A stretch of DNA of 64,000 nt from Echinarachnius parma (Eukaryota; Echinodermata; Echinoidea; Clypeasteroida; Echinarachniidae). The position numbers were made by a program, and so were the translations under genes. Location: the NCBI GenBank assembly GCA_037951105.1, contig JBAMJV010001867.1, positions 1-64,000 of the forward strand, written 5' to 3'. Every line of letters begins with the position of its first letter. Position 1 is the first letter of the stretch. The notes below the pieces were generated by a model. The model did not search any database and was not told the origin of the DNA. It saw nothing but the letters and a program-made list of their open reading frames with translations. Below, one piece after another: positions 1-64,000 of this stretch.

Positions 1-183
1 CCACATTTATTACAAATGGCTATGTTTATGGATATTTCAGCCGTTTCTGAACCGATTTTGATCAAATAAAGTTTATTCTGTCATTAAAATATTATGCTCT
101 TTCAAGTTTTGCACTCAGTTTTTCATTATCTCACATAAAATAATTTTATGTAGCGGCCTCTCTACCAAAACTCAACTATCCCT
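1..183. mobile_element. Family A TTAA-type MITE, right part, cut by window edge
   Basis: The right end reads CTCAACTATCCCT followed by TTAA at 184-187. The body (cattatctcacataaa, gccgtttctgaaccgatttt) matches the complete family A copies at 14558, 19930, 27960 and 49681. The left part lies outside the window. No coding capacity. Confidence 0.8.
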
Positions 184-340
184 TTAACCTTTGCTCTGCT
201 ATTTTTTTTTACCAACATATTTCGGAATATGTAATCCACTAAAGATATAATGGAAGAGCTATATAATTATGAAGAGAGAAATGCTGATTTTGTTTTTTGT
301 TTTCGAACTGTTCCCTTCAAGACTCTGTGACTCCTATGAT

Positions 341-504
341 GGCCCTGTTGCAGAAAGAGATACAATCGATTGAAAGTTACAATTAATTGTAAGCCAGCAA
401 ATTTGCGCGATTCAACCAATCAGATTTGCGCATTCAGAACACATGATCTGACTTACAATTAATTGTAAGTTACAATCGATTGTATCTCTTTCTGCAACGG
501 GGCC
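341..504. mobile_element. Family D palindromic MITE, copy 1
   Basis: The outer arms are inverted copies built on GTTGCAGAAAGAGATACAAT and its complement. A short core contains a CCAATCAG motif flanked by TTTGCGCG-like and CGCGCA-like steps. Copies 2-4 are at 16888, 36946 and 40368. No reading frame. Confidence 0.8.
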
Positions 505-1492
505 ATAGTTTGATTAGATGATTTTTATCCCTAATAATGGTGTCCTGCGGGGAAGGGGCTGCAAACCTTGCAAATTTTGATCCAAACTTTATAAATCGCC
601 ATTACATGTCAGAATCATTAATGGGTCTGCAAAAACAAACTAGTTGTGTAAACACCATTATAGAGACCTTTGAACACATAAATAGTAGATTTCGCAAATT
701 GGAAAACATGCCAGTTTTGTGAAATGGACTACTAAAAATAGTCTTATTATTAGTATTATAATTATCCATCAAAGTACTAGGTGTAGTCTGCCTAACATTA
801 TACCTACGTATATATTAGTGCCAATATAATACAATTGTATTTTTAAGGAATTAAGGGTTGAGTTATCGATAATTAGCACATGCCTGAAATCAACTTCAGA
901 CATCAACCTAATATACGTGATCTAACGATGGACAAAGTTAATGGGATCTTGCCTAAGTACTCTAATAAGTCGTTAAACTATTTTCTAGACCCGTGTGCGA
1001 AGAATCATTAAAATAAATACAATATATAATTGTCCTTTCTCACCTGCGTGCGTTGTCAATTAATGTCAGTAATATTAATTAGGGCTAAAGTAAACAAATT
1101 AATAAAACCAAGTCCACCTTGAAACGGTGTTGAAATTCGAGATTATGGCTTATGATCAAATACAGAATAATTAATGGAAATGTCACCTTAGCCAGGATTT
1201 TACTGAGGGTGTATTCAAATTATGGGATGAAAAAGTTCAAGGATTATAAAAAAATCATTTGTCATTATTTTGTAATAAACCATACTCCACAAAAAACAAC
1301 AACAACAATGCACTCGTGATGATTATTCGAATGTGTTATTTCTCTGTTTTACAAGATTTTAGCGTGGCGTGGCGTAGTTACATCAGGGGCAGGCATGCAT
1401 GGGGCACGTGCCTCCCAATGGTTTTATACTACATACTTTTACCACAAAAAACATATAACTTGTCAAGGTGCAAACACTTCTTGCCCTATCAT
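505..1492. other. No supported feature
   Basis: AT-rich sequence. The longest open frame (about 61 codons from 537) has no splice context or recognisable motif. I see nothing that supports a gene or element here. Confidence 0.5.
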
Positions 1493-2092
1493 ACCTACCG
1501 TAAAAACACATACTGTCACCGTGTGCACACACTGAGCTTCACAATATGGACCACAGTGTGAACACACTATGCTTCACCTAATGTCACAGTGTGAACACAC
1601 TGTGCTTCACAGTGCGAACCACAGTGTGAACACACTGTGCTTCACAGTGTAGACCATAGTGTGACCGCACTGTGCTTCACAGTATGGAATATAGTGTGAA
1701 CACATTGTGCTTGCTTTACAGTATGGACCATAGTGTGAACAAACTGTGCTGCACAGTATGGACCACTGTTTGAACACACTGTGCTTCACTGTGTGGACCA
1801 ACGTGATAACAAACTGTGAATCATGTATATTTGGAGCGTTGTTACACGATTAACACACGAAAGCACACTGTCAACACACTGACCCTGAGTCTACATTGTG
1901 AGAGATAATGTACTTACATTGTGTATTACACTGTGATCACACCTGTGCTCATTCCGTGTGCACGGTGTGTTCACAGTGTGATGAGTTTCGACACTATTAA
2001 AACGCTCTAATTTAACTTGATCTTCACAGTGTGAAACAATGTATGTTCACACTGTGTTCACACTGTGGCACACTGTTTTATTTCCGGTAGGG
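1493..2092. mobile_element. Inverted-repeat element with an internal CACAGTGTG repeat array
   Basis: The ends are inverted: CTACCGTAAAAACACA near 1495 faces TGTTTTATTTCCGGTAG near 2074-2090. Between 1530 and 1800 about six imperfect units of roughly 50 bp repeat a 'ttcacagtatggaccatagt' theme with CACACTGTG cores. CACAGTGTG words continue to the right end. Target duplication not resolved. Non-coding. Confidence 0.55.
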
Positions 2093-2689
2093 ATTAGGTT
2101 GCTTGAATGGGTATCATAATACAAGTCAGATACTTGTAGAATATTAAGAGACTCGGGCATGCGAAGAAATACCATTATATTAAGTTGTTCGTCAGCAGGT
2201 AATTTAACGAGATATATTGTCTTATGGGTGCACTATATTTGGCTTTAATTCGCCATTACTTAGAATGTCAAGAACGTTGTATACGTGATTTTCTAATCTT
2301 TGAACATTCGGAATGTTCGATCATTAATAAACAAAAGAGAGTCATATATAATGCACTCCCACACCAGGGATTTTATTTCAGAATTTTCCCAAACATCAAA
2401 ATGGTCTCACGAGAAGTGTTACCATGGCAACCATATTGTTTTTCCCGCGCATAACATATAGTACACTCTTCGAGTAGGACGATAATTGCTGCAGATAACA
2501 TGGTGTTTTGTCGGATGTAAATATAGCAATTAACTACCGTAATCAGCGAGGGCGTGTACTTATTTAGGCAGTAATGTCTTTACAAGATTACTGTTTCGTT
2601 ATTAGGTAAGCATCAATCAGCAATCAGGCAAGAAAGCAACATTTCAAAGTGCACCCTTGCCGTTTGTTATTGCGTTACCTTAAAGGGGA
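2093..2689. other. No supported feature
   Basis: Unique-looking AT-rich DNA. A 76-codon frame from 2224 shows no domain, signal or splice context and is probably chance. Confidence 0.5.
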
Positions 2690-2693
2690 CCAC

Positions 2694-3107
2694 CAGGCAA
2701 AGGACAACACATTATTATATGTTTTGGTACCGTTTTTTGTGATATCAAATAGATACCCAACATTTTGCAAAGGGTTGTGTAATTCATAAACAAAGCAATT
2801 AATTTCCACCACTTACGGAACCACTGCTATTTCCTGGTTCCATACGGGCCAAGCATTTGCGAGTGCGCCAATGCTTTCACGCGTACGTCAATAGATTCCC
2901 GGATGATTCATTCGCTCTGCACAGTGCGCTCTGGCTCTGCACGCATATAGTCTACGCAATTCAGACCGCATGAACGCATGGTTGAGAATGGTGATGCGTT
3001 TTCCAATTATATATTTTTTTCTGAAAACATATTTTTGTGAACTTGTTGAAGGAATGGAATACTAAAGATGGTACCTTTCTATAATAATTTTTGGGTGGTT
3101 GTACCCT
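2694..3107. mobile_element. TTAA-flanked MITE just upstream of the peptide gene
   Basis: TTAA at 2690-2693 and 3108-3111 bracket ends AGGGGACCACC and GGGTGGTTGTACCCT (the complement of AGGGTACAACCACCC). Size (414 bp) and TTAA target fit a piggyBac/Kolobok-type non-autonomous element. It lies directly 5' of the duplicated signal-peptide exons. Confidence 0.6.
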
Positions 3108-3151
3108 TTAACTTTAACTGTAATGAATAATAGAGGAATAAGTAAACTATT

Positions 3152-3240
3152 CTTGTTTTTGTTTTTGTTGGTGGTGCTCTCCGTAACCCATGAGTCACTT
3201 CCGACATAGGTCAGGCATGTCAAGGGTTGCTTGATTTAAA
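3152..3240 (+). pseudogene. Degenerate signal-peptide exon, copy 1
   Basis: Translation from the TTG-rich stretch gives LLVVLSVTHESLPT followed by a TAG stop at 3207-3209. It aligns with the hydrophobic core and ASLP cleavage region of the intact exon at 3500-3649 and of copy 2 at 3313. The match begins in the signal core, so no start codon survives. It is the most decayed of three tandem copies of one intron-plus-exon unit. Confidence 0.6.
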
Positions 3241-3312
3241 CAAATCATGGCTAACAGATTGATAAATAAATTAATAATAAATTGAATATCTCTTGTTTTT
3301 AAGGATCCAGAC

Positions 3313-3450
3313 ATGAAAATATGCCAGCTTAGAACGGCGATTCCCCTTCTCTTGAACATTATTGTGGTGGTCTCCGCGACATATGCGTCACTTCCGCTAG
3401 AGGTCAAGGATGACTTGATGGAAAATGACAAGTTATCGATACTAAATTAA
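3313..3450 (+). pseudogene. Signal-peptide exon, copy 2, ends in a stop
   Basis: ATG at 3313 opens a 45-codon frame ending in TAA at 3448-3450. It begins MKICQLRTAIPLLLN and continues through a hydrophobic core into TYASLPLEVKDDL, parallel to the intact exon (MKSQLRTVTAMLL ... TYASLPPDVRGE). After ASLP the two diverge, and no good splice donor remains where the intact exon has CAG/GCAAGT. If transcribed it would give only a short secreted fragment. More likely it is a tandem duplicate that has lost function, but use as an alternative first exon through a cryptic donor cannot be excluded. Confidence 0.6.
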
Positions 3451-3499
3451 TAATTATATTCTTGTTTTCTTTTCTTTCTTTTTTGCTAAGGTTCCAGAA

Positions 3500-4245
3500 A
3501 TGAAATCCCAGCTAAGGACAGTGACAGCCATGCTCTTGATAATGTTGGCGGTGGTCTCCACGACCTATGCTTCACTTCCGCCGGATGTCAGGGGTGAATT
3601 CGACGCCCTCAGGACCATGCTCGCTCAAGAGGCGAAATTAACGCTACAGGCAAGTCAATTTTATTGATATCACACACATTCTACATTATATTATTATATT
3701 TGTTCTGGTGTGTTCTTTAATCGTTCAAAGGGATCTAGCAACATTGTCAAAATCCACGAAACTTACTTGGAACTCTAGATGTTGTCACATTACTCGTTCT
3801 ATTATAGAAGAGTGGGCCAAGTGTCGGTTTCCGAATTCTCTTTCATTATCGGTATATCTTTTATTGAAGTGTTCAAATTTGAAAGTCCCCCCCCCCCCCC
3901 CCCCCCCCCCTGGGAGACGACTCGAGCAGCTCTGATACCCTACCTACCGATGTTAGCAGCGTTAATGGGCGGGCTGGGAGGACATTTTGTCATTTTGGTA
4001 TTAATTTTGACATTGATTAATTAGGCTTTTTTTAAAATTTGTTTGTATTACAGAAAATGGCAGAGTTAGAAAAGATCAAGGACCTGTATATGCCGAGCAA
4101 CTCGTACAATCCAAGCATCTCCGACAATTCGTTCGACGGGTACCCAACAGATGCTGTCAGCAAGCGCAGCGGGCGGGCCGGGAGGAAACTACGGCTGTGC
4201 ATGGACGTCATACGGAACAAGTGGCGACTGTGTCGCAGCAACAGG
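3500..4245 (+). CDS. Putative MCH-type secreted neuropeptide precursor (exons 3500-3649 and 4054-4245)
   Basis: Exon 1 has 50 codons from ATG 3500 (context cagaaATGa). It encodes a signal peptide: positive start (MKSQLR), hydrophobic core, likely cleavage after TYA at residue 24. It ends CAG/GCAAGT. Exon 2 begins after ttgtattacag at 4054 in phase 0 and gives 64 codons. Residues 87-88 are KR, a convertase site, followed by SGRAGRKLRLCMDVIRNKWR and LCRSNR. Cys99 and Cys110 would form a 10-residue disulphide ring with Trp-Arg before the second Cys. MCH peptides also have a Cys ring with Tyr/Trp-Arg near the second Cys and sit at the precursor C-terminus; the ring spacing here is wider, as in somatostatin (also x10), so the family call is tentative. 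After residue 114 either a donor (AGG/GTAGGT) leads to a further exon, perhaps at 5303, or read-through reaches a stop at 4300-4302 (132 residues). The secretory design is well supported. Confidence 0.7.
3650..4053 (+). other. Phase-0 intron with a likely GC-AG boundary
   Basis: The donor context is CTACAG/GCAAGT, the consensus for the rare GC donor class. The acceptor is tttgtattacag. Both joined exons are open in phase 0, which supports the boundary. The intron holds a truncated family B transposon (3729-3890) and a C run of about 23 bases near 3888-3910. Confidence 0.6.
3729..3890. mobile_element. Truncated family B MITE in the peptide-gene intron
   Basis: It begins AGGGATCTAGCAACATTGTC and follows the left part of family B (tcctcaaaatcc-, ggaactctag-, and cggtttccgaa-like segments seen at 6023 and 47585). 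It stops at the C homopolymer, so about half the element is missing. Confidence 0.65.
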
Positions 4246-4542
4246 GTAGGTAGACCGAGAAGCAGTCATGATCTGTATCTGTTCCAATCGTTGTTCCACT
4301 GAGACTACGTCTTGTTGGCTCTACCGACCTTTAGGTGGTAGTCGTGGTGTTAGTAAGTCAATCTGTGTAGGAGGGAGGATTCTGACTTGACAGAAAATCA
4401 GTCTTCGCACCAACGCGTTTGTTCTACTAAGACTGCATCTAGTTGGCGCTACCTACCTTTGGGTGGTAGTCGTTGGTAGTAGCAAGTCAATCTGCGGGGG
4501 GGGGGGGGGGGGGGGATCAATGTTCCGATGGTTGTTCCAGAC

Positions 4543-4842
4543 TGGGAGGAAACTACGGCTGTGTATGGACGTCTCAAGCCCTCTGCAGACAGACACCGAC
4601 TCGACCCGATTCAACTGGTTTTCATTCGGATCGGCTCAGTTTTCAGTGCCTCGCGACACACATTTTGCCAGTCGAGAGGCAGTCGGATGTCAATTGGGGC
4701 CGATTCAACACGATGAATCGGATCCGACCGATCGGGCCCAACTCTAGCCTGCTTGAAACCAGTCGGATCGGGTCGAGTCGGCTCTGTCTGCAGAGGGCTT
4801 TACACAACAAGTGGCGACTGTGTCGCAGCAACAGGGTAGGAC
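4543..4842 (+). pseudogene. Second copy of the mature-peptide exon, split by a transposon
   Basis: The left half matches the intact exon from GGGAGGAAACTACGGCTGTG through TATGGACGTC, which encodes the GRKLRLCMDV part. After the 221-bp insertion, ACAAGTGGCGACTGTGTCGC and AGCAACAGGGTAGG resume the NKWRLCRSNR part and the donor-like GTAGGA. The ring is therefore interrupted between its two cysteines and the copy cannot make the peptide. Its upstream flank is the copied intron rather than the exon 5' part, so the duplication captured only the 3' portion of the exon. Confidence 0.75.
4578..4798. mobile_element. Family G MITE, copy 1, inserted in the duplicated peptide exon
   Basis: Inverted ends: GCCCTCTGCAGACAGACACC at left, CTGTCTGCAGAGGGC at right, with inner ACTCGACCCGATTCAACTGG facing AACCAGTCGGATCGGGTCGA. 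Flanks are TCAA (4574-4577) and TTTA (4799-4802), degenerate forms of a TTAA target. The 221-bp length matches the two other G copies at 9615 and 9842 (223 and 221 bp). Confidence 0.75.
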
Positions 4843-4905
4843 ATCAGTCTGCTTTCCGATGATTGCTCCTATGAGACTGCGTCTGACTCCAATTAGGGTG
4901 GGGTG

Positions 4906-5020
4906 CACGGGCGTAGCGAGTTACGTAATACCTATTCAACTGGGGGATGAATGAATAGATCATTCCCCCCCCCCCCCCCCCCCCACTTGAATGGGTATCA
5001 ATGTCATGTCTACGCCCGTG
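4906..5020. mobile_element. hAT-like MITE (CACGGGCGTAG ends) with exact 8-bp duplication
   Basis: Ends CACGGGCGTAG and CTACGCCCGTG are inverted copies. GTGGGGTG is duplicated exactly at 4898-4905 and 5021-5028. The centre has a long C run. A sister copy with its own 8-bp duplication is at 19310-19407. Confidence 0.85.
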
Positions 5021-5302
5021 GTGGGGTGGGTAGTAGCAAGTCAATCTCTGGGGGGGGGGGATTCTGACTTGACAGAAAAACCAGTCTCTATTCCGACGAT
5101 GGATTGTTCCATTGAGACTGCGTGTGGCTCCAGTGACCTTGGGGTCACTTGGTAGTAGGAACTTCCGGTTTAAGGTTGGCTATGTCTTACGGTTGGCCAC
5201 TAACAGGCATATGGCACCGGAAGCTGTCTGTGAGTTTGGGGTCACAATCTGTTGAGCCCTCTTCGTAACTCAATCGTTGCTTATGTGATCTTTTCATTTC
5301 AG

Positions 5303-5504
5303 TTGCAACAATCAAATTACAAAAACAAAAGCAACACCTGTTGTATTATTATTATTTTTTTTTTAATATTTTGTTTTGTCGCTTAATGAAAAGGAAACAA
5401 ATTTAAACGCTTTTTAAGTGTAAGAATATTGCTCCAGATTACCTGTAATTAGTAATAAAGGTATCAACAGGTTGTTTTTTAATTTAGACATGTCTAGTAA
5501 TAAA
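5303..5504 (+). other. Possible terminal exon and polyadenylation region of the peptide gene
   Basis: A good acceptor (gatcttttcatttcag) ends at 5302. Joined in phase 0 to AGG/ at 4245 it would add LQQSNYKNKSNTCC and then a hydrophobic run to a TAA near 5387. AATAAA occurs at 5454-5459 and 5499-5504, the second followed by T/G-rich DNA. The encoded tail looks non-conserved, so this could equally be 3' untranslated sequence after a stop at 4300. Transcript evidence would decide. Confidence 0.3.
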
Positions 5505-6018
5505 TGTTTATTCTGACGCCATTAAATTTTAAAGAAATTTCTAAATCGTCTTCCAAGAATTATTACAAAACCTTTTGCTCGCAATGTACGATAATGAGGT
5601 AATAGCATAATAGTGCAACAATGAGTAATGATCTCTCATAAGCCTTTACCCCAAGCACTGTAATTAGTTATTCTGACGAAAGGAAATGTCTAAATTGCCT
5701 TTCAATTGCAAAACGTGTGCTCCAAATTCACACTAATAAATAAGTCATCAAAAGTGCATTAGTGTTGTTGTTGTTGTTGTTTTGTGTTTATTGGTGTTCT
5801 TCATTCATTTTGAATATTTATTAGTTAGTGATTTAATGACCTCATAGCCTTTACCCCAGGCACTATAATTAACTACCTTAACCTTGTGCACTTGTATTGT
5901 AAAAAAGACCAGCTGTATTGCGATAATTGACAAAATATAATCATTTCTAGGGTATTATTCTTAGGGACAGGGCGATAGGAATTGCAAAATGAAAGTCGCC
6001 GACAACGCGCCGTAAGGA
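5505..6018. repeat. Diverged tandem repeat, about 200-bp unit
   Basis: 'ctcataagcctttacccc' at about 5636 and 'ctcatagcctttacccc' at about 5841 mark two units. 'ttctgacg..a' motifs near 5511 and 5669 and 'aaat..tctaaat' segments also recur. A more decayed third relative (tagccttaagcttaggtgct) appears near 6685. No coding signal. Confidence 0.45.
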
Positions 6019-6022
6019 TTAA

Positions 6023-6400
6023 AGGGACTTAGTAACATTGTCCAAATCCTCAAAATCCAATTGGAATTATAGCGGTTCCCTCATACCTTGTTGTATTCTT
6101 ATTTTAACAAAAATCATGGGACAGGTTTCGGTTTATCAAATTTCCCTTTCGTTAAAAAGATATTTACGATTGAAATGCTCAGATGTCCAATTATCCAATG
6201 GATCGTCAGAACCATGTACAAAGTGAGTGCAATTAGTTAGTGAATGTCACTTTGCACTTTTGCTCATTACTCGGCCATACAAAGTCCATTTAACTTGAAA
6301 TTTTCACACAACACCCAGTGGACATATGCAATAACAACAATATACATTGTATCAACCACTCATCACTTTTTGCACATGTCAACAAAGTTACTAGATCCCT
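6023..6400. mobile_element. Family B TTAA-type MITE, copy 1
   Basis: TTAA at 6019-6022 and 6401-6404 flank ends AGGGACTTAGTAACATTG and CAAAGTTACTAGATCCCT. The interior (cggttccctcataccttgtt, tttgctcattactcggcca) is shared with copies at 16133, 21275, 27082, 38034, 47585 and 50888. Short open frames inside are repeat-derived. Confidence 0.85.
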
Positions 6401-6404
6401 TTAA

Positions 6405-7002
6405 AGATTTCGAGATCGAAATCCAATTAACTTTAACAGATCTGATTATCAATGCACACTTATCCACCTTTGAATGCGGGAAAAGTGAGAAAGGAAAGAA
6501 ACAGAGAACAAATAAAGGTTGAGAAAAATAAAACAGTCAGGGCTAAACTAATTTCCACAAAGAATTGAATATCAATCCTAACAAAATGAAAAATAAATAT
6601 TACATAAAAAAAAACATATAGCTGTTGCAAAATATGCTCCCTATTTACATTTAAACAGGCAGAGATGGTGTCAAGAGAGTAATAGCCTTAAGCTTAGGTG
6701 CTAGAATTAATCAATTTCCATCTCCGTCATCAACGTACGAGGAGGTTGACTGCTAGCCACTGGGCTGCATCTCATGTACGACATTAAAACAAAAACAAAA
6801 CATTAATCGTGCAAAAATCATTCCATATTCGGGCATATAATTACCTTATTTGGGGGCAAAGTCTTTAGTCATAATTGTTATTATTATATAGTAGAACAGT
6901 TTGAATTCAAGGCTGAAGTAGCATTGTACGTATAGGACGAACAAGAAATGTATCCTCTCGTATTAATTCACTTCTAAATGTACATATAAATTGAGAGTAG
7001 CG
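6405..7002. other. No supported feature
   Basis: AT-rich sequence with a weak copy of the 'tagcctta...ggtgctagaattaa' motif of the preceding repeat near 6684. Nothing else is recognised. Confidence 0.45.
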
Positions 7003-7252
7003 CAATGGCGTAGCTGGGATTTTTCCATAGGGGGGAATCATGGGTGCTTTCGCATTTTCATAGGGGGGCAAAGGCTTACACCTGACAAGCATAACATATC
7101 TTCAACAACTTTGGTTCAAATTATATGATTTAGCCGATTAATTTCATCCATTTTTCCTTCAGACATGATTTAGGGGCTGGGGGGGGGGGGGGGGCACCTG
7201 GGGCACAGAACATTTGTGTGGCCCCCAGACCCTCTGTAGCTACGCCTTTAAG
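7003..7252. mobile_element. hAT-like remnant with CARTGGCGTAGC-type ends
   Basis: CAATGGCGTAGCTGGGA at 7003 faces TGTAGCTACGCC ending near 7247. G-rich tracts lie next to each end, as in the elements at 22461 and 40066. The right tip is altered and no clean target duplication is visible. Confidence 0.45.
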
Positions 7253-7702
7253 GGGGAGGGAGCGGGGAGAACATTAAACGAGTTTAAACTATATTTTAGT
7301 ACAATCAATAATTTGAGTTCTTACGTATGAAAGAGAAAAAAGGAGCTAGACATCGCCGTAGCAATTTGGTTCGCATTTACCTCCGGATAGGGACATTTTT
7401 AATATAATGCCAATTTAATGATCTTACACCCTAACTACCCTTAATCTAAGGCCGATATTATACTAAATTTAGACTGAAATTACCGGTAACCAGGCGCACC
7501 AGTTATGTGGAATTTGAAAATTACATTGATGGTTGTCATGCACAACCTCTGATTGTTCTCCCCATTTGACATCCAGACAAAAGGATTCATGACTTTCCAA
7601 TAAAATGGTTTATTTAACATGTAACCAGTAATTTTATGCTCTTTTGGTCGGAGGATTTGCTTTTTGCTTGAATATTGTTTTTGTTCGTTCTTAGATATTA
7701 TT

Positions 7703-8155
7703 CAGTCCCCTAGCCGACGCCTCGTACACCTTTGTACAAATTAGTTACAGCTGCTTCGAAATAATCGCCTCAAATTATTTTCGAATGAATCGTTCTCATT
7801 AGGTCGTAAACTTAATTTGACCAATAAACGCTAATGATAATATTGATTTCTTAGGAATAACTAAAGGTATATTATTCTCATTTTATTATAGAATGAAATC
7901 GTGCAAATTATCAATTTCTTAGCAATTCTGTAGTCCCCTAGCCGACGCCCCGTACACCTTTGTACAAAATTACAGCTGCTTCTAAATAATTGCCTCAAAT
8001 TATTTTCGAATGAATTGTTCTCATTAGGTCGTAAACTTAATTTGACCAATACACGCTAATGATAATATTAATTTCTTAGGCATAACTAAAGGTATATTAT
8101 TCTAATTTTATTATAGAATGAAATCGTGAAAACTTTCAATTCTTTGCGATATGTG
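7703..8155. repeat. Tandem direct duplication, about 228-bp unit
   Basis: The segment beginning 'gtcccctagccgacgcc' and running through 'cgaatgaat.gttctcatta' and 'attattct.attttattatag' occurs at 7705-7930 and again at 7932-8155 with high identity. It points to a recent local duplication. Non-coding. Confidence 0.8.
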
Positions 8156-8835
8156 ACAAACAAAATAATTTCTAAGCGGTTTTTGTTTTCTTTCAATTTG
8201 AATAATGAGGGCAGGTGCTAGGTTCACCAAGGGTTCATTTGAACCTAAATCACTTTCATATTCATTGCATTTCGCAGCAATGGCGTAGCATGGGTTAACT
8301 GATATTTTTGTTTAGGGGAGTATAGACGCACAATTGATAAATTGCTTTATTTTATTTCATTTCCTTGGCTTTAAGTTTATAATTTGTTTACGGGCGATTT
8401 ATTGTCACCCCTCACCCCTACACCCCCCCCCCCCCCCCCCCCCCCCCCTCCTCCAACCCACCCCACACCCCTGTGCCCTTGGGAAATATAAGTTAAGCTG
8501 AGAGATTTGTCCATATAATATTTGAATAATTTTGTTTTGTCAATTTTGTTATTATTATCATCATAATTGTGTATGTATTATCATCGTCTATTATCATATT
8601 TTACCATAGCTTTTGTGTTTGTTGTATGATTATTAATATATTCTTCTTTTGTTCTGTTTTTCCATTTACAGAGTAACTGATGTCCACACAGTCCTCGTCC
8701 GTTATATCCGTCGTACCTAAGATCGTGTTCTGTGACGTCAGCATGTTCTATGTCTTTCATCACAATGATTAAAGCCGCCTTCTGAAAAGCATTTTAGCCT
8801 TTAGACTAGAGTGGTGAAGTGTGATGTCATAAATG
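8156..8835. other. Unique DNA with a long C run; no gene seen
   Basis: Contains CAATGGCGTAGCATGGG near 8278, a lone hAT-type end, and about 28 C residues near 8422-8449. No reading frame with domain or splice support. Confidence 0.4.
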
Positions 8836-9186
8836 ATGTCATAAACATTTTGTTTAGAATTTTCAAATTTCAGAAAGAGCATAGCAAATAATGTCCAAAT
8901 ACCGAAAATCATAGGAATAGGTTTTGTATTGTCTGAGATATGCCCATCCGAATGATTTTTTGTTTTGTCAATAGGCAATCAGTGTTATATGCACTGGTTC
9001 ATAAATTTATGAACCAGTGCACTATAACACTGATTACCCATTGAAGTAAAATTCATTCGGATGGGCATATCTCAGCCAATACGTAACCTATACCTTTTAT
9101 TTTCAATATTTGGACATTATTTGTTATGCTCTTTCTGAAAATGAAGTCCAAATTTGAAAATTCTAAAAAAGTGTTTTTATGACGGC
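8836..9186. repeat. Large palindrome (foldback), about 350 bp
   Basis: The arms are inverted copies about 170 bp long (left arm 'gtcataaacattttgttta', 'agaattttcaaattt', 'gagatatgcccatccgaat'). They are centred near 9004 on GGTTCATAAATTTATGAACC. Probably a non-autonomous transposon; no target duplication resolved. Confidence 0.75.
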
Positions 9187-9220
9187 ATGGCTTCTGTACT
9201 CTATTGCGTTCATAAATAAA

Positions 9221-9470
9221 GGCCCGGTCACATACCACCGGATAGCGTAAACGGATGTCCGACGAATAGAAAATTTGCGAAATCAAAATATCCGGTGGTG
9301 AAAGTCGTCTCCATTGCTTCATGCACAAAACATTCCACCGGATAGAACAACGTACATCACCTGACAAGGAACGGACAAGAAACGCATACGAACGGAGAGG
9401 AACGGATTGACAATTCTACTCGTCGTTGGACATCCGTTTACGCTATCCGGTGATATGATGTGACCGGGCG
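9221..9470. mobile_element. Family E MITE, copy 1
   Basis: Ends GGCCCGGTCACATACCACCG and the inverse GATGTGACCGGGCG, followed inside by GATAGCGTAAACGGATGTCC and its complement. Flanks are TAAA and TTAA, consistent with an eroded TTAA target. A sister copy is at 14048. Open frames of about 100 codons inside are by-products of the palindromic arms. Confidence 0.7.
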
Positions 9471-9614
9471 TTAAGGAAAGTCTAGCTCAGCTAATCTTTC
9501 ACTTTATAAAAATTAGCTTAAAAAAGTGGCATTCTCTACCAAGACTAGACTGAAAAAATCAGTCTATATATGCCGCTGGACTGTCGGTTAACACAGTACA
9601 AACATTTGTCTTAA

Positions 9615-9837
9615 GCCGAACGCACACAAAACCGACTCGATCCGATCCGACTGGTTTTCAGTCACGCTAGAGTCAGTTTCGCTCAGTCGGAGCCGATCCA
9701 ACATGTTGAATCGGCCTCGAATGTCCTCCGACTGGCACTTGACTGGAAGAACCGGAGTTCCTGGGGCAGCGCATACTGAGGTAATCAGGCTGAAAACCAG
9801 TCGGATCGGGTCGAGTCGGCTCTGTCTGCGCCGGGCA
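9615..9837. mobile_element. Family G MITE, copy 2
   Basis: TTAA at 9611-9614 and 9838-9841. Ends GCCGAACGCACACAAAACCG and the inverse ending CTGTCTGCGCCGGGCA. Its right TTAA is also the left TTAA of the next copy. It matches the copy inside the peptide exon at 4578. Confidence 0.85.
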
Positions 9838-9841
9838 TTAA

Positions 9842-10062
9842 GCCCAGCGCACACAGAACCGACTCGATCCGATCCGACTGGTTTTCAGTCACGCTAGAGG
9901 CGGTTTCACTCAGTCGAAGCCGGTTCAACATGTTCAATAGGCCTCGGATTACCTCCGCCTGGCTCCTGATTGGCAAAATCGGATTCATTGGGTAAGGCAT
10001 ACTGAGCCGATCCGACTGAACACCAGTCGGATCGGGTCGTGTCGGCTCTGTGTGCGTTGGGC
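9842..10062. mobile_element. Family G MITE, copy 3, abutting copy 2
   Basis: It begins GCCCAGCGCACACAGAACCG directly after the shared TTAA and ends GGCTCTGTGTGCGTTGGGC followed by TTCA (10063-10066). Same length class as the other G copies (221 bp). Its position, end to end with copy 2, implies insertion at the existing TTAA. Confidence 0.85.
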
Positions 10063-10169
10063 TTCACGATTACCAACTCGAAATGGGGTATAGCGTGATT
10101 ATAAAGTCCGAAATTAATTTTTTTTAAAGTAAACCACATGTAGAGTTAGTTAGTTCGGACTATGTATAT

Positions 10170-10567
10170 CCCGGGGGGGGCCACTCAACTATATTGCTGT
10201 ACACACGCGCGACCACAGGATTTTCAAACCCACCCTAAACAAGTTTTAATCCATTGGTCAAATTGATACCCTATTCAAGTATTTTCGCGTGCTTTTTTTG
10301 ACAATTTTGCCCCCTAAACAAGTATAACTCCTAAAACATACCCCTAAACAAGGTCTACGTCAATTGCTCTCAACAAGTTTGGAGAAAAAGACACCCTAAA
10401 CGCGTATTTGTTTAACTCCACAAACATACCCTTTTTCAGATTTTGGCCTTTTTGACACCCTAAACGCGTGACGCGCGTGACGCGCCATGATCGGCAAAAA
10501 GTACCCTTTTTACGCGTTTTTTTGGTCGCGCCTGTGTACAGCAATATAGTTGAGTGGCCCCCCCGGG
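10170..10567. mobile_element. hAT-like MITE with exact 8-bp duplication ATGTATAT
   Basis: ATGTATAT is duplicated at 10162-10169 and 10568-10575. The ends are inverted over more than 35 bp (CCCGGGGGGGGCCACTCAAC, then TATATTGCTGTACACA). The interior contains repeated CACCCTAAAC words and ACGCGT-rich DNA. No transposase frame. Confidence 0.85.
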
Positions 10568-10692
10568 ATGTATATCAAGACATGCCCACGGCATGACTTA
10601 AATAAAGAGCGGATGTTCTATGCAAATGAATATAAAATAAGAGCATTTTTACCTTTTATAGTCATGCAGTGGGTACGTCTTGGTAGAGAATG

Positions 10693-10860
10693 CCAATACT
10701 GTCACACATGTCATAGTGGCCACCTGTCTTTAGCAGCCAACCTGCATATAATGGCCACCAAAAGTGATCCCCTTCAAAGGAAAACAGCGTAATGGAACCT
10801 GTCTACAGTGGCCACTTTTCTTGCTTGCCTTAGGTGGTCAATATACACAAGTTTGACTGT
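10693..10860. repeat. Dispersed repeat (GTGGCCACCTGTCT motif), copy 1
   Basis: It shares 'cacctgtct.tagcagccaac', 'ctgc.tataa' and 'atggaacctgtcta' with 21660-21827. It has internal near-repeats of GTGGCCAC. Class not determined. Confidence 0.5.
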
Positions 10861-11089
10861 ACATTTGAGTCTGGGCTATGCACGATCCTATGTTAACACA
10901 CTCTAGGTGACAATTAGTATATTTATCACATATCACATATCGCAGGGTGCTATAACACTGTTTTTTCTTCAAAGACTGGCCCATTCGGGTATGTAGATTT
11001 GTAATAAGCGAAAGAAAGAAAAATTACTAGGGGAAAAAAAAGTATGTTGCTATGTATAAGTGGTTAAGTTTCAGCTTTTGTTCGTGCGC

Positions 11090-11540
11090 ACTCAGATTAT
11101 GTTTCATATAATTTATAAAACTAATTGTATAATTTGAAAAAGGTTTGATAAAAATCGGATCAGAAACGGTCGAAATATCCATAAATATATCGGATTGGCA
11201 TAAATGTGGGGGCCACCTTTCATTCAATCATTTGAGAAAATGTTTAGAAATTCTACACATTTTTTGATGATCTCTCTAGGACTCTATTGAATAATAATTT
11301 CCCCCAAACATCACATTCACATATTTTGATTTGAAAATGGTTGCAACTTGAGGTGTCTGGAGGGCGCCCTCTTGTGTTGACAGCTGCTTTCTGAATGAAA
11401 ACAGCCCGGTAACTTAGCCGTTTATACGTTTTCTACCATTCCAGCAAAATTTCATTATAACTGTTAGCAGGTTAGTTTTTAATGGTAATTGACAAGTTTT
11501 AGTTACTAAAATTCTGTTTGACCAAAACTGGACTTTCCCT
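11090..11540. mobile_element. Diverged family A MITE
   Basis: 'aaaatcgg.tcagaaacgg', 'gaaatatccataaatat', 'gagggcgccctctt' and the right end GACCAAAACTGGACTTTCCCT followed by TTAA (11541-11544) match family A. The left end is too eroded to place exactly. Confidence 0.6.
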
Positions 11541-11544
11541 TTAA

Positions 11545-11640
11545 TACAAATAAAATGTGGGAACCGCTAGAGTTCCAAGTAAGTTTTGTGGATGTTGACA
11601 ATGTTTCTAGATCGCTTTAGCATTTATTGTGTAGATGATT
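11545..11640. mobile_element. Family B fragment abutting family A
   Basis: 'ggaaccgctagagttccaag' and 'ttttgtggatgttgacaatg' match the right third of family B. It starts just after the TTAA of the family A copy. Heavily truncated. Confidence 0.5.
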
Positions 11641-12073
11641 TATGGTAAATTAATTATCTCATTTTCGATTTTGATATAAATGTTGTTCTTATGCGTTTGA
11701 AATTGAAATAACCGATTCAAAATTGGTATTGTACTTATCTATTTTATACACATTACGAATGGTATCATTAATGGCTGATTGAAATGTGCAATACATCAAA
11801 TCAAACTATTTCTTTACATGGTATAAACCATATCTGGTAAAGGATTCGTATCTTAATCGCGATTTCAATATCAATTTTAACGTGATATGATGGTGCTGAG
11901 TATAATCACACCTATTATCAATCTGTCTTTGTACTATGTGAAAGGAAATGTAAAAAGAGATAACGACTGTGTACTAGTACGCTTCTTATAAGTAGGGGTT
12001 GTGTCACTAGTATTATGAACAATGTGTTGAAAATAATATCTCCCTGCGCGTCGGGTTGGTGAAACTAGTTTAA

Positions 12074-12486
12074 AAGTTCCCTGAAATCCGAAATTAAGTT
12101 GCCTTTAACTATTATGTATTAGTGTATACATCAACTATTTGTTTACTATTGGACCTACATATGTTTTGCATATTTTAAACGATTTAAGCTATTTTTTTCA
12201 GTTTGCTATGCCCCACCTCCAAAAAAAACCTCTCCAGAGTAAATATCCCCCAGTGACATCATCTGTTTATCTCCGGTTAACTTACCAATGATTGACAGGT
12301 TATGTCACTGGGGATTTTTACTCTGAAGAGTTTTTCTTTAGAGATATATAGCAAACTTATGAAAATAATTGCTTAAATGATTAAAAATATACAAAACATA
12401 TGTAGGTCCAATAGTTAACAAATAGTTGATGTATACACTAATACATAACAGTTGAATGCAACTTGCAATTTGATTTCAGGGATCCT
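12074..12486. mobile_element. TTAA-flanked foldback element, 413 bp
   Basis: TTAA at 12070-12073 and 12487-12490. Ends AAGTTCCCTGAAATC and GATTTCAGGGATCCT. The inverted arms are long ('tacatcaactatttgtttac', 'ggacctacatatgttttg'), each about 150 bp, around a centre with 'ccccagtgacatcatctg'. Confidence 0.8.
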
Positions 12487-12490
12487 TTAA

Positions 12491-13059
12491 TATGATGACG
12501 CACGATATAAGTACATGCACTGTAGTATAGCTTTTACATTCTTATTTCCTTAAACGTTGAAATCATGTAAATCGTGAAACACTATTGAGCACGTCGAATC
12601 ATTTAAATTGCTTTTATTTCCTTCATGAATTATTTGGCAGTATATATCATTTGTTTTTACTTTTGCAAATAATAGTTCAATTTAATATTAAATCCTTCGT
12701 TACATGAAGACCTATAACTATGAGGTAAGAGTGTCATTAATGACGATCGGAATACAAAAGTCGTGATAGATATTACGCAACAAGTTCTTTGTTTATTATA
12801 TTCGAGAAAAACATTCATTTCTATTATTACATTTCAATGTATTCTGTTTATCATGTTCACGTTTTACGCTGTTCAATGTTCAAGATTTGTGATTATATCT
12901 GTCAGATTAAACTATTTTATAAATCAAACAATGTAGTTCTAGTTTTGCTTCATTGAGTGACAATAATTGGGGGGGGGGGGGGGGGGGGAAGAAAAAGCGT
13001 GCGATCCGTATATCAAAATTGTAGAAAAACATATTCACGGATTGTGAAATGAAAAATTA
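12491..13059. other. No supported feature
   Basis: AT-rich sequence with a G run of about 18 near 12970. No gene or complete element seen. Confidence 0.4.
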
Positions 13060-13554
13060 CACTGTTAAAACGCTGTGTAAAAATGGTTGTTGAATCTTTT
13101 TATACAACTTTATGTGTAGCATGAATAGTTGTAGAAAGAAGGATTGTGTAAAGCGGCCATTGTTCAAGCGTTGTTGACAAGTGTTAAATCACGTGATAGT
13201 TTCGACCGCGAAATCACCGCGACAAAACCCCTTTTGTCCCCCAGCAGACCAAGCGAACCGAGTTAGCGCAGTCAGTAGCGTGTTAGACTTATAACCCAAA
13301 GACCCCCGGTTCGATTCCGACCTTGCCCCTTTTTAGTACAGTCCTTTTTGTATTTGCTATTTCAACAACAGGGTTGTTGAAATTTATTCTAAATAACATT
13401 TGTTATAAAAAATTAAAACAACAGTTGTGTAAACTTTAAACAACTGGGGTTGTTGAATGTTTTCAACAACAGTTCGATGGTTCATATGTTAAACAGCGGT
13501 TGTTGAAAATGTTCAACAAGTTGTTGAATTTGTTTACACAGCGTGTTAACAGTG
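13060..13554. mobile_element. Element with CACTGTTAA ends enclosing a tRNA-like sequence
   Basis: Left CACTGTTAAAACGCTGTGTA faces right GCGTGTTAACAGTG. Inside each end are inverted copies of TTGTTGAA-rich repeats. CACTG/CAGTG termini recall CACTA (EnSpm) elements and match the tips of the 8.3-kb unit at 28605-36943. No target duplication resolved. Confidence 0.5.
13254..13329 (+). tRNA. tRNA-like relic (possible Ile-TAT ancestry)
   Basis: The A-box-like GTTAGCGCAGTCAGTAGCG and B-box-like GGTTCGATTCC sit at tRNA spacing. Between them an anticodon-type loop CTTATAA would read TAT. The anticodon stem has two apparent mismatches and the acceptor ends pair poorly, so it is a tRNA-derived pseudogene or SINE head, not a confident functional tRNA. 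It lies in the middle of the CACTG-ended element. Confidence 0.4.
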
Positions 13555-13736
13555 TGTAATAAATGTGGTTGCATTTGAAACTTAAATAACATTACAACCA
13601 TGAATATCATACATTTTATCTTGATTCCTTTTTAAGAAAAGGTTGGGCAACCATTTACATTCATGTAGTAAGGGAGAATTGAGGTATTTTCTTTCAACCC
13701 TCTGAGGCTATGACTACGAGTGTCAAATAAAAGGCC

Positions 13737-14048
13737 TGGGATGTTTCACAAAAATCCTAAGTTGAACTTAACTTTAAGTTGGACTTAAAAATTATGGAAA
13801 GCCATTAATAGTTTCTTTTGTATTTTTCTTGCAAAATTGTTTTAAAAGGAATGAAAAGGGAAATCATGAATATATATATTATATTATAAAGTTGATTTCA
13901 CGTTCTGGGTGTAAAATTTATGAACATACTAAAATACTTGCATTTTTGCTTTTGAATATATTTTATTCCAAGGCTACAAATGGCTTTCCATAATGTTTAA
14001 GTCCAACTTAGAGTTAAATTCAACTTAGGATCTTTGTGAAACACCCCC
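13737..14048. mobile_element. Family F palindromic MITE
   Basis: Ends CTGGGATGTTTCACAAAAAT and the inverse GATCTTTGTGAAACACCCCCC, followed by inverted 'taagttgaacttaactttaa' and 'attatggaaagccatt' segments. A single end of the same family (ggtgtttcacaaagattcta) is at 17101. Confidence 0.7.
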
Positions 14049-14305
14049 CAGGTCACATATCGCCGGATAGCGTAAACGAATGCCCGATCCGATGGGGAAT
14101 AAAATTTTCCATCCGTTCGTTTCCATCCATCCGTATGCGTTTCTTGTCCGTCCCTTGTCAGACGATGTACGTTGTTATATCGTTCAGGCGGAATTGTTTG
14201 TGCATGAAGCAATGGCCCCGTCTTTCACCACCGGATAATTTGATTTCGCAAATGTTCTATTCGTCCGGCATCCGTTTTACGCTATCCGGTGATATGTGAC
14301 CGAGC
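14048..14305. mobile_element. Family E MITE, copy 2, abutting family F
   Basis: CAGGTCACATATCGCCGGAT with AGCGTAAACG at left and CGTTTTACGCTATCCGGTGA with TATGTGACCGAGC at right match the copy at 9221. The left tip merges with the end of family F, so the exact junction is uncertain. Confidence 0.65.
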
Positions 14306-14557
14306 ATTTACTTGATAATTTATTTTAATTAGACGAATTTAAATTGATAGTTTAACTCCGCTTTCACCTACAACGAATAGAAACTTGGTAAGAAGTTGAT
14401 TGATTAATTTTGCACTAATTATCTATATGGTAGATACTCAGGAGCAATATAAACTTATCCAATTATACGAATATTGGGTTACATTTTTAAGTCGTGCTCT
14501 AAAGTAGCAATAATTTGGACATCCCTTCTGTACCAAATTCCATTTGTTTTGCCTTAA

Positions 14558-15123
14558 AGGGATAGTCGAGTGTTGGTGTAGAGGGCGCTGCACAAACATT
14601 TTGTTTGTGAGATAATGAAAAACTGAGTGTCAAATTTGAAAGAGCATACAATTTTGATGACAGAATAAACTTTATTTGATCAAAATCGGTTCAGAAATGG
14701 CTGAAATATCCATAAACATAACCATTTGTTATAATTGTTGGGCCCCACATTATTTGATTCGATAATTTTGAACCAGCCGTTAAAAAAATAATAATTATAC
14801 TTCCTCTTTTCCAAAATTTACAAAAGAGGCTTTTAAATAGTTGTTGATTATCTCTCTATCTAATCACTATTTCAGCAAAACATCACATGCACAGTATTTT
14901 ATTTAAAATGGTTGAAACCGATGATTTTTAGAGAGCGCTCTTTTGAGTTTTAACGGCTCTTTTTTAATGATAACAGGTTTTTTACTTAGTCTTTTGTAAT
15001 GTTGTATACCTTTCAAGCAGTAGAGTTAGAACTTTTAGTTTGTAATGTTATGGTGCAGATTTTGGTTACTAAAATTCAGTTTGACCAAAACTGTACTCTC
15101 TTTACCAAAACTCAACTACCCCT
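14558..15123. mobile_element. Family A TTAA-type MITE, copy 2
   Basis: TTAA at 14554-14557. Left end AGGGATAGTCGAGTG, right end ACTCAACTACCCCT; the right TTAA is mutated (agac). The interior shares 'gaacc.gattttgatcaaa' and 'agagggcg' motifs with other A copies. Confidence 0.8.
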
Positions 15124-16128
15124 AGACAGAATAGTAAAACAAAATTGAAAAAAAATTAAATAAATAAATAAATTGATGAATAAATAAAAAGTGAGTTTTT
15201 AAAGAAAAATAGTAAGAAAATAAGCTAGTTTTCCACTATTTTGCCAGGGCAGAGTCGTGTGGCTTTATACGGGGCAAATCAAATGAGAAAGAATTAGAAA
15301 ACGCACGAAGTCTGCCCCATGCATGCGATCGTTCGCATACAACCCCCCCCCCCCCCCCTCCCCCTGTTCAGTAAGAGCTCGTGACGCCACTGATTGTGAC
15401 GTTCTTCGATTTTATTCATTTGATATACTTACCGGCTTCTTCACCGTAATTTTGGCCCTTCAAAGTAAGATTCGGACTGTGCATAACGATACAAATAACA
15501 TTAATACTGAAGAAAACAAATTGAAAACCTACAAAATTGAAGTCCTGCGATTTGACAGTGATTATGATGACATGGATACCGCACCTTAATTAAGAAGTCC
15601 AGATTTGTGCCTATAATCATAGGAGAGGTTTCTCATTAAAAACAAATTGTACAAAACCAAACCAAAAATAACCGAACAAGAAACAGAGGAAAACAAAAAC
15701 AGATTCATCCTTATTTTGCTTTGGATATCGTCAGAACTTTTACACAACAAACCGTAACAAAAATAGATAGACAAACATAAATACGAATGAACGAAACGGC
15801 GATACAAATTAGCACCAGTATTTACAGTGATGAGGAAATTGATATCGTGCTCATATGCGTAGATAGGAGGCAGAGGGCTCACCTCATATTCTAGGAAATA
15901 TTTTACATTTTGAGGCGTGAAGACCGGAAGGATGGTCGTATGTATAGGATGGCAGACAACATCGGCCATTAGCCCCACCCCCACCCCCCACACCCACACA
16001 CACACCCATCCCCAGTTTTCCCAGAAAAAAAATCCGGTATTATCATGTTTTTTGTTTACATATTCATCACATCGATACTGTAAAGACAAACTGCTGTCAG
16101 TTATCCATCGATATATTATAACCGTATC
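15124..16128. other. AT-rich DNA with C-rich runs; no gene supported
   Basis: C runs near 15341-15358 and a CCCCACCC/CACACA-rich patch at 15972-16010. A 167-codon minus-strand frame (15586-16089) and an 88-codon plus frame (15323-15589) exist. They show no domains, good splice context or convincing codon pattern, and I treat them as chance. Confidence 0.45.
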
Positions 16129-16132
16129 TTAA

Positions 16133-16510
16133 AGGGATCTAGTAACTTTGGTGACATGTGTAAAGAGTGATGAATGGTTGATGCAATGTATATTGTTGTT
16201 ATCTCATATGTCCACAGGGTATTGTGTGAACATTTCAAGTCAAATGGACGTTGCATGGCCGAGTAATGAGCAAAAATGCAAAGTGATATTCACTAACTCA
16301 CTGCACTCACTTTGTATACGGTTTCGAAAATCCAACGGATAATTTATTATATGAACACTTCAATCGTACATATCTTTGTAACGAAAGGGAAATTTGAAAA
16401 ACCGAAACCTGTCCCATGATTTTATTGTTAATACGAATACAACAAGGTATGAGGGAACCGCTAGAATTCAAATTTGATTTTGAGGATTTGGACAATGTTA
16501 CTAAGTCCCT
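16133..16510. mobile_element. Family B TTAA-type MITE, copy 2
   Basis: TTAA at 16129-16132 and 16511-16514. Ends AGGGATCTAGTAACTTTG and ATGTTACTAAGTCCCT. Orientation is inverse to the copy at 6023. Confidence 0.85.
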
Positions 16511-16514
16511 TTAA

Positions 16515-16887
16515 CAAATTATTCCAGAATCTCTTTCGATTATGCGCGTTGGTGAAATGTTAGAAGGTCTGAGCCAAATTTCACCATAATCTTGAATTTA
16601 ATTAACATGATGGAGAAGAGGTATGTGATTATTATAGTTGGAAAACCTATACCATTAAAGTAGAGAGAGGATTTATGGATATCCGAGTAATTATGTTGAT
16701 ACAGATATCACCGGCTTAATATCATATAGGAAATGATAAGGAAATATAAATAATAATTTGGATTTACCATGTTTACTTAGAGCATTTTATAACGGTACGC
16801 CAAAATGCCTAGATGAGGCCATTTTAAGTATATATAAAAATACGAATTGATTTCGTTCAGGAAGGTGTAACGCGCATTGTAACATAA
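16515..16887. other. No supported feature
   Basis: AT-rich unique-looking sequence. No gene signal. Confidence 0.4.
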
Positions 16888-17052
16888 GGGTCCCGTTGCA
16901 GAAAGAGATACAATCGATTGTAAAATACAATTGATTGTAAGTCAGAAACTTTGCGCGTTTCAACCAATCAGATTCGCGCATTTAAAACACATGAACTGAC
17001 TTACAATTAATTGTAACTTACAATCGATTGTATCTCTTTCTGCAACGGGGCC
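16888..17052. mobile_element. Family D palindromic MITE, copy 2
   Basis: GTCCCGTTGCAGAAAGAGAT at left and CTTTCTGCAACGGGGCC at right. The core has CAACCAATCAGATTCGCGCA. Nearly the same length as copy 1. Confidence 0.85.
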
Positions 17053-17379
17053 ATAGTGTCTAAAATGGGATGCGAAATATGCGGCCATATATAAACTGGG
17101 GGTGTTTCACAAAGATTCTAAGTTGAACCTAAAGTGGAATATGGAATGCCTGAGCAGATTATGTCAACCGCCCTCAAAATAGTGGTGGAAATTGATATCA
17201 AACAAAGTGAAAATGCCAAGGGCAACCTTGTCATATTATTTCTATATAGTCGTGTTTTTCTTTTGCAAAATATCAATTTGTGCCTCGTATTATATTATGT
17301 AACATGCCTGACAACTACTCCATATTGTACATGCCACCCACTTGTGAAATGATGATATGATCTTTTGGACTCCCTCTCC

Positions 17380-18960
17380 CTAGTAAGTGCCGTAGCCGGC
17401 GGTAACCGACGATATTTCTGCGAATCATAATTTGTCTGTAGATATTAGTGACATATCCTTTGTGAATGACTGGCATTGCTGTATACACTTCATCAGTTAT
17501 ACATTTTGGACGATAATTAAAGTGCACCATTAACATCATTTTCCATGAACATAATATTAATTCGTAATTTGGCCTTTTCATTATGAATATTTATCATTTT
17601 CTATCACCTCAAATCATGGGTATAATTGGGGTTGAACCGTTACGTAAGCGGTAACCAACGAAATTATATTTCTGCGAATCAAATGTTTGTGTGTACTGCG
17701 GTGATTAACTGTCATTGTTGTGGGAGTGTACAACAATATGTGAATGTTTGATGATAATTAAAGTGCACCGTTAATGAAGGGACAACATTATTTCTGCGAA
17801 TCTGATATTTTCGTAGTTTGGCCTTTCATTAAGAATATTTATCATTTGCTATAGCACTTCAATTCATGAGTATAAATGGGGTAAACCGTTACGTAAGCGG
17901 TCACCGACGAAATTATATTTCTGCGAATCCAATCTTTGTGTGTAGATATTGATGACCTTACTGTGGTGAATGCCTATCATTTTTGTGGGAGTGTACAACA
18001 ATCTGTAAATTTTTGATGATAATTAAAGTGCACCATTCAATTTCCATGATTTCTGTGAATCTGAGATGATTGTAGTTTGACCTTTTCAATAAGAATGTTT
18101 ATCATTTGCTAGCACTTGAATTCATTTGTATAAATGGGGTGAACCGTTACGTAAGCGGTAACCGTCGACATCATATTTCTGCGAATCAAATGTTTTCGTG
18201 TAGATATTGGTGACATTTCCTTGGTGAATGAATGGCATTGTTGTATACACTTCATCAGTTATACAATCTTGATGATAAATACTTTTCTGTGAACCTAATA
18301 TTTTGGTAGTTTGGCCTTTTTTTGCTAGCACTTCAATTCATCAGTATAATTGGGGTGAACCGAAGCGGATAACCGTCGACATCATATTTCTGTGAATCAA
18401 ATGTTTTCATGCAGATCTGAAGTGAAAGAATGTTATTGTTGCACACTCCATTAGTTATAAGTTTTTGATGATAATTACAGTCTAAGGGACATCATTATAT
18501 TTCTATGTATCTGATGTTTTGGTAGATTCTATATATACTTGTGACCTTCAATAATTATCATTTGGGCACACTTCACTTCATCGGTAAGGTTTAATGATAC
18601 CGTTACGTGAGACAATTATATTTCTGTGTACATGATGTTTATGTTCTAGCTAATGATGGAATGTTCATGATCATAATCATAATCAAAGTACCACTGTCGT
18701 GAATTTGCATCGGTAAGCTTATGATATGAATACAAAGTGAAAATTAAGTATGGGACATAATGATATTTCTTTGAATCAGATGTTTGTGTAGAATTATGTA
18801 GATGACTAAAGTCTTTTTCATGAAAAATATTTATCATTTACGCGATCATCGGCATATGTTTTATGATAATGGAAATTGAACGGTTATAAGTAAGAGACAA
18901 CAAACCTTTCGGTGAATCCGATGTTTGTGTGCTATATTGATGCTACTCTTTTTGTAAATA
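17380..18960. repeat. Tandem array, about 250-bp unit, progressively decayed
   Basis: 'gcggtaaccgacga' followed by 'atttctgcgaatc' recurs at about 17398, 17648, 17897, 18154 and 18364. Companion motifs are 'gatgataattaaagtgcacc' and 'aatatttatcattt'. Later units, to about 18960, are shorter and eroded. Frames of 60-88 codons inside are repeat by-products. Confidence 0.7.
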
Positions 18961-18987
18961 GTTCTTATACCCGTGAAGCGGTCCGCT

Positions 18988-19068
18988 TCATCGTCATCAT
19001 CGTCATCATCATCATCATCACCATCATCATCAGATGATCATTATCATCATCATCATCAGATGATGATG

Positions 19069-19120
<52 letters not shown>
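18988..19120. repeat. (ATC)n microsatellite with orientation switch
   Basis: About 130 bp of CAT/ATC repeats, interrupted by cagatgatcattatcatc and cagatgatgatgatcatc segments that reverse the repeat orientation for a few units. Confidence 0.95.
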
Positions 19121-19217
19121 AGTCATCAATATGAGCTAGGGCTCTGTGAAATTTAAGCTGCCTTGAACCCTGATGTTTTGTTAATATAGGCCTGTTTTAT
19201 CAAATCTGTTTGATTAA

Positions 19218-19522
19218 GGCCCAGTGCCCCAGTCCCATACTGACGATTTTCACGGCGACTCGCAACGATTTACTAGAATGAATCGACTCGATTTAGCCAC
19301 GGTTTTGGGCATGGGCGTAGCGACTTACGTAATACCTATTCATCAGGGGGGTGAATGATTATCATCCCCCCAGTTGAATGGGTATTAATGACAGATCTAC
19401 GCCCATGGTTTTGGGGAAGAACCGATACGATGTAATACGATGCAACACGACCTAAGCGATTTTTTCGACGAACGTCAAATCGTTGCGATTCGCCGTGAAA
19501 ATCGTCAGTATGGGACTGGGCC
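19218..19522. mobile_element. TTAA-flanked MITE (family H) with a nested hAT MITE
   Basis: TTAA at 19214-19217 and 19523-19526. Ends GGCCCAG(TGCCCCAG)TCCCATACTGACG and CGTCAGTATGGGACTGGGCC, with inverted GATTTTCACGGCGA and TCGCAACGATTT arms. The left end has an 8-bp internal duplication. The element at 19310-19407 lies inside it. Confidence 0.8.
19310..19407. mobile_element. hAT-like MITE with exact 8-bp duplication, nested in family H
   Basis: CATGGGCGTAGCGACTTACG at left and TCTACGCCCATG at right. GTTTTGGG is duplicated at 19302-19309 and 19408-19415. Sister of the element at 4906-5020 in the peptide gene. Confidence 0.85.
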
Positions 19523-19526
19523 TTAA

Positions 19527-19925
19527 ATTTCTCGCCTTATGGCATGGACTATTGTCCATAAATAAAATATTTGTTGTTTTTATAAAAAGTATTATGTGCG
19601 CCGTCACAGTGTATCTTGTTTTTTTGTATTATTTGGAATTTTGTTCATGTATAACATATGTATCGTTAGTTCAAAATCTGTTCATGGCCAAACATAATTA
19701 TTTATACTGTAAATATTATTTGGTAAAGCAAATTCGGTAAAACCCCCATCTGCAATGTGGGTTTATAAATAGTGTGTTTGTTTGAAATTAAGTCTTATAA
19801 TTATGAATAATTATGTTATGTCGGATTTCGTTAATGACATCAAGCAGGTAAGGTTTGTGTCATTTTGTGTATAAATTATATCATCGCATGCAGAATATTA
19901 TGACATTACTTAGACAACGCCCAAC
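19527..19925. other. No supported feature
   Basis: AT-rich sequence with a chance 85-codon frame that begins inside the end of family H. Confidence 0.4.
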
Positions 19926-19929
19926 TTAA

Positions 19930-20452
19930 AGGGATAGTTGAGTTCTGGTAGAGAGAGTACAGTTTTAGTCAAACTGAGTTTTAGTAACCAAAACCTGCAC
20001 CATTACATTACAAACTAATAGTTATAACTCCACCATGCTCAAAAGGAATAACACAAATTTCAAACAAATAAGTAAAAAGCCTGATATCATTCAAAAAGAG
20101 CTGTTTAATCTAAAGAGGGCGCTTTCAAAAAACGCATTTGTTTCAACCATTTAAAATAAAATATTGTGCATGTGATGTTTTGTTGAAATAGTGATTAGAT
20201 AGAGAGATAATCAACAACTAAAACGAATTTTAACGGCTGGTTCAAAATTATCGAATACTTGTGGGTCCCCACATTTATTACAAATGGTTATGTTTATGGA
20301 TATTCCAGCCGTTTCTGAACCGATTTTGATCAAATAAAGTTTATTCTGCCATTAAAATTGTATGCTCTTTCAAATTTGACACTCAGTTTTTCATTATCTC
20401 ACAACAAAATTATTTTGTGTAGCGCCCTCTCTATCAAAACTCAACTATCCCT
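19930..20452. mobile_element. Family A TTAA-type MITE, copy 3
   Basis: TTAA at 19926-19929 and 20453-20456. Ends AGGGATAGTTGAGTTCTGG and AAAACTCAACTATCCCT. The right TTAA is shared with the next element. Confidence 0.9.
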
Positions 20453-20456
20453 TTAA

Positions 20457-21270
20457 CCCTAATCCCATTAGGTTATTTTGATCACTCGAGTCCATTAGGG
20501 GGGGGGGGGGCCTTTTTGGCCCCCCCCCCCCTCAAATCTCGGCAACGAATGGAACGATTGACTTGAAAATTGGCACATACGTAAAACAAGTCGAGTAGAA
20601 TAAGAATTTTAAGAAAAAAATAATAATTGAGCATTATTTTTTTTTTTAATAATTAATTAATATTTTGAATATGCAAATTTTTGACGAATTTGGGGAAAAT
20701 TTGGATTTTCATCTAAAATCAAGAGAAATTACAGGATTTCTTCAGGTTTTCTGTAAAAAATTTCTTTTGAGTATCTCAATGATAAATATGAAGTTTAAAA
20801 TCTTCATGTATTTAGAAAAGCTCGAGAAATAAGGATATTTCCTTATTTCTTTTGTATTTCATTGTTTTTATTCTTATGTATTTTATTGTTTTATTGTTTT
20901 TTTTGTTTTGTTTTTTAAGTAGAATTTATCTCTGAAGTGTATGAATTAAACTAATAACAAAGCAATAATCAAAATTATGATTCAATGTAACAATTATAAC
21001 AGATTTGGAGTTTACATGGCATCGGATATATGAATTACATAGAAACCTGTACAAAAATTGCATTTTTTTGTGACGGCTGAGTAATTATCCACCTCTAAAA
21101 TCAGTTCTACAAGTCCGACCGGGGTGAATTATATATCAAAACATGCGGGAGACTTGAGAGAAAAAAGTCATGAAAGTTGAACGTGAAATTCCAATCGGTC
21201 TAGATGCACGTCGAAAAAAACGACAGGGGGGGCCTAAAAGGCCCCCCCCCCCCCCCTAATGGGATTAGGG
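20457..21270. mobile_element. TTAA-flanked element (family C), 814 bp
   Basis: TTAA at 20453-20456 and 21271-21274. Ends CCCTAATCCCATTAGG and CCTAATGGGATTAGGG. Paired G and C runs with GGCCTTTTTGGCC-like palindromes lie just inside both ends. The interior is AT-rich without a transposase frame. It shares both TTAA sites with its neighbours. Confidence 0.8.
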
Positions 21271-21274
21271 TTAA

Positions 21275-21651
21275 AGGGATCTAGTAACTTTGCTGGCAAG
21301 TGCAAAAAGTGATGAGTGATTAATAAAATGTATATTGGAGTGATCTGATATGTCCACAAAATAATGTGTGAAAACTTCACGTTAATTGGATGTTTTTTGG
21401 CTGAGATATGAGCAAAACTGCAAAGTGATATTCACTAACTCATTGTACTTACTTTGTACGCGGCATAACATTATCCCGTAGATAATTTCATATCTGAACA
21501 CTTCGTAAATTTCTTTTGAAAGAAATTGACATTTAAAAAAAGGAAACCTGTCCCGTGCTTTGAATGTTAATATGAATATGATAAGGTATGAGAGAACCAC
21601 TATATAGTTCCAAGTAAGTTTTGAGGATTTTGACAATGTTACTAAGTCCCT
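21275..21651. mobile_element. Family B TTAA-type MITE, copy 3
   Basis: The left TTAA (21271-21274) is shared with family C. Left end AGGGATCTAGTAACTTTG, right end GTTACTAAGTCCCT followed by TTTA, an eroded TTAA. Confidence 0.85.
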
Positions 21652-21659
21652 TTTAGAGA

Positions 21660-21827
21660 CCAATGAGTTATACCGTTTTTGACAAAAGAGTCTAACCTGA
21701 CTTAGCGGCAACCTGTCTATAGCAGCCAACCTGCCTATAAAAGCCTCCTGTAGAGAAAAACAATGTTATGGAACCTGTCTATACAGTGGCCACTTGTCCC
21801 CATAACGGTGATCACTAAGCACAGGTC
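21660..21827. repeat. Dispersed repeat (GTGGCCACTTGTC motif), copy 2
   Basis: 'caacctgtctatagcagcca', 'aacctgcctataa' and 'atggaacctgtctata' match 10693-10860. Nature unknown. Confidence 0.5.
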
Positions 21828-22232
21828 GGTGTGACAGGGATAAGTGTCCACGTGTCCAGGGCAAATTAAATCAACTACTGTCCAAATCCCTCCGTAACTG
21901 TGTGTTTTGTGTGTGTGTCACGAGTAAAAGCAATGTTTCGAGGCTTTTAAGTTCAAATTTTTCCTATTCAAGTTCATTATACTGAATAAACACACAAAAA
22001 CGTTTACGTTGTATGAGTGACACGTCTGACGTCATTGTGACATCATGTATGAGTTAGTGTGTAGTATGAGTGAATTATTGTTCATTTGATTGTCCGTATG
22101 TATGTGTTTGAGTGTGTATGTGTGTCTCCGTGTGTATGAAGGCTCGAAAGCGGACAAAGATAGGATTTTTAAAGTGTTAGAATGACGTCACTGCCAATTA
22201 TCCCTACCTGGACACTTATCCCTGTTACACCA
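21828..22232. mobile_element. Inverted-repeat element with GGTGTGACAGGGATAAGTG ends
   Basis: GGTGTGACAGGGATAAGTGT at left; ACACTTATCCCTGTTACACC at right, with TCCACGTGTCCAG facing CTGG near it. The interior contains 'acacgtctgacgtcattgtg' and a TGTATG-rich stretch. Target duplication not resolved. Confidence 0.65.
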
Positions 22233-23017
22233 GACATGCGTTGGTTATCCATGAATCATGTGTGTAATAATGTGTACGTTTTTTCATGACGTGCTTGTTT
22301 TGCTATAAGTTCATGCCGTTTCATAATATACCCTTTTTAAGGAATAAGGAAACCGTCTAAAGACAGTAGCTTCCAATCAGCGATAATGAACCAAAAATAA
22401 ACATAATTATAGCGTAATAGTTTTTTAGAAAATTGAGGCCACCAAATGTTAACGCCCATGCAGTGGCGTAATGAGCCAAAACTTTTGGGGGGGCTTAACA
22501 AATTTGTGCAAGGGAGTGAAGCGACCAAGCCCGAAGGAGCGAAGCGACTGAGCGGGGGGGGGGGGGGGGGAGGGTGTGGGAGGGGGGTGTCCCCCCTCCC
22601 ACGGTAGGGAGCTTTTGCATTTTTGGACTTGAAACTGTGCAATCTGATGCATACCTAGAAAGGAAATTTTGACTCGACGACATGTACTATAATGTCGGTA
22701 AGTGCGTCATGATTCTACCGACTAGAAAAGATTTTTTATTTGTTTCATAAAGACAAAAAGCGAAGCGACTGAGCGGGGGAGGGTGTAGGAGGGGGTGTCC
22801 CCCTCCCACGGTAGGAAGCTTTTGCATTTTTTGACTTGAAACTGTGCAATCTGATGCATACTTAGAAAGGTAATTCTGACATGACGACATGTAATATATA
22901 GTGCTATAAGCAGGGCCCTGGGAACGATTTTTTTCACCGGGGGTGCTGAGATATATACGTATATATACCTATATTCTTCTTCTTCTTCTCCTTCTTTCAG
23001 TCTTTTTCTGTCATTAT

Positions 23018-24134
23018 CAGAGGCGGATCTAGCTTTTTGCTAAGGGAGGGGTTTGACCCAATGACGATGTCCATGAGTCGCTATTTTGAACCCCCGTAAG
23101 TGATTTTGTTAAACTTTTTTCAGTGATAGCCGCGAAGCGGGGATTTTTTGTTGCTATTTTGAACCCCCGTAAGTGATTTTTGTTCACTTTTTTCACTGCT
23201 AGCCGCGAAGCGGCGAATTTTGTTGCTATTTTGAACCCCTGTGAGTGATTTTTGTTAACTTTTTTCAGTGATAGCCGCGAAGCGGCGATTTTTTTGGGGG
23301 GCTATTTTGAACCCCCGTAAGTGATTTTTGTTCACTTTTTTCACTGCTAGCCGCGAAGCGGCGAATTCTGTTGCTATTTTGAACCCCCGTAAGTGAATTT
23401 TGTTAACTTTTTTCAGTGATAGCCGCGAAGCGGCGATTTTCTTGTTGCTATTTTGAACGCCCCTAAGTGATTTTTGTTAACTTTTTTCAGTGATAGCCGC
23501 GAAGCGGCGATTTTTTTGGGGGGCTATTTTGAACCCCCGTAAGTGATTTTTGTTCACTTTTTTCACTGCTAGCCGCGAAGCGGCGAATTCTGTTGCTATT
23601 TTGAACCCCCGTAAGTGAATTTTGTTAACTTTTTTCAGTGATAGCCGCGAAGCGGCGATTTTCTTGTTGCTATTTTGAACGCCCCTAAGTGATTTTTGTT
23701 AACTTTTTTCAGTGATAGCCGCGAAGCGGCGATTTTCTTTTTGCTATTTTGAACCCCCGTAAGTGATTTTGTTTAACTTTTTTCATTGATAGCCGCGAAG
23801 CTGCGATTTTTGTGTGGCTATTTTGGACCCCCGTAAGTGATTTTGTTCACTTTTTTCACTGCTAGCCGCGAAGCGGCGAATTTTGTTGCTATTTTGAACC
23901 CCCGTAAGTGATTTTTGCTAACTTTTTACACTGATAACCACAAAGCGGCGATTTTTTGGCTATTTTGGACCCCCGTAAGTGATTTTTTTTCACTTTTTTC
24001 ACTGCTAGCCACAAAGCGGCAAATTGTTTTGCTATTTCACTTTTTTCACTGATACATTTTCACTTGGCAGCCCAAGGGGGGGGGGGGGGTTAAACCCCAT
24101 CCCCCCCCCCCCCCCCCCCGTAGATCCGCCACTG
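23018..24134. mobile_element. Inner element (CAGAGGCGGATCTAG ends) filled by a satellite
   Basis: CAGAGGCGGATCTAGCTTTT at left; GTAGATCCGCCACTG at right. A compact 206-bp relative with the same ends, 'gacccaatga', 'cacttggcagcccaa' and paired G/C runs is at 46299-46504, which carries only a trace of the array motif. No clear target duplication here. Confidence 0.75.
23085..24050. repeat. Satellite array, 74-bp units, about 13 copies
   Basis: The unit is GCTATTTTGAACCCCCGTAA, GTGATTTTTGTT, CACTTTTTTCACTGCTAGCC, GCGAAGCGGCGA. Two variants alternate (AACTTTTTTCAGTGATAG and CACTTTTTTCACTGCTAG). A 222-bp block of three units starting at 23289 is repeated at 23511 almost perfectly. The outermost right units are decayed (CCACAAAGCGGC). 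Confidence 0.9.
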
Positions 24135-25129
24135 AAATGTCAAGGTGCATTTTCCCGTCTGGTGATATGTTCGTCTGAGTGATTGATCTTTGTGAAGAGT
24201 AAATAGTTTACAGACGTTGTAGCAAGCTGACCTTCCTGCCCAATATCGTCTAACCATAATTTGCATATATCCAAATTATCCCAAAGTAAAAACAAAAAGA
24301 AACAAAAAAGCGTCATTTTTGGCTGTCGGCTGTGTGACAATTTCGTAAATGAAGCATAATGATATATAACATACAGAAATGTTTGCAGGGGGTGCTGCGC
24401 ACACCCTGAAAAATTTCCGGGGGTGCTGCAGCACCCCCAGCACCCCCGCTTCCCAGGGCCATGGCTATAAGTACAGTACTATAAGTGCGTCATGATTCAA
24501 CCAACCGGAAAAGAGTTTGTATTTGTTTCATAAAGAAAAATCGAATATGCACCCCCAAAATAATGATAGCAAAGTGACATATTATACAGTTCAACAGTGC
24601 ATCAAAAGCCTTATTATGTATGATACAAAAATACGAACAAAGAATTCTAGACGTAGACAAGACTTATTCCCGAGAGAGTGGAGCGACCGAGAGGGGGAGA
24701 AGGGTGGTATTGGGTCCGTGCACGGTAAGGGTGAGTTTGCAATGTTTTAAGTCTGGTGCATACTTAGGGCGGAAATTTGAATTGACATGAAGTAAAATAT
24801 GAGTTATCTTGTCTTTAAAATACATTTTTTTTCAATCACTGGTATCGAATTAGATATAAGCCATGATTGAAATTTTATTTGGGGGGGCTAGCGCCCCCCC
24901 AAGCCCCCCACCAGTACGCCAGTGCGCCCATGGGATCCAAAACTACTTGCAGCGAAATATCTCCAAATATCTCCAGCGAAGTATATCCAAATGGAATAAA
25001 TGTACTATCCTTTTAATCTATAGTGTGTATTTTGAGGTTTAAAAGAGAGCACTTGATGACGTTTTGGCAATATTGTAATTTTATTATACAGAAAGTGCGA
25101 TGAAAATCTTGATAGAACAAAAAAAGAAC

Positions 25130-25130
<1 letters not shown>

Positions 25131-25160
<30 letters not shown>

Positions 25161-25174
25161 CTTCTTCTTCTTCT
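25131..25174. repeat. (TTC)n microsatellite
   Basis: About 44 bp of uninterrupted CTT repeats. Reading it on the minus strand gives a spurious poly-Lys frame. Confidence 0.95.
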
Positions 25175-25744
25175 CTACATGTGTATGCTTTGCCTGCATA
25201 GTGTTTAATAACATTATGATGAAAAAACCCCTATACTTTCATCTTTCAAACAAGCTGAGAATTAGGCATTCGATTCTGGGTTAAAACGTTGATATTAAAC
25301 ACAATTTTTTTCTCAGCTCAATAACTTTTCCTATTTTATCCGTTTGCTTAATTCACAATTGGAGAAAATAAATGCATTACATCGCAATCTTCCCTCAATT
25401 ATTGAAACTCAAATACATTGGCATCGAATATAGTATAGTATATAGGACATTATATCAAATTCAAATTCAAATTCATTTATTTTCCACAACTGGAATAAAA
25501 ACATATATAAATAGAAAGTATACATACGTATTAGTAAAAACAATGCATAATAGCAATACAACATGTATCGAACAACAAGAGAAACAACGGGTATTTTTGC
25601 TCAACTACATGTGCCTATACTATAATTATGTTAAAAGAAATAATATACTTTTAGCAATAATGTGAGGCATACAATTATGTGAAACAAAATACTGTATATA
25701 GTTGCAATAGTATCCGCTTTTCTTTCTCATATATATAGTAATGC

Positions 25745-25855
25745 TCCGAGCGCTTTGAGACTTAATTGTAATAAAGCTCTATGTAAAAGTGGACAATTAT
25801 TATTATTATTATTGTTATTATTATCATTATGATTATAATTCTTCATCCACCCACT
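25745..25855 (+). repeat. Probable 3' tail of a SINE or LINE
   Basis: 'gagcgctttgagactta', then 'aataaagctctatgtaa' and a (TTA)n tail at 25797-25830, resemble the 3' ends of many CR1/L2-type LINEs and the SINEs that use them. No reading frame belongs to it. Confidence 0.45.
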
Positions 25856-25884
25856 CAAGCCAAGGGGTGTCCTCTCGACCCCGG

Positions 25885-25920
<36 letters not shown>

Positions 25921-26587
25921 TGAAATATTGATCACTCTTTCACCCATTCCAGGGGCATGGTTTAGTTGTGGCCGGATTTGATCCGGCCGTGGCAACAGTC
26001 CGGGCAGTGCAATTATTTAGGGGAATGGCTGCTAACTTCAATTTTCATAGTTTAGCCACCAAATCTAACCATAGCCACCACATCTTACATAACGCCACCA
26101 TATTATGTAGGGTTAGGGTTAGTTTTGGTCGCAACCATTCTTTTGAAAATTGAGGTTAGCGACCACCGGTGTGGGAGCGGATTTGATCCGGCCGTGGCAA
26201 CAGTCCGGGCAGTGACAATATTTAGGGGGATGGCTGCTAACTTCAATTCTCATAGTTAAGCCACCAAATCTAACCATAGCCACCATGTTTAGGGTTAGGG
26301 TTAGTTTTGGTCGCAGCCATTCTTTTAAAAATTGAGGTTAGCGACCAAAAATAACATATCGGCAAGTCGGACAGAATGTGCGCGCGGATAATTTTTATCC
26401 GCCCGGACCAATCCCGCGGTCGGACCTTTTCCGCTTCCACACCGTCTTATTGACGAGAGGGGACAGTGGCTAAAACACATACAAAACAGAAGGGTAACAA
26501 ACTTTACAAATAAAGTCAAACAAGAGGGTGCCCCACCCACAACTAAACTACGCCCCTGGAATGGGTGAAAGAGTGATCAATATTTCA

Positions 26588-26631
<44 letters not shown>
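25885..26631. mobile_element. Palindromic element bounded by poly-A and poly-T, with a CAGGGGC-ended core
   Basis: A 29-base A run at left and a T run of about 37 at right border inverted arms ATCCCTTTTGAAATATTGAT and CACTCTTTCACCCATTCC. Inside, CAGGGGCATGGTTTAGTTGT (25950) faces ACAACTAAACTACGCCCCTG (ending 26558). Two direct copies of a segment starting 'cggatttgatccggccgtgg' lie at 25973 and 26177. Each contains a gccacca-rich stretch and a TAGGGTTAGGGTTAG word. Confidence 0.75.
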
Positions 26632-26635
<4 letters not shown>

Positions 26636-27077
26636 CTTTAAACAAAAATTTAATATAGATAGATAATAATTATATTAATACATTTCAATTTATTTTATGT
26701 CATCTTTGTGTTTTATTTCCATGATAACATTAATTAAACAGGGGGAAAGGTCATGATCTTCCACAACAGGGGGGTGTGCAACCCCCCCCCCCCCCCCCCC
26801 CCCCCACCCCCCTCAGTCTACTAAGAGTGACATTTCTTAATATTCGATATTGGTTACATCATCACTGATCCCCGACGTTTCTTTACAGGGCCGATCATGA
26901 ACGATTTGCCCCAAGCTTTTCTTCATGCGTAGGTACGGAGCAGTAACTTGATCGCATGTGTCGGTCTTGTTATACAATAATTACATAGTAACAAACTAAC
27001 AATACGCGCGGATATTATTTCATTCATTTTTTTAAAACACTTTTCAGCAATTATTTCTCATTTTCCCCATTTTAGCG
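26632..27077. other. AT-rich DNA with a long C run; no gene seen
   Basis: C-rich tract at about 26780-26813. Nothing else recognised. Confidence 0.4.
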
Positions 27078-27081
27078 TTAA

Positions 27082-27491
27082 AGTGATCTATATACGTATT
27101 ATAGTAACTTGATTAACATGTCCACAAAATAATGAAGGGTTGCTTAAATGTATGTGATCTGATATGTCATTTGAGTTATGTGTGAAAATCCATGGTAAAT
27201 GAATGCCATATGACCGAGTAATCCGAGAAAATGCAAAGTGATATCTGAAAACTCATTGCACTTATACTTTGTTGAACGAATGAAAATCTCCCTGGAAGAC
27301 TTTCAAATCTGAACACTTCAATCATGAATAATTATCTTTATAACGAAATTGAAACTTGGATCGAGTAAAGATAAATGTGCCATACTTTATATATTGGTAA
27401 TACGAATACAACAGTATACATGTATAGGTATGTGAGAACCGCTAGAGTATTAGACTTGTGTTGTTGTTTTTGAAAATGTTACTATATCCCT
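27082..27491. mobile_element. Family B TTAA-type MITE, copy 4
   Basis: TTAA at 27078-27081 and 27492-27495. Left end AGTGATCTATATACG is mutated; the right end is GTTACTATATCCCT. The interior 'gaaccgctagag' and 'atgcaaagtgatatc' are diagnostic. Confidence 0.75.
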
Positions 27492-27495
27492 TTAA

Positions 27496-27955
27496 AATTC
27501 TCTCTTTGTTTTGTATGATTGCAAACCTTGTTTTCCAACAATTGTTTGCCACTTTGCCGTTCTTTTCTGAGCAGACTCCCCGTGCGTGCAGGTGCTTTGA
27601 AAGCGGCATTCCCTATAACTATAATCACCCTCCAAGGCGCCCACGATCTGTTTGAACGCATATACAAAGACATAAATGGAGAGTCGTATTTCACAAACAA
27701 TGTATATGGATATCCGATCATATTGATATTTCAAATATGTTGTGACTGATGAAAGATGATAGATTGAACTTGGAATATCCGATAAACAAAGCGCGTTCGT
27801 TTAGAAGTAACAACAACAATACTCTGTATGAATGACATAAAGAAAAACTGTTGACAGTTATATATATACAAAAGTTGCTTATATCATTTATTCCTCTTCT
27901 GTATATTATACTCAAGTTCGAGGTAAAAGAAATGATATTGATTTCAATTCAATTG
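27496..27955. other. No supported feature
   Basis: Overlapping frames of 65-80 codons on both strands between 27458 and 27749 have no motif or splice support. Confidence 0.4.
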
Positions 27956-27959
27956 TTAA

Positions 27960-28516
27960 AGGGATAGTTGAGTTCTGGTAAGGAGAGTACAGTTTTAGTG
28001 AAACTGAATTTTAGTAACCAAAACCTGCATCATTACATTACAAACTTATAGTTATAACTAGAAAGGAACACAAAATTACAAATGACGTAGTAAAGATCAT
28101 GTTATCATTCAAAAAGAGCCGTTAAAACGTAAGAGGGCGCTCTCTAAACACTCATCGGTTTCAACCATTTTGAATAAAATATTGTGCATGTGATGCTTTG
28201 TTGAAACAGTGATTAGATAGAGAAATAACCAACAACTATTTAAATTCCTATTTTGTAACTTTTTTGAAAAGAGGAAGCATTTTTTTGAATTGTTAACGGC
28301 TGGTTCAAAATTCTCTAATAAACCCGGGCCCCGGGTTTATTACAAATTGTTATATTTATGGATATTTCAGCCGTTTCTGAACCGATTTTGATCAAACAAA
28401 GATGATTTTATTGTTTAAATATTATGCTCTTTCAAATTTTACACACTCAGTTTTTCATTACCTCACAAACCAATTAAGTAGTCTAGCGCCCTCTCTACCA
28501 AAACTCAACTTTCCCT
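27960..28516. mobile_element. Family A TTAA-type MITE, copy 4
   Basis: TTAA at 27956-27959 and 28517-28520. Ends AGGGATAGTTGAGTTCTGG and AAAACTCAACTTTCCCT. Full-length member. Confidence 0.9.
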
Positions 28517-28632
28517 TTAAACTGAAATTAATATTGAAATACAAATGTCAAAGTCCTTCTATGCAATCTATACGGCGCCACACTTTTATGTAAGTAAACA
28601 CCTACACTGTTAGAAAATTTCTCAGTAAAAAT

Positions 28633-29025
28633 ACAGAAAAGTGCTTTGCAGCAGAGTCTCGAGACGTCCTGTAAGTTTACTGCATACTTCTTTTCGCAAT
28701 TTACTACTTATCTGTTTTTAACAGACAATCTGTGTGTGATAAATACAATTTCTTCTTTAAAATAACAGAAAAGTACTTGCAGCAGAATCTCGAGGACTCC
28801 TGTAATTTTACTGCACAATTCTTTTCGCAATTTACTACTTATCTGTTTTTAACAGACAATCTGTGTGTGATAAATACAATTTCTTCTTTAAAAAACAGAA
28901 ATGTACTTGAAGCAGAGTCTCGAGAACTCCTGTTATTTTACTGCATAAATCTTATTGCAATTTACTACTTTTCTGTTTTTATAAAATATCTGTATGTAAT
29001 AAAAACAATTTCTTCTTTAAAAAAA
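28633..29025. repeat. Tandem array, 131-bp unit, three copies
   Basis: 'gcagcagagtctcgag' (first unit), 'gcagcagaatctcgag' and 'aagcagagtctcgag' recur at about 28648, 28778 and 28908, each followed by 'tttttcgcaatttactactt'-like and 'tctgttttta' segments and 'acaatttcttctttaaa'. A 107-codon frame across it is a by-product. Confidence 0.85.
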
Positions 29026-29088
29026 CAGAAAGTCAATCCATATCACAAAAATTAAAAATGGCGCTTGTGGTGAGCTTCATCCTACATC

Positions 29089-32000
29089 TAGTCCAGTCAA
29101 AATATGAAATAACCCACCACTAATTGCAACAGAAACGATTCCACTTGTATATGTTGTAGAATAGCCACCAAAACAACATACTAAAAGTTGACAAAAATTG
29201 AAGTGGTGGATAAGGGTCTAATTTGCATAAATTCAAAATGGCCGCCATACAGCCTTTTCAAGGCCATATCTCTGGATATGAATCACTTAGAAAGTTAATT
29301 CTGGTGTCTACACCCATGTTTTCAAGGTCAAGGAACACAATTGTAACCTAATTAGCAACATTCAGGCAACCCATCATACCTAATTTGCATAAAGTTGTAA
29401 ATAATTTATTCAAAATGGCCGCCATGTATCCTATATAAGCCTTTATCTCAGTATGAACCCAACAGAAAATATGTATTGTATATAGAACCATGTTTCCAGG
29501 TTATGGAACAGAATGTTAGTATATTTGCAACTTTTAAGCACCCCTTTATAGCTAATTTGCATATAAATATATTCAAAATGGCCACCATGTAGGACACTTA
29601 ATCCCATATCTCGAGATATGAGACACATAAAAAGTAAATCTAAGTGTCTACAACCATGTTTTCAAGGTCAATGAACACAATTGTAACCTAATTAGCAAGA
29701 TTCAGGCATCCCATCATGCCTAATTTGCAAAAAGTTGTGAATAATTTATTCAAAATGGCCGCCATGTATCCTATCTAAGCCTTTATCTCAGTATACGAAC
29801 CCAACAGAAAGATGTTTATTGTATATAAAACCATGTTTCCAGGTTATGGACCAGATTATAGTATATTTGCAACATTTAAGCATCCCCCTTAGGCCTAGGC
29901 CTATAGCTAATTTGCATATAAATATATTTTTTAAGGCAGCCATGTACGGCATATGTATATATCATTGGAAATAACACATGTTATGAATTCATTCTGTCGT
30001 TATTCTATATACATATTGTCAATGTCAAACACATGATTGTGGCCATTTCAAGCATATTAATCATGAATACCTAATTTGCATACATTTGAATATACATACA
30101 ATTTAACAGAACTCCTTCCTATAGCTCAGTCTGTATATTAAATATTCGTCGAAATAAATGTTTGACTTAACAGAATATTTAAGAATGTTTTACATTTCAT
30201 TGTTGGCTAGAAATGCTGAAAAACCAATAATGATACCTCATTTGAAGCTAGTGTGAGTTCATAAATGGAATGACCGGAAAATGCATCACAGAGTACAAAT
30301 TCAAATGAAGAGATCAAGCCTTGACTATGAGTGAAAACACATCAGTGCAAACAAAAGAGGGAGCCATCCAAAGCGATCCTCAGCTACTGTTTCAGAGACT
30401 CATAACACAAGACAATCTCCAAGAGGCGTTTGATTATGAGCTGTGTAGCTATCCTCCTGCACTGTTCGAGAACAAGTTTACACCGCGACTGGAGAACAAG
30501 TTCACACCATGACTGGCAAACAAAGCTCAACTGGCTGATACACGTTGGAGTCGTTTCATACCTCCAGGAGCATCTGTACATTCAATACATCTTAGATAGC
30601 GGAGCATTTTACTGCAGTCTGCACAGGATCATCTGGAACAAAGGCCCATCATATGATGACATCTGCAAGCAGTATGTCTCGTATGTGGAGAAACACTATG
30701 ATAAGCCAACTGTGGTGTTTGATGGCTACATGAAGGGCCCGAGTACGAAATACGTCATCCACAAACGCTGAACTGGATTGCGTGTGTGTGTACCTGTACA
30801 AGTTTTCTGGTTCGATGGTATCCAACGAGAAGAAGGAGGACTTTCTCTCCAACAGTAAAAACAAGCAAAAGTTCATCATGCTGCTTGACGGACATCTAAG
30901 ACAGGTTAGGTGCCCTACAAAACATGATCCAGGAGATAATGATCTATTCATTGTCCAGACTGCTATCACCATTGCTGAGGCCGAGGGATTACATACCCAT
31001 ACTGTTCTTGTTGCGGATGAAATGGAAAGTCTGGTTCTCCTTTGTTACCATGCCGAGACAACAATGCAGAACATGTTTCTTCGTCCGGAACCTCGGCACT
31101 GCGTGAAGAAGGAGCAAAGATGTTCGGACATATCACTTCTGAAATCTGCACTGGGTCCACAAGTATGTAACAGCATTTTATGTATGCATGCTTTCCTTGG
31201 CTGTGACACGACATCCCATATTCATGGATTTGGGAAGGGAACAGCTCTGAAGCTTGTTCGCACAACAAGATCTTCCATCGGAACAAGCAGAAGTCTTTGG
31301 AGATCAAAGGAGTACAAAGACCGATGTTATATCAGCAGGAGGGAACGCAATTGTTGGTCTATACAAAAGTTAGCCAGATGATAACCTGAACAGTCTCTGT
31401 CTTCAACGTTTTCATGAGAAGGTCAGCACCTGTAGAGTGCCACCTAGTATGCAACCTACTTATGCAGCTGTTTCTTTTCATAGCCAGTATGTATTCTTGT
31501 CAATGCAGCAATGGAAGGGAAATTAAGTCCAGCCATTGGCCCGGGGTTGGAGTGAACGAGATGGAGAATTTAGTCCGATTTCTTCAGACAAAGCTGCAGG
31601 TCCTAGGAATCTCCTGAAGCACCACAGTTGGCTTATCATAGTGTTTCTCCACATACGAGACATACTGCTTGCAGTTGACTGTCATCATATGATAGACCTT
31701 TGTTCCAGATGATCCTATGCAGACTGCAGTAATGCTCCGCTATCTAAGATGTATTGAATGTACAGATGCTCCTGGAGGCATGAAACGTCTCCAAAGTGTA
31801 TAAGCCAGTTGAGCTTTGTTTCCCAGTCGTGGTGTGAACTTGTTCTCCAGTCGTGATGTGAACTTGTTCTCGAACAGTGCAGGAGGATAGCTACACAGCT
31901 CATAATCAAACGCCTCTTAGAAATTGTCTTGGTGTTTAATATACAGACTGAGCTAGGAAGGAGTTCTGTTAAGTTTTATGTATATTCAAATTTATGCAGA

Positions 32001-32990
32001 TTAGGTATTCATGATTAATATGCTTGAAATGGCCATAATCATGTGTTTGACATTGACAATATGTATATAGAGTAACGACAGAATGAATTCATAACATGTG
32101 TTATTTCCAATGATATATACATATGCCGTACATAGCTGCCTTAAAATATATATTTACGGTATATACAAATTAGCTATAAGGGGGGTGCTTAAATGTTGCA
32201 AATATACTATAATCTGGTCCATAACCTGGAAACATGGTTTTAGATACAATAAACATCTTTCTGTTAGGTTCGTATACTGAGATAAAGACCTAGATAGGAT
32301 ATATGGCGGCCATTTTGAATAAATTATTCACAACTTTTTGCAAATTAGGCATGATGGGATGCCTGAATTTTGCTAATTAGGTTACAATTGTGTTCATTGG
32401 CCTTGAAAACATGGGTGTAGACACTTAGATTTACTTTTTATGTGTCTCATATCTCGAGATATGGGATTAAGTGTCCTACATGGCGGCCATTTTGAATATA
32501 TTTATATGCAAATTAGCTATAAAGGGGTGCTTAAAAGTTGCAAATATACTAACATTCTGTTCCATAACCTGGAAACATGGTTCTATATACAATACATATT
32601 TTTCTGTTGGGTTCATACTGAGATAAAGGCTTATATAGGATACATGGCGGCCATTTTGAATAAATTATTTACAACTTTATGCAAATTAGGTATGATGGGT
32701 TGCCTGAATGTTGCTAATTAGGTTACAATTGTGTTCCTTGACCTTGAAAACATGGGTGTAGACACCAGAATTAACTTTCCAAGTGATTCATATCCAGAGA
32801 TATGGCCCTGAAAAGGCTGTATGGCGGCCATTTTGAATTTATGCAAATTATACCCTTATCCACCACTCCAATTTTTGTCAACTTTTAGTATGTTGTTTTG
32901 GTGGCTATTCTACAACATATACAAGTGGAATCGTTTCTGTTGCAATTAGTGGCGGGTTGACCCCCTTTTTTTCATAATTTGACTGGACTA
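29089..32990. mobile_element. 3.9-kb inverted-repeat element carrying a broken gene
   Basis: Tips TAGTCCAGTCAAA and TTTGACTGGACTA. The left arm (29089-30717) and right arm (31620-32990) are inverted copies with clear identity. Both arms are themselves built of repeats of CAAAATGGCCGCCAT, TTTGCATA and 'caaggtcaa.gaacacaatt'. The right arm lacks about 240 bp present at 30160-30405. The spacer and inner arms hold the pseudogene at 30321-31620, whose 5' half is therefore present twice in opposite orientation. Confidence 0.8.
30321..31620 (+). pseudogene. Broken nuclease-like (PIN/FEN1-like?) TE-associated protein
   Basis: Several frames read in order give one protein. 30321-30512 holds a segment with ELCSYPPALFE. 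A stop and frame shifts follow. Next comes a segment (30580-30771) with LHRIIWNKGPSYDDI and PTVVFDGYMKGPSTK. Then 30782-31381 has EDFLSNSKNKQKFI, GDNDLFIVQTA, VLVADEMESLVLLCYHAE, CNSILCMHAFLGCDTTS and GKGTALK. The tail (to 31620) has VPPSMQPTYAAVSFHSQ, SMQQWKG and WGWSE. I recognise this order from uncharacterised proteins that are widespread and multicopy in aquatic invertebrates; acidic motifs (FDGY, GDxDLxIV, CDTT) suggest a FEN1/PIN-type fold, which is inference. At least three frame breaks and in-frame stops mark it as inactive. The 5' half is repeated inverted at 31620-31930. Confidence 0.65.
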
Positions 32991-33110
32991 ATCCCTAACC
33001 TTCCCTAACCATCCTTATTCCTATACCTACTAAGCTAATCCTATGCCTAGCATCCTAACCCTATCATTCTAACATCCTACCTTTCCTACTAACATGTTGT
33101 GTAATCAGTT
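32991..33110. repeat. CCTAACC/ATCCTA simple repeat
   Basis: Imperfect CCTAA, ATCCTA and CCTAC repeats immediately after the inverted-repeat element. A reverse-sense relative (GGAATAGG) occurs at 44887-44950. Confidence 0.65.
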
Positions 33111-33905
33111 CCATATATATACACATATTCTAGGTATGCGGGTTTTTTGTGGTTAGTATTTGCACAGAGTTGATTCTGAAATGATTGGCCTTCAAATCAA
33201 ATTCATACCACAATATACAATTGTTATTTACATGTTTATGAATTATATTCAACAACAAGGACATGATAACAATGCTTTCAAAAGAATTAATTACAAAAAG
33301 AAAGAAAGAAATTTACATTCACTTACAATTGTTCATAATCGATCATGAATACCCCGATAGCAATGGGGATAGCGTGGGGATCGATTATGGAACCAGCATT
33401 ATGGGCTGCCCATATGGTTTCATTATCTGGGCACCCAGATGGCCCCATGTGGTTTCATTAAGTGGGTTCTAGGTGGGTGTACCCTTGTGGGGCCATAATA
33501 TGTCCCATGTTTGAAGTTTGAAGTGTAATAACAACAACAAAAACAATATTGTATGTACATTAAAATATACATCCAAGGCAAATTATTAAAATACGAACTG
33601 TAAACGATTACTTTATATTTATACAAAAGTTAAAATTGTTGTTAACCCATCAATAGCTATTTTAAGGCAAATCTGATCAATTGTTTTCCTCTACAAATTG
33701 GCAACTCCTAAATTTTGTTGACCGATCAATGACATAAAAATAGGTGGAAAATATTTAGTAATGACCATTTAAGACAAAATATATGAAGTGACTTTGCTGC
33801 ATAGTTGCCAATTTTAACGCCAATATCTGTTTTAAAAATATTTCAATGTGTTGCCAATTTAAGGATTTTTTCTAAATTATAGTGATTTACGCAATAATAA
33901 AAAAT
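33111..33905. other. No supported feature apart from a short GGGCACCC repeat
   Basis: 33395-33500 repeats 'catatggtttcatta', 'tgggcacc' and 'atgtggtttcatta' at short intervals. The remainder is AT-rich. It may include 3' sequence of the LINE that follows on the minus strand. Confidence 0.35.
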
Positions 33906-34194
33906 CATTACAAAATAACTAAAGCAGGTATAGAGTAACAAAATAGGGATCTAAAAATAGAGGAATTTATGCTCTTTCTTTCTGTACACTTCACATAACT
34001 AGTCTTCTTCTTGTTTAAGTGTAGGACTACCAAACCACAAATAATGGGTCTTAGGCTCTGATGGGATAGAGAACCGACAGTTAGCACAGGTGTTGGTCGA
34101 GATCGGTTCTCTTTATTATCCAGTATTACAAAAGCTGATATAATAATTTTTGAAATTAAATAATAACTTAAGCAAAAGATGTATTTGTTCAACA

Positions 34195-35245
34195 AATAAA
34201 TTGTGAGGGTCTTATGAAATGAATATCTTGTTTTTTTGTTCTTTAATCTTCTGGGGTAAGCTATTCCAAAGCTTTGGTCCAACAAAGTCTTGTTTCATAA
34301 GTATGGTGTAACATCTGACAATATTCTAATAATGAGTGTGGTAAAGTACAAATCATATACAAATGTTGAAACTGCAAGTTCATGCAAACTAAAATCATCT
34401 TACATCCCCAATTGTTTAAACAGTGGTTGCGAGGATTTTCCCAATAATGAAAATGTAATAATTATCAAAGTATACTTACAACGGGTTGTCCTTTCTTCAA
34501 GCTTTGTGGACTTTTATTTTATTAATCATACTATTATATATATATAGTATTGATATTACCCCGCCGTATAGATCTATATAATAATGTGATATTAATTGTT
34601 CACTTGATTTTTTTGTAATGTTGATGTTTCTATATCATTGGAAACAAAATTGAAATTGAAATTGAAATAATAGCTCGCATAGCCATTTGTTGAGCTAAAT
34701 GAATACAAGTAAGATTTAGAACTGCTTCCCCATACCTCAATTCCATAAAGAATGTGAAGTTTTATAAATGATTCATACAAAAGCACAAGAATATACCGAG
34801 GCACAACATTTCTCAATTTAAATAGCTAACGCACTTTTCTACGAACACACTTATTTACAAAGTAAATGTGATTTTTACAAATCAATGTATACTATCAATT
34901 TCAACTCCTAGAAAAGATGCACAATTACAACATTAACATGATTAATATCTGTACCAGACAGTTAAGGACACCGTTTACATTCATTACCTGTATTTTGCTT
35001 TGGATAATCATATAATTAGTTTTCTTTAAATTAATAGTGAGTTTATTAGCATTACACCATTTTGAACTGCATTTAATTGCTCATTCACTTAATTTGAATC
35101 TATTTCCTTTTGACTCTCATCAAAAGTATGAAAATATTGAATCGTCTGCAAACAATCTAAACTCAAAGTAGTCAGTACAACAAGGTAACTAGTTAAATAT
35201 AAGTTAAAACAATGTTACTGACACCTGTGGCACGCCGCACGTTAT
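34195..35245 (-). pseudogene. Non-LTR retrotransposon (LINE) reverse transcriptase remnant
   Basis: Read on the minus strand, the motifs fall in the canonical order. A GVPQ motif near 35225-35236 (normally GVPQGS) is followed by FRLFADDS at about 35139-35160, the RT catalytic motif in its FADD form. Next comes LHILYGIEVWG near 34720-34755, then DFVGPKLWNSLPQKI near 34240-34290, the usual C-terminal signature of Jockey/CR1/RTE-like elements. Stops and frame shifts lie between motifs, for example right after FADDSIFSYF and after NKIFIS. The upstream RT half, endonuclease and first ORF are missing, as expected of a 5'-truncated copy. Clade assignment needs a tree. Confidence 0.8.
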
Positions 35246-35259
35246 AGTCCTAGCTATTT

Positions 35260-36905
35260 AGAAGAAAACAAATTCCTTTAAAAATGAGGATTACGTAATT
35301 CCATAAAGCACTCTGTGAAATTACAGAAAATCGGTACATGGGGTCTGTTAGCAAAAAAAAATTCTGCAAAATAACTTTCTTCTTTTTATTAAAAGTAAAA
35401 TAAATGATAAATTCAGTTGAAAACCACTTATTTCGTTTCCTTTAGATTTATTCTTTAAAATTACAGATGGTCTGCGGCTACGATGATTCTCAAAGCAATT
35501 TTGTAAGAAAACAGATCTTTCCTTAAAATTCGAGGATTGCTTTATTTCAGGAAGCACTCTGTTAAATCATAGAACAACGATACTGTAAGCATACAAATTT
35601 CCTGTCAAAAAAGTTCTTCTTTTCTCTTTAAGTAAAATAATTGAAATATTATGTTGAAAAACAGCTATTTCGTTTCTTTTAGAACTATTCTTTAACATTA
35701 CAGACGGTCTGCGCGGCTGCGGCAACAATGATTCACAAACAAATTTGTAAGAAAACAGATCTTTCCTGTAAATATGAGGATTGCTTTATTTCAGGAAGCA
35801 CTCTGTAAAATCACAAAAATCGGTACTGTAAGCATACAAATTCCTGTACAAAAATGTTCTTATTTTCTTTTAAGTAAAATAATTGAAAAATTATGTTGAC
35901 AAACAGTTATTTCGTTTCTTTTAGAATTATTCTTTATAATACTGATGGTCTGCGGCAACAATAATTCACAAAAGAATTTTTTAAGAAAACAGATCTTTCC
36001 TTTAAAAATGAGGATTACTTTATTCCACGAAGCACTCTGTGAAATTACAGAAAATCGGTACATGGAAAAAAAATGTCTGCAAAAAAACTTTTCTTCTTTT
36101 ACTTTATAGTAAAATAAATGCAAAATTATGTTGTAATCCAGTTATTTCGTTTCATTTAGAATTATTCTTTAAAATTACAGATGGTCTTCGGCTACGATGA
36201 TTCACAAAACAATTTTGTAAGAAAACAGATCTTTTCTTTAAAATATGAGGATTGCTTTATTTCACGAAGCACTCTGTAAAATAACAGAAAATCAGTTGTG
36301 TAAGCATACAAATTTTCTGTAAAAAAACAGTTCTTCTTTTCTTTTTAAGTAAAATAATTGAAAAATTATGTTGAAAAAACAGCTATTTCGTTTATTTTAA
36401 AATTATTCTTTAAAATTACAGATGGTCTGCGGCAACAATGATTCACAAAACATTTTTTAAAGAAAACAGATCTTTCTTTTAAAAATGAGGATTACTTTAT
36501 TTTACGAAGCATTCTGTGAAATTACAGAAAATTGGTACATGGGTTCTGTAAGCATAACAATTTTCTGCAAAATGACTTTTCTTCTTTTTATTTAAAGTAA
36601 AATAAATGACAGATTCTGTTGAAAAACAGTTATTTCGTTTCCTTTAGAATTATTCTTTAAAATTACAGATGGTCTGCGGCTACGGTGATTCTCAAAAGAA
36701 TTTTGTAAGAAAACAGATCTTTCCTTAAATATGAGGATTATTTTATTTCACGAAGCACTCAGTAAAATTACAGAAAATCAGTCCGTGGGGTCTGTAAGCA
36801 TATCAAGTTCCTCTAAAAAAAAACTTTCTTCTTTTCTTTTAGAGACCTTTTCTGTTAAATTAAAGGAAATTTCCAGTTACAACAATTTACAGAATGATTC
36901 TGTAT
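35260..36905. repeat. Tandem array, about 240-bp unit, six to seven copies
   Basis: 'gaaaacagatctttcc' or its variants recur at 35508, 35753, 35988, 36223, 36468 and 36712, each preceded by 'acagatggtctgcggc'-like and followed by 'gaggatt.ctttatttca' and 'gaagcactctgt'. Two subtypes differ in whether 'ggtacatgg' or 'gtaagcatacaaatt' follows. Frames of 60-87 codons inside are repeat by-products. Confidence 0.85.
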
Positions 36906-36945
36906 TTTTTTTCCTGTAAAATCTACTGTTTTTTTTAACAGTGTA

Positions 36946-37113
36946 GGGTCCCGTTGCAGAAAGAGATACAATCAATTGTAAGTTGCGATTGATTGTAAGT
37001 CAGCAACTTTGCGCGTTTCAACCAATCAGATTCGCGCATCTATAGAACACATGATCTGACTTACAATTAATTGTAACTTACAATCGATCGTATCCCTTTC
37101 TGCAACGGGGCCC
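36946..37113. mobile_element. Family D palindromic MITE, copy 3
   Basis: GGGTCCCGTTGCAGAAAGAG at left and CTTTCTGCAACGGGGCCC at right; the core has CAACCAATCAGATTCGCGCA. It directly abuts the right tip of the 8.3-kb unit. Confidence 0.85.
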
Positions 37114-37158
37114 ATGTGAAGTTGCATAATCATAATGGGGATGGGCTATAGATAGTAT

Positions 37159-37488
37159 CCCAGCTAGCCACCTGACGTTGGGCCGATGTCGGAATTTGGT
37201 TGCCGGATGTCGGCATATCGCCGTTGGCTCGAGGTTAAAATGTCCGCCAGCCCAACATCGTCACGACGTCATTTTTGTGATATATTGGCATAAGGTCATT
37301 TTCCGACAATGGCCCAACATCATGTCATGAGATGATGTTGGGCCATTGTCGGAAAATGACGTTATGCCAATATATCACAAAAATGACGTCGTGACGATGG
37401 CGGACATTTTAACCTCGAGCCAACGGCGATATGCCGACATCCGGCAACCAAATTCCGACATCGGCCCAACGTCAGGTGGCTAGCTGGG
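37159..37488. mobile_element. Near-perfect 330-bp palindrome with CCCAGCTAGCC ends
   Basis: The arms of about 160 bp are almost identical in inverse (CCCAGCTAGCCACCTGACGT, GGGCCGATGTCGGAATTTGG, AAATGACG-containing centre). The symmetry includes flanking TAT/ATA, so a TA target is possible. The ends and the GTTGGGCC theme resemble the 3.7-kb element at 41894. Very high arm identity suggests recent origin or gene conversion. Confidence 0.85.
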
Positions 37489-37491
37489 ATA

Positions 37492-38029
37492 TTCCTGATG
37501 GTAACACCGACATTACCGAGTAGTGAGCCCTATATACTAGTCCTTTCACAACTAAAACGGAGAATTAATATCAACATCAAATGTCAATGACATACGTGCA
37601 ATGGTAGGGCGCATAAGGTAGCGTATATAATAATCCTAATAATCACATTGATTTCAAACATTTATTATACGAAATTGTGAATGCGATGTTTTGTGAAATT
37701 ATTGTTCACCAATAGCTATTATAAACCTACAACTTTTCAATCATACACAACATGGTTAAATATTTGTTCCCTTCAACTTTGTAAACTACTATTTGTTGTT
37801 GAACAAGGGTAAAGAGATTTGATTATTTTGTTTATCAAAACATGTTATGCCGGCAATCAACATGGTACAAATGCAGCTGTTTTATCATGTACCATTAACG
37901 AATAAACAAATTTCACTTCAATAAATTTCGTATATATTACTGACAATACGGGAATTACATTATGTTCTGTCAGGGTCACAGTCGTTTTCGAGATTATATA
38001 CGGTTCTTTGTTTGAAGAACATAATTGTG
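37492..38029. other. No supported feature
   Basis: AT-rich unique-looking DNA without open frames of note. Confidence 0.4.
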
Positions 38030-38033
38030 TTAA

Positions 38034-38412
38034 AGGGATTTAGTATTTAAACTTTGTTGACATGTGCAAAGATTAATGAGTGGTTGATGCAATGTATATT
38101 GTTGTTATTTGATATATCCACTGGGTGTTGTGTGAACATCTCAAGTTAAATTGACGTTTAATATATGGCCGAGTAATGAGCAAAAATGCAAAGTGATCTT
38201 CGCTAACTCAGTGCACTGACTTTGTACACGGTTTTGACTATCCGGTAGATAGTTAAACATCCAAACACTTCAATCGTAAATATCTTTTTAACGAAAGTGA
38301 AATTCGAAAAACCAAACCTGTCCCATCATTGTTATTACGAATACAACAAGGTATGAGAGAACCGCTAGAGTTCCAACTAAATGTTGAGGATTTGGACAAT
38401 GTTAAAGTCCCT
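38034..38412. mobile_element. Family B TTAA-type MITE, copy 5
   Basis: TTAA at 38030-38033 and 38413-38416. Left end AGGGATTTAGTATTTAAAC (altered), right end CAATGTTAAAGTCCCT. Interior as in the other copies. Confidence 0.85.
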
Positions 38413-38416
38413 TTAA

Positions 38417-39088
38417 GCGCTATATGCCGAGTCAAAACACGAGCTCATAACAATATCGACATCGCTCAACTTATATTCCATCTTCCCACATCTTCCCACA
38501 ACACCTCGACATTTACCATGATATGACTTACTTTCCTTTTACTTATTGAAGTCGCTGATGGTTGTGAAATGTCATCGTAATAACAAAAGTTTAATTTGCT
38601 AAAGGGACCGACGACTTGACCTTCGTTTGTTTACCTTATCCAAACGAAATGAAGACTTGAATGCGTACGTTTTTGCCATAAAGGTTATACATGATTGAAT
38701 ATGATACACGAATCTTGTGACCTTGACATGTCTAGAACAATTCTGTTCGCCCCTAATCAAAATGCTCTTTACAACATCTGTAAGGTCAGGGCATCTAATA
38801 TCCCATTTAAACTTGCGTCTAGCACACTGGCTCGGCACTGGCTTTAGCACCAAACAACGCGTGCAAATGAATGGAAATTTGCGCGCGAACTTCTATGGCT
38901 CTTTTTTTTTTACCGATTAAAAAAATGAAAGAGTTTTGAAAACCGGACCATCCGAATCTCAAAACGAAAACATGTTCATTATCCTACAGAATATTCTGAA
39001 TAAACTGCTATGAGAATCATGATAAACATCAGTGTATTTCTTTCCAAAATATTGCGGTCTCGGTCTCGAAATTGACGAAAATTAACAG
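38417..39088. other. No supported feature
   Basis: An 84-codon minus frame at 38599-38853 contains no recognisable domain. 'gaatttgcgcgcg' near 38875 is unremarkable. Confidence 0.4.
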
Positions 39089-39089
39089 T

Positions 39090-39445
39090 CTCTGGTGCGA
39101 ACATTTTCTACAACTACCCCCCCCCCCCCCCCCCCCCACGCTTACAGGATTCTCAACCACTTGGTCTTGTCTCGGTCTCGAAAATGTTGGACTGTACCTG
39201 GTCTTGGTCTCGATAATGTCAAAATTTTGCGGTCTTGGGTGCGACAATTTCCTACGACTACCCCCCCCCCCCCCCCCCCCCACGCTTACAGGATTCTCAA
39301 CCACTTGGTCTTGGTCTCGGTCTTGAAAATTGTAGACCGGACCTGCTCTCGTTTTCGAAAATGTTGAAGGTACTTGGTCTCGGCTTCTAAAATTTTCTAC
39401 GACTACCCCCCCCCTCCCCCCCCCCCCCCCCCCCCCCCCCCGCTG
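39090..39445. repeat. Tandem array, about 146-bp unit, with C runs
   Basis: Three units each contain 'tttctac.actaccccc' followed by a C run of about 20 or more, then 'acgcttacaggattctcaac' (first two) and 'cacttggtcttg'. Poly-Pro or poly-Gly frames across it are spurious. Confidence 0.85.
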
Positions 39446-39454
39446 ACGTGCACA

Positions 39455-39542
39455 TATTGTTGGACATATCAGGTCACTCCAATACACATTTTATTAACCA
39501 CTCATAACTTTTTGCACTTGCCAACAAAGTTACTAGATCCCT
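39455..39542. mobile_element. Truncated family B MITE end
   Basis: 'ttaaccactcataacttttt' and 'gcacttgccaacaaagttac' with TAGATCCCT match the right end of family B. Only about 90 bp remain. Confidence 0.65.
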
Positions 39543-40065
39543 TTCATGCTTAATACATACATGTCATATGCATGTCACTACATCTACAATAATGAATCAA
39601 AATCAAATTGTATTATCCAATGGATTTTGCATACGCGCAATGTTGCATTCATTTTTTTTATTTTATTTTTTTTTTCTTCTACATCCCGCATCCCTATTTT
39701 TTCTGTATTAATTTTCAATATCACTTAGCTTGAAATTAGTCAGCATATACTAATACATGTAATTGTGTCCAATGCTTGTCCACTATAATTGTTTGTGTTA
39801 TATGTTTTAATCTCACACGCATCATACCCATACACGCATATAAAACTGTTAGAAGTTGTCGCGTTTTCTGATTTTTTGCATTGAACTCCCAAAGCATAAT
39901 CAAAGAACCGGTGGACTTCACATCTTTGGTGCTAGTTTTACTTCAAGCTCGAAAGTAAACAAAAGCGGGGACGTGCCCCCCCCCCCCCCCCCCCAATGAT
40001 GTGTGTGCCCACTCAATCAGTTTGACCGCGCTACGCAACAGAATTGGGGGGGGGGGGGGCATAGT

Positions 40066-40281
40066 CAGTGGCGTAGCTAGGATTTTCAGTGGGGGGGCAC
40101 CAGGGGGCCTTGTATTCTTATGAGGGGGCACAGGCACCAGTAAAAACAACAAAAGTTGTTTTTAAAAAGTCGATTTGTGTTGTCTATTTCTGAATAATTT
40201 CGTGGGGGCACTTGGGGGCACATCAAATTTGTGGGGGCACGTGCCCCCGAGGGCCCCCGGTACCCCGTAGCTACGCCCCTA
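40066..40281. mobile_element. hAT-like MITE with CAGTGGCGTAGC end
   Basis: CAGTGGCGTAGCTAGGATTT at left faces CCCGTAGCTACGCCCC at right. Internal G-rich GGGGGCAC repeats. The right tip is altered and the 8-bp duplication is not clear. Confidence 0.6.
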
Positions 40282-40367
40282 GATAAAGTGTGTGTCGTAA
40301 CCCCCCCCCCCCCCCATACACACGCACACGCACACAAACATGCATACACGCACTTTTGTATAACATA

Positions 40368-40516
40368 GGTCCCGTTGCAGAAAAAAGAGATACAATCGAT
40401 TGTAAGTTACAATTAAGTGCAAGTCAACCAATCAGATTCGCGCATTGAGAACACATGATCTGACTTACAATTTATCGTAACTCACAATCGATTGTATCTC
40501 TTTCTGCAACGGGGCC
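40368..40516. mobile_element. Family D palindromic MITE, copy 4
   Basis: GGTCCCGTTGCAG at left, TCTGCAACGGGGCC at right. It lacks part of the core (the TTTGCGCG segment) but keeps CAACCAATCAGATTCGCGCA. Confidence 0.85.
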
Positions 40517-40883
40517 ATAGTGTTTGTACTGTGCCGGATTTGAGCGATGGACAGGCGGCATCTAAATTAGTAGGAACTCCATTAAAATTTAAATTAGTGG
40601 ATTATACAGTATTATGGCGTAAATTTCATTTTGAGTGAACGCCAAAATAACAACAAATGTATGTTTCTTATAGGTATGAACGAAGGGCCGATTTCACGAA
40701 AGGGACGTATAGCTATGTTCGTACACAACTTTTACATAATGTTGACACTTCCGATAGTGGTATTTTATGACGACCTCTAAAGCTAAAACCCGCGCCGAGT
40801 GTTAAATGACATTGACTTATAGGATCACGCGATAGTGATCGATGTACATGATTGTATAACTGTAATGATCTTGCATGTGGGTC

Positions 40884-41254
40884 AATAGCGTCTTTTCGCT
40901 CTGCGACGCAAGTGCTAGGACGGGGGATTTTAATTACCTGTGACCGTCTCCGTACTCTGGCTACCGTCGCGATCTATCTGCAGTTTCGCAGTGAAGAACA
41001 CGGGGAACGTGCATCGATACGATGGGAACGTGTCCTTGCTCGAGAGAACAGGCGCGCTGATTGGCTGACCATGCACTGACCTCTGGGTGACCCATTGAAG
41101 TATGGACTGTCCCCGTCGCTCTACGCCGGACGCTAATTCATCCGAATACCGTTGTAGGTTTGGACGCTACGCGGAAATTCTCGCTCTGAGTGCGACCCCC
41201 CGCTAAGATTAACGTTCTAAAATAACATGCGTCGCAGAGCGAAAAGACGCTATT
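40884..41254. mobile_element. GC-rich MITE with AATAGCGTCTTTTCGC ends
   Basis: AATAGCGTCTTTTCGCTCTG and CGACGCA at left; the exact inverse TGCGTCGCAGAGCG with AAAAGACGCTATT at right, 27 bp of matching ends. The interior is much more GC-rich than its surroundings. No clear target duplication and no transposase. Confidence 0.75.
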
Positions 41255-41893
41255 ATGTCAACATGTACGGAATGCATTACATCGTGTTAGATAGAAAATG
41301 ATTAGTATGCGCTCAGCCGCTTACTGTCACCCAATATATGTATATCCATACTCGCCTCGGTGTGCCTCCTTTTTCTTTTTAATGCCAATGATTGCAAAAT
41401 GTCTCACGATAATATGGTTACCATTATATTAATTATTTAAAAATTTAGTTCGGATTCCTATATTGATTGCAATTCGATTTGCATAGACGAGTTTCATCCT
41501 GTATGGCAATCTTTAATTTAGAAGTCACAAATGGCAACCTTATATTGTTTTTGAGGTTTCTATTTCCGAGTCACATAAACATAAAGGCATAAAAGAATAG
41601 AATGACATTGAGGTACGATTAACCCAATTCAGCGGCATTGACAGCGAGACCGCCGTTCTTCATTGGCCTGAGGTCCCGCAGCAACACGAGGGGTGTAGCC
41701 CTTAGTTGATATAATATTAAAGGGGACGAAATGGATTTGAAACGGGGGCGCATTCAATGTATATACCTGCGAAGCCCAAATTATAGTAATCGGAATGATG
41801 TTGTTTAAAAAAGTATCTATACCACACCCCCCCCCCCCCCCCCCCCTCTCTCTCCCCTCTCTCCCCTCTCCCCTCCCCGCCGATCTGTAGCTT
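41255..41893. other. No gene seen; C-rich and CTCCCC low-complexity tract
   Basis: Unique AT-rich DNA followed by a C run and CTCTCCCC repeats at 41827-41880. Confidence 0.45.
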
Positions 41894-41944
41894 CCCAGGT
41901 AGCAAGCCAACGTTGGACCAACGTCGGAAACTTGCAAACTCGTT

Positions 41945-43265
41945 GGAACTCGTTGGACGTTGGACAATCTCGTTGGATCAACGTTGGACCAACATCGGTA
42001 ACTCGCAGTGAAAAAGAAGTTGGACAATCTCGTTGGACCAACGTTGGACCAACATCGGTAACTCGCAGGGAAATGTACGTTGGACAATCTTGTTGGACCA
42101 ACGTTGGATCAACATCGTTAACTCGCAGTGAAATAGACGTTGGACAATTTCGTTGGACTAACGTTGGATCAACATCGGTAACTCGCAGTGAAAAAGACGT
42201 TGGACAATCTCGTTGGACCGACGTTGGACCAACATCGGTAACTCGCAGTGAAAAAGACGTTGGACAATCTTGTTGGACCAACATTGGACCAACATCGGTA
42301 ACTCGCAGTGAAATGGACGTTGGACAATCTTGTTGGACCAACGTTGGATCAACATCGGTAACTCGCAGTGAAAAAGACGTTGGACAATCTCGTTCGACCA
42401 ACGTTGGACCAACATCGGTAACTCGTAGTGAAAAAGACGTTGGACAATCTCGTTGGACCAACATTGGACCAACATCGGTAACTCGCAGTGAAATGGACGT
42501 GGGACAATCTTGTTGGACCAAAGTTGGACCAACATCGGTAACTCGCAGTGAAAAAGACGTCGGACAATCTCGTTGGACCAACGTTGGACCAACATCGGTA
42601 ACTCGCAGTGAAATGGACGTTGGACAATCTTGTTGGACCAACGTTGGACCAACATCGGTAACTCGCAGTGAAAAAGACGTCGGACAATCTTGTTGGACCA
42701 ACATCGGTAACTCGCAGTGAAATGGACGTTGGACAATCTCGTTGGACCAACGTTGGACCAACATCGGTAACTCGCAGTGAAAAAGACGTTGGACAATCTC
42801 GTTAGCCCAACGTTAGACCAACATCGGTAACTCGCAGTGAAATGGACGTTGTACAATCTTGTTGGACCAACGTTGGACCAACATCGGTAACTCGCAGTGA
42901 AATGGACGTTGTACAATCTTGTTGGACCAACGTTGGACCAACATCGGTAACTCGCAGTGAAGAAGACGTTGGACAATCTTGTTGGACCAACGTTGGACCA
43001 ACATCGGTAACTCGCAGTGAAATTGACGTTGGACAATCTCGTTGGAGCAACGCTGGACCAACATCGGTAACTCGCAGTGAAAAAGACGTTGGACAATCTT
43101 GTTGGACCAACGTTGGATCAACATCGGTACCTCGCAGTGAAAAAGACGTTGGACAATCTCGTTGGATCAACATCGGTAATTCGCAGTGAAAAAGACGTTG
43201 GACGATCTCGTTGGATCAACATCGGTAACTCACAGTGAAAAAGACGTTGGACAATCTCGTTATAC
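41945..43265. repeat. 60-bp tandem array, about 22 units
   Basis: The unit is GTTGGACAATCTCGTTGGAC, CAACGTTGGACCAACATCGG, TAACTCGCAGTGAAAAAGAC. Two variants end AAAAAGAC or AAATGGAC and roughly alternate. Three units (near 42690 and 43165-43240) have lost 15-16 bp around CAACGTTGGAC. Because 60 is divisible by three and stops are scarce in the unit, open frames of 260-315 codons appear on both strands; they are not genes. Confidence 0.95.
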
Positions 43266-43439
43266 CAACAGTAATGAGTGGACTCAAGTAGAATTACAAT
43301 CATAAATAGAAGTGCGCCATCCCCGGTGAATTACCATATAGGATCGATATGTATATTATCGGGTGTCAAGAAACCATGTATGAGTTGGGCCATCGATCTA
43401 CAAGCAGTTAATAAAGTAAGCTTTCAACTATACTCGTGT

Positions 43440-44292
43440 GCCTACTTGTATTATATTACAACATGCATTGTCTGAAGTGAAAGTGACTGTATGTCTGATT
43501 CGATTCGCCATGACCTGTGTTGTAGAAATGCTAATTTGAATCCATTTTGGGAGGCGAGCTTCACGGTTGATGTGTGACCGGATATACCATCCAGAAAACG
43601 CTTTATTGAGAACTGTACTGTTTGTTATCAACGGTGCATAGCTAGTAGGAAGAAAGAGCTCCAGAAGAGGCAGAAGCGATACTATGACCAGGGTGCCAAG
43701 TCGCTGCCGGTGTTGAAGTCTGGAGAACGTGTGTACTACCAAGTGGGAAAAGAATGGAAACCTGGCGTAGTGACAACTCAAGATTCAACGCCCCGCTCGT
43801 ACCACATCCAGAGTGAGAAAGGTGGGCGGTATCGCCGGAACAGACATCATCTAAAGAAGCGTCGCGCACCTGAAGGTAACATCCATGTTCCAGTAAACGA
43901 GGAAACGGAGGTCCCAGAAGCGTGCTGGAGTGAGGTGAAGCCGCCCTCGCAAGAACGTGACAGGCGCTACCCACTTCGACGTCTCAGACCCCCGGATAGA
44001 TTAGATTTGTGATAGAGATGAATACCATTTAGGGCAGAATAATCCCTTGGTATCATCTAGGCGTTGGGTAGTCCACCCTGGCACTAGCACGTTAAACCAT
44101 TTTGCATTAAGGTAAATGTCGGTCTTACATAGGGGATGACAACCGTACGAAAGGGGCAGAATAATCCCCTGGTTCCATCTTCTGGGTGTCGGGTAGTCTA
44201 CCCTGACACTCAAGTTTGTAATTTACCAGTATTTATTATTGTTATGCCAGAGTTACACATGGCATTTCGCCTACTTGTATTATATTACAACA
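43440..44292. mobile_element. Gypsy-remnant insertion bounded by 24-bp direct repeats
   Basis: The 24-bp word GCCTACTTGTATTATATTAC plus AACA occurs at 43440-43463 and 44269-44292. After the second copy the 60-bp array motif resumes. The left repeat is preceded by AATAAA (43411) and ends in CA, as an LTR 3' end would. The two flanks agree only over this word, so if they are LTR ends the rest has diverged or been deleted. 'agggcagaataatccc' recurs at 44030 and 44155. Confidence 0.55.
43620..44012 (+). pseudogene. Ty3/gypsy pol 3' end: integrase C-terminal region
   Basis: The translation (ending with a TGA at 44010-44012) contains ELQKRQKRYYDQGAKSLPVL, then SGERVYYQVGKEWKPGVV, STPRSYHIQSEKGGRYRRNR and HHLKK. 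This is the linker and GPY/F-like module that follows the integrase core in Ty3/gypsy elements (the usual pattern is YYDRGAKPLP, GDRV, W.P..V, TPRSY and YRRNRRHL). No integrase core, RNase H or RT is present upstream, so only the pol tail survives. A purine tract (GAAAGGGGCAGA near 44149) and a TGT...ACA segment ending at 44292 would fit a PPT and 3' LTR. Confidence 0.8.
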
Positions 44293-45034
44293 CCAACGAT
44301 GGATCAACATCGGTAACTCAAAGTGAAATGGAGGTTGGACAATCTCGTTAGAGCAACGTTGGATCGACATCGGTAACCCACAGTGAAACGTTCGTTAATC
44401 CAACGAGAATCCAACATTTCACATCTGTTGTTCACTACATGTAGCTGTTATGTTAGAAAAGGTAATTTTTTTACTCGTAGCACAGGTGGTCAAAACCCCC
44501 TTGCATAATAAAAGGATTTAAAATTAGCCGCTGAAAGCAGGATGTATGCCATCGTTGGATCAACGTTGGTTCAACGTTGGATGAACGTTGGTTATTATTC
44601 ATGAATATTCATGAGTGGTTATCATTGACTGCAAACAGCATTAATAATCATGTTATTTGATTGTTCAGAATGAATCCAATGTTATTATTTACTCATTATT
44701 TGAAATATATGTAAGTTATTTATCTACAAAAACATTCTAAAGGTTTGTTTCCATGATGTATTTGTGTAAATTCTTAAAACTTTATCCAAACATTCAACTT
44801 TATCGAAATACCAACCATCAAACAAATATTAACACAGAAGCTAGGTTATATAAAGCTGAGTGGATGATGTAGATGTAGTGAGTGTAGGAATAGGAATAGG
44901 ACTATATGGATAGGAATAGGACTAGGAATAGGGTTAGGGTTAGTCTTAGGTAAAGGCAAAGCTAGGATAGGATGTTCTAGATATCACCAATAGGCGTGTC
45001 ATATGAATATTAATTTAATTTTTTTAGTACGGTG

Positions 45035-45545
45035 AGACGTTGGTCCAATGTTGGACCAACGTTGGACCAACGTTGGATCAACGTTGGACCAACGTTGGAG
45101 AAATGTTGGTGAATTACGCTGGACCAACGTTGGATGCTTGTTGGAGACATGTTGGATGCTTGTTGGAGACATGTTGGATGCTTGTTGGATGAGTGTTGGA
45201 GACATGTTGGATGCTTGTTGGAAATATGGTGGATGCTTGTTGGACACATGTTGCTTTGACGTTGGATCAACGTTTGCGTACGCCCAACCAACGCTGCTCC
45301 AACGTTGGCGAATACAAAATACCAACCTTGGATCAACGTTGGAAAAGCGTTGGTCCAACGTTGACAAATGACAACTTTCCAACGATGGACCAACGTTGAT
45401 CCAACGTTGGTATTTTGTTTTCGCCAACGTTGGAGCAGCGTTGTTTGGGCGTACGCAAGCAACGTTGGTCCAACGTTGCCGGACAACGTTGGACCAACGT
45501 TGCCGAAAAAATTGGACAACGTTGGTCCAACGTTGGACCAACGTT
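45035..45545. repeat. GTTGG-type repeats with an inner palindrome
   Basis: Repeats of TTGGACCAACG, then 'catgttggatgcttgttgga' units (45120-45245). An inverted pair GCGTACGCCCAACCAACGCT (45276) and AGCGTTGTTTGGGCGTACGC (45432) is centred near 45366. Frames of 60-195 codons here are repeat by-products. Confidence 0.8.
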
Positions 45546-46298
45546 GGCTTGCTACCTGGGTTATGAAGTGTTTTTGCCCCGAACATTGCAGTAACCCCGT
45601 AGCACTCTGCTCCCGTGGTTTGAAGTCAAGCGCTTATCCGATCGTGCCACAACACCCCCATAATTCAGATGCATCTGAAAACATGAAAACAACAACTAGG
45701 CTATATACATCTAAATTTGTGTGGGCCAACTGATTACAGCGCATGCTTTATTTATAAATGTTATTTCATTATCAACCCTTTTAAAATGTTGTTTTGAATA
45801 ATATTATTGAGGGTTTGCTTACGCCCCCATGTCAGTTACTCCACTGGCCGACATATACGCCTCCTTTTGCTGCCTAATAATTGCTATACAGGGTGGCCCC
45901 CCCAAAACGAAACGGCATACTTCTCGTATATACAATAGTGACAAGGGCTGGTATTCAATTCAATACTTAGATAAAGTACTTAGACATTTACTTTGCTTTT
46001 TTTTTAAGACTAGGAACTAGTATTAAAATATGTCTCTTTTAAACTTTTAACTCAGTAAAACAAAATCTAAATGTAATATTTGAAGACATTATAAAATCAA
46101 ATTTGGGCTAAGATTTTCAGTTGATGAATTCATCAAATCCCGATTTTGGCTAAGTAGTTTATCAAAGCTATTAATAATTTATAAATTCTTGATGAAGGGA
46201 GACCTAGGGAGGGGGCAGAGAATTTTTTTTATGGGGCGCGTCCCCTCCCAAGGCTACACCCCGAGTCTTAAGCAACCATTTGTATTGCTCCCGTCTAC

Positions 46299-46504
46299 CA
46301 GGGGCGGATCTAGCTTTTTGCTAAGGCGGGGGGGGGGGGGGGGGGGGGTTGACCCAATGAGCGGCGATTTTTTGTTGTTGCTATTTTGGACACATGATGG
46401 CGTTTTTCTATGCACATCACATTTTCACTTGGCAGCCCAAGGGGGGGGGGGGGGGGGGTTTAAACCCCCTAACCCCCCCCCCCCCCCCCGTAGATCCGCC
46501 ACTG
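46299..46504. mobile_element. 206-bp relative of the 23018 element
   Basis: CAGGGGCGGATCTAGCTTTT at left; CCCGTAGATCCGCCACTG at right; TCTAC at 46294-46298 and 46505-46509 as a 5-bp direct repeat. Internally it keeps GACCCAATGA, one GCGGCGATTTTTTGTTG unit fragment, and CACTTGGCAGCCCAAGG. It is a compact version of the satellite-filled element at 23018-24134. Confidence 0.8.
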
Positions 46505-46509
46505 TCTAC

Positions 46510-46800
46510 GATCACTCATGGATCAATCGTGGATTCTACGATTAATCGTAAAGTCTACGATTGAATTTCTGTGATTACGATTAATCGTAGAATGTTTTAT
46601 GTTACAGAAAATTGATCGAACGATCAATTATTGATCGTACGATCAATCGTGAGTCTATGATCAATTGCTTCTACGATTGATCGTATATAGAAGCAATTGA
46701 TCGTATAGAATGTTTATGTTACAGTTTTCCTTTACGATTAATCGATCGTACCAACAATAATCGATCGTACGATTAATCGTAAAGTTTTATGTTACGGGCC
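46510..46800. repeat. Cluster of short palindromes on CGATTAATCG and GATCGTACGATC
   Basis: TACGATTAATCGTA, TTGATCGTACGATCAA, ATCGATCGTAC and TTCTACGATT words recur at 15-40 bp spacing in both orientations. 'aatgtttatgttacag' and 'gttttatgttac' are interspersed. It could form many alternative hairpins. Origin unknown. Confidence 0.7.
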
Positions 46801-47584
46801 CTGATTCACTATAGATGGGGAATCTTTTCCTGTGAAAAATAATCCCTAGATCAACGATTGTAGTTTAGCAGTTTTCCTCCTATGTCTAATTTTGTGACCC
46901 CATGTCGATTAGGTTTCAAATTTTGAAAAATTTTAAACAAAAATGTGTGCCATTATTTGGCATCCTTTGCTTGTTATATATAGTCTTGAGCAGTGATTTG
47001 CATTACCATTCTTTACAATGTGCCGTTTAGCTACAGGAATTCATATGTATTGTTCACTTCTATGGCAAGCGAAAGATGCGAAATAACGGGCCAAAGTTAT
47101 GCTGAAATCAGTCTCATTTGAACCTTGACGTGGAGTCGTAAAATGCGACCTATAGTGGAACGAAAAATACTCTATCAAAATTGCTTATCATTGTATGATT
47201 TTTCTCAGGGGAAAGATTCCACATTCGCTGAAACAACTCATTTCGCCCCAATATTTCGGGAAGTTTGCCGTTCCGCTTTTTGGTGGCCACCCTGTAGATG
47301 ACTATGAACAGAAGATCGAGTAATTTAATTTATGGATGAAAAAATAACAATTTAATGACAAATTTTAAGATTTGTGCAGATTACCGTTGATTCCAAAAGG
47401 AAAATATCTGTAATTACAACAGCGCAGCGATCGATGACAGTTTTAAGAATTTTCACTTTAAATAGATTATGACCTATTAAAAGATTATGTCTAATCTGCA
47501 AGTGAGTCGACGTAAATAATTGCGTTCAACGATATAGCGTGCTCTATACTGCTCTTTAAAAAAAGTCCGAGATATCAGTATTAA

Positions 47585-47969
47585 AGGGACCTAGTAACAT
47601 TGTCCAACTCCTCAAAATCCAATTTGAATTCTAGCGGTTCCCTCGTACCTTGTTGTATTCGTATTAACAATAGAAGCGCGGTACAGGTTTCGGTTTTTCA
47701 AATTCCCCTTTCGTTAAAAAGATAATATTTACTATTGAAGTGTTCAGATGTTAAACTATCCACTGGATCGTCAGAACCGTGTACAAAGTCATTTCAATGA
47801 GTTAATGAATATCACTTTGCGTTTTTGCTCATTACTCGGCCATATATAACGTCCATTTAACTTGAAATGTTCACAAACTACCCAGTGGACATACTAGATA
47901 ATAACAATATAAAATTTGTTTAAACCATTCATCACTTTTTGCACATGTTAACAAAGTTACTAGATCCCT
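47585..47969. mobile_element. Family B TTAA-type MITE, copy 6
   Basis: TTAA at 47581-47584 and 47970-47973. Ends AGGGACCTAGTAACATTG and CAAAGTTACTAGATCCCT. Full length. Confidence 0.9.
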
Positions 47970-47973
47970 TTAA

Positions 47974-49676
47974 AAAGAAGGACATGTTATCTTTTAAAAG
48001 ATCTACGTGGTCTACGAACTAAAGTAATATCCGTGTCAGCCTGGATAAGTATTGCTCCCTTTTATAAATCCAACATGGGCTAATGGTTTTCATACAAAAT
48101 TGATCAGCAAAATAAGATTTATAAAACTATAATTGTAAAACGTGTGGGAGTGAAATAAAATGGTTTATAGCAAGTTTTGAAAAACTAAAAATGTATATCA
48201 TAATCTTAGTAGTCGGAATTTTATTTCCGTAGCAAACAAGTTTCAGGGCCAGTGGCATAGCTTCTTGCGGCTTGGAAGGGGCCACGCGCTCCCCCATATA
48301 TTGGCAGAAATTATTATAGATGTATTTAAACATACCAAAAAAAAAGCAAAAAAAAACTTAAATTGTGTTTTGAGATATTTTCGAGTATAGCTGATTATTT
48401 ATTAATATAAAAATTAATTATTTATTTATTTTTTGAATTAATTATTATATTATGTATGTATTTATGTATGTATATATGTATTTATTAATTTATTTATTAA
48501 TTAATGTATTTATTTAGTTATTTATTTATTTATTTATATTATTTATATTATTATCGATAATAAATTAATGTTAACAATGTAATTATTATTATATATATCA
48601 TTATCGATAATAAATTAATGTACAGAAATTATACTTGCTTTGAGAAGTTGAATTAAAAGTTCATTTGTATATGTACAAAACTACAAAAATTACTACCAGC
48701 AAGTTATATACGAGTACAAATACGATAAAGAAAATATGAGATACATTTTATCATAACTTTACAAATATCTTTTATTACGTAATGAGCGAATTATCATTTG
48801 AACGGAATTATTTTGTATTTTAGAATGACGGCCTTAATTTAAAATTGTCAAAATTGGTGTTCATTGCGATTTGCAAACACGTCTGTCATTATAAGACAAT
48901 AACGTTAATTCAATTATATATACCTTACGCCTTTTTTTTTTTTATTTGTTTACGTTAAAGTGATCCATGTAACGTGTCAGATATTGCACAAAATGACATT
49001 TGAGACTTCAATCCTATATCAATATCATTGTAAAATACAATTAGAAGATTTGTGAAAGTTTGAAAGAAAACGTCCACTGTTTACCTAGTGAAAAAAACGA
49101 ATGAGTTCATATGTTATCACCGAATACTGATGGCCTGCCGTAGATTTGTTGCAGTAATAATCGTCCGTTTGAGTTTTATATCCGCACCCGTGTAATACAG
49201 ACGGTACAGAATTTGCGCGCGCTCAGCTCAACGACTCGTCGTGCTGCCGAAGGTTTCGGCTACTCCGCAGGCCAGAGTCCGTGATCGCGTGGCGCGCCGG
49301 CCGGGCGTGTTCAACTACGGCAATTGTACGTTTTACCAAAAAGCGTTGGCTAACGCTTTTGAAATGATGATTTTCAATGATAATTATCTTCATACTGAAG
49401 GGACATTTGAAAAAATCTAACCATATTTTATTCTTCTCTTACCAAATGCTAAACAACACGACAGAAGAGAACTGAGGAAGCTCCAAGTAATTTTCGTGGA
49501 GTTAGACACTTTACTTGTGAAAGGGAATTGTGAAACCGACTGCAGCGAAATTAACCTAAAATATTTAACAAGTCTTTTCAAATATCCATCCAATTTTCAG
49601 ATTCAATCAAAAGTGACATGAGTTTTATGTATGTATCTATCATATGAACGCCGTGTGAAAACGTAGTTAAAGGGAT
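47974..49676. other. AT-rich DNA with a CpG-rich patch; no gene assigned
   Basis: 48380-48560 is TATTTATT-type low-complexity sequence, and 'ttatcgataataaattaatg' repeats at 48551 and 48602. 49195-49325 is strikingly CpG-rich (tttgcgcgcgctcagc, gtggcgcgccggccgggcgt) within AT-rich DNA. No acceptable coding frame or splice pair lets me call an exon or promoter. Confidence 0.45.
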
Positions 49677-49680
49677 AGCT

Positions 49681-50175
49681 GAGTTTTGGTATAGAGGGCG
49701 TTACACAAAATAATGTTTATGTGAGATAATGAAAAACTGAGTGGCAAATTCGGAAGAGCATACAGTTTGTAATAATTGTGTGCCCCACCCACAATTACTC
49801 GATAATTTTGAACCAGCCGTTAAAATGTGTTTTTAAATGCTTCATCTTTTCAAAAATTTACAAATTAAAGATGTTTGTTTTTAAATAATTGTTGATTATT
49901 TCTCTATATTATCACTATTTCAACAAAACACCACATGCGCAATATTTGATCTAAAATGGTTGAAAATAATGAGTTTTTAGAGAGCGCCCTCTTGAGTTTT
50001 GACGGCTCTGTTTTTAATGATAACAAGCTTTTCACTTAGTCATTTGTAACTTTTTATTCATTTCGAGCATGGTGGAGTTATAACTATTAGTTTGTAATGT
50101 AATGGTGCAGGTTTTGGTTACTAAAATTCAGTTTGACCAAAACTGTACTCTATTTACCAAAACTCATCTGTACCT
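49681..50175. mobile_element. Family A TTAA-type MITE, copy 5
   Basis: TTAA at 49677-49680 and 50176-50179. Ends AGGGATAGCTGAGTTTTGG and CCAAAACTCATCTGTACCT. It lacks a short segment near 49770 ('ttgatcaaa' part). Confidence 0.85.
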
Positions 50176-50179
50176 TTAA

Positions 50180-50883
50180 AACCACTTATACATGAATGAC
50201 ACACAGTGTGAAAATTACTTTTCACACCCCCGTGGTGTCACTACACATTGACGATGTGACGCATGATCGTTAAGAATTTCGAGTAAAAAAGGGTCTCTTT
50301 AGCATGTGTTCGCGAACATATAGGCATATATTTCATGAATATGTTCACGGAAAATAGGAAAAAAAAGGTACAAATTTCATTGAAATGTTTCGTGAAGGAC
50401 CACAAATTATCTGTGTACTTGACGTCTTTAAAAGGGCTCTTTTGGTTAATTGTTTACTCGGAATGCCCAAAATAGGGTATATTTAAAATGTCTATTAATT
50501 TTGTACCCGATTTTTGTGTTAAAAGTGGTATAATTTGCTGAAATGTACACAAAACGCCGCAAAATAGAGGGTCATTTTCAATCTCTTTAAATATATCATG
50601 ACTGTGGTACGCCTTTGAATATGAAATGACACTACGGACCGGGTTTCACACGTGATGGTGTTTCATATCACTATTCGTACTATACCTTCGACTACACCGA
50701 TGCAGACCTATACGTATCATTAACTATACGCCAATAGAACATACGCATTTGCTAAAAGCCTAGCCCCACTGCACCGTTTCTCATTCCGTTTTCTATCCGT
50801 TTCACATCCGGTACTAGCAGAATATTGGCAAGGAAACGAAATGATGCGGACCAAGTTCGGAATGGACTATAAAGTAGGATACT
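50180..50883. other. No supported feature
   Basis: Unique AT-rich DNA with no substantial open frame or inverted ends. Confidence 0.4.
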
Positions 50884-50887
50884 TTAA

Positions 50888-51273
50888 AGGGATCAAGTAA
50901 CTTTTCACATGTGCAAAAAGTTGACGAATTGTTGATACAATGTATATTGTTGTTATCTGAATTATGTCCACTGGGTGTTGTGTGAAAATTTCAAGTTAAA
51001 TGGACTTTATATGGCCGAATAATGAGCAAAAATGCAAAGTGACATTCACTAACTCATTGCACTCACTTTGTACATGGTTCTGACGATCCATTGGATAATT
51101 TGACATCTGAACACTTCAATCGTAAATATCTTTTTAACGATAGGGAAATTTGAAAAACAGAAACCTGTCCCATGCTTTTTTTTTTGTTAATAAGAATATA
51201 ACAAGGTATCAGGGAACCGCTAGAATTTCAATTGGATTTTGAGGATTTGGACAATGTTACTATTAAAGTCCCT
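50888..51273. mobile_element. Family B TTAA-type MITE, copy 7
   Basis: TTAA at 50884-50887 and 51274-51277. Ends AGGGATCAAGTAACTTTTC and ATGTTACTATTAAAGTCCCT. Confidence 0.9.
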
Positions 51274-51277
51274 TTAA

Positions 51278-52154
51278 ACTAAAAGCTAAATGGCAGTAGT
51301 GGGAAACGCCCCACACACAAACAAAAAATGAAATGTACGCTCTTATTACCAACCATGTGAAATAATATAATTTGACTAATATGGGATTATACAAATTTGG
51401 CCAGGAAACCACCTACTAATTGATATATTTGCAAACTTATAAAACTGATTTGCTGCAAATCGATATCGCCAACGCGGAATCGCGCATACGCTACGTGCAC
51501 AAGACCACGCGGGGCCATGTGGTATCCGGTATGCGGGCTTGTCTCCAGCCCAGCGCTATAGGGTCGCGGACAGGTGCGAACGGGCGGTGGATTATACATT
51601 TCACGGACGGCCATTGAATTTCTTCCAATATTTCTGCATTTAACGATGCTTAAGTTCGGATTTTACCACACAAGCCATTTTTAAATACTTATTCAACCGT
51701 ATTCAACCGTAACTTTCCCAAAACTGTTATTTGGCTTTAAATTCGGCTCCGTTTCGCGTGGATGGGACACGGCTGATGGAACTTCAAATTTTGCTACACT
51801 TACAGTTTCGCCACATTTTGATAGGATAGGAAACGGAAGGAGATACGCTGCTGTGTGACTACCCCATTATACATACAGAGATAATCTTTGTCAAACATGT
51901 TCTCATTCTAGTATTCAAAATATAAATTTGACATTGCTGTTCACGAGGATTTTATATCATAATTATCTCAAATCTCTCTGCCGTAAAGTGATGAATAATC
52001 CAGGCCTGATATAATATAAGTAGACACCTCTAAAGCCCTAATTTCGATTAAGATAAGCCAGGTTTAACTTGAATCCGATTTTGAATATATTATACATGCC
52101 CATAAAACTCGGACGATCCAATTCACCACACCCATACAGCATCATTCCCAAAAA
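51278..52154. other. Unassigned DNA with a CpG-rich open patch
   Basis: 51455-51610 is GC-rich (atatcgccaacgcggaatcg, cacgcggggccatgtgg). It is open on the plus strand for 65 codons and on the minus strand for 75, but no acceptor/donor pair or family is recognised. Confidence 0.35.
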
Positions 52155-52387
52155 CAGCCCCGTATTAAACTTAGCTGTTTATATGTTTTCTACCATACAC
52201 GAATCATTGAATTCGTTTTTAATGATAACTGACAAGTTTTAGTTACTAAAATTATGTTTGACCATTTAATAGGCTTTGTAGTCGTTTGTAAATTTGTGCA
52301 CCTTTCGAGCAAGCTATTACTACTTTGTTATGTTATGGTGCACGTATGGGTTACTAAATGTAGTTTGACCAAAACTCAACTATACCT
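52155..52387. mobile_element. Rearranged family A ends
   Basis: Two family A right-end motifs in series ('gttactaaaattatgtttgacc' at about 52236 and 'gggttactaaatgtagtttgacc' at about 52348). The outermost ends AACTCAACTATACCT then TTAA (52388-52391). Left part missing. Confidence 0.6.
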
Positions 52388-52391
52388 TTAA

Positions 52392-53985
52392 GCTAGAACA
52401 TGAGCAGATTCATCAAAAGTGGGTTAATCATTGTGGGCGAGGTCCCGTAGCATATTATAGCCCTCGGATAATAGAGGCATTTTAGTAGCACAAGCACCAA
52501 TCCCACGAGTCATCATTTATAAACGGACAGAAATATCGATCAACGTATACAGCAATTTAATACCAAACCAAATCCCCGATATAATGGTGTTTCCTGTTTA
52601 CTGATTACATTATTAGGTGATACGTATAGCGTATCACCTATTGTTATTACTCAGCGGGGTGTTTCCACAATCGCACAATACTTCACGATCATCTCTGGCT
52701 TTGTGTATATAATTCGTGTCATGTTACAAGGCTCGATCTCGATAAGATCTTGTTCATAACATATCAAATTATCATGCGACATCATTTGATAACGCTACCA
52801 CGATCCGTCGTCATTTCCCGCGGTCATTCCGATTTCATTCGACATCATTTTGATAACGCTATCACGATCCGTCTTTATTTCCCGCGGTCATTACGATCTC
52901 CAATTATACCGCAATTGTGGAAACACAATTATTTTTATTTTTTTTCTTTGTACGTTTTTTGTGTCTCGTGTCTGTAAAATTTGGCTGGGGATATGATAAT
53001 GAAACCTGGTGAACATAATAGACCTTGGTCCGAAATTGTGCACCTGGGTAATGATTATGACGGTACTACCCTGTGACGTCATGGAGACGCCATTTTGTGA
53101 AATATTTCAACAGCCCATATCCTTCTTACGTAATGGTATATTTTCACCAAATTCTGTACATGGCAAGCTAAGTTCAAGGGCTATATAAAAATGTCGCACC
53201 CAAGGTCGTACGGACAACGACGGACGCGTACGCGCGCGTCAAAGGGTAAAAATCATAGAAGTATGACTCCAACACTGCCGTTGTAGAACTAGAAGGTAAA
53301 CTGTATTGCCCGTAGGTACCGTACCCCATACCCTTTGTACATAAAACAATGGCGGGCTGACGGTCGTGTTTACGAGCAGTATTGAACGGAGGAAGTTCGT
53401 CACAAAACTGCATGGTGGGGAAATAATATGACGAAACAATAGGAATGTGCGTAAGGCGCGCACTTTACCAAGCGCACTCACACTGTACATTTTCTATGGC
53501 AAAGATGTCATAAGCGCGTACATTTGTGATTTTGCGCGCGATGAATTTGTAAACAATTTTTGCCCTTGGCTGAGACAGTGATCCGTGTATGAAGGGCGAC
53601 TCTACTGCAAATATTGAGCATTCATAAACAGTATTTAACACAAAATGTAACTAAAGAAGTGGTTTTATTGATGGAGTAGAAAAGGGCAACACAAATTGAA
53701 TACGCTAGATAAAGAGGTGGTGAATATTTCACCGCTCAATGGGATGTATTTTATTATTAAATTCCAGATCAATTTCGAAATACACAGCCTGTCATACTTT
53801 TGATGACGTTTTGTGACGTAGCTAAACTGCTTCTAATCGCATACATACCTAACCATCATGGCGGCTGAGTTTACCCCCCCTGGTAAAAATCCTTGAAAAA
53901 TTCTCAAATCAACCGGCGAACCAATTTTCCATACGTTTCAGGTCATTCCGAGCATTTCAAAATTGTGCGCGCGTGCGCGTTTGCG
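52392..53985. other. No gene assigned; small hairpin and 66-bp direct repeat inside
   Basis: A hairpin TAGGTGATACG/CGTATCACCTA lies at 52614-52641. 'cgacatcattt.gataacgct' with 'cgatccgtc' and 'tttcccgcggtcatt' repeats at 52776 and 52840. 53200-53240 is CpG-rich (gacgcgtacgcgcgcgtcaa). Overlapping short frames are not supported. Confidence 0.45.
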
Positions 53986-54860
53986 CGCGCGCTTTTTCAC
54001 GCGTAGCGCGCACGGAACAAAAAAATGGCGTGTTTTTTTTGGGAAACTGTTCCCAATACTTTCTATGATAAATTAAAACAGTTTCCAGATCTCCTCGACC
54101 AAAAACGCTCGAACAGGAGGGCGTAAAACTTTAAAATCCGCGAGTGCTGCTATGCACAAAATATGTACAAAATATGCCCTTTTTTAATTGATAATAATTT
54201 TTAAAATCCACGGGCAATTTTGTTAAAAATATTTTTCCTTGCAGACGAATGAGTTGTAGATACAACGTCATGCATCCTTATCGCCAACCAAACCTCATTA
54301 TGTAATCATATGACCATGAGAAGTTAACATTAGCAGTTTTCAACGATTTTATCATTTGCGATTATGTATATATCGTGTTTGGATTCCGATATCTCGGTCA
54401 ATTCTGCTTGAATCTGTCCCAAGTTTTGATATCTTGTAGCTGGGACGATTCTGAACAATTACTATCTCTTTCCGACCGGAAATGTGTCGATGCGCGCGTG
54501 CTACACATGAAATCCGCGCGTGCTGCCATATGTAAAATATGTGAAAATGTGGTAAAAACATGCCCTGTTCAATTGATCATAAATTTGAAAATCCATGTTC
54601 AGTATTTTGGTTGTTATGTTTTCGTGATAGAGTATGAGTTGTAGGTATAGTGCGATATTCAAAGTTCGCAAACCGGACATCATGACGTCATCAAATTGCC
54701 ATGAAAAGCGAAAATTTAATTTTGATTGATTTCATAAATTTTGTATTATGTTTGGAAGGTGCGGTTGTGCTTCTATCTCCTTCGATCCCGCTCGAATACG
54801 TCTACAATTTTGATATGTTGTAGTGGAGATATTGAGGAAAAATAATATGTTCCTATTAAT
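53986..54860. repeat. Diverged tandem repeat, roughly 380-430-bp unit
   Basis: 'aaatccgcg.gtgctgc.at' followed by '.caaaatatgt' occurs near 54136 and 54510. 'gaatgagttgtagatac' and 'gtatgagttgtaggtat' occur near 54247 and 54632. 'caagttttgatatcttgtag' and 'caattttgatatgttgtag' occur near 54419 and 54804. The copies are old. Confidence 0.5.
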
Positions 54861-55358
54861 TTGCTCAAATAATGGCAACATTTGTTTTTCCTTTATTGCA
54901 ATTTAGCATACAAATATTTCAAGAAATTCCAGGTAAGCCGTTATATTTCTTTTGTTTCGTAACTTATGGCGTTTTTAATTAGATGTTTGAAAACAGTAAT
55001 TGATTCTCAATACAGCGCACATCAAATCTATGCATATAATGCGTTGCCAATTAACGAGACCAGAACACCCTCCCCAATGTTAGGGTCTTCGCCCTCATAC
55101 TACATCATACAATTTTATGAAACGCCCCTCCTTCCAGTAATGGTCAAAATAGTCTCTCACCCCTAGCATTTGTGCGTAGTATCCCTATTAGAAATGAAAT
55201 AATGCATGGGGAAGGAATTGTGATTCTCACTGTATGTTTAAACACCAACGTATAGCACAATATTCATTTCTTCATTCATATCATGCATGTGTGTTTCATA
55301 CCATGGAGTAAACAATTTAAGAGAGGTGTGTGTTGACTAACATATCATGACGGAACAT
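54861..55358. other. No supported feature
   Basis: AT-rich sequence; a 66-codon frame at 54966 has no family resemblance. Confidence 0.4.
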
Positions 55359-55565
55359 TTTATGTTACACGACCGTGTTAATGATGGTGGTGATGATTAT
55401 TGGATGATCTATTATGTTTCAGAATATCACAAAGGTGGGATCGAGTATGCTGTGCATTAAAGGTGATTATTCCTGATTCTATGTTACACGTGTTAATGAT
55501 GGTGGTGATAATTATTGGATTATCTATTATGCTTCAGAATATCACGAAGTGGGGATTAATACTTG
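55359..55565. repeat. Tandem duplication, about 118-bp unit
   Basis: 'atgttacacgaccgtgttaa' and 'atgttacacgtgttaatgat' start two copies at 55361 and 55480. Both continue with 'ggtggtgat.attattgga' and 'cagaatatcac.aag'. Confidence 0.75.
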
Positions 55566-56183
55566 TCTCGATAATACATTGTTTTGTTGTTTTAGACATG
55601 CATACTGACTAAATTAATGCTTTCGTGATGGAAAATGCTATATGAATTTTAGTTGTAATGAAAGTAATGAAATATACAGTTAATATATTTGTAGAAAAAT
55701 ATTAGGAATATATCACCAATGTGAAAAGGTAGTTTCAGTAGAGCCAGTGTGACAAAAAGCAGACTTGTATCTGAAACCTTAACCCTTTCAATTTGGAAAG
55801 TGTATTATTTATGTGTTGTATTATAGTGTCCTACGGATGATCCATGGTCATAGATTAGCTCCAGTTTGGACTGGTAGAGTTCACGGGCGTATAGATCGGG
55901 GGAGGGGGTGGGATAGGTAATATACCCCCTCCCTTTTTTGGGTGGGGGTGTGGGGGGGGGGGGGGGGAGGCAATGGCCTGTACAATAATTCCCCGCTATT
56001 TTTAACATTACATCTTTATAAAAATACATAAGAATACTAATAATAACCACGCTTCTAATTAGAGTGATGTTTTAAACACAAATTTCGAACGGGCTCCAAA
56101 TGGGAGGGGGGTAATAACCATCCCATACCCTCCCTTAAATTTGTATAGACCTGGTATAGACATATACATGTACATGTGAGAGT

Positions 56184-56186
<3 letters not shown>

Positions 56187-56235
<49 letters not shown>
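56187..56235. repeat. (GT)n microsatellite
   Basis: About 24 uninterrupted TG dinucleotides. Confidence 0.95.
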
Positions 56236-56239
<4 letters not shown>

Positions 56240-56240
<1 letters not shown>

Positions 56241-56928
56241 AAATTTACTAAAATAATAGGCCTAGACCTGTTTTGTTACTTGTTATCTTGGGCCCAACCA
56301 TAGAGTCTTGATCATAACTGTATGGACTCAACATATATAATATATGTTTAGGTTGATTGCCCTCTACGATGATAATTGTGTAAGATTTCCTCCAAATAAA
56401 ATTGGTTTAAACTTGTTGTGGAAAGGTTCAAAAGATAAATTTTCAAATGGGTACGGATCACCTAATTCGTCTATGACGAATTTCATGTCTAGTTATGTTT
56501 GTTGTTTGATACATACATAACAGTCCTATCACATGGGCGTTATACAGTACATTTTTTTTCTTTAGTAGGGCTGAGGTCTTTTTTCCCCCGAATACCATCT
56601 TTCCTACTTTCCCAACACCTTTTCCCCACTAACCGGACAAGCAAAACAAAACAAATAAATAAAAAAGTTACGACGATATAACAGATATAACCGATAAACA
56701 ATAATCACGACGATATAACCGGCCAAAACTGATATACTTTGCATGCTGGCTTTTCCCCGAATAGAATATGAGTTTGCCCAAATACGGTATGAGTTTTCCC
56801 CAAATATGCATGCTTTTGCCTGGGGGGGGGGGGGGGGGGAGGGGAGGGGGTTGTAGCCCCCCCCCCCCCCCCTCCACCCAGTCCCCCGCCTGCTATACCA
56901 GTGAGTCCCATTGGTAATTATTCGGTCG
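56240..56928. other. No gene seen; paired G and C runs
   Basis: G run at about 56821-56839 and C run at about 56858-56872 lie next to each other and could form a hairpin. 'cgacgatataac' repeats at 56669 and 56708. Poly-Gly and poly-Pro frames are spurious. Confidence 0.45.
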
Positions 56929-57260
56929 CCCTGTGATGATTAACGTACGACATTCAAGTTTTTTTCTTCAACACATGAGGTTAACAGTTTTACAAACACG
57001 GTAGGATTCTTTATTTTGTTCAAAATAATGATACAAACAGGTCTTGCTTATTTGTAGTTTGGGAATATAATACACAGCCCCCGCAGCTAGTGCAAAGCCC
57101 TGCGATGATTAACGTACGACATTCATGTTTTTTCTTCAACACATGAGGTTAACAGTTTTACAAATACGGTAGGATTCTTTATTTTGTTCAAAATAATGAT
57201 ACAAACAGGTCTTGCTTATTTGTAGTTTGGGGATACACAGCCCCCGCAGCTAGTGCAAAG
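56929..57260. repeat. Tandem duplication, about 169-bp unit
   Basis: 'ccctg.gatgattaacgtac' begins both copies (56929 and 57098), which stay almost identical through 'acagcccccgcagctagtgc'. Recent duplication, non-coding. Confidence 0.9.
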
Positions 57261-58789
57261 CGCGGGTTAACAAATAACTGGGTCACATGATTACGTATGT
57301 GAATATGAGGCAAGAGAGGGAGGAGGGGGGGGGGGGGGGGGGGGACTTGAGGGTTGGGCGTTGCGGCCCCCGATATTTTTGGAACGTAATTTTTTTTTAT
57401 TAAACTTTAAATTTGAAGAAAAAAAACCCAATATTTTACTTTATGGCAAAATCATTAATTGTAGGCAATTTACGTTGTGATGACGACCATTGACGTTTGT
57501 TCTTGCGTGTCAGTTGAATAGAACAAAACAAAATGAAGGAAGATGATTCAGGCACAAGGCCGCCCCTGGAAGTTTTGCATTTGTCGCCTTTTGGGGCAAA
57601 TCCATCTAAAGTTAAGGGCCAAAATCATCCTTTTTTCCTTTTTTGTTTTTTTGTTTTTTTTTGTTGGGGGGGGGGGGGGGGGGGGGGGTTGGTTGGATAT
57701 ATGCTTACAAGAAAAATAATCTCATGCATATTGTTTGTTTGCATGGTTTGGGGGCAATTTACCTGTGGAAGACCGATATATTTGTTTGGTTGAAAAATAA
57801 AAAGGTATATTATATCAAGAAATAAACGCCCACACCGCCGAACGTGCTCTATCTACTTATTTGTTTCTCCCATTATAAGGCCGCCGAAACACGTCCCCTT
57901 ATGTATTTGTCACCGGTCGCGCCGTACTTTAGTTTATGGGGTCCCGAGTTCGAATCTCGATCCGGCATTTGTCGGGGGAGGGGGCAAGAAGGGAGCAGTG
58001 CTATACATGTAAAGGTAAAACCAAATTAAGGTCAAACCAAAGGTGAAACATTGACTGTCATCGCTCCGCCTTCAAATGATTTGAACAAGTTTATATCCGT
58101 GAAAATATCGCTTCCTTAATTAGGGGGGGGGGGGGGGCGGACATGACATCCCCCTTGCCCCATACCAAAGTCCCATATGAGAATTTGACTTCCGTCTAAC
58201 TGTAAAAATAGAAGAAGCTATCTTGTATGTGTAACGTAATATAAAAACAAATATTAGCCTGTGGGGGGGGGGGGGGGGGGGTGGCAAAGAGTGGAACAAG
58301 GTTATATAATATGCATTTGAATGTGGTCATCGCCTCCGCATCCACCCCATCTCCCCTTCCGAACTTGTTTGAAAGTATAAGGCCCTACTTTCAAACAAGT
58401 TCGGTAACATCAGGGAATCGGGTATAATATCTGGGCGAGCGGGGGCAGTATTCATTGAAATCACCCACTGCAGATCAATTTGATCTATATACAAGCCAGT
58501 GAAGCCACTGAAGCCAGGCTGCTTCTTCGTTCATATCACTGAGTCAGTGGTTCATATCGTTTGTTCCAGTATTTCACTTTTTTTTTGTTTTACTTGCAAC
58601 CTTGCAGAACGTATTGATTTCCTTATTAATCAATATAATTATTTTCTTGTGTGTATGTAGATATTGTAAGAGTTTGTTTGTTATTATGAAAATAAAAATA
58701 CAAAATTAGGTGGAGCCTCGGCGGGGGGGGGGGGGGGGGGGGGCAGCTGCAGGCTCACATCTGTATATATGAATCGTAATGAATCATAA
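57261..58789. other. Unassigned DNA with many G runs
   Basis: G runs of 15-23 at about 57326, 57665, 58122, 58262 and 58723. 'aagttcgg' and 'ccgaacttg' form a hairpin at 58358-58404. The 86-codon frame at 57533 crosses a G run and is not credible. Confidence 0.4.
57900..57985 (+). repeat. Possible tRNA-derived SINE fragment
   Basis: A B-box-like GAGTTCGAATCTCG followed by ATCCGGCA resembles a tRNA T-arm and acceptor end. The expected A box upstream is not convincing. A lone fragment at most. Confidence 0.3.
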
Positions 58790-61160
58790 TAGGCGGAGGG
58801 CCAAAGTCGGAAAAAGTGACTTTAGGTTGCCAGATCTCCACAACAAGTTTAGATCGATTTTAATTGCAAGTATTGTTAATGAGACAACATAATTCAGAGG
58901 TCTACCTCAAAAAATTTGTTGCGAACACCTCCAAATCCAAGATGGCGTCCAACAAAGCAATTGTTTTGTCTTGCTATATATAATTGGCGAGATTTCCCAA
59001 ACGACACCTCAAATCAGCATTATTTTGCAACCATATTAAAGACAATATAATTTCCTATAATCTGATACCAAACACTATGGGGTTCAAGATATTTAACACG
59101 GTCATTTTTAGCCCAAAACTCAAATTTTAGGCATTTTTTCCCAACAATATGAAATTATTGATTTACATAATTACGCATAAATCAATAATTGTATTAGCAG
59201 TTGAATTAATACTTTTCAAAAAACTGTCCAATTATATCAACAATACTCTGTGAAAATTTCAAGTGTGTACCGTATATGAACAAAAAGTTATAGTACTTGA
59301 AAGTCAGCATTTGATATCGACAAAACGGGTAGTTTTGCATGATTTCTCATGCTGTACAGGGTGTCTCAAAAATGTGTAATCTTGATTATAGGATTTGTGT
59401 ACCAAATGATTGCGTCAATCTCGGGACACCTTCAATTCCAGTTATGAAATATCAACAAAACCACCATTTCCTGTAATATGATGAATATTCCACCATCATT
59501 TTGCAATCCGCGTAGATGTCGTGTCTGTCTTGTATTTATTTAACTGCATTTATCATAAATCAAGCGCTAATAATGAACTTAATTCCACTCCACAAGGAGC
59601 ATTCCAGTCAGCTGCATACTGACGCGCCTGCTGTGCATATTGCGAATTCGAATCATACTGGGTGCCCATGATGTGTTTAAAACATTGTCAAGATCATGTT
59701 CATTATCTTGAGTAAGTGTTTTACTGAAGTACATAATTTTCTGGACATAATATGTGCAGAGCGTATATATAGATTCGAACACCATCGTGATCGCAAGGCA
59801 CGCACCCTTCATGCCCTTCATATCTTAGTACATGTATCTGGAGACCATAAAGGTCTATACAAATTGGCTGACTTAGTATCACGAAACAAACTCAATTGCT
59901 AAACCAATATGTACACCACCGAAAAGCCTCAGCATGCCGAATGTTTATTTTTTGTGCACTACACTGTACTCGTGTAACCATGGTAACAACAGCCGATTAT
60001 GGACAGAAATATACCAAATCACAAAATATTTCTTTAAAAAACTTAAAATTAGCAGGTTAACGGTGTCATTTTACATGTGATTTTTTTTCCTTCATGTTCA
60101 CGCGAAAATTAGTGTGCATAATGCGGCTTGTAGTAGCCAGATATATGATTATTGTATTTCTATTGTTGTTGTTACTATGGTTACAAATGTACAAGGTGGT
60201 ACAAAAAGTTATTGTACAATAAACATAATAGCCTATTCAAAGTTTTCTTCGAACCCTGAAAAAGTCTAGCTAACTGTGGTGTTCCGAATAATAATCATTT
60301 TAAAAACATAATTATCCAGATATGGTCGGTCCAACTGTGAAGGACGCGCGCCTCTCATTCGAATATTTCACTAAATAGTACACTTTGCATAATGGATTTA
60401 TTATTGCAGTGAAATTACCAATACACTATTTTCGTGTATTGCAAACCGATGGCGGCATATTCATGACATAAAAGAAGGAAACTGAAGGCTTTGTTGAAAA
60501 CAGGTATAAACAACATGTCATTATTTAGGGGCATTTCTTGAATAAAGTCCATAAACAAGAATTACATTTATTGGGGCACCCTGTATAGCATTCGAAATCG
60601 TACAAAATTGCTGTATTTGTCGATATCAAATGCTGACTTCCAGTTATTATAACTTTTTGTTCAGATACGGTACACACTTGAAATTTTCACAGAGTATTGT
60701 TGATATAACTGGGCAGTTTTCTGAAAAGTACTAATTCAACGCCTAATGCAATTATTGATTTATGCCGAATTATGTAAATCAATAATTTCATATTTTTGGG
60801 GGAAAATGCCTAAAATTTGAGTTTCGGACTAAAAATGACCGTGTTACATATCCTGAAACCCATGAAATTTGGTATCAGATTATAGGAAATGTTATTGTCT
60901 TTAATATGGTTGCAAAATCATGCAAATTGTTGGCGTCGTTTGGGAGATCTCGCCAGTTATCTATAGCAAGTCAAAACGGCTACTTCTTTGGACGCCATCT
61001 TGGATTTGGAGGTGTTCGCAACAAATTTTTTGAGGTAGACCTCTGAATCAATTTGTCTTATTAAAAATACTTGCAAATAAAATTGGTTTAAACTTGTTGT
61101 GGAGATCTGGCAACCTAAGTCCTTAAGGAAGCCACTTTTTCGACTTTGGCCCTCCGCCTA
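58790..61160. mobile_element. 2.4-kb palindrome with TAGGCGGAGGG ends
   Basis: The left arm (58790-59354) and right arm (60586-61160) are inverted copies: TAGGCGGAGGGCCAAAGTCG faces CGACTTTGGCCCTCCGCCTA. The arms share CAAGATGGCG-type, 'gaggtagacctctgaat' and 'caatactctgtgaaaatttc' segments. The arms meet at the centre, where a second element (59357-60583) is inserted. No coding frame in the arms. Confidence 0.85.
59357..60583. mobile_element. TA-flanked element at the centre of the 2.4-kb palindrome
   Basis: TA at 59355-59356 and 60584-60585. CAGGGTGTCTCAAAAATGTG at left faces ACATTTATTGGGGCACCCTG at right. Size (1.23 kb) would suit a small mariner-like element. The open frames inside (80 codons minus, 68 codons plus near 59580-59900) show no transposase motif, so it is probably non-autonomous or decayed. 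Confidence 0.7.
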
Positions 61161-61480
61161 TAAATTGTATAAGAACATATCTATAATACATATGTAATTG
61201 ATGTTCTATACCAAAACGTATGAGTCGGTATTACTATGAATGTAATTGTATAATCTTGATTGATTTTAATTGTAATTATACATGTATTATCATATTTTGA
61301 TTGTGTTTGTTCTTGTTTGACTAGCATAATATGCTATTTTCTAAAGTCCTTTTTTACCAATTGAAGAGTAGCCTACTTGTTAAATGTTTTACATAAAAGT
61401 CTGGATTTGTAAATTATAAGTATATAAATTGGTATATCAATAAATTCAATTAAATTCAACTTGGGGCAGCTAAAATATCG
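61161..61480. other. No supported feature
   Basis: AT-rich DNA upstream of the promoter region. Nothing recognised. Confidence 0.4.
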
Positions 61481-61588
61481 GGCCTAAAAATCGCAGCGGC
61501 GCGGCGGTACGGTGACGTCACGCTAGTGACGCAATCGACTGAACACAACAAACGCACAGCGTCACAGCAGCCGTGTCAGACAATTTCG
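61481..61588 (+). promoter_or_regulatory. CpG-rich, TATA-less promoter and 5' leader with a CRE-like site
   Basis: The base composition changes sharply to CpG-rich (cgcagcggcgcggcggtacg). A perfect CRE/ATF palindrome TGACGTCA lies at 61513-61520 and TGACGCAAT, a half-site, at 61527. No TATA box. The pattern fits a housekeeping-type promoter for the exons at 61589 and 63872. The transcription start cannot be fixed from sequence. Confidence 0.55.
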
Positions 61589-63907
61589 ATGAGTCAACCC
61601 TCGAAATACCATAGACGAGAGGTAATTATTTATTAAATATAATCCAAACTATAGAAAATATAACATATTAACTTGTTATTAAAGATTTATTCTGTTAAGC
61701 AGTACATTTATTTATAATTTATGGTAGATTTGAAATGGAATATTCCGTAAAGTGTAAGAGACAGGCTACAGTGTTGCCCCACCTATTCATTTTCATGTCT
61801 GTTCAGAACGAGCGATGTACTTAAACGGGTCAAGTTTCTAAATTATAAATTCATAGTGTTCTAGTACAACTGTTCTAAGTTTTAAATAAGACTACATTCT
61901 TGTTTTAGTGCAAGCTATGAAAGGAGCTCATATGGCAGTATTTATTGCGGAGAATTAGTCTCTAGATTGACTAGAATAACAGAATTTATGTTAAACTAGT
62001 TATTAATATTAAATTGTGAATGTTTCAATTAATAATTCACGATTCATAATTCTTATTAATTATTATATTATTGTTAATTAAGACTTCAAAGTTATTTGGA
62101 CTGGCATCATTGATGCGGGGGGGGGGGGGGGGGGGGGATTTAGCCCCCAAAAATCATTCAGTTGAAATGTAGTCCTTTAAAACGTGAATTGCATTTTGTT
62201 ACATTCAATTTCATAAGACCTCACCAAACTCCAAAGGCAATTGTAAGTGATTAAGTCACTAACTAAGTCTGCTGAGCTGAGTGATGCCGATGGCATGAAC
62301 AGCCATCAGCTCGGCTAACTAACTTTTGCCTTCCAAAAAATTAAAGGGATACTTTAAGTGAGCAATGCTCAAAATTCAATCATAGATCTCGCTGATTAGA
62401 CATTTTAAAAATCATGTAACATTTATCAATCCACTACATAGCAAATCACTGTATACAGATGAGATAGAGCAAATTCTGGCACAAAGTGGCATATCTTTTG
62501 TACAGGGCAATTTTTATATTTGGCTGCAACCACATCTACAAATATTTGAAAGGTGGTCGGTATACCAACCTGTTTGTAATCCTACAAAGTCAAAGAATCA
62601 ATTAAAACATGTTTCAGGGCTATGAGATGTTCATGTACAAATGACACTTCAAACTGTTTTCCCATGATAGACATTTGCCATAGTGCATTCAAACATTTGA
62701 TTAAATGATCCTATACAAACGTTCAAGATATGCATTACGTTCTGACTGTTTTTTGCTGACAGAAAACAAATGTATTTAATCACACAAAAAAATTAAGGTA
62801 AGAAATGAACTCTGGTATGATTTATTTAAGGTTTTCTTTGGGCAAAAAAGAGTCAGAATGTAATGCATATCTTTGACTAAGAACGTTTGTATAAATATCA
62901 TGTACAAACAAATGTAATGTAATGTCCGAATGATAAATGTTACAATACATTGTGACGTCTCGTACAACCCGGAATGACCAGACACTAGTGCTGTAACTGA
63001 TCTTGTTGATCGGATCGTTTGATCGGATCGGCAAAAATCGATTGATGAAAATCGGATTTTAAAAAATCGGATCGGATCGGTAAAATATATATATATTTTT
63101 TTGGGGAAAATGATCCCAAAAAACATATTTTGGGAATATAAATGACTACCAAAGCAACATATATCCATATGAATAAGCCCAAGGTAATCTTGTATGGGTA
63201 TGCTTTCATTTCAAACTGATTACCTCTTCTTTTACAAAATTACTCGCGGCGATTCTGAGCTTAGTCCCATGTGATTAATTTGGCGTAACCTTTCAGAATC
63301 GCAGCGAGTAATTTTGTAAAAGGAGAGGTAATCAGTTTGAAATGAAAGCATACACATACAAGATAACCTTGGGCTTATTCATGGTTTGGTATTCATTTAT
63401 TTTCCCGAAATGTTTTTTGGGATCATTTTCCAAAGAAAATAAAACAATTTTTTTTTTTTTTTTTTTTTTTTTGTTCTGCATGATCGGAAATCGGCAAAAA
63501 CGAGCCGATTTACCATGATCGGATTGGGATCCGCATGCCGATCCGATGATCGGTTACAGCATTACCAGACACTTAGCTTCTATTCACCCAAACAGCAACA
63601 ACATGCCAATACATTGATAGATCTTCTTAGTTTTAAATTTTAAAGTCTTAAAGCCTGGATATTGTTTGGTTAAAACAAAGATTTGATATCGTTTGACTTC
63701 CATGCGCGCATGCTGTGCACAGTCAGTAAAAGGAATGCTATCAACGTGTTTATGACCGGGAGATCTACAGGGCTACCCTACACTCCTGTCTAGATGATGA
63801 TGATGATCATGATCATGAAGCCATATAATGTGTATTTTCCCTAAAACTTTGAATATATCTTTCTTTTCCAGATTCAAGAAACAGAACAGAATTCAAGAAT
63901 GGCAAAA
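61589..63907 (+). CDS. 5' end of an unidentified gene (exons 61589-61621 and 63872-63907)
   Basis: Exon 1: ATG at 61589 gives 11 codons (MSQPSKYHRRE) ending at GAG/GTAATT. Exon 2 starts after ttctttcttttccag at 63872 and reads IQETEQNSRMAK to 63907, followed by GTAAGT. Both junctions are phase 0 and the joined frame stays open (MSQPSKYHRRE then IQETEQNSRMAK). An alternative start is the ATG in exon 2 at 63899 (context aagaATGg, stronger), which would make exon 1 and most of exon 2 untranslated. The 2.25-kb intron holds a hAT MITE (62986-63564). The rest of the gene lies beyond the window, and 23 residues are too few to identify the product. The splice signals plus the CpG-rich promoter make a real gene likely. 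Confidence 0.6.
61622..62977. other. Intron DNA of the right-end gene; G run only
   Basis: AT-rich intron-like sequence with a G run of about 20 near 62117. Minus-strand frames at 62776-63209 overlap the hAT MITE and are not genes. Confidence 0.45.
62986..63564. mobile_element. hAT MITE with exact 8-bp duplication CCAGACAC, inside intron 1
   Basis: CCAGACAC at 62978-62985 and 63565-63572. Ends TAGTGCTGTAACTGATC and GATCGGTTACAGCATTA match the Ac/hobo-type TAG..TGTAA end style. Inner GATCGGATCGG repeats and a second inverted pair (TTGTATGGGTATGCTTTCAT near 63190 and ATGAAAGCATACACATACAA near 63342) form a long hairpin. T run at 63450-63471. Confidence 0.9.
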
Positions 63908-64000
63908 GTAAGTATATGTCTTTTTAATACTTTTGAAACCAATACAATATAGATATGTTACCTGATTATTATCAACATACATGAATCTTTGATATTTCAT

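Follow-up and report, generated by a model that had tools for sequence, protein, structure and literature searches.

The stretch of DNA analysed here (64,000 bp; 37% GC), hereafter referred to as the window, carries on its plus strand a small gene that extends from about 3.1 to 8.8 kb. The exon copies, stop codons, insertions and splice motifs of this locus, as well as the diagnostic residues of the encoded peptide, can be read directly from the DNA. Splice sites are ranked for acceptors among 2903 AG sites, for GC donors among 2198 sites and for GT donors among 3738 sites. The features of the locus are as follows:

3123..3209, plus strand: decayed signal-peptide exon copy (SP1), recognized by alignment and reading frame
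3304..3450, plus strand: signal-peptide exon copy with an acceptor, its own donor lost (SP2)
3491..3649, plus strand: intact signal-peptide exon with its ATG at 3500 and a phase-0 GC donor (SP3)
3936..3982, plus strand: possible further partial copy of the end of the P1 pro-region, weakly indicated (P0)
4054..4245, plus strand: intact exon encoding a pro-region, Lys-Arg and a probable MCH-type ring (P1)
4251..5175, plus strand: repeat array of intron 2 with the units A1, A2, A4 and A5
4541..4835, plus strand: partial, interrupted copy of the ring exon (P2; acceptor rank 109/2903, donor rank 84/3738)
4578..4798, no strand assigned: 221-bp MITE inside P2, between TCAA and TTTA
4906..5020, no strand assigned: 115-bp hAT-like element with an 8-bp target duplication, GTGGGGTG, on both sides
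8672..8790, plus strand: most likely terminal exon (acceptor rank 13/2903; ATTAAA at 8768; 3' end approximate)

A first-pass annotation had given 3152..5165 for the locus, an interval that ends before the predicted last coding exon. The MCH type of the peptide, the acceptors of SP2 and SP3, the terminal exon and the repeat array around P2 are points absent from it.

The three tandem signal-peptide exons recognized in that annotation are borne out by alignment and resampling. The SP3 exon reaches local alignment scores of 51 against the SP2 region and of 28 against the SP1 region, while the maxima obtained with 1000 Markov-resampled sequences are 15 and 13, respectively; the tandem self-match of 3171-3416 with 3364-3600 comprises 246 columns at 68% (E 2.6e-17), and the copies diverge from each other by 25-32%. 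Their states are also as described, one with a TAG, one with an early stop and one intact: SP1 can be read from an ATG through 28 codons, MNNRGISKLFLFLFLLVVLSVTHESLPT, to a TAG at 3207-3209, SP2 from its ATG at 3313 through 45 codons to a TAA at 3448-3450, and the reading frame of SP3 is open up to its donor. This donor, CAG/GCAAGT, has the top score among the 2198 GC sites; neither SP1 nor SP2 has a donor at the place aligned to it, and SP1 has no acceptor at the aligned place either. The acceptors of SP3 (rank 18/2903) and SP2 (rank 271/2903) are pyrimidine-rich and located just 5' of the ATG; hence, both have the appearance of internal exons preceded by an unseen 5' exon. SP2 and SP3 differ at 14/33 third codon positions and at 13/66 other positions (p 0.03, one test), with a dN of 0.30 and a dS of 0.47 over 33 codons. 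SP1 shows no third-position bias when it is compared with SP3 (7, 3 and 4 differences of 17, 18 and 17) or with SP2 (7, 4 and 7 differences). These patterns, whose statistical power is low, fit an SP2 exon that stayed coding longer than SP1. Upstream of the gene, a tandem array is present (1517-1818) whose 35-bp units abound in the palindromic words CACAGTGTG/CACACTGTG, and intron 1 harbors a dispersed repeat (3727-3884) with relatives (66-88% over various lengths) at seven places in the window (6021, 11618, 16512, 21653, 38403, 47583, 49508).

The P1 exon encodes a pro-region, Lys-Arg directly before the peptide, and then SGRAGRKLRLCMDVIRNKWRLCRSNR. Its donor, AGG/GTAGGT, ranks 26/3738, and its acceptor is mediocre (rank 333/2903) and weaker than the candidate acceptor of P2 (109/2903). 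The stretch CMDVIRNKWRLC of P1 contains two cysteine residues, C11 and C22, with ten residues between them. Echinoderm MCH-type peptides have, according to the accessible part of the account, C11, D13, W19, R20 and C22 in common, and R6 and R23 mark the non-crinoid classes (PMC9793003); the P1 translation possesses every one of the common residues and, as in the non-crinoid classes, both R6 and R23. In this translation, moreover, the first Cys is followed by an M, the extra DV is present, and the residue penultimate to the second Cys is basic; the rule given for MCH peptides names M or I at the first of these places, an additional DW or DV, and a basic residue at the last (PMC4772807). Since no database relative was found, the MCH name is founded on these diagnostic residues, as is the placement of the animal among the non-crinoid echinoderms. 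Judged by the residues that it shares with them, the P1 peptide is probably of the echinoderm MCH type, and we regard the locus, with reasonable confidence, as a neuropeptide gene of the MCH type that has one working exon set and comes from a non-crinoid echinoderm. Counted against this model are the mediocre P1 acceptor, the absent database relatives and a pro-region of ~62 aa, which is longer than that in the 88-aa starfish precursor. The possible further copy of the end of the pro-region, P0, has a score of 35, a value reached by 1/2000 resamplings; a tile at 49201 scores 35 too.

Searches of a protein collection, which may hold no echinoderm MCH precursors, gave no relative for any of 7 candidates at E 1e-3 or for any of 8 candidates at E 10. 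Solved structures contained no relative of the precursor, Rfam yielded 0 matches, and Pfam had no family above its cut-off, the sole sub-threshold match being B2 (E 0.088; 13.1 bits vs. 25). Among the neighboring ORFs, 10 of 415 stop-to-stop ORFs were compared with Pfam, with 0 matches above the cut-off and one weak match (E 0.051). The peptide stretch MDVIRNKWR was not met in a literature search that would miss a mention of the stretch alone. No title or abstract opening among the matches listed on echinoderm MCH and on exon duplication describes such an MCH gene, nor do the titles and abstract openings of the best 20 of 106 matches on sea-cucumber precursors.

Somatostatin-14 has a ring of the same size as that found here, and a somatostatin-like ring instead of one of the MCH type is an interpretation that we consider improbable. 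It would agree with the phase-0 intron after the signal region that has been described for SS/ASTC-type genes, those of echinoderms included, but the FWK/IWK core of the echinoderm SS2 peptides and the FXP core of the SS1 peptides (PMC7536072, as far as accessible) are missing, the core here being IRNKWRL, and all residues given for echinoderm MCH are present. With the MCH type as the preferred assignment, the end of the gene leaves considerably more room for a different solution. Six acceptors between 4250 and 12000 score above threshold, namely 10834 (11.5, the best), 8672 (11.0, the second-best), 5860 (9.6), 7163, 8975 and 7064. The acceptor at 8672 adds Ser-Asn-stop, giving a 28-aa peptide, and an ATTAAA is present downstream at 8768; the starfish MCH-type peptide has likewise been reported to be 28 aa long (PMC4772807, in part). 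Use of the 5860 acceptor would add Ala-Leu-stop with an ATTAAA at 6018 and would also yield 28 aa, so that peptide length does not single out 8672, whereas 7163 would add Thr-stop. The higher-scoring 10834 acceptor would lead to a 20-aa tail containing two further Cys, which speaks against it. A terminal exon at 5303 (acceptor rank 104/2903) would append a long hydrophobic tail and is not preferred. We consider it a tangible, though clearly minor, possibility that the gene ends in one of these other terminal exons, in which case anywhere from a few to about twenty residues at the C-terminus of the peptide would be different; the exon at 8672 is the most likely one.

With this exon, the transcript would start at a presumed upstream non-coding exon and would be spliced to SP3 (3491-3649), from there to P1 (4054-4245), and finally to the terminal exon; both joins between these three exons are in phase 0. 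The predicted product is a 116-aa precursor consisting of a signal peptide, the pro-region, the Lys-Arg cutting site and the 28-aa peptide SGRAGRKLRLCMDVIRNKWRLCRSNRSN, which would be cyclised through a Cys11-Cys22 disulphide and secreted as an MCH-type hormone. SP1, SP2 and P2 would be silent local duplicates that make no further contribution to the product, with P2 representing a partial ring copy that lies within the repeat array of the intron, is interrupted by a MITE and is no longer in frame. Splicing, cleavage, disulphide, secretion, terminal exon and the silence of the copies are the inferred components of this model, and the position of the peptide at the C-terminus of the precursor, after the dibasic site, hinges on the predicted terminal exon.

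The published descriptions of related systems, accessible in part, provide several points of comparison. ArMCHP of Asterias rubens and AmMCHP of Antedon mediterranea resemble the precursor predicted here in their ring residues and in the dibasic cut before the peptide; with the terminal exon at 8672, the C-terminal place of the peptide would agree as well, and so would the length of 28 aa in the case of ArMCHP. The precursors themselves differ in size (116 aa here vs. 88 aa for ArMCHP and 91 aa for AmMCHP), and decayed extra exon copies, as present here, are not mentioned in the accessible parts of the accounts of ArMCHP and AmMCHP. Vertebrate PMCH is like the predicted gene in having the signal peptide on an early exon, a C-terminal peptide and two introns in the coding part; an intron is situated in codon 4 of mammalian MCH (PMC6901935), whereas intron 2 would follow residue 26 here. 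The ring of invertebrate MCH is described as two residues longer than its vertebrate counterpart (PMC4772807). Signalling of the MCH type is possibly confined to deuterostomes; its role in echinoderms is described as still awaiting study.

The first-pass annotation had also recognized two copies of the Cys-ring exon, the second split by an insertion and expected to show homology on both sides of it, and this is what the alignment with P1 reveals, although the second copy is only partial. Its left arm is identical to P1 at 29/30 bases and its right arm at 35/35, five of the latter being intronic; the arm scores are 28 and 36, compared with null maxima of 12 and 16 (1000 resamplings each). Taken together, 64/65 bases are identical, the sole change is synonymous, and the likeness stops 5 nt into the intron. 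P2 has neither a pro-region nor Lys-Arg. The arms are separated by 232 nt in P2 and by 6 nt in P1, a net insertion of 226 nt. An element of 221 bp plus a target duplication of 4 bp would amount to 225; the one remaining base keeps P2 out of frame even with the transposon allowed for.

That a TTAA-type MITE splits this copy is correct with regard to the 221-bp element and to its relatives, but not to its own flanks. The terminal inverted repeats of the element (40/44 columns identical) are like those of TTAA-family (piggyBac-like) MITEs, and family copies, 73-75% identical, are found in the window at 9606-9829 and 9840-10064. The window relatives sit at TTAA, one of them likewise with a changed copy, whereas the element in P2 lies between TCAA and TTTA, which both deviate from TTAA by a single step and from one another at 2/4 places; either this site is mutated or the insertion was non-standard. 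The two family copies at 9606-10064 are arranged head-to-tail and have a common TTAA at their junction. The hAT MITE that had been annotated in the intron was recovered as the 115-bp element at 4906-5020. It has a perfect target duplication, terminal inverted repeats CACGGGCGTAG/CTACGCCCGTG and a relative at 19310-19407 (75%); it resembles hAT-like MITEs in its 8-bp target duplication and short terminal inverted repeats, shows nothing unusual, and is without coding capacity.

P2 and both elements are located in the intron-2 array, whose units A1 (4251-4404), A2 (4405-4540), A4 (4841-5090, with the hAT-like element inside) and A5 (5085-5175) are 60-70% alike pairwise in a multiple alignment. 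The 64/65 identity of the P2 arms stands against 83/123 in the array (Fisher 6.5e-8), a contrast that is softened by the best local pieces of the array, which reach 81-91%. We favor the reading that P2 is a short copy of recent origin within an older array; the unequal target-site flanks of its MITE argue for some age and are left unexplained by it. Alternatively, selection may have held P2 until lately, or conversion may have kept it alike. A tandem duplication of an exon-plus-intron unit as the sole origin of P2 is disfavored by its right flank, which scores 60 against an internal array junction and 38 against the right flank of P1 itself.

Could any of the duplicated exons be in use? We attach only a slim chance to the idea that P2 or SP2 is present in some transcripts, with the MITE either spliced out or contributing part of a different C-terminus; if true, one MCH gene would give rise to more than one ring form or leader. 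The reading frame of the right arm of P2 is shared by an inner CAG of the MITE (4791-4793), but removal of the MITE as an intron is unlikely, as the GT of the left arm ranks 3298/3738 and is thus among the worst in the window. That P2 itself serves as a genuine second ring exon of symmetrical phase 0, or did so until recently, together with or instead of P1, would be in keeping with its acceptor and donor, with the near-identity of its arms and with the end of the likeness 5 nt into the intron. There is also precedent for it: brittle-star and sea-cucumber calcitonin genes have extra peptide exons used by alternative splicing, and the sea-cucumber PDF gene has an optional exon (PMC5627052, PMC6586643, both in part). 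The calcitonin and PDF genes of Apostichopus japonicus and the brittle-star calcitonin gene thus share with the present locus more than one peptide-bearing or optional exon per gene. However, their exons are reported to be intact and spliced, while the second ring copy here is partial, split and thrown out of frame by the 226-nt net insertion, and it is missing the pro-region and Lys-Arg. Moreover, selection alone would be expected to leave more than the 1 change observed at ~14 synonymous sites (P 0.10 to 0.03 at a neutral divergence of 25-32%), and we judge a functional P2 to be unlikely. Even less probable, in our view, is a role of SP2 as an alternative leader exon that is joined to P1 via an inner phase-0 donor (GAG/GTCAAG, 3402/3403): its acceptor, ATG and signal-like sequence are all kept, and both the third-position excess and the dN and dS values relative to SP3 would agree with such a role, but the inner donor is weak (rank 415/3738) and the exon's own donor is gone. 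An assembly error, or the end-to-end joining of two alleles, might create some of the copies in a stretch with many repeats and long runs of G and C; the 25-32% divergence of the SP copies and the disruption of P2 by elements with their own boundaries are not what an allelic or read-level error would give, and this explanation is improbable in our view.

Hence, one ordinary peptide hormone is probably the product of the locus, next to clear exon duplication and decay. The stages of amplification and loss that had been ascribed to it stand in this sense; to call the gene expanded is an overstatement, since the intact exons number one for the signal peptide and one for the ring, with no sign that any copy adds a product. 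The decayed SP1, the donor-less SP2, the young split P2 and the intact exon set adjoin each other, making this a compact case of exon duplication ending in loss, and the copies also illustrate how an intermediate on the way to a two-peptide gene might appear. Furthermore, a genomic model with exon boundaries permits the comparison of intron positions with vertebrate PMCH.

Several other features were observed elsewhere in the window. A palindromic element at 347-498 has arms at 347-397 and 448-498 (48/51 columns alike), and ATACAATCGATTGTAA motifs like those of this element recur near 16908-17032. The segment 30460-31875 has the appearance of a DNA transposon that carries subterminal repeats: an ORF (30734-31378), which has 17 relatives without Pfam names in the protein collection, lies between paired 24-bp repeats that are oppositely oriented (30468-30523 and 31816-31871). 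A 144-aa ORF at 43578-44009 resembles, as an impression from the sequence, the C-terminal part of a retroelement integrase; it had no Pfam match at E 0.1. A 60-bp tandem array at 41956-43269 (22.5 copies, 89% matches) contains long open frames on both strands.
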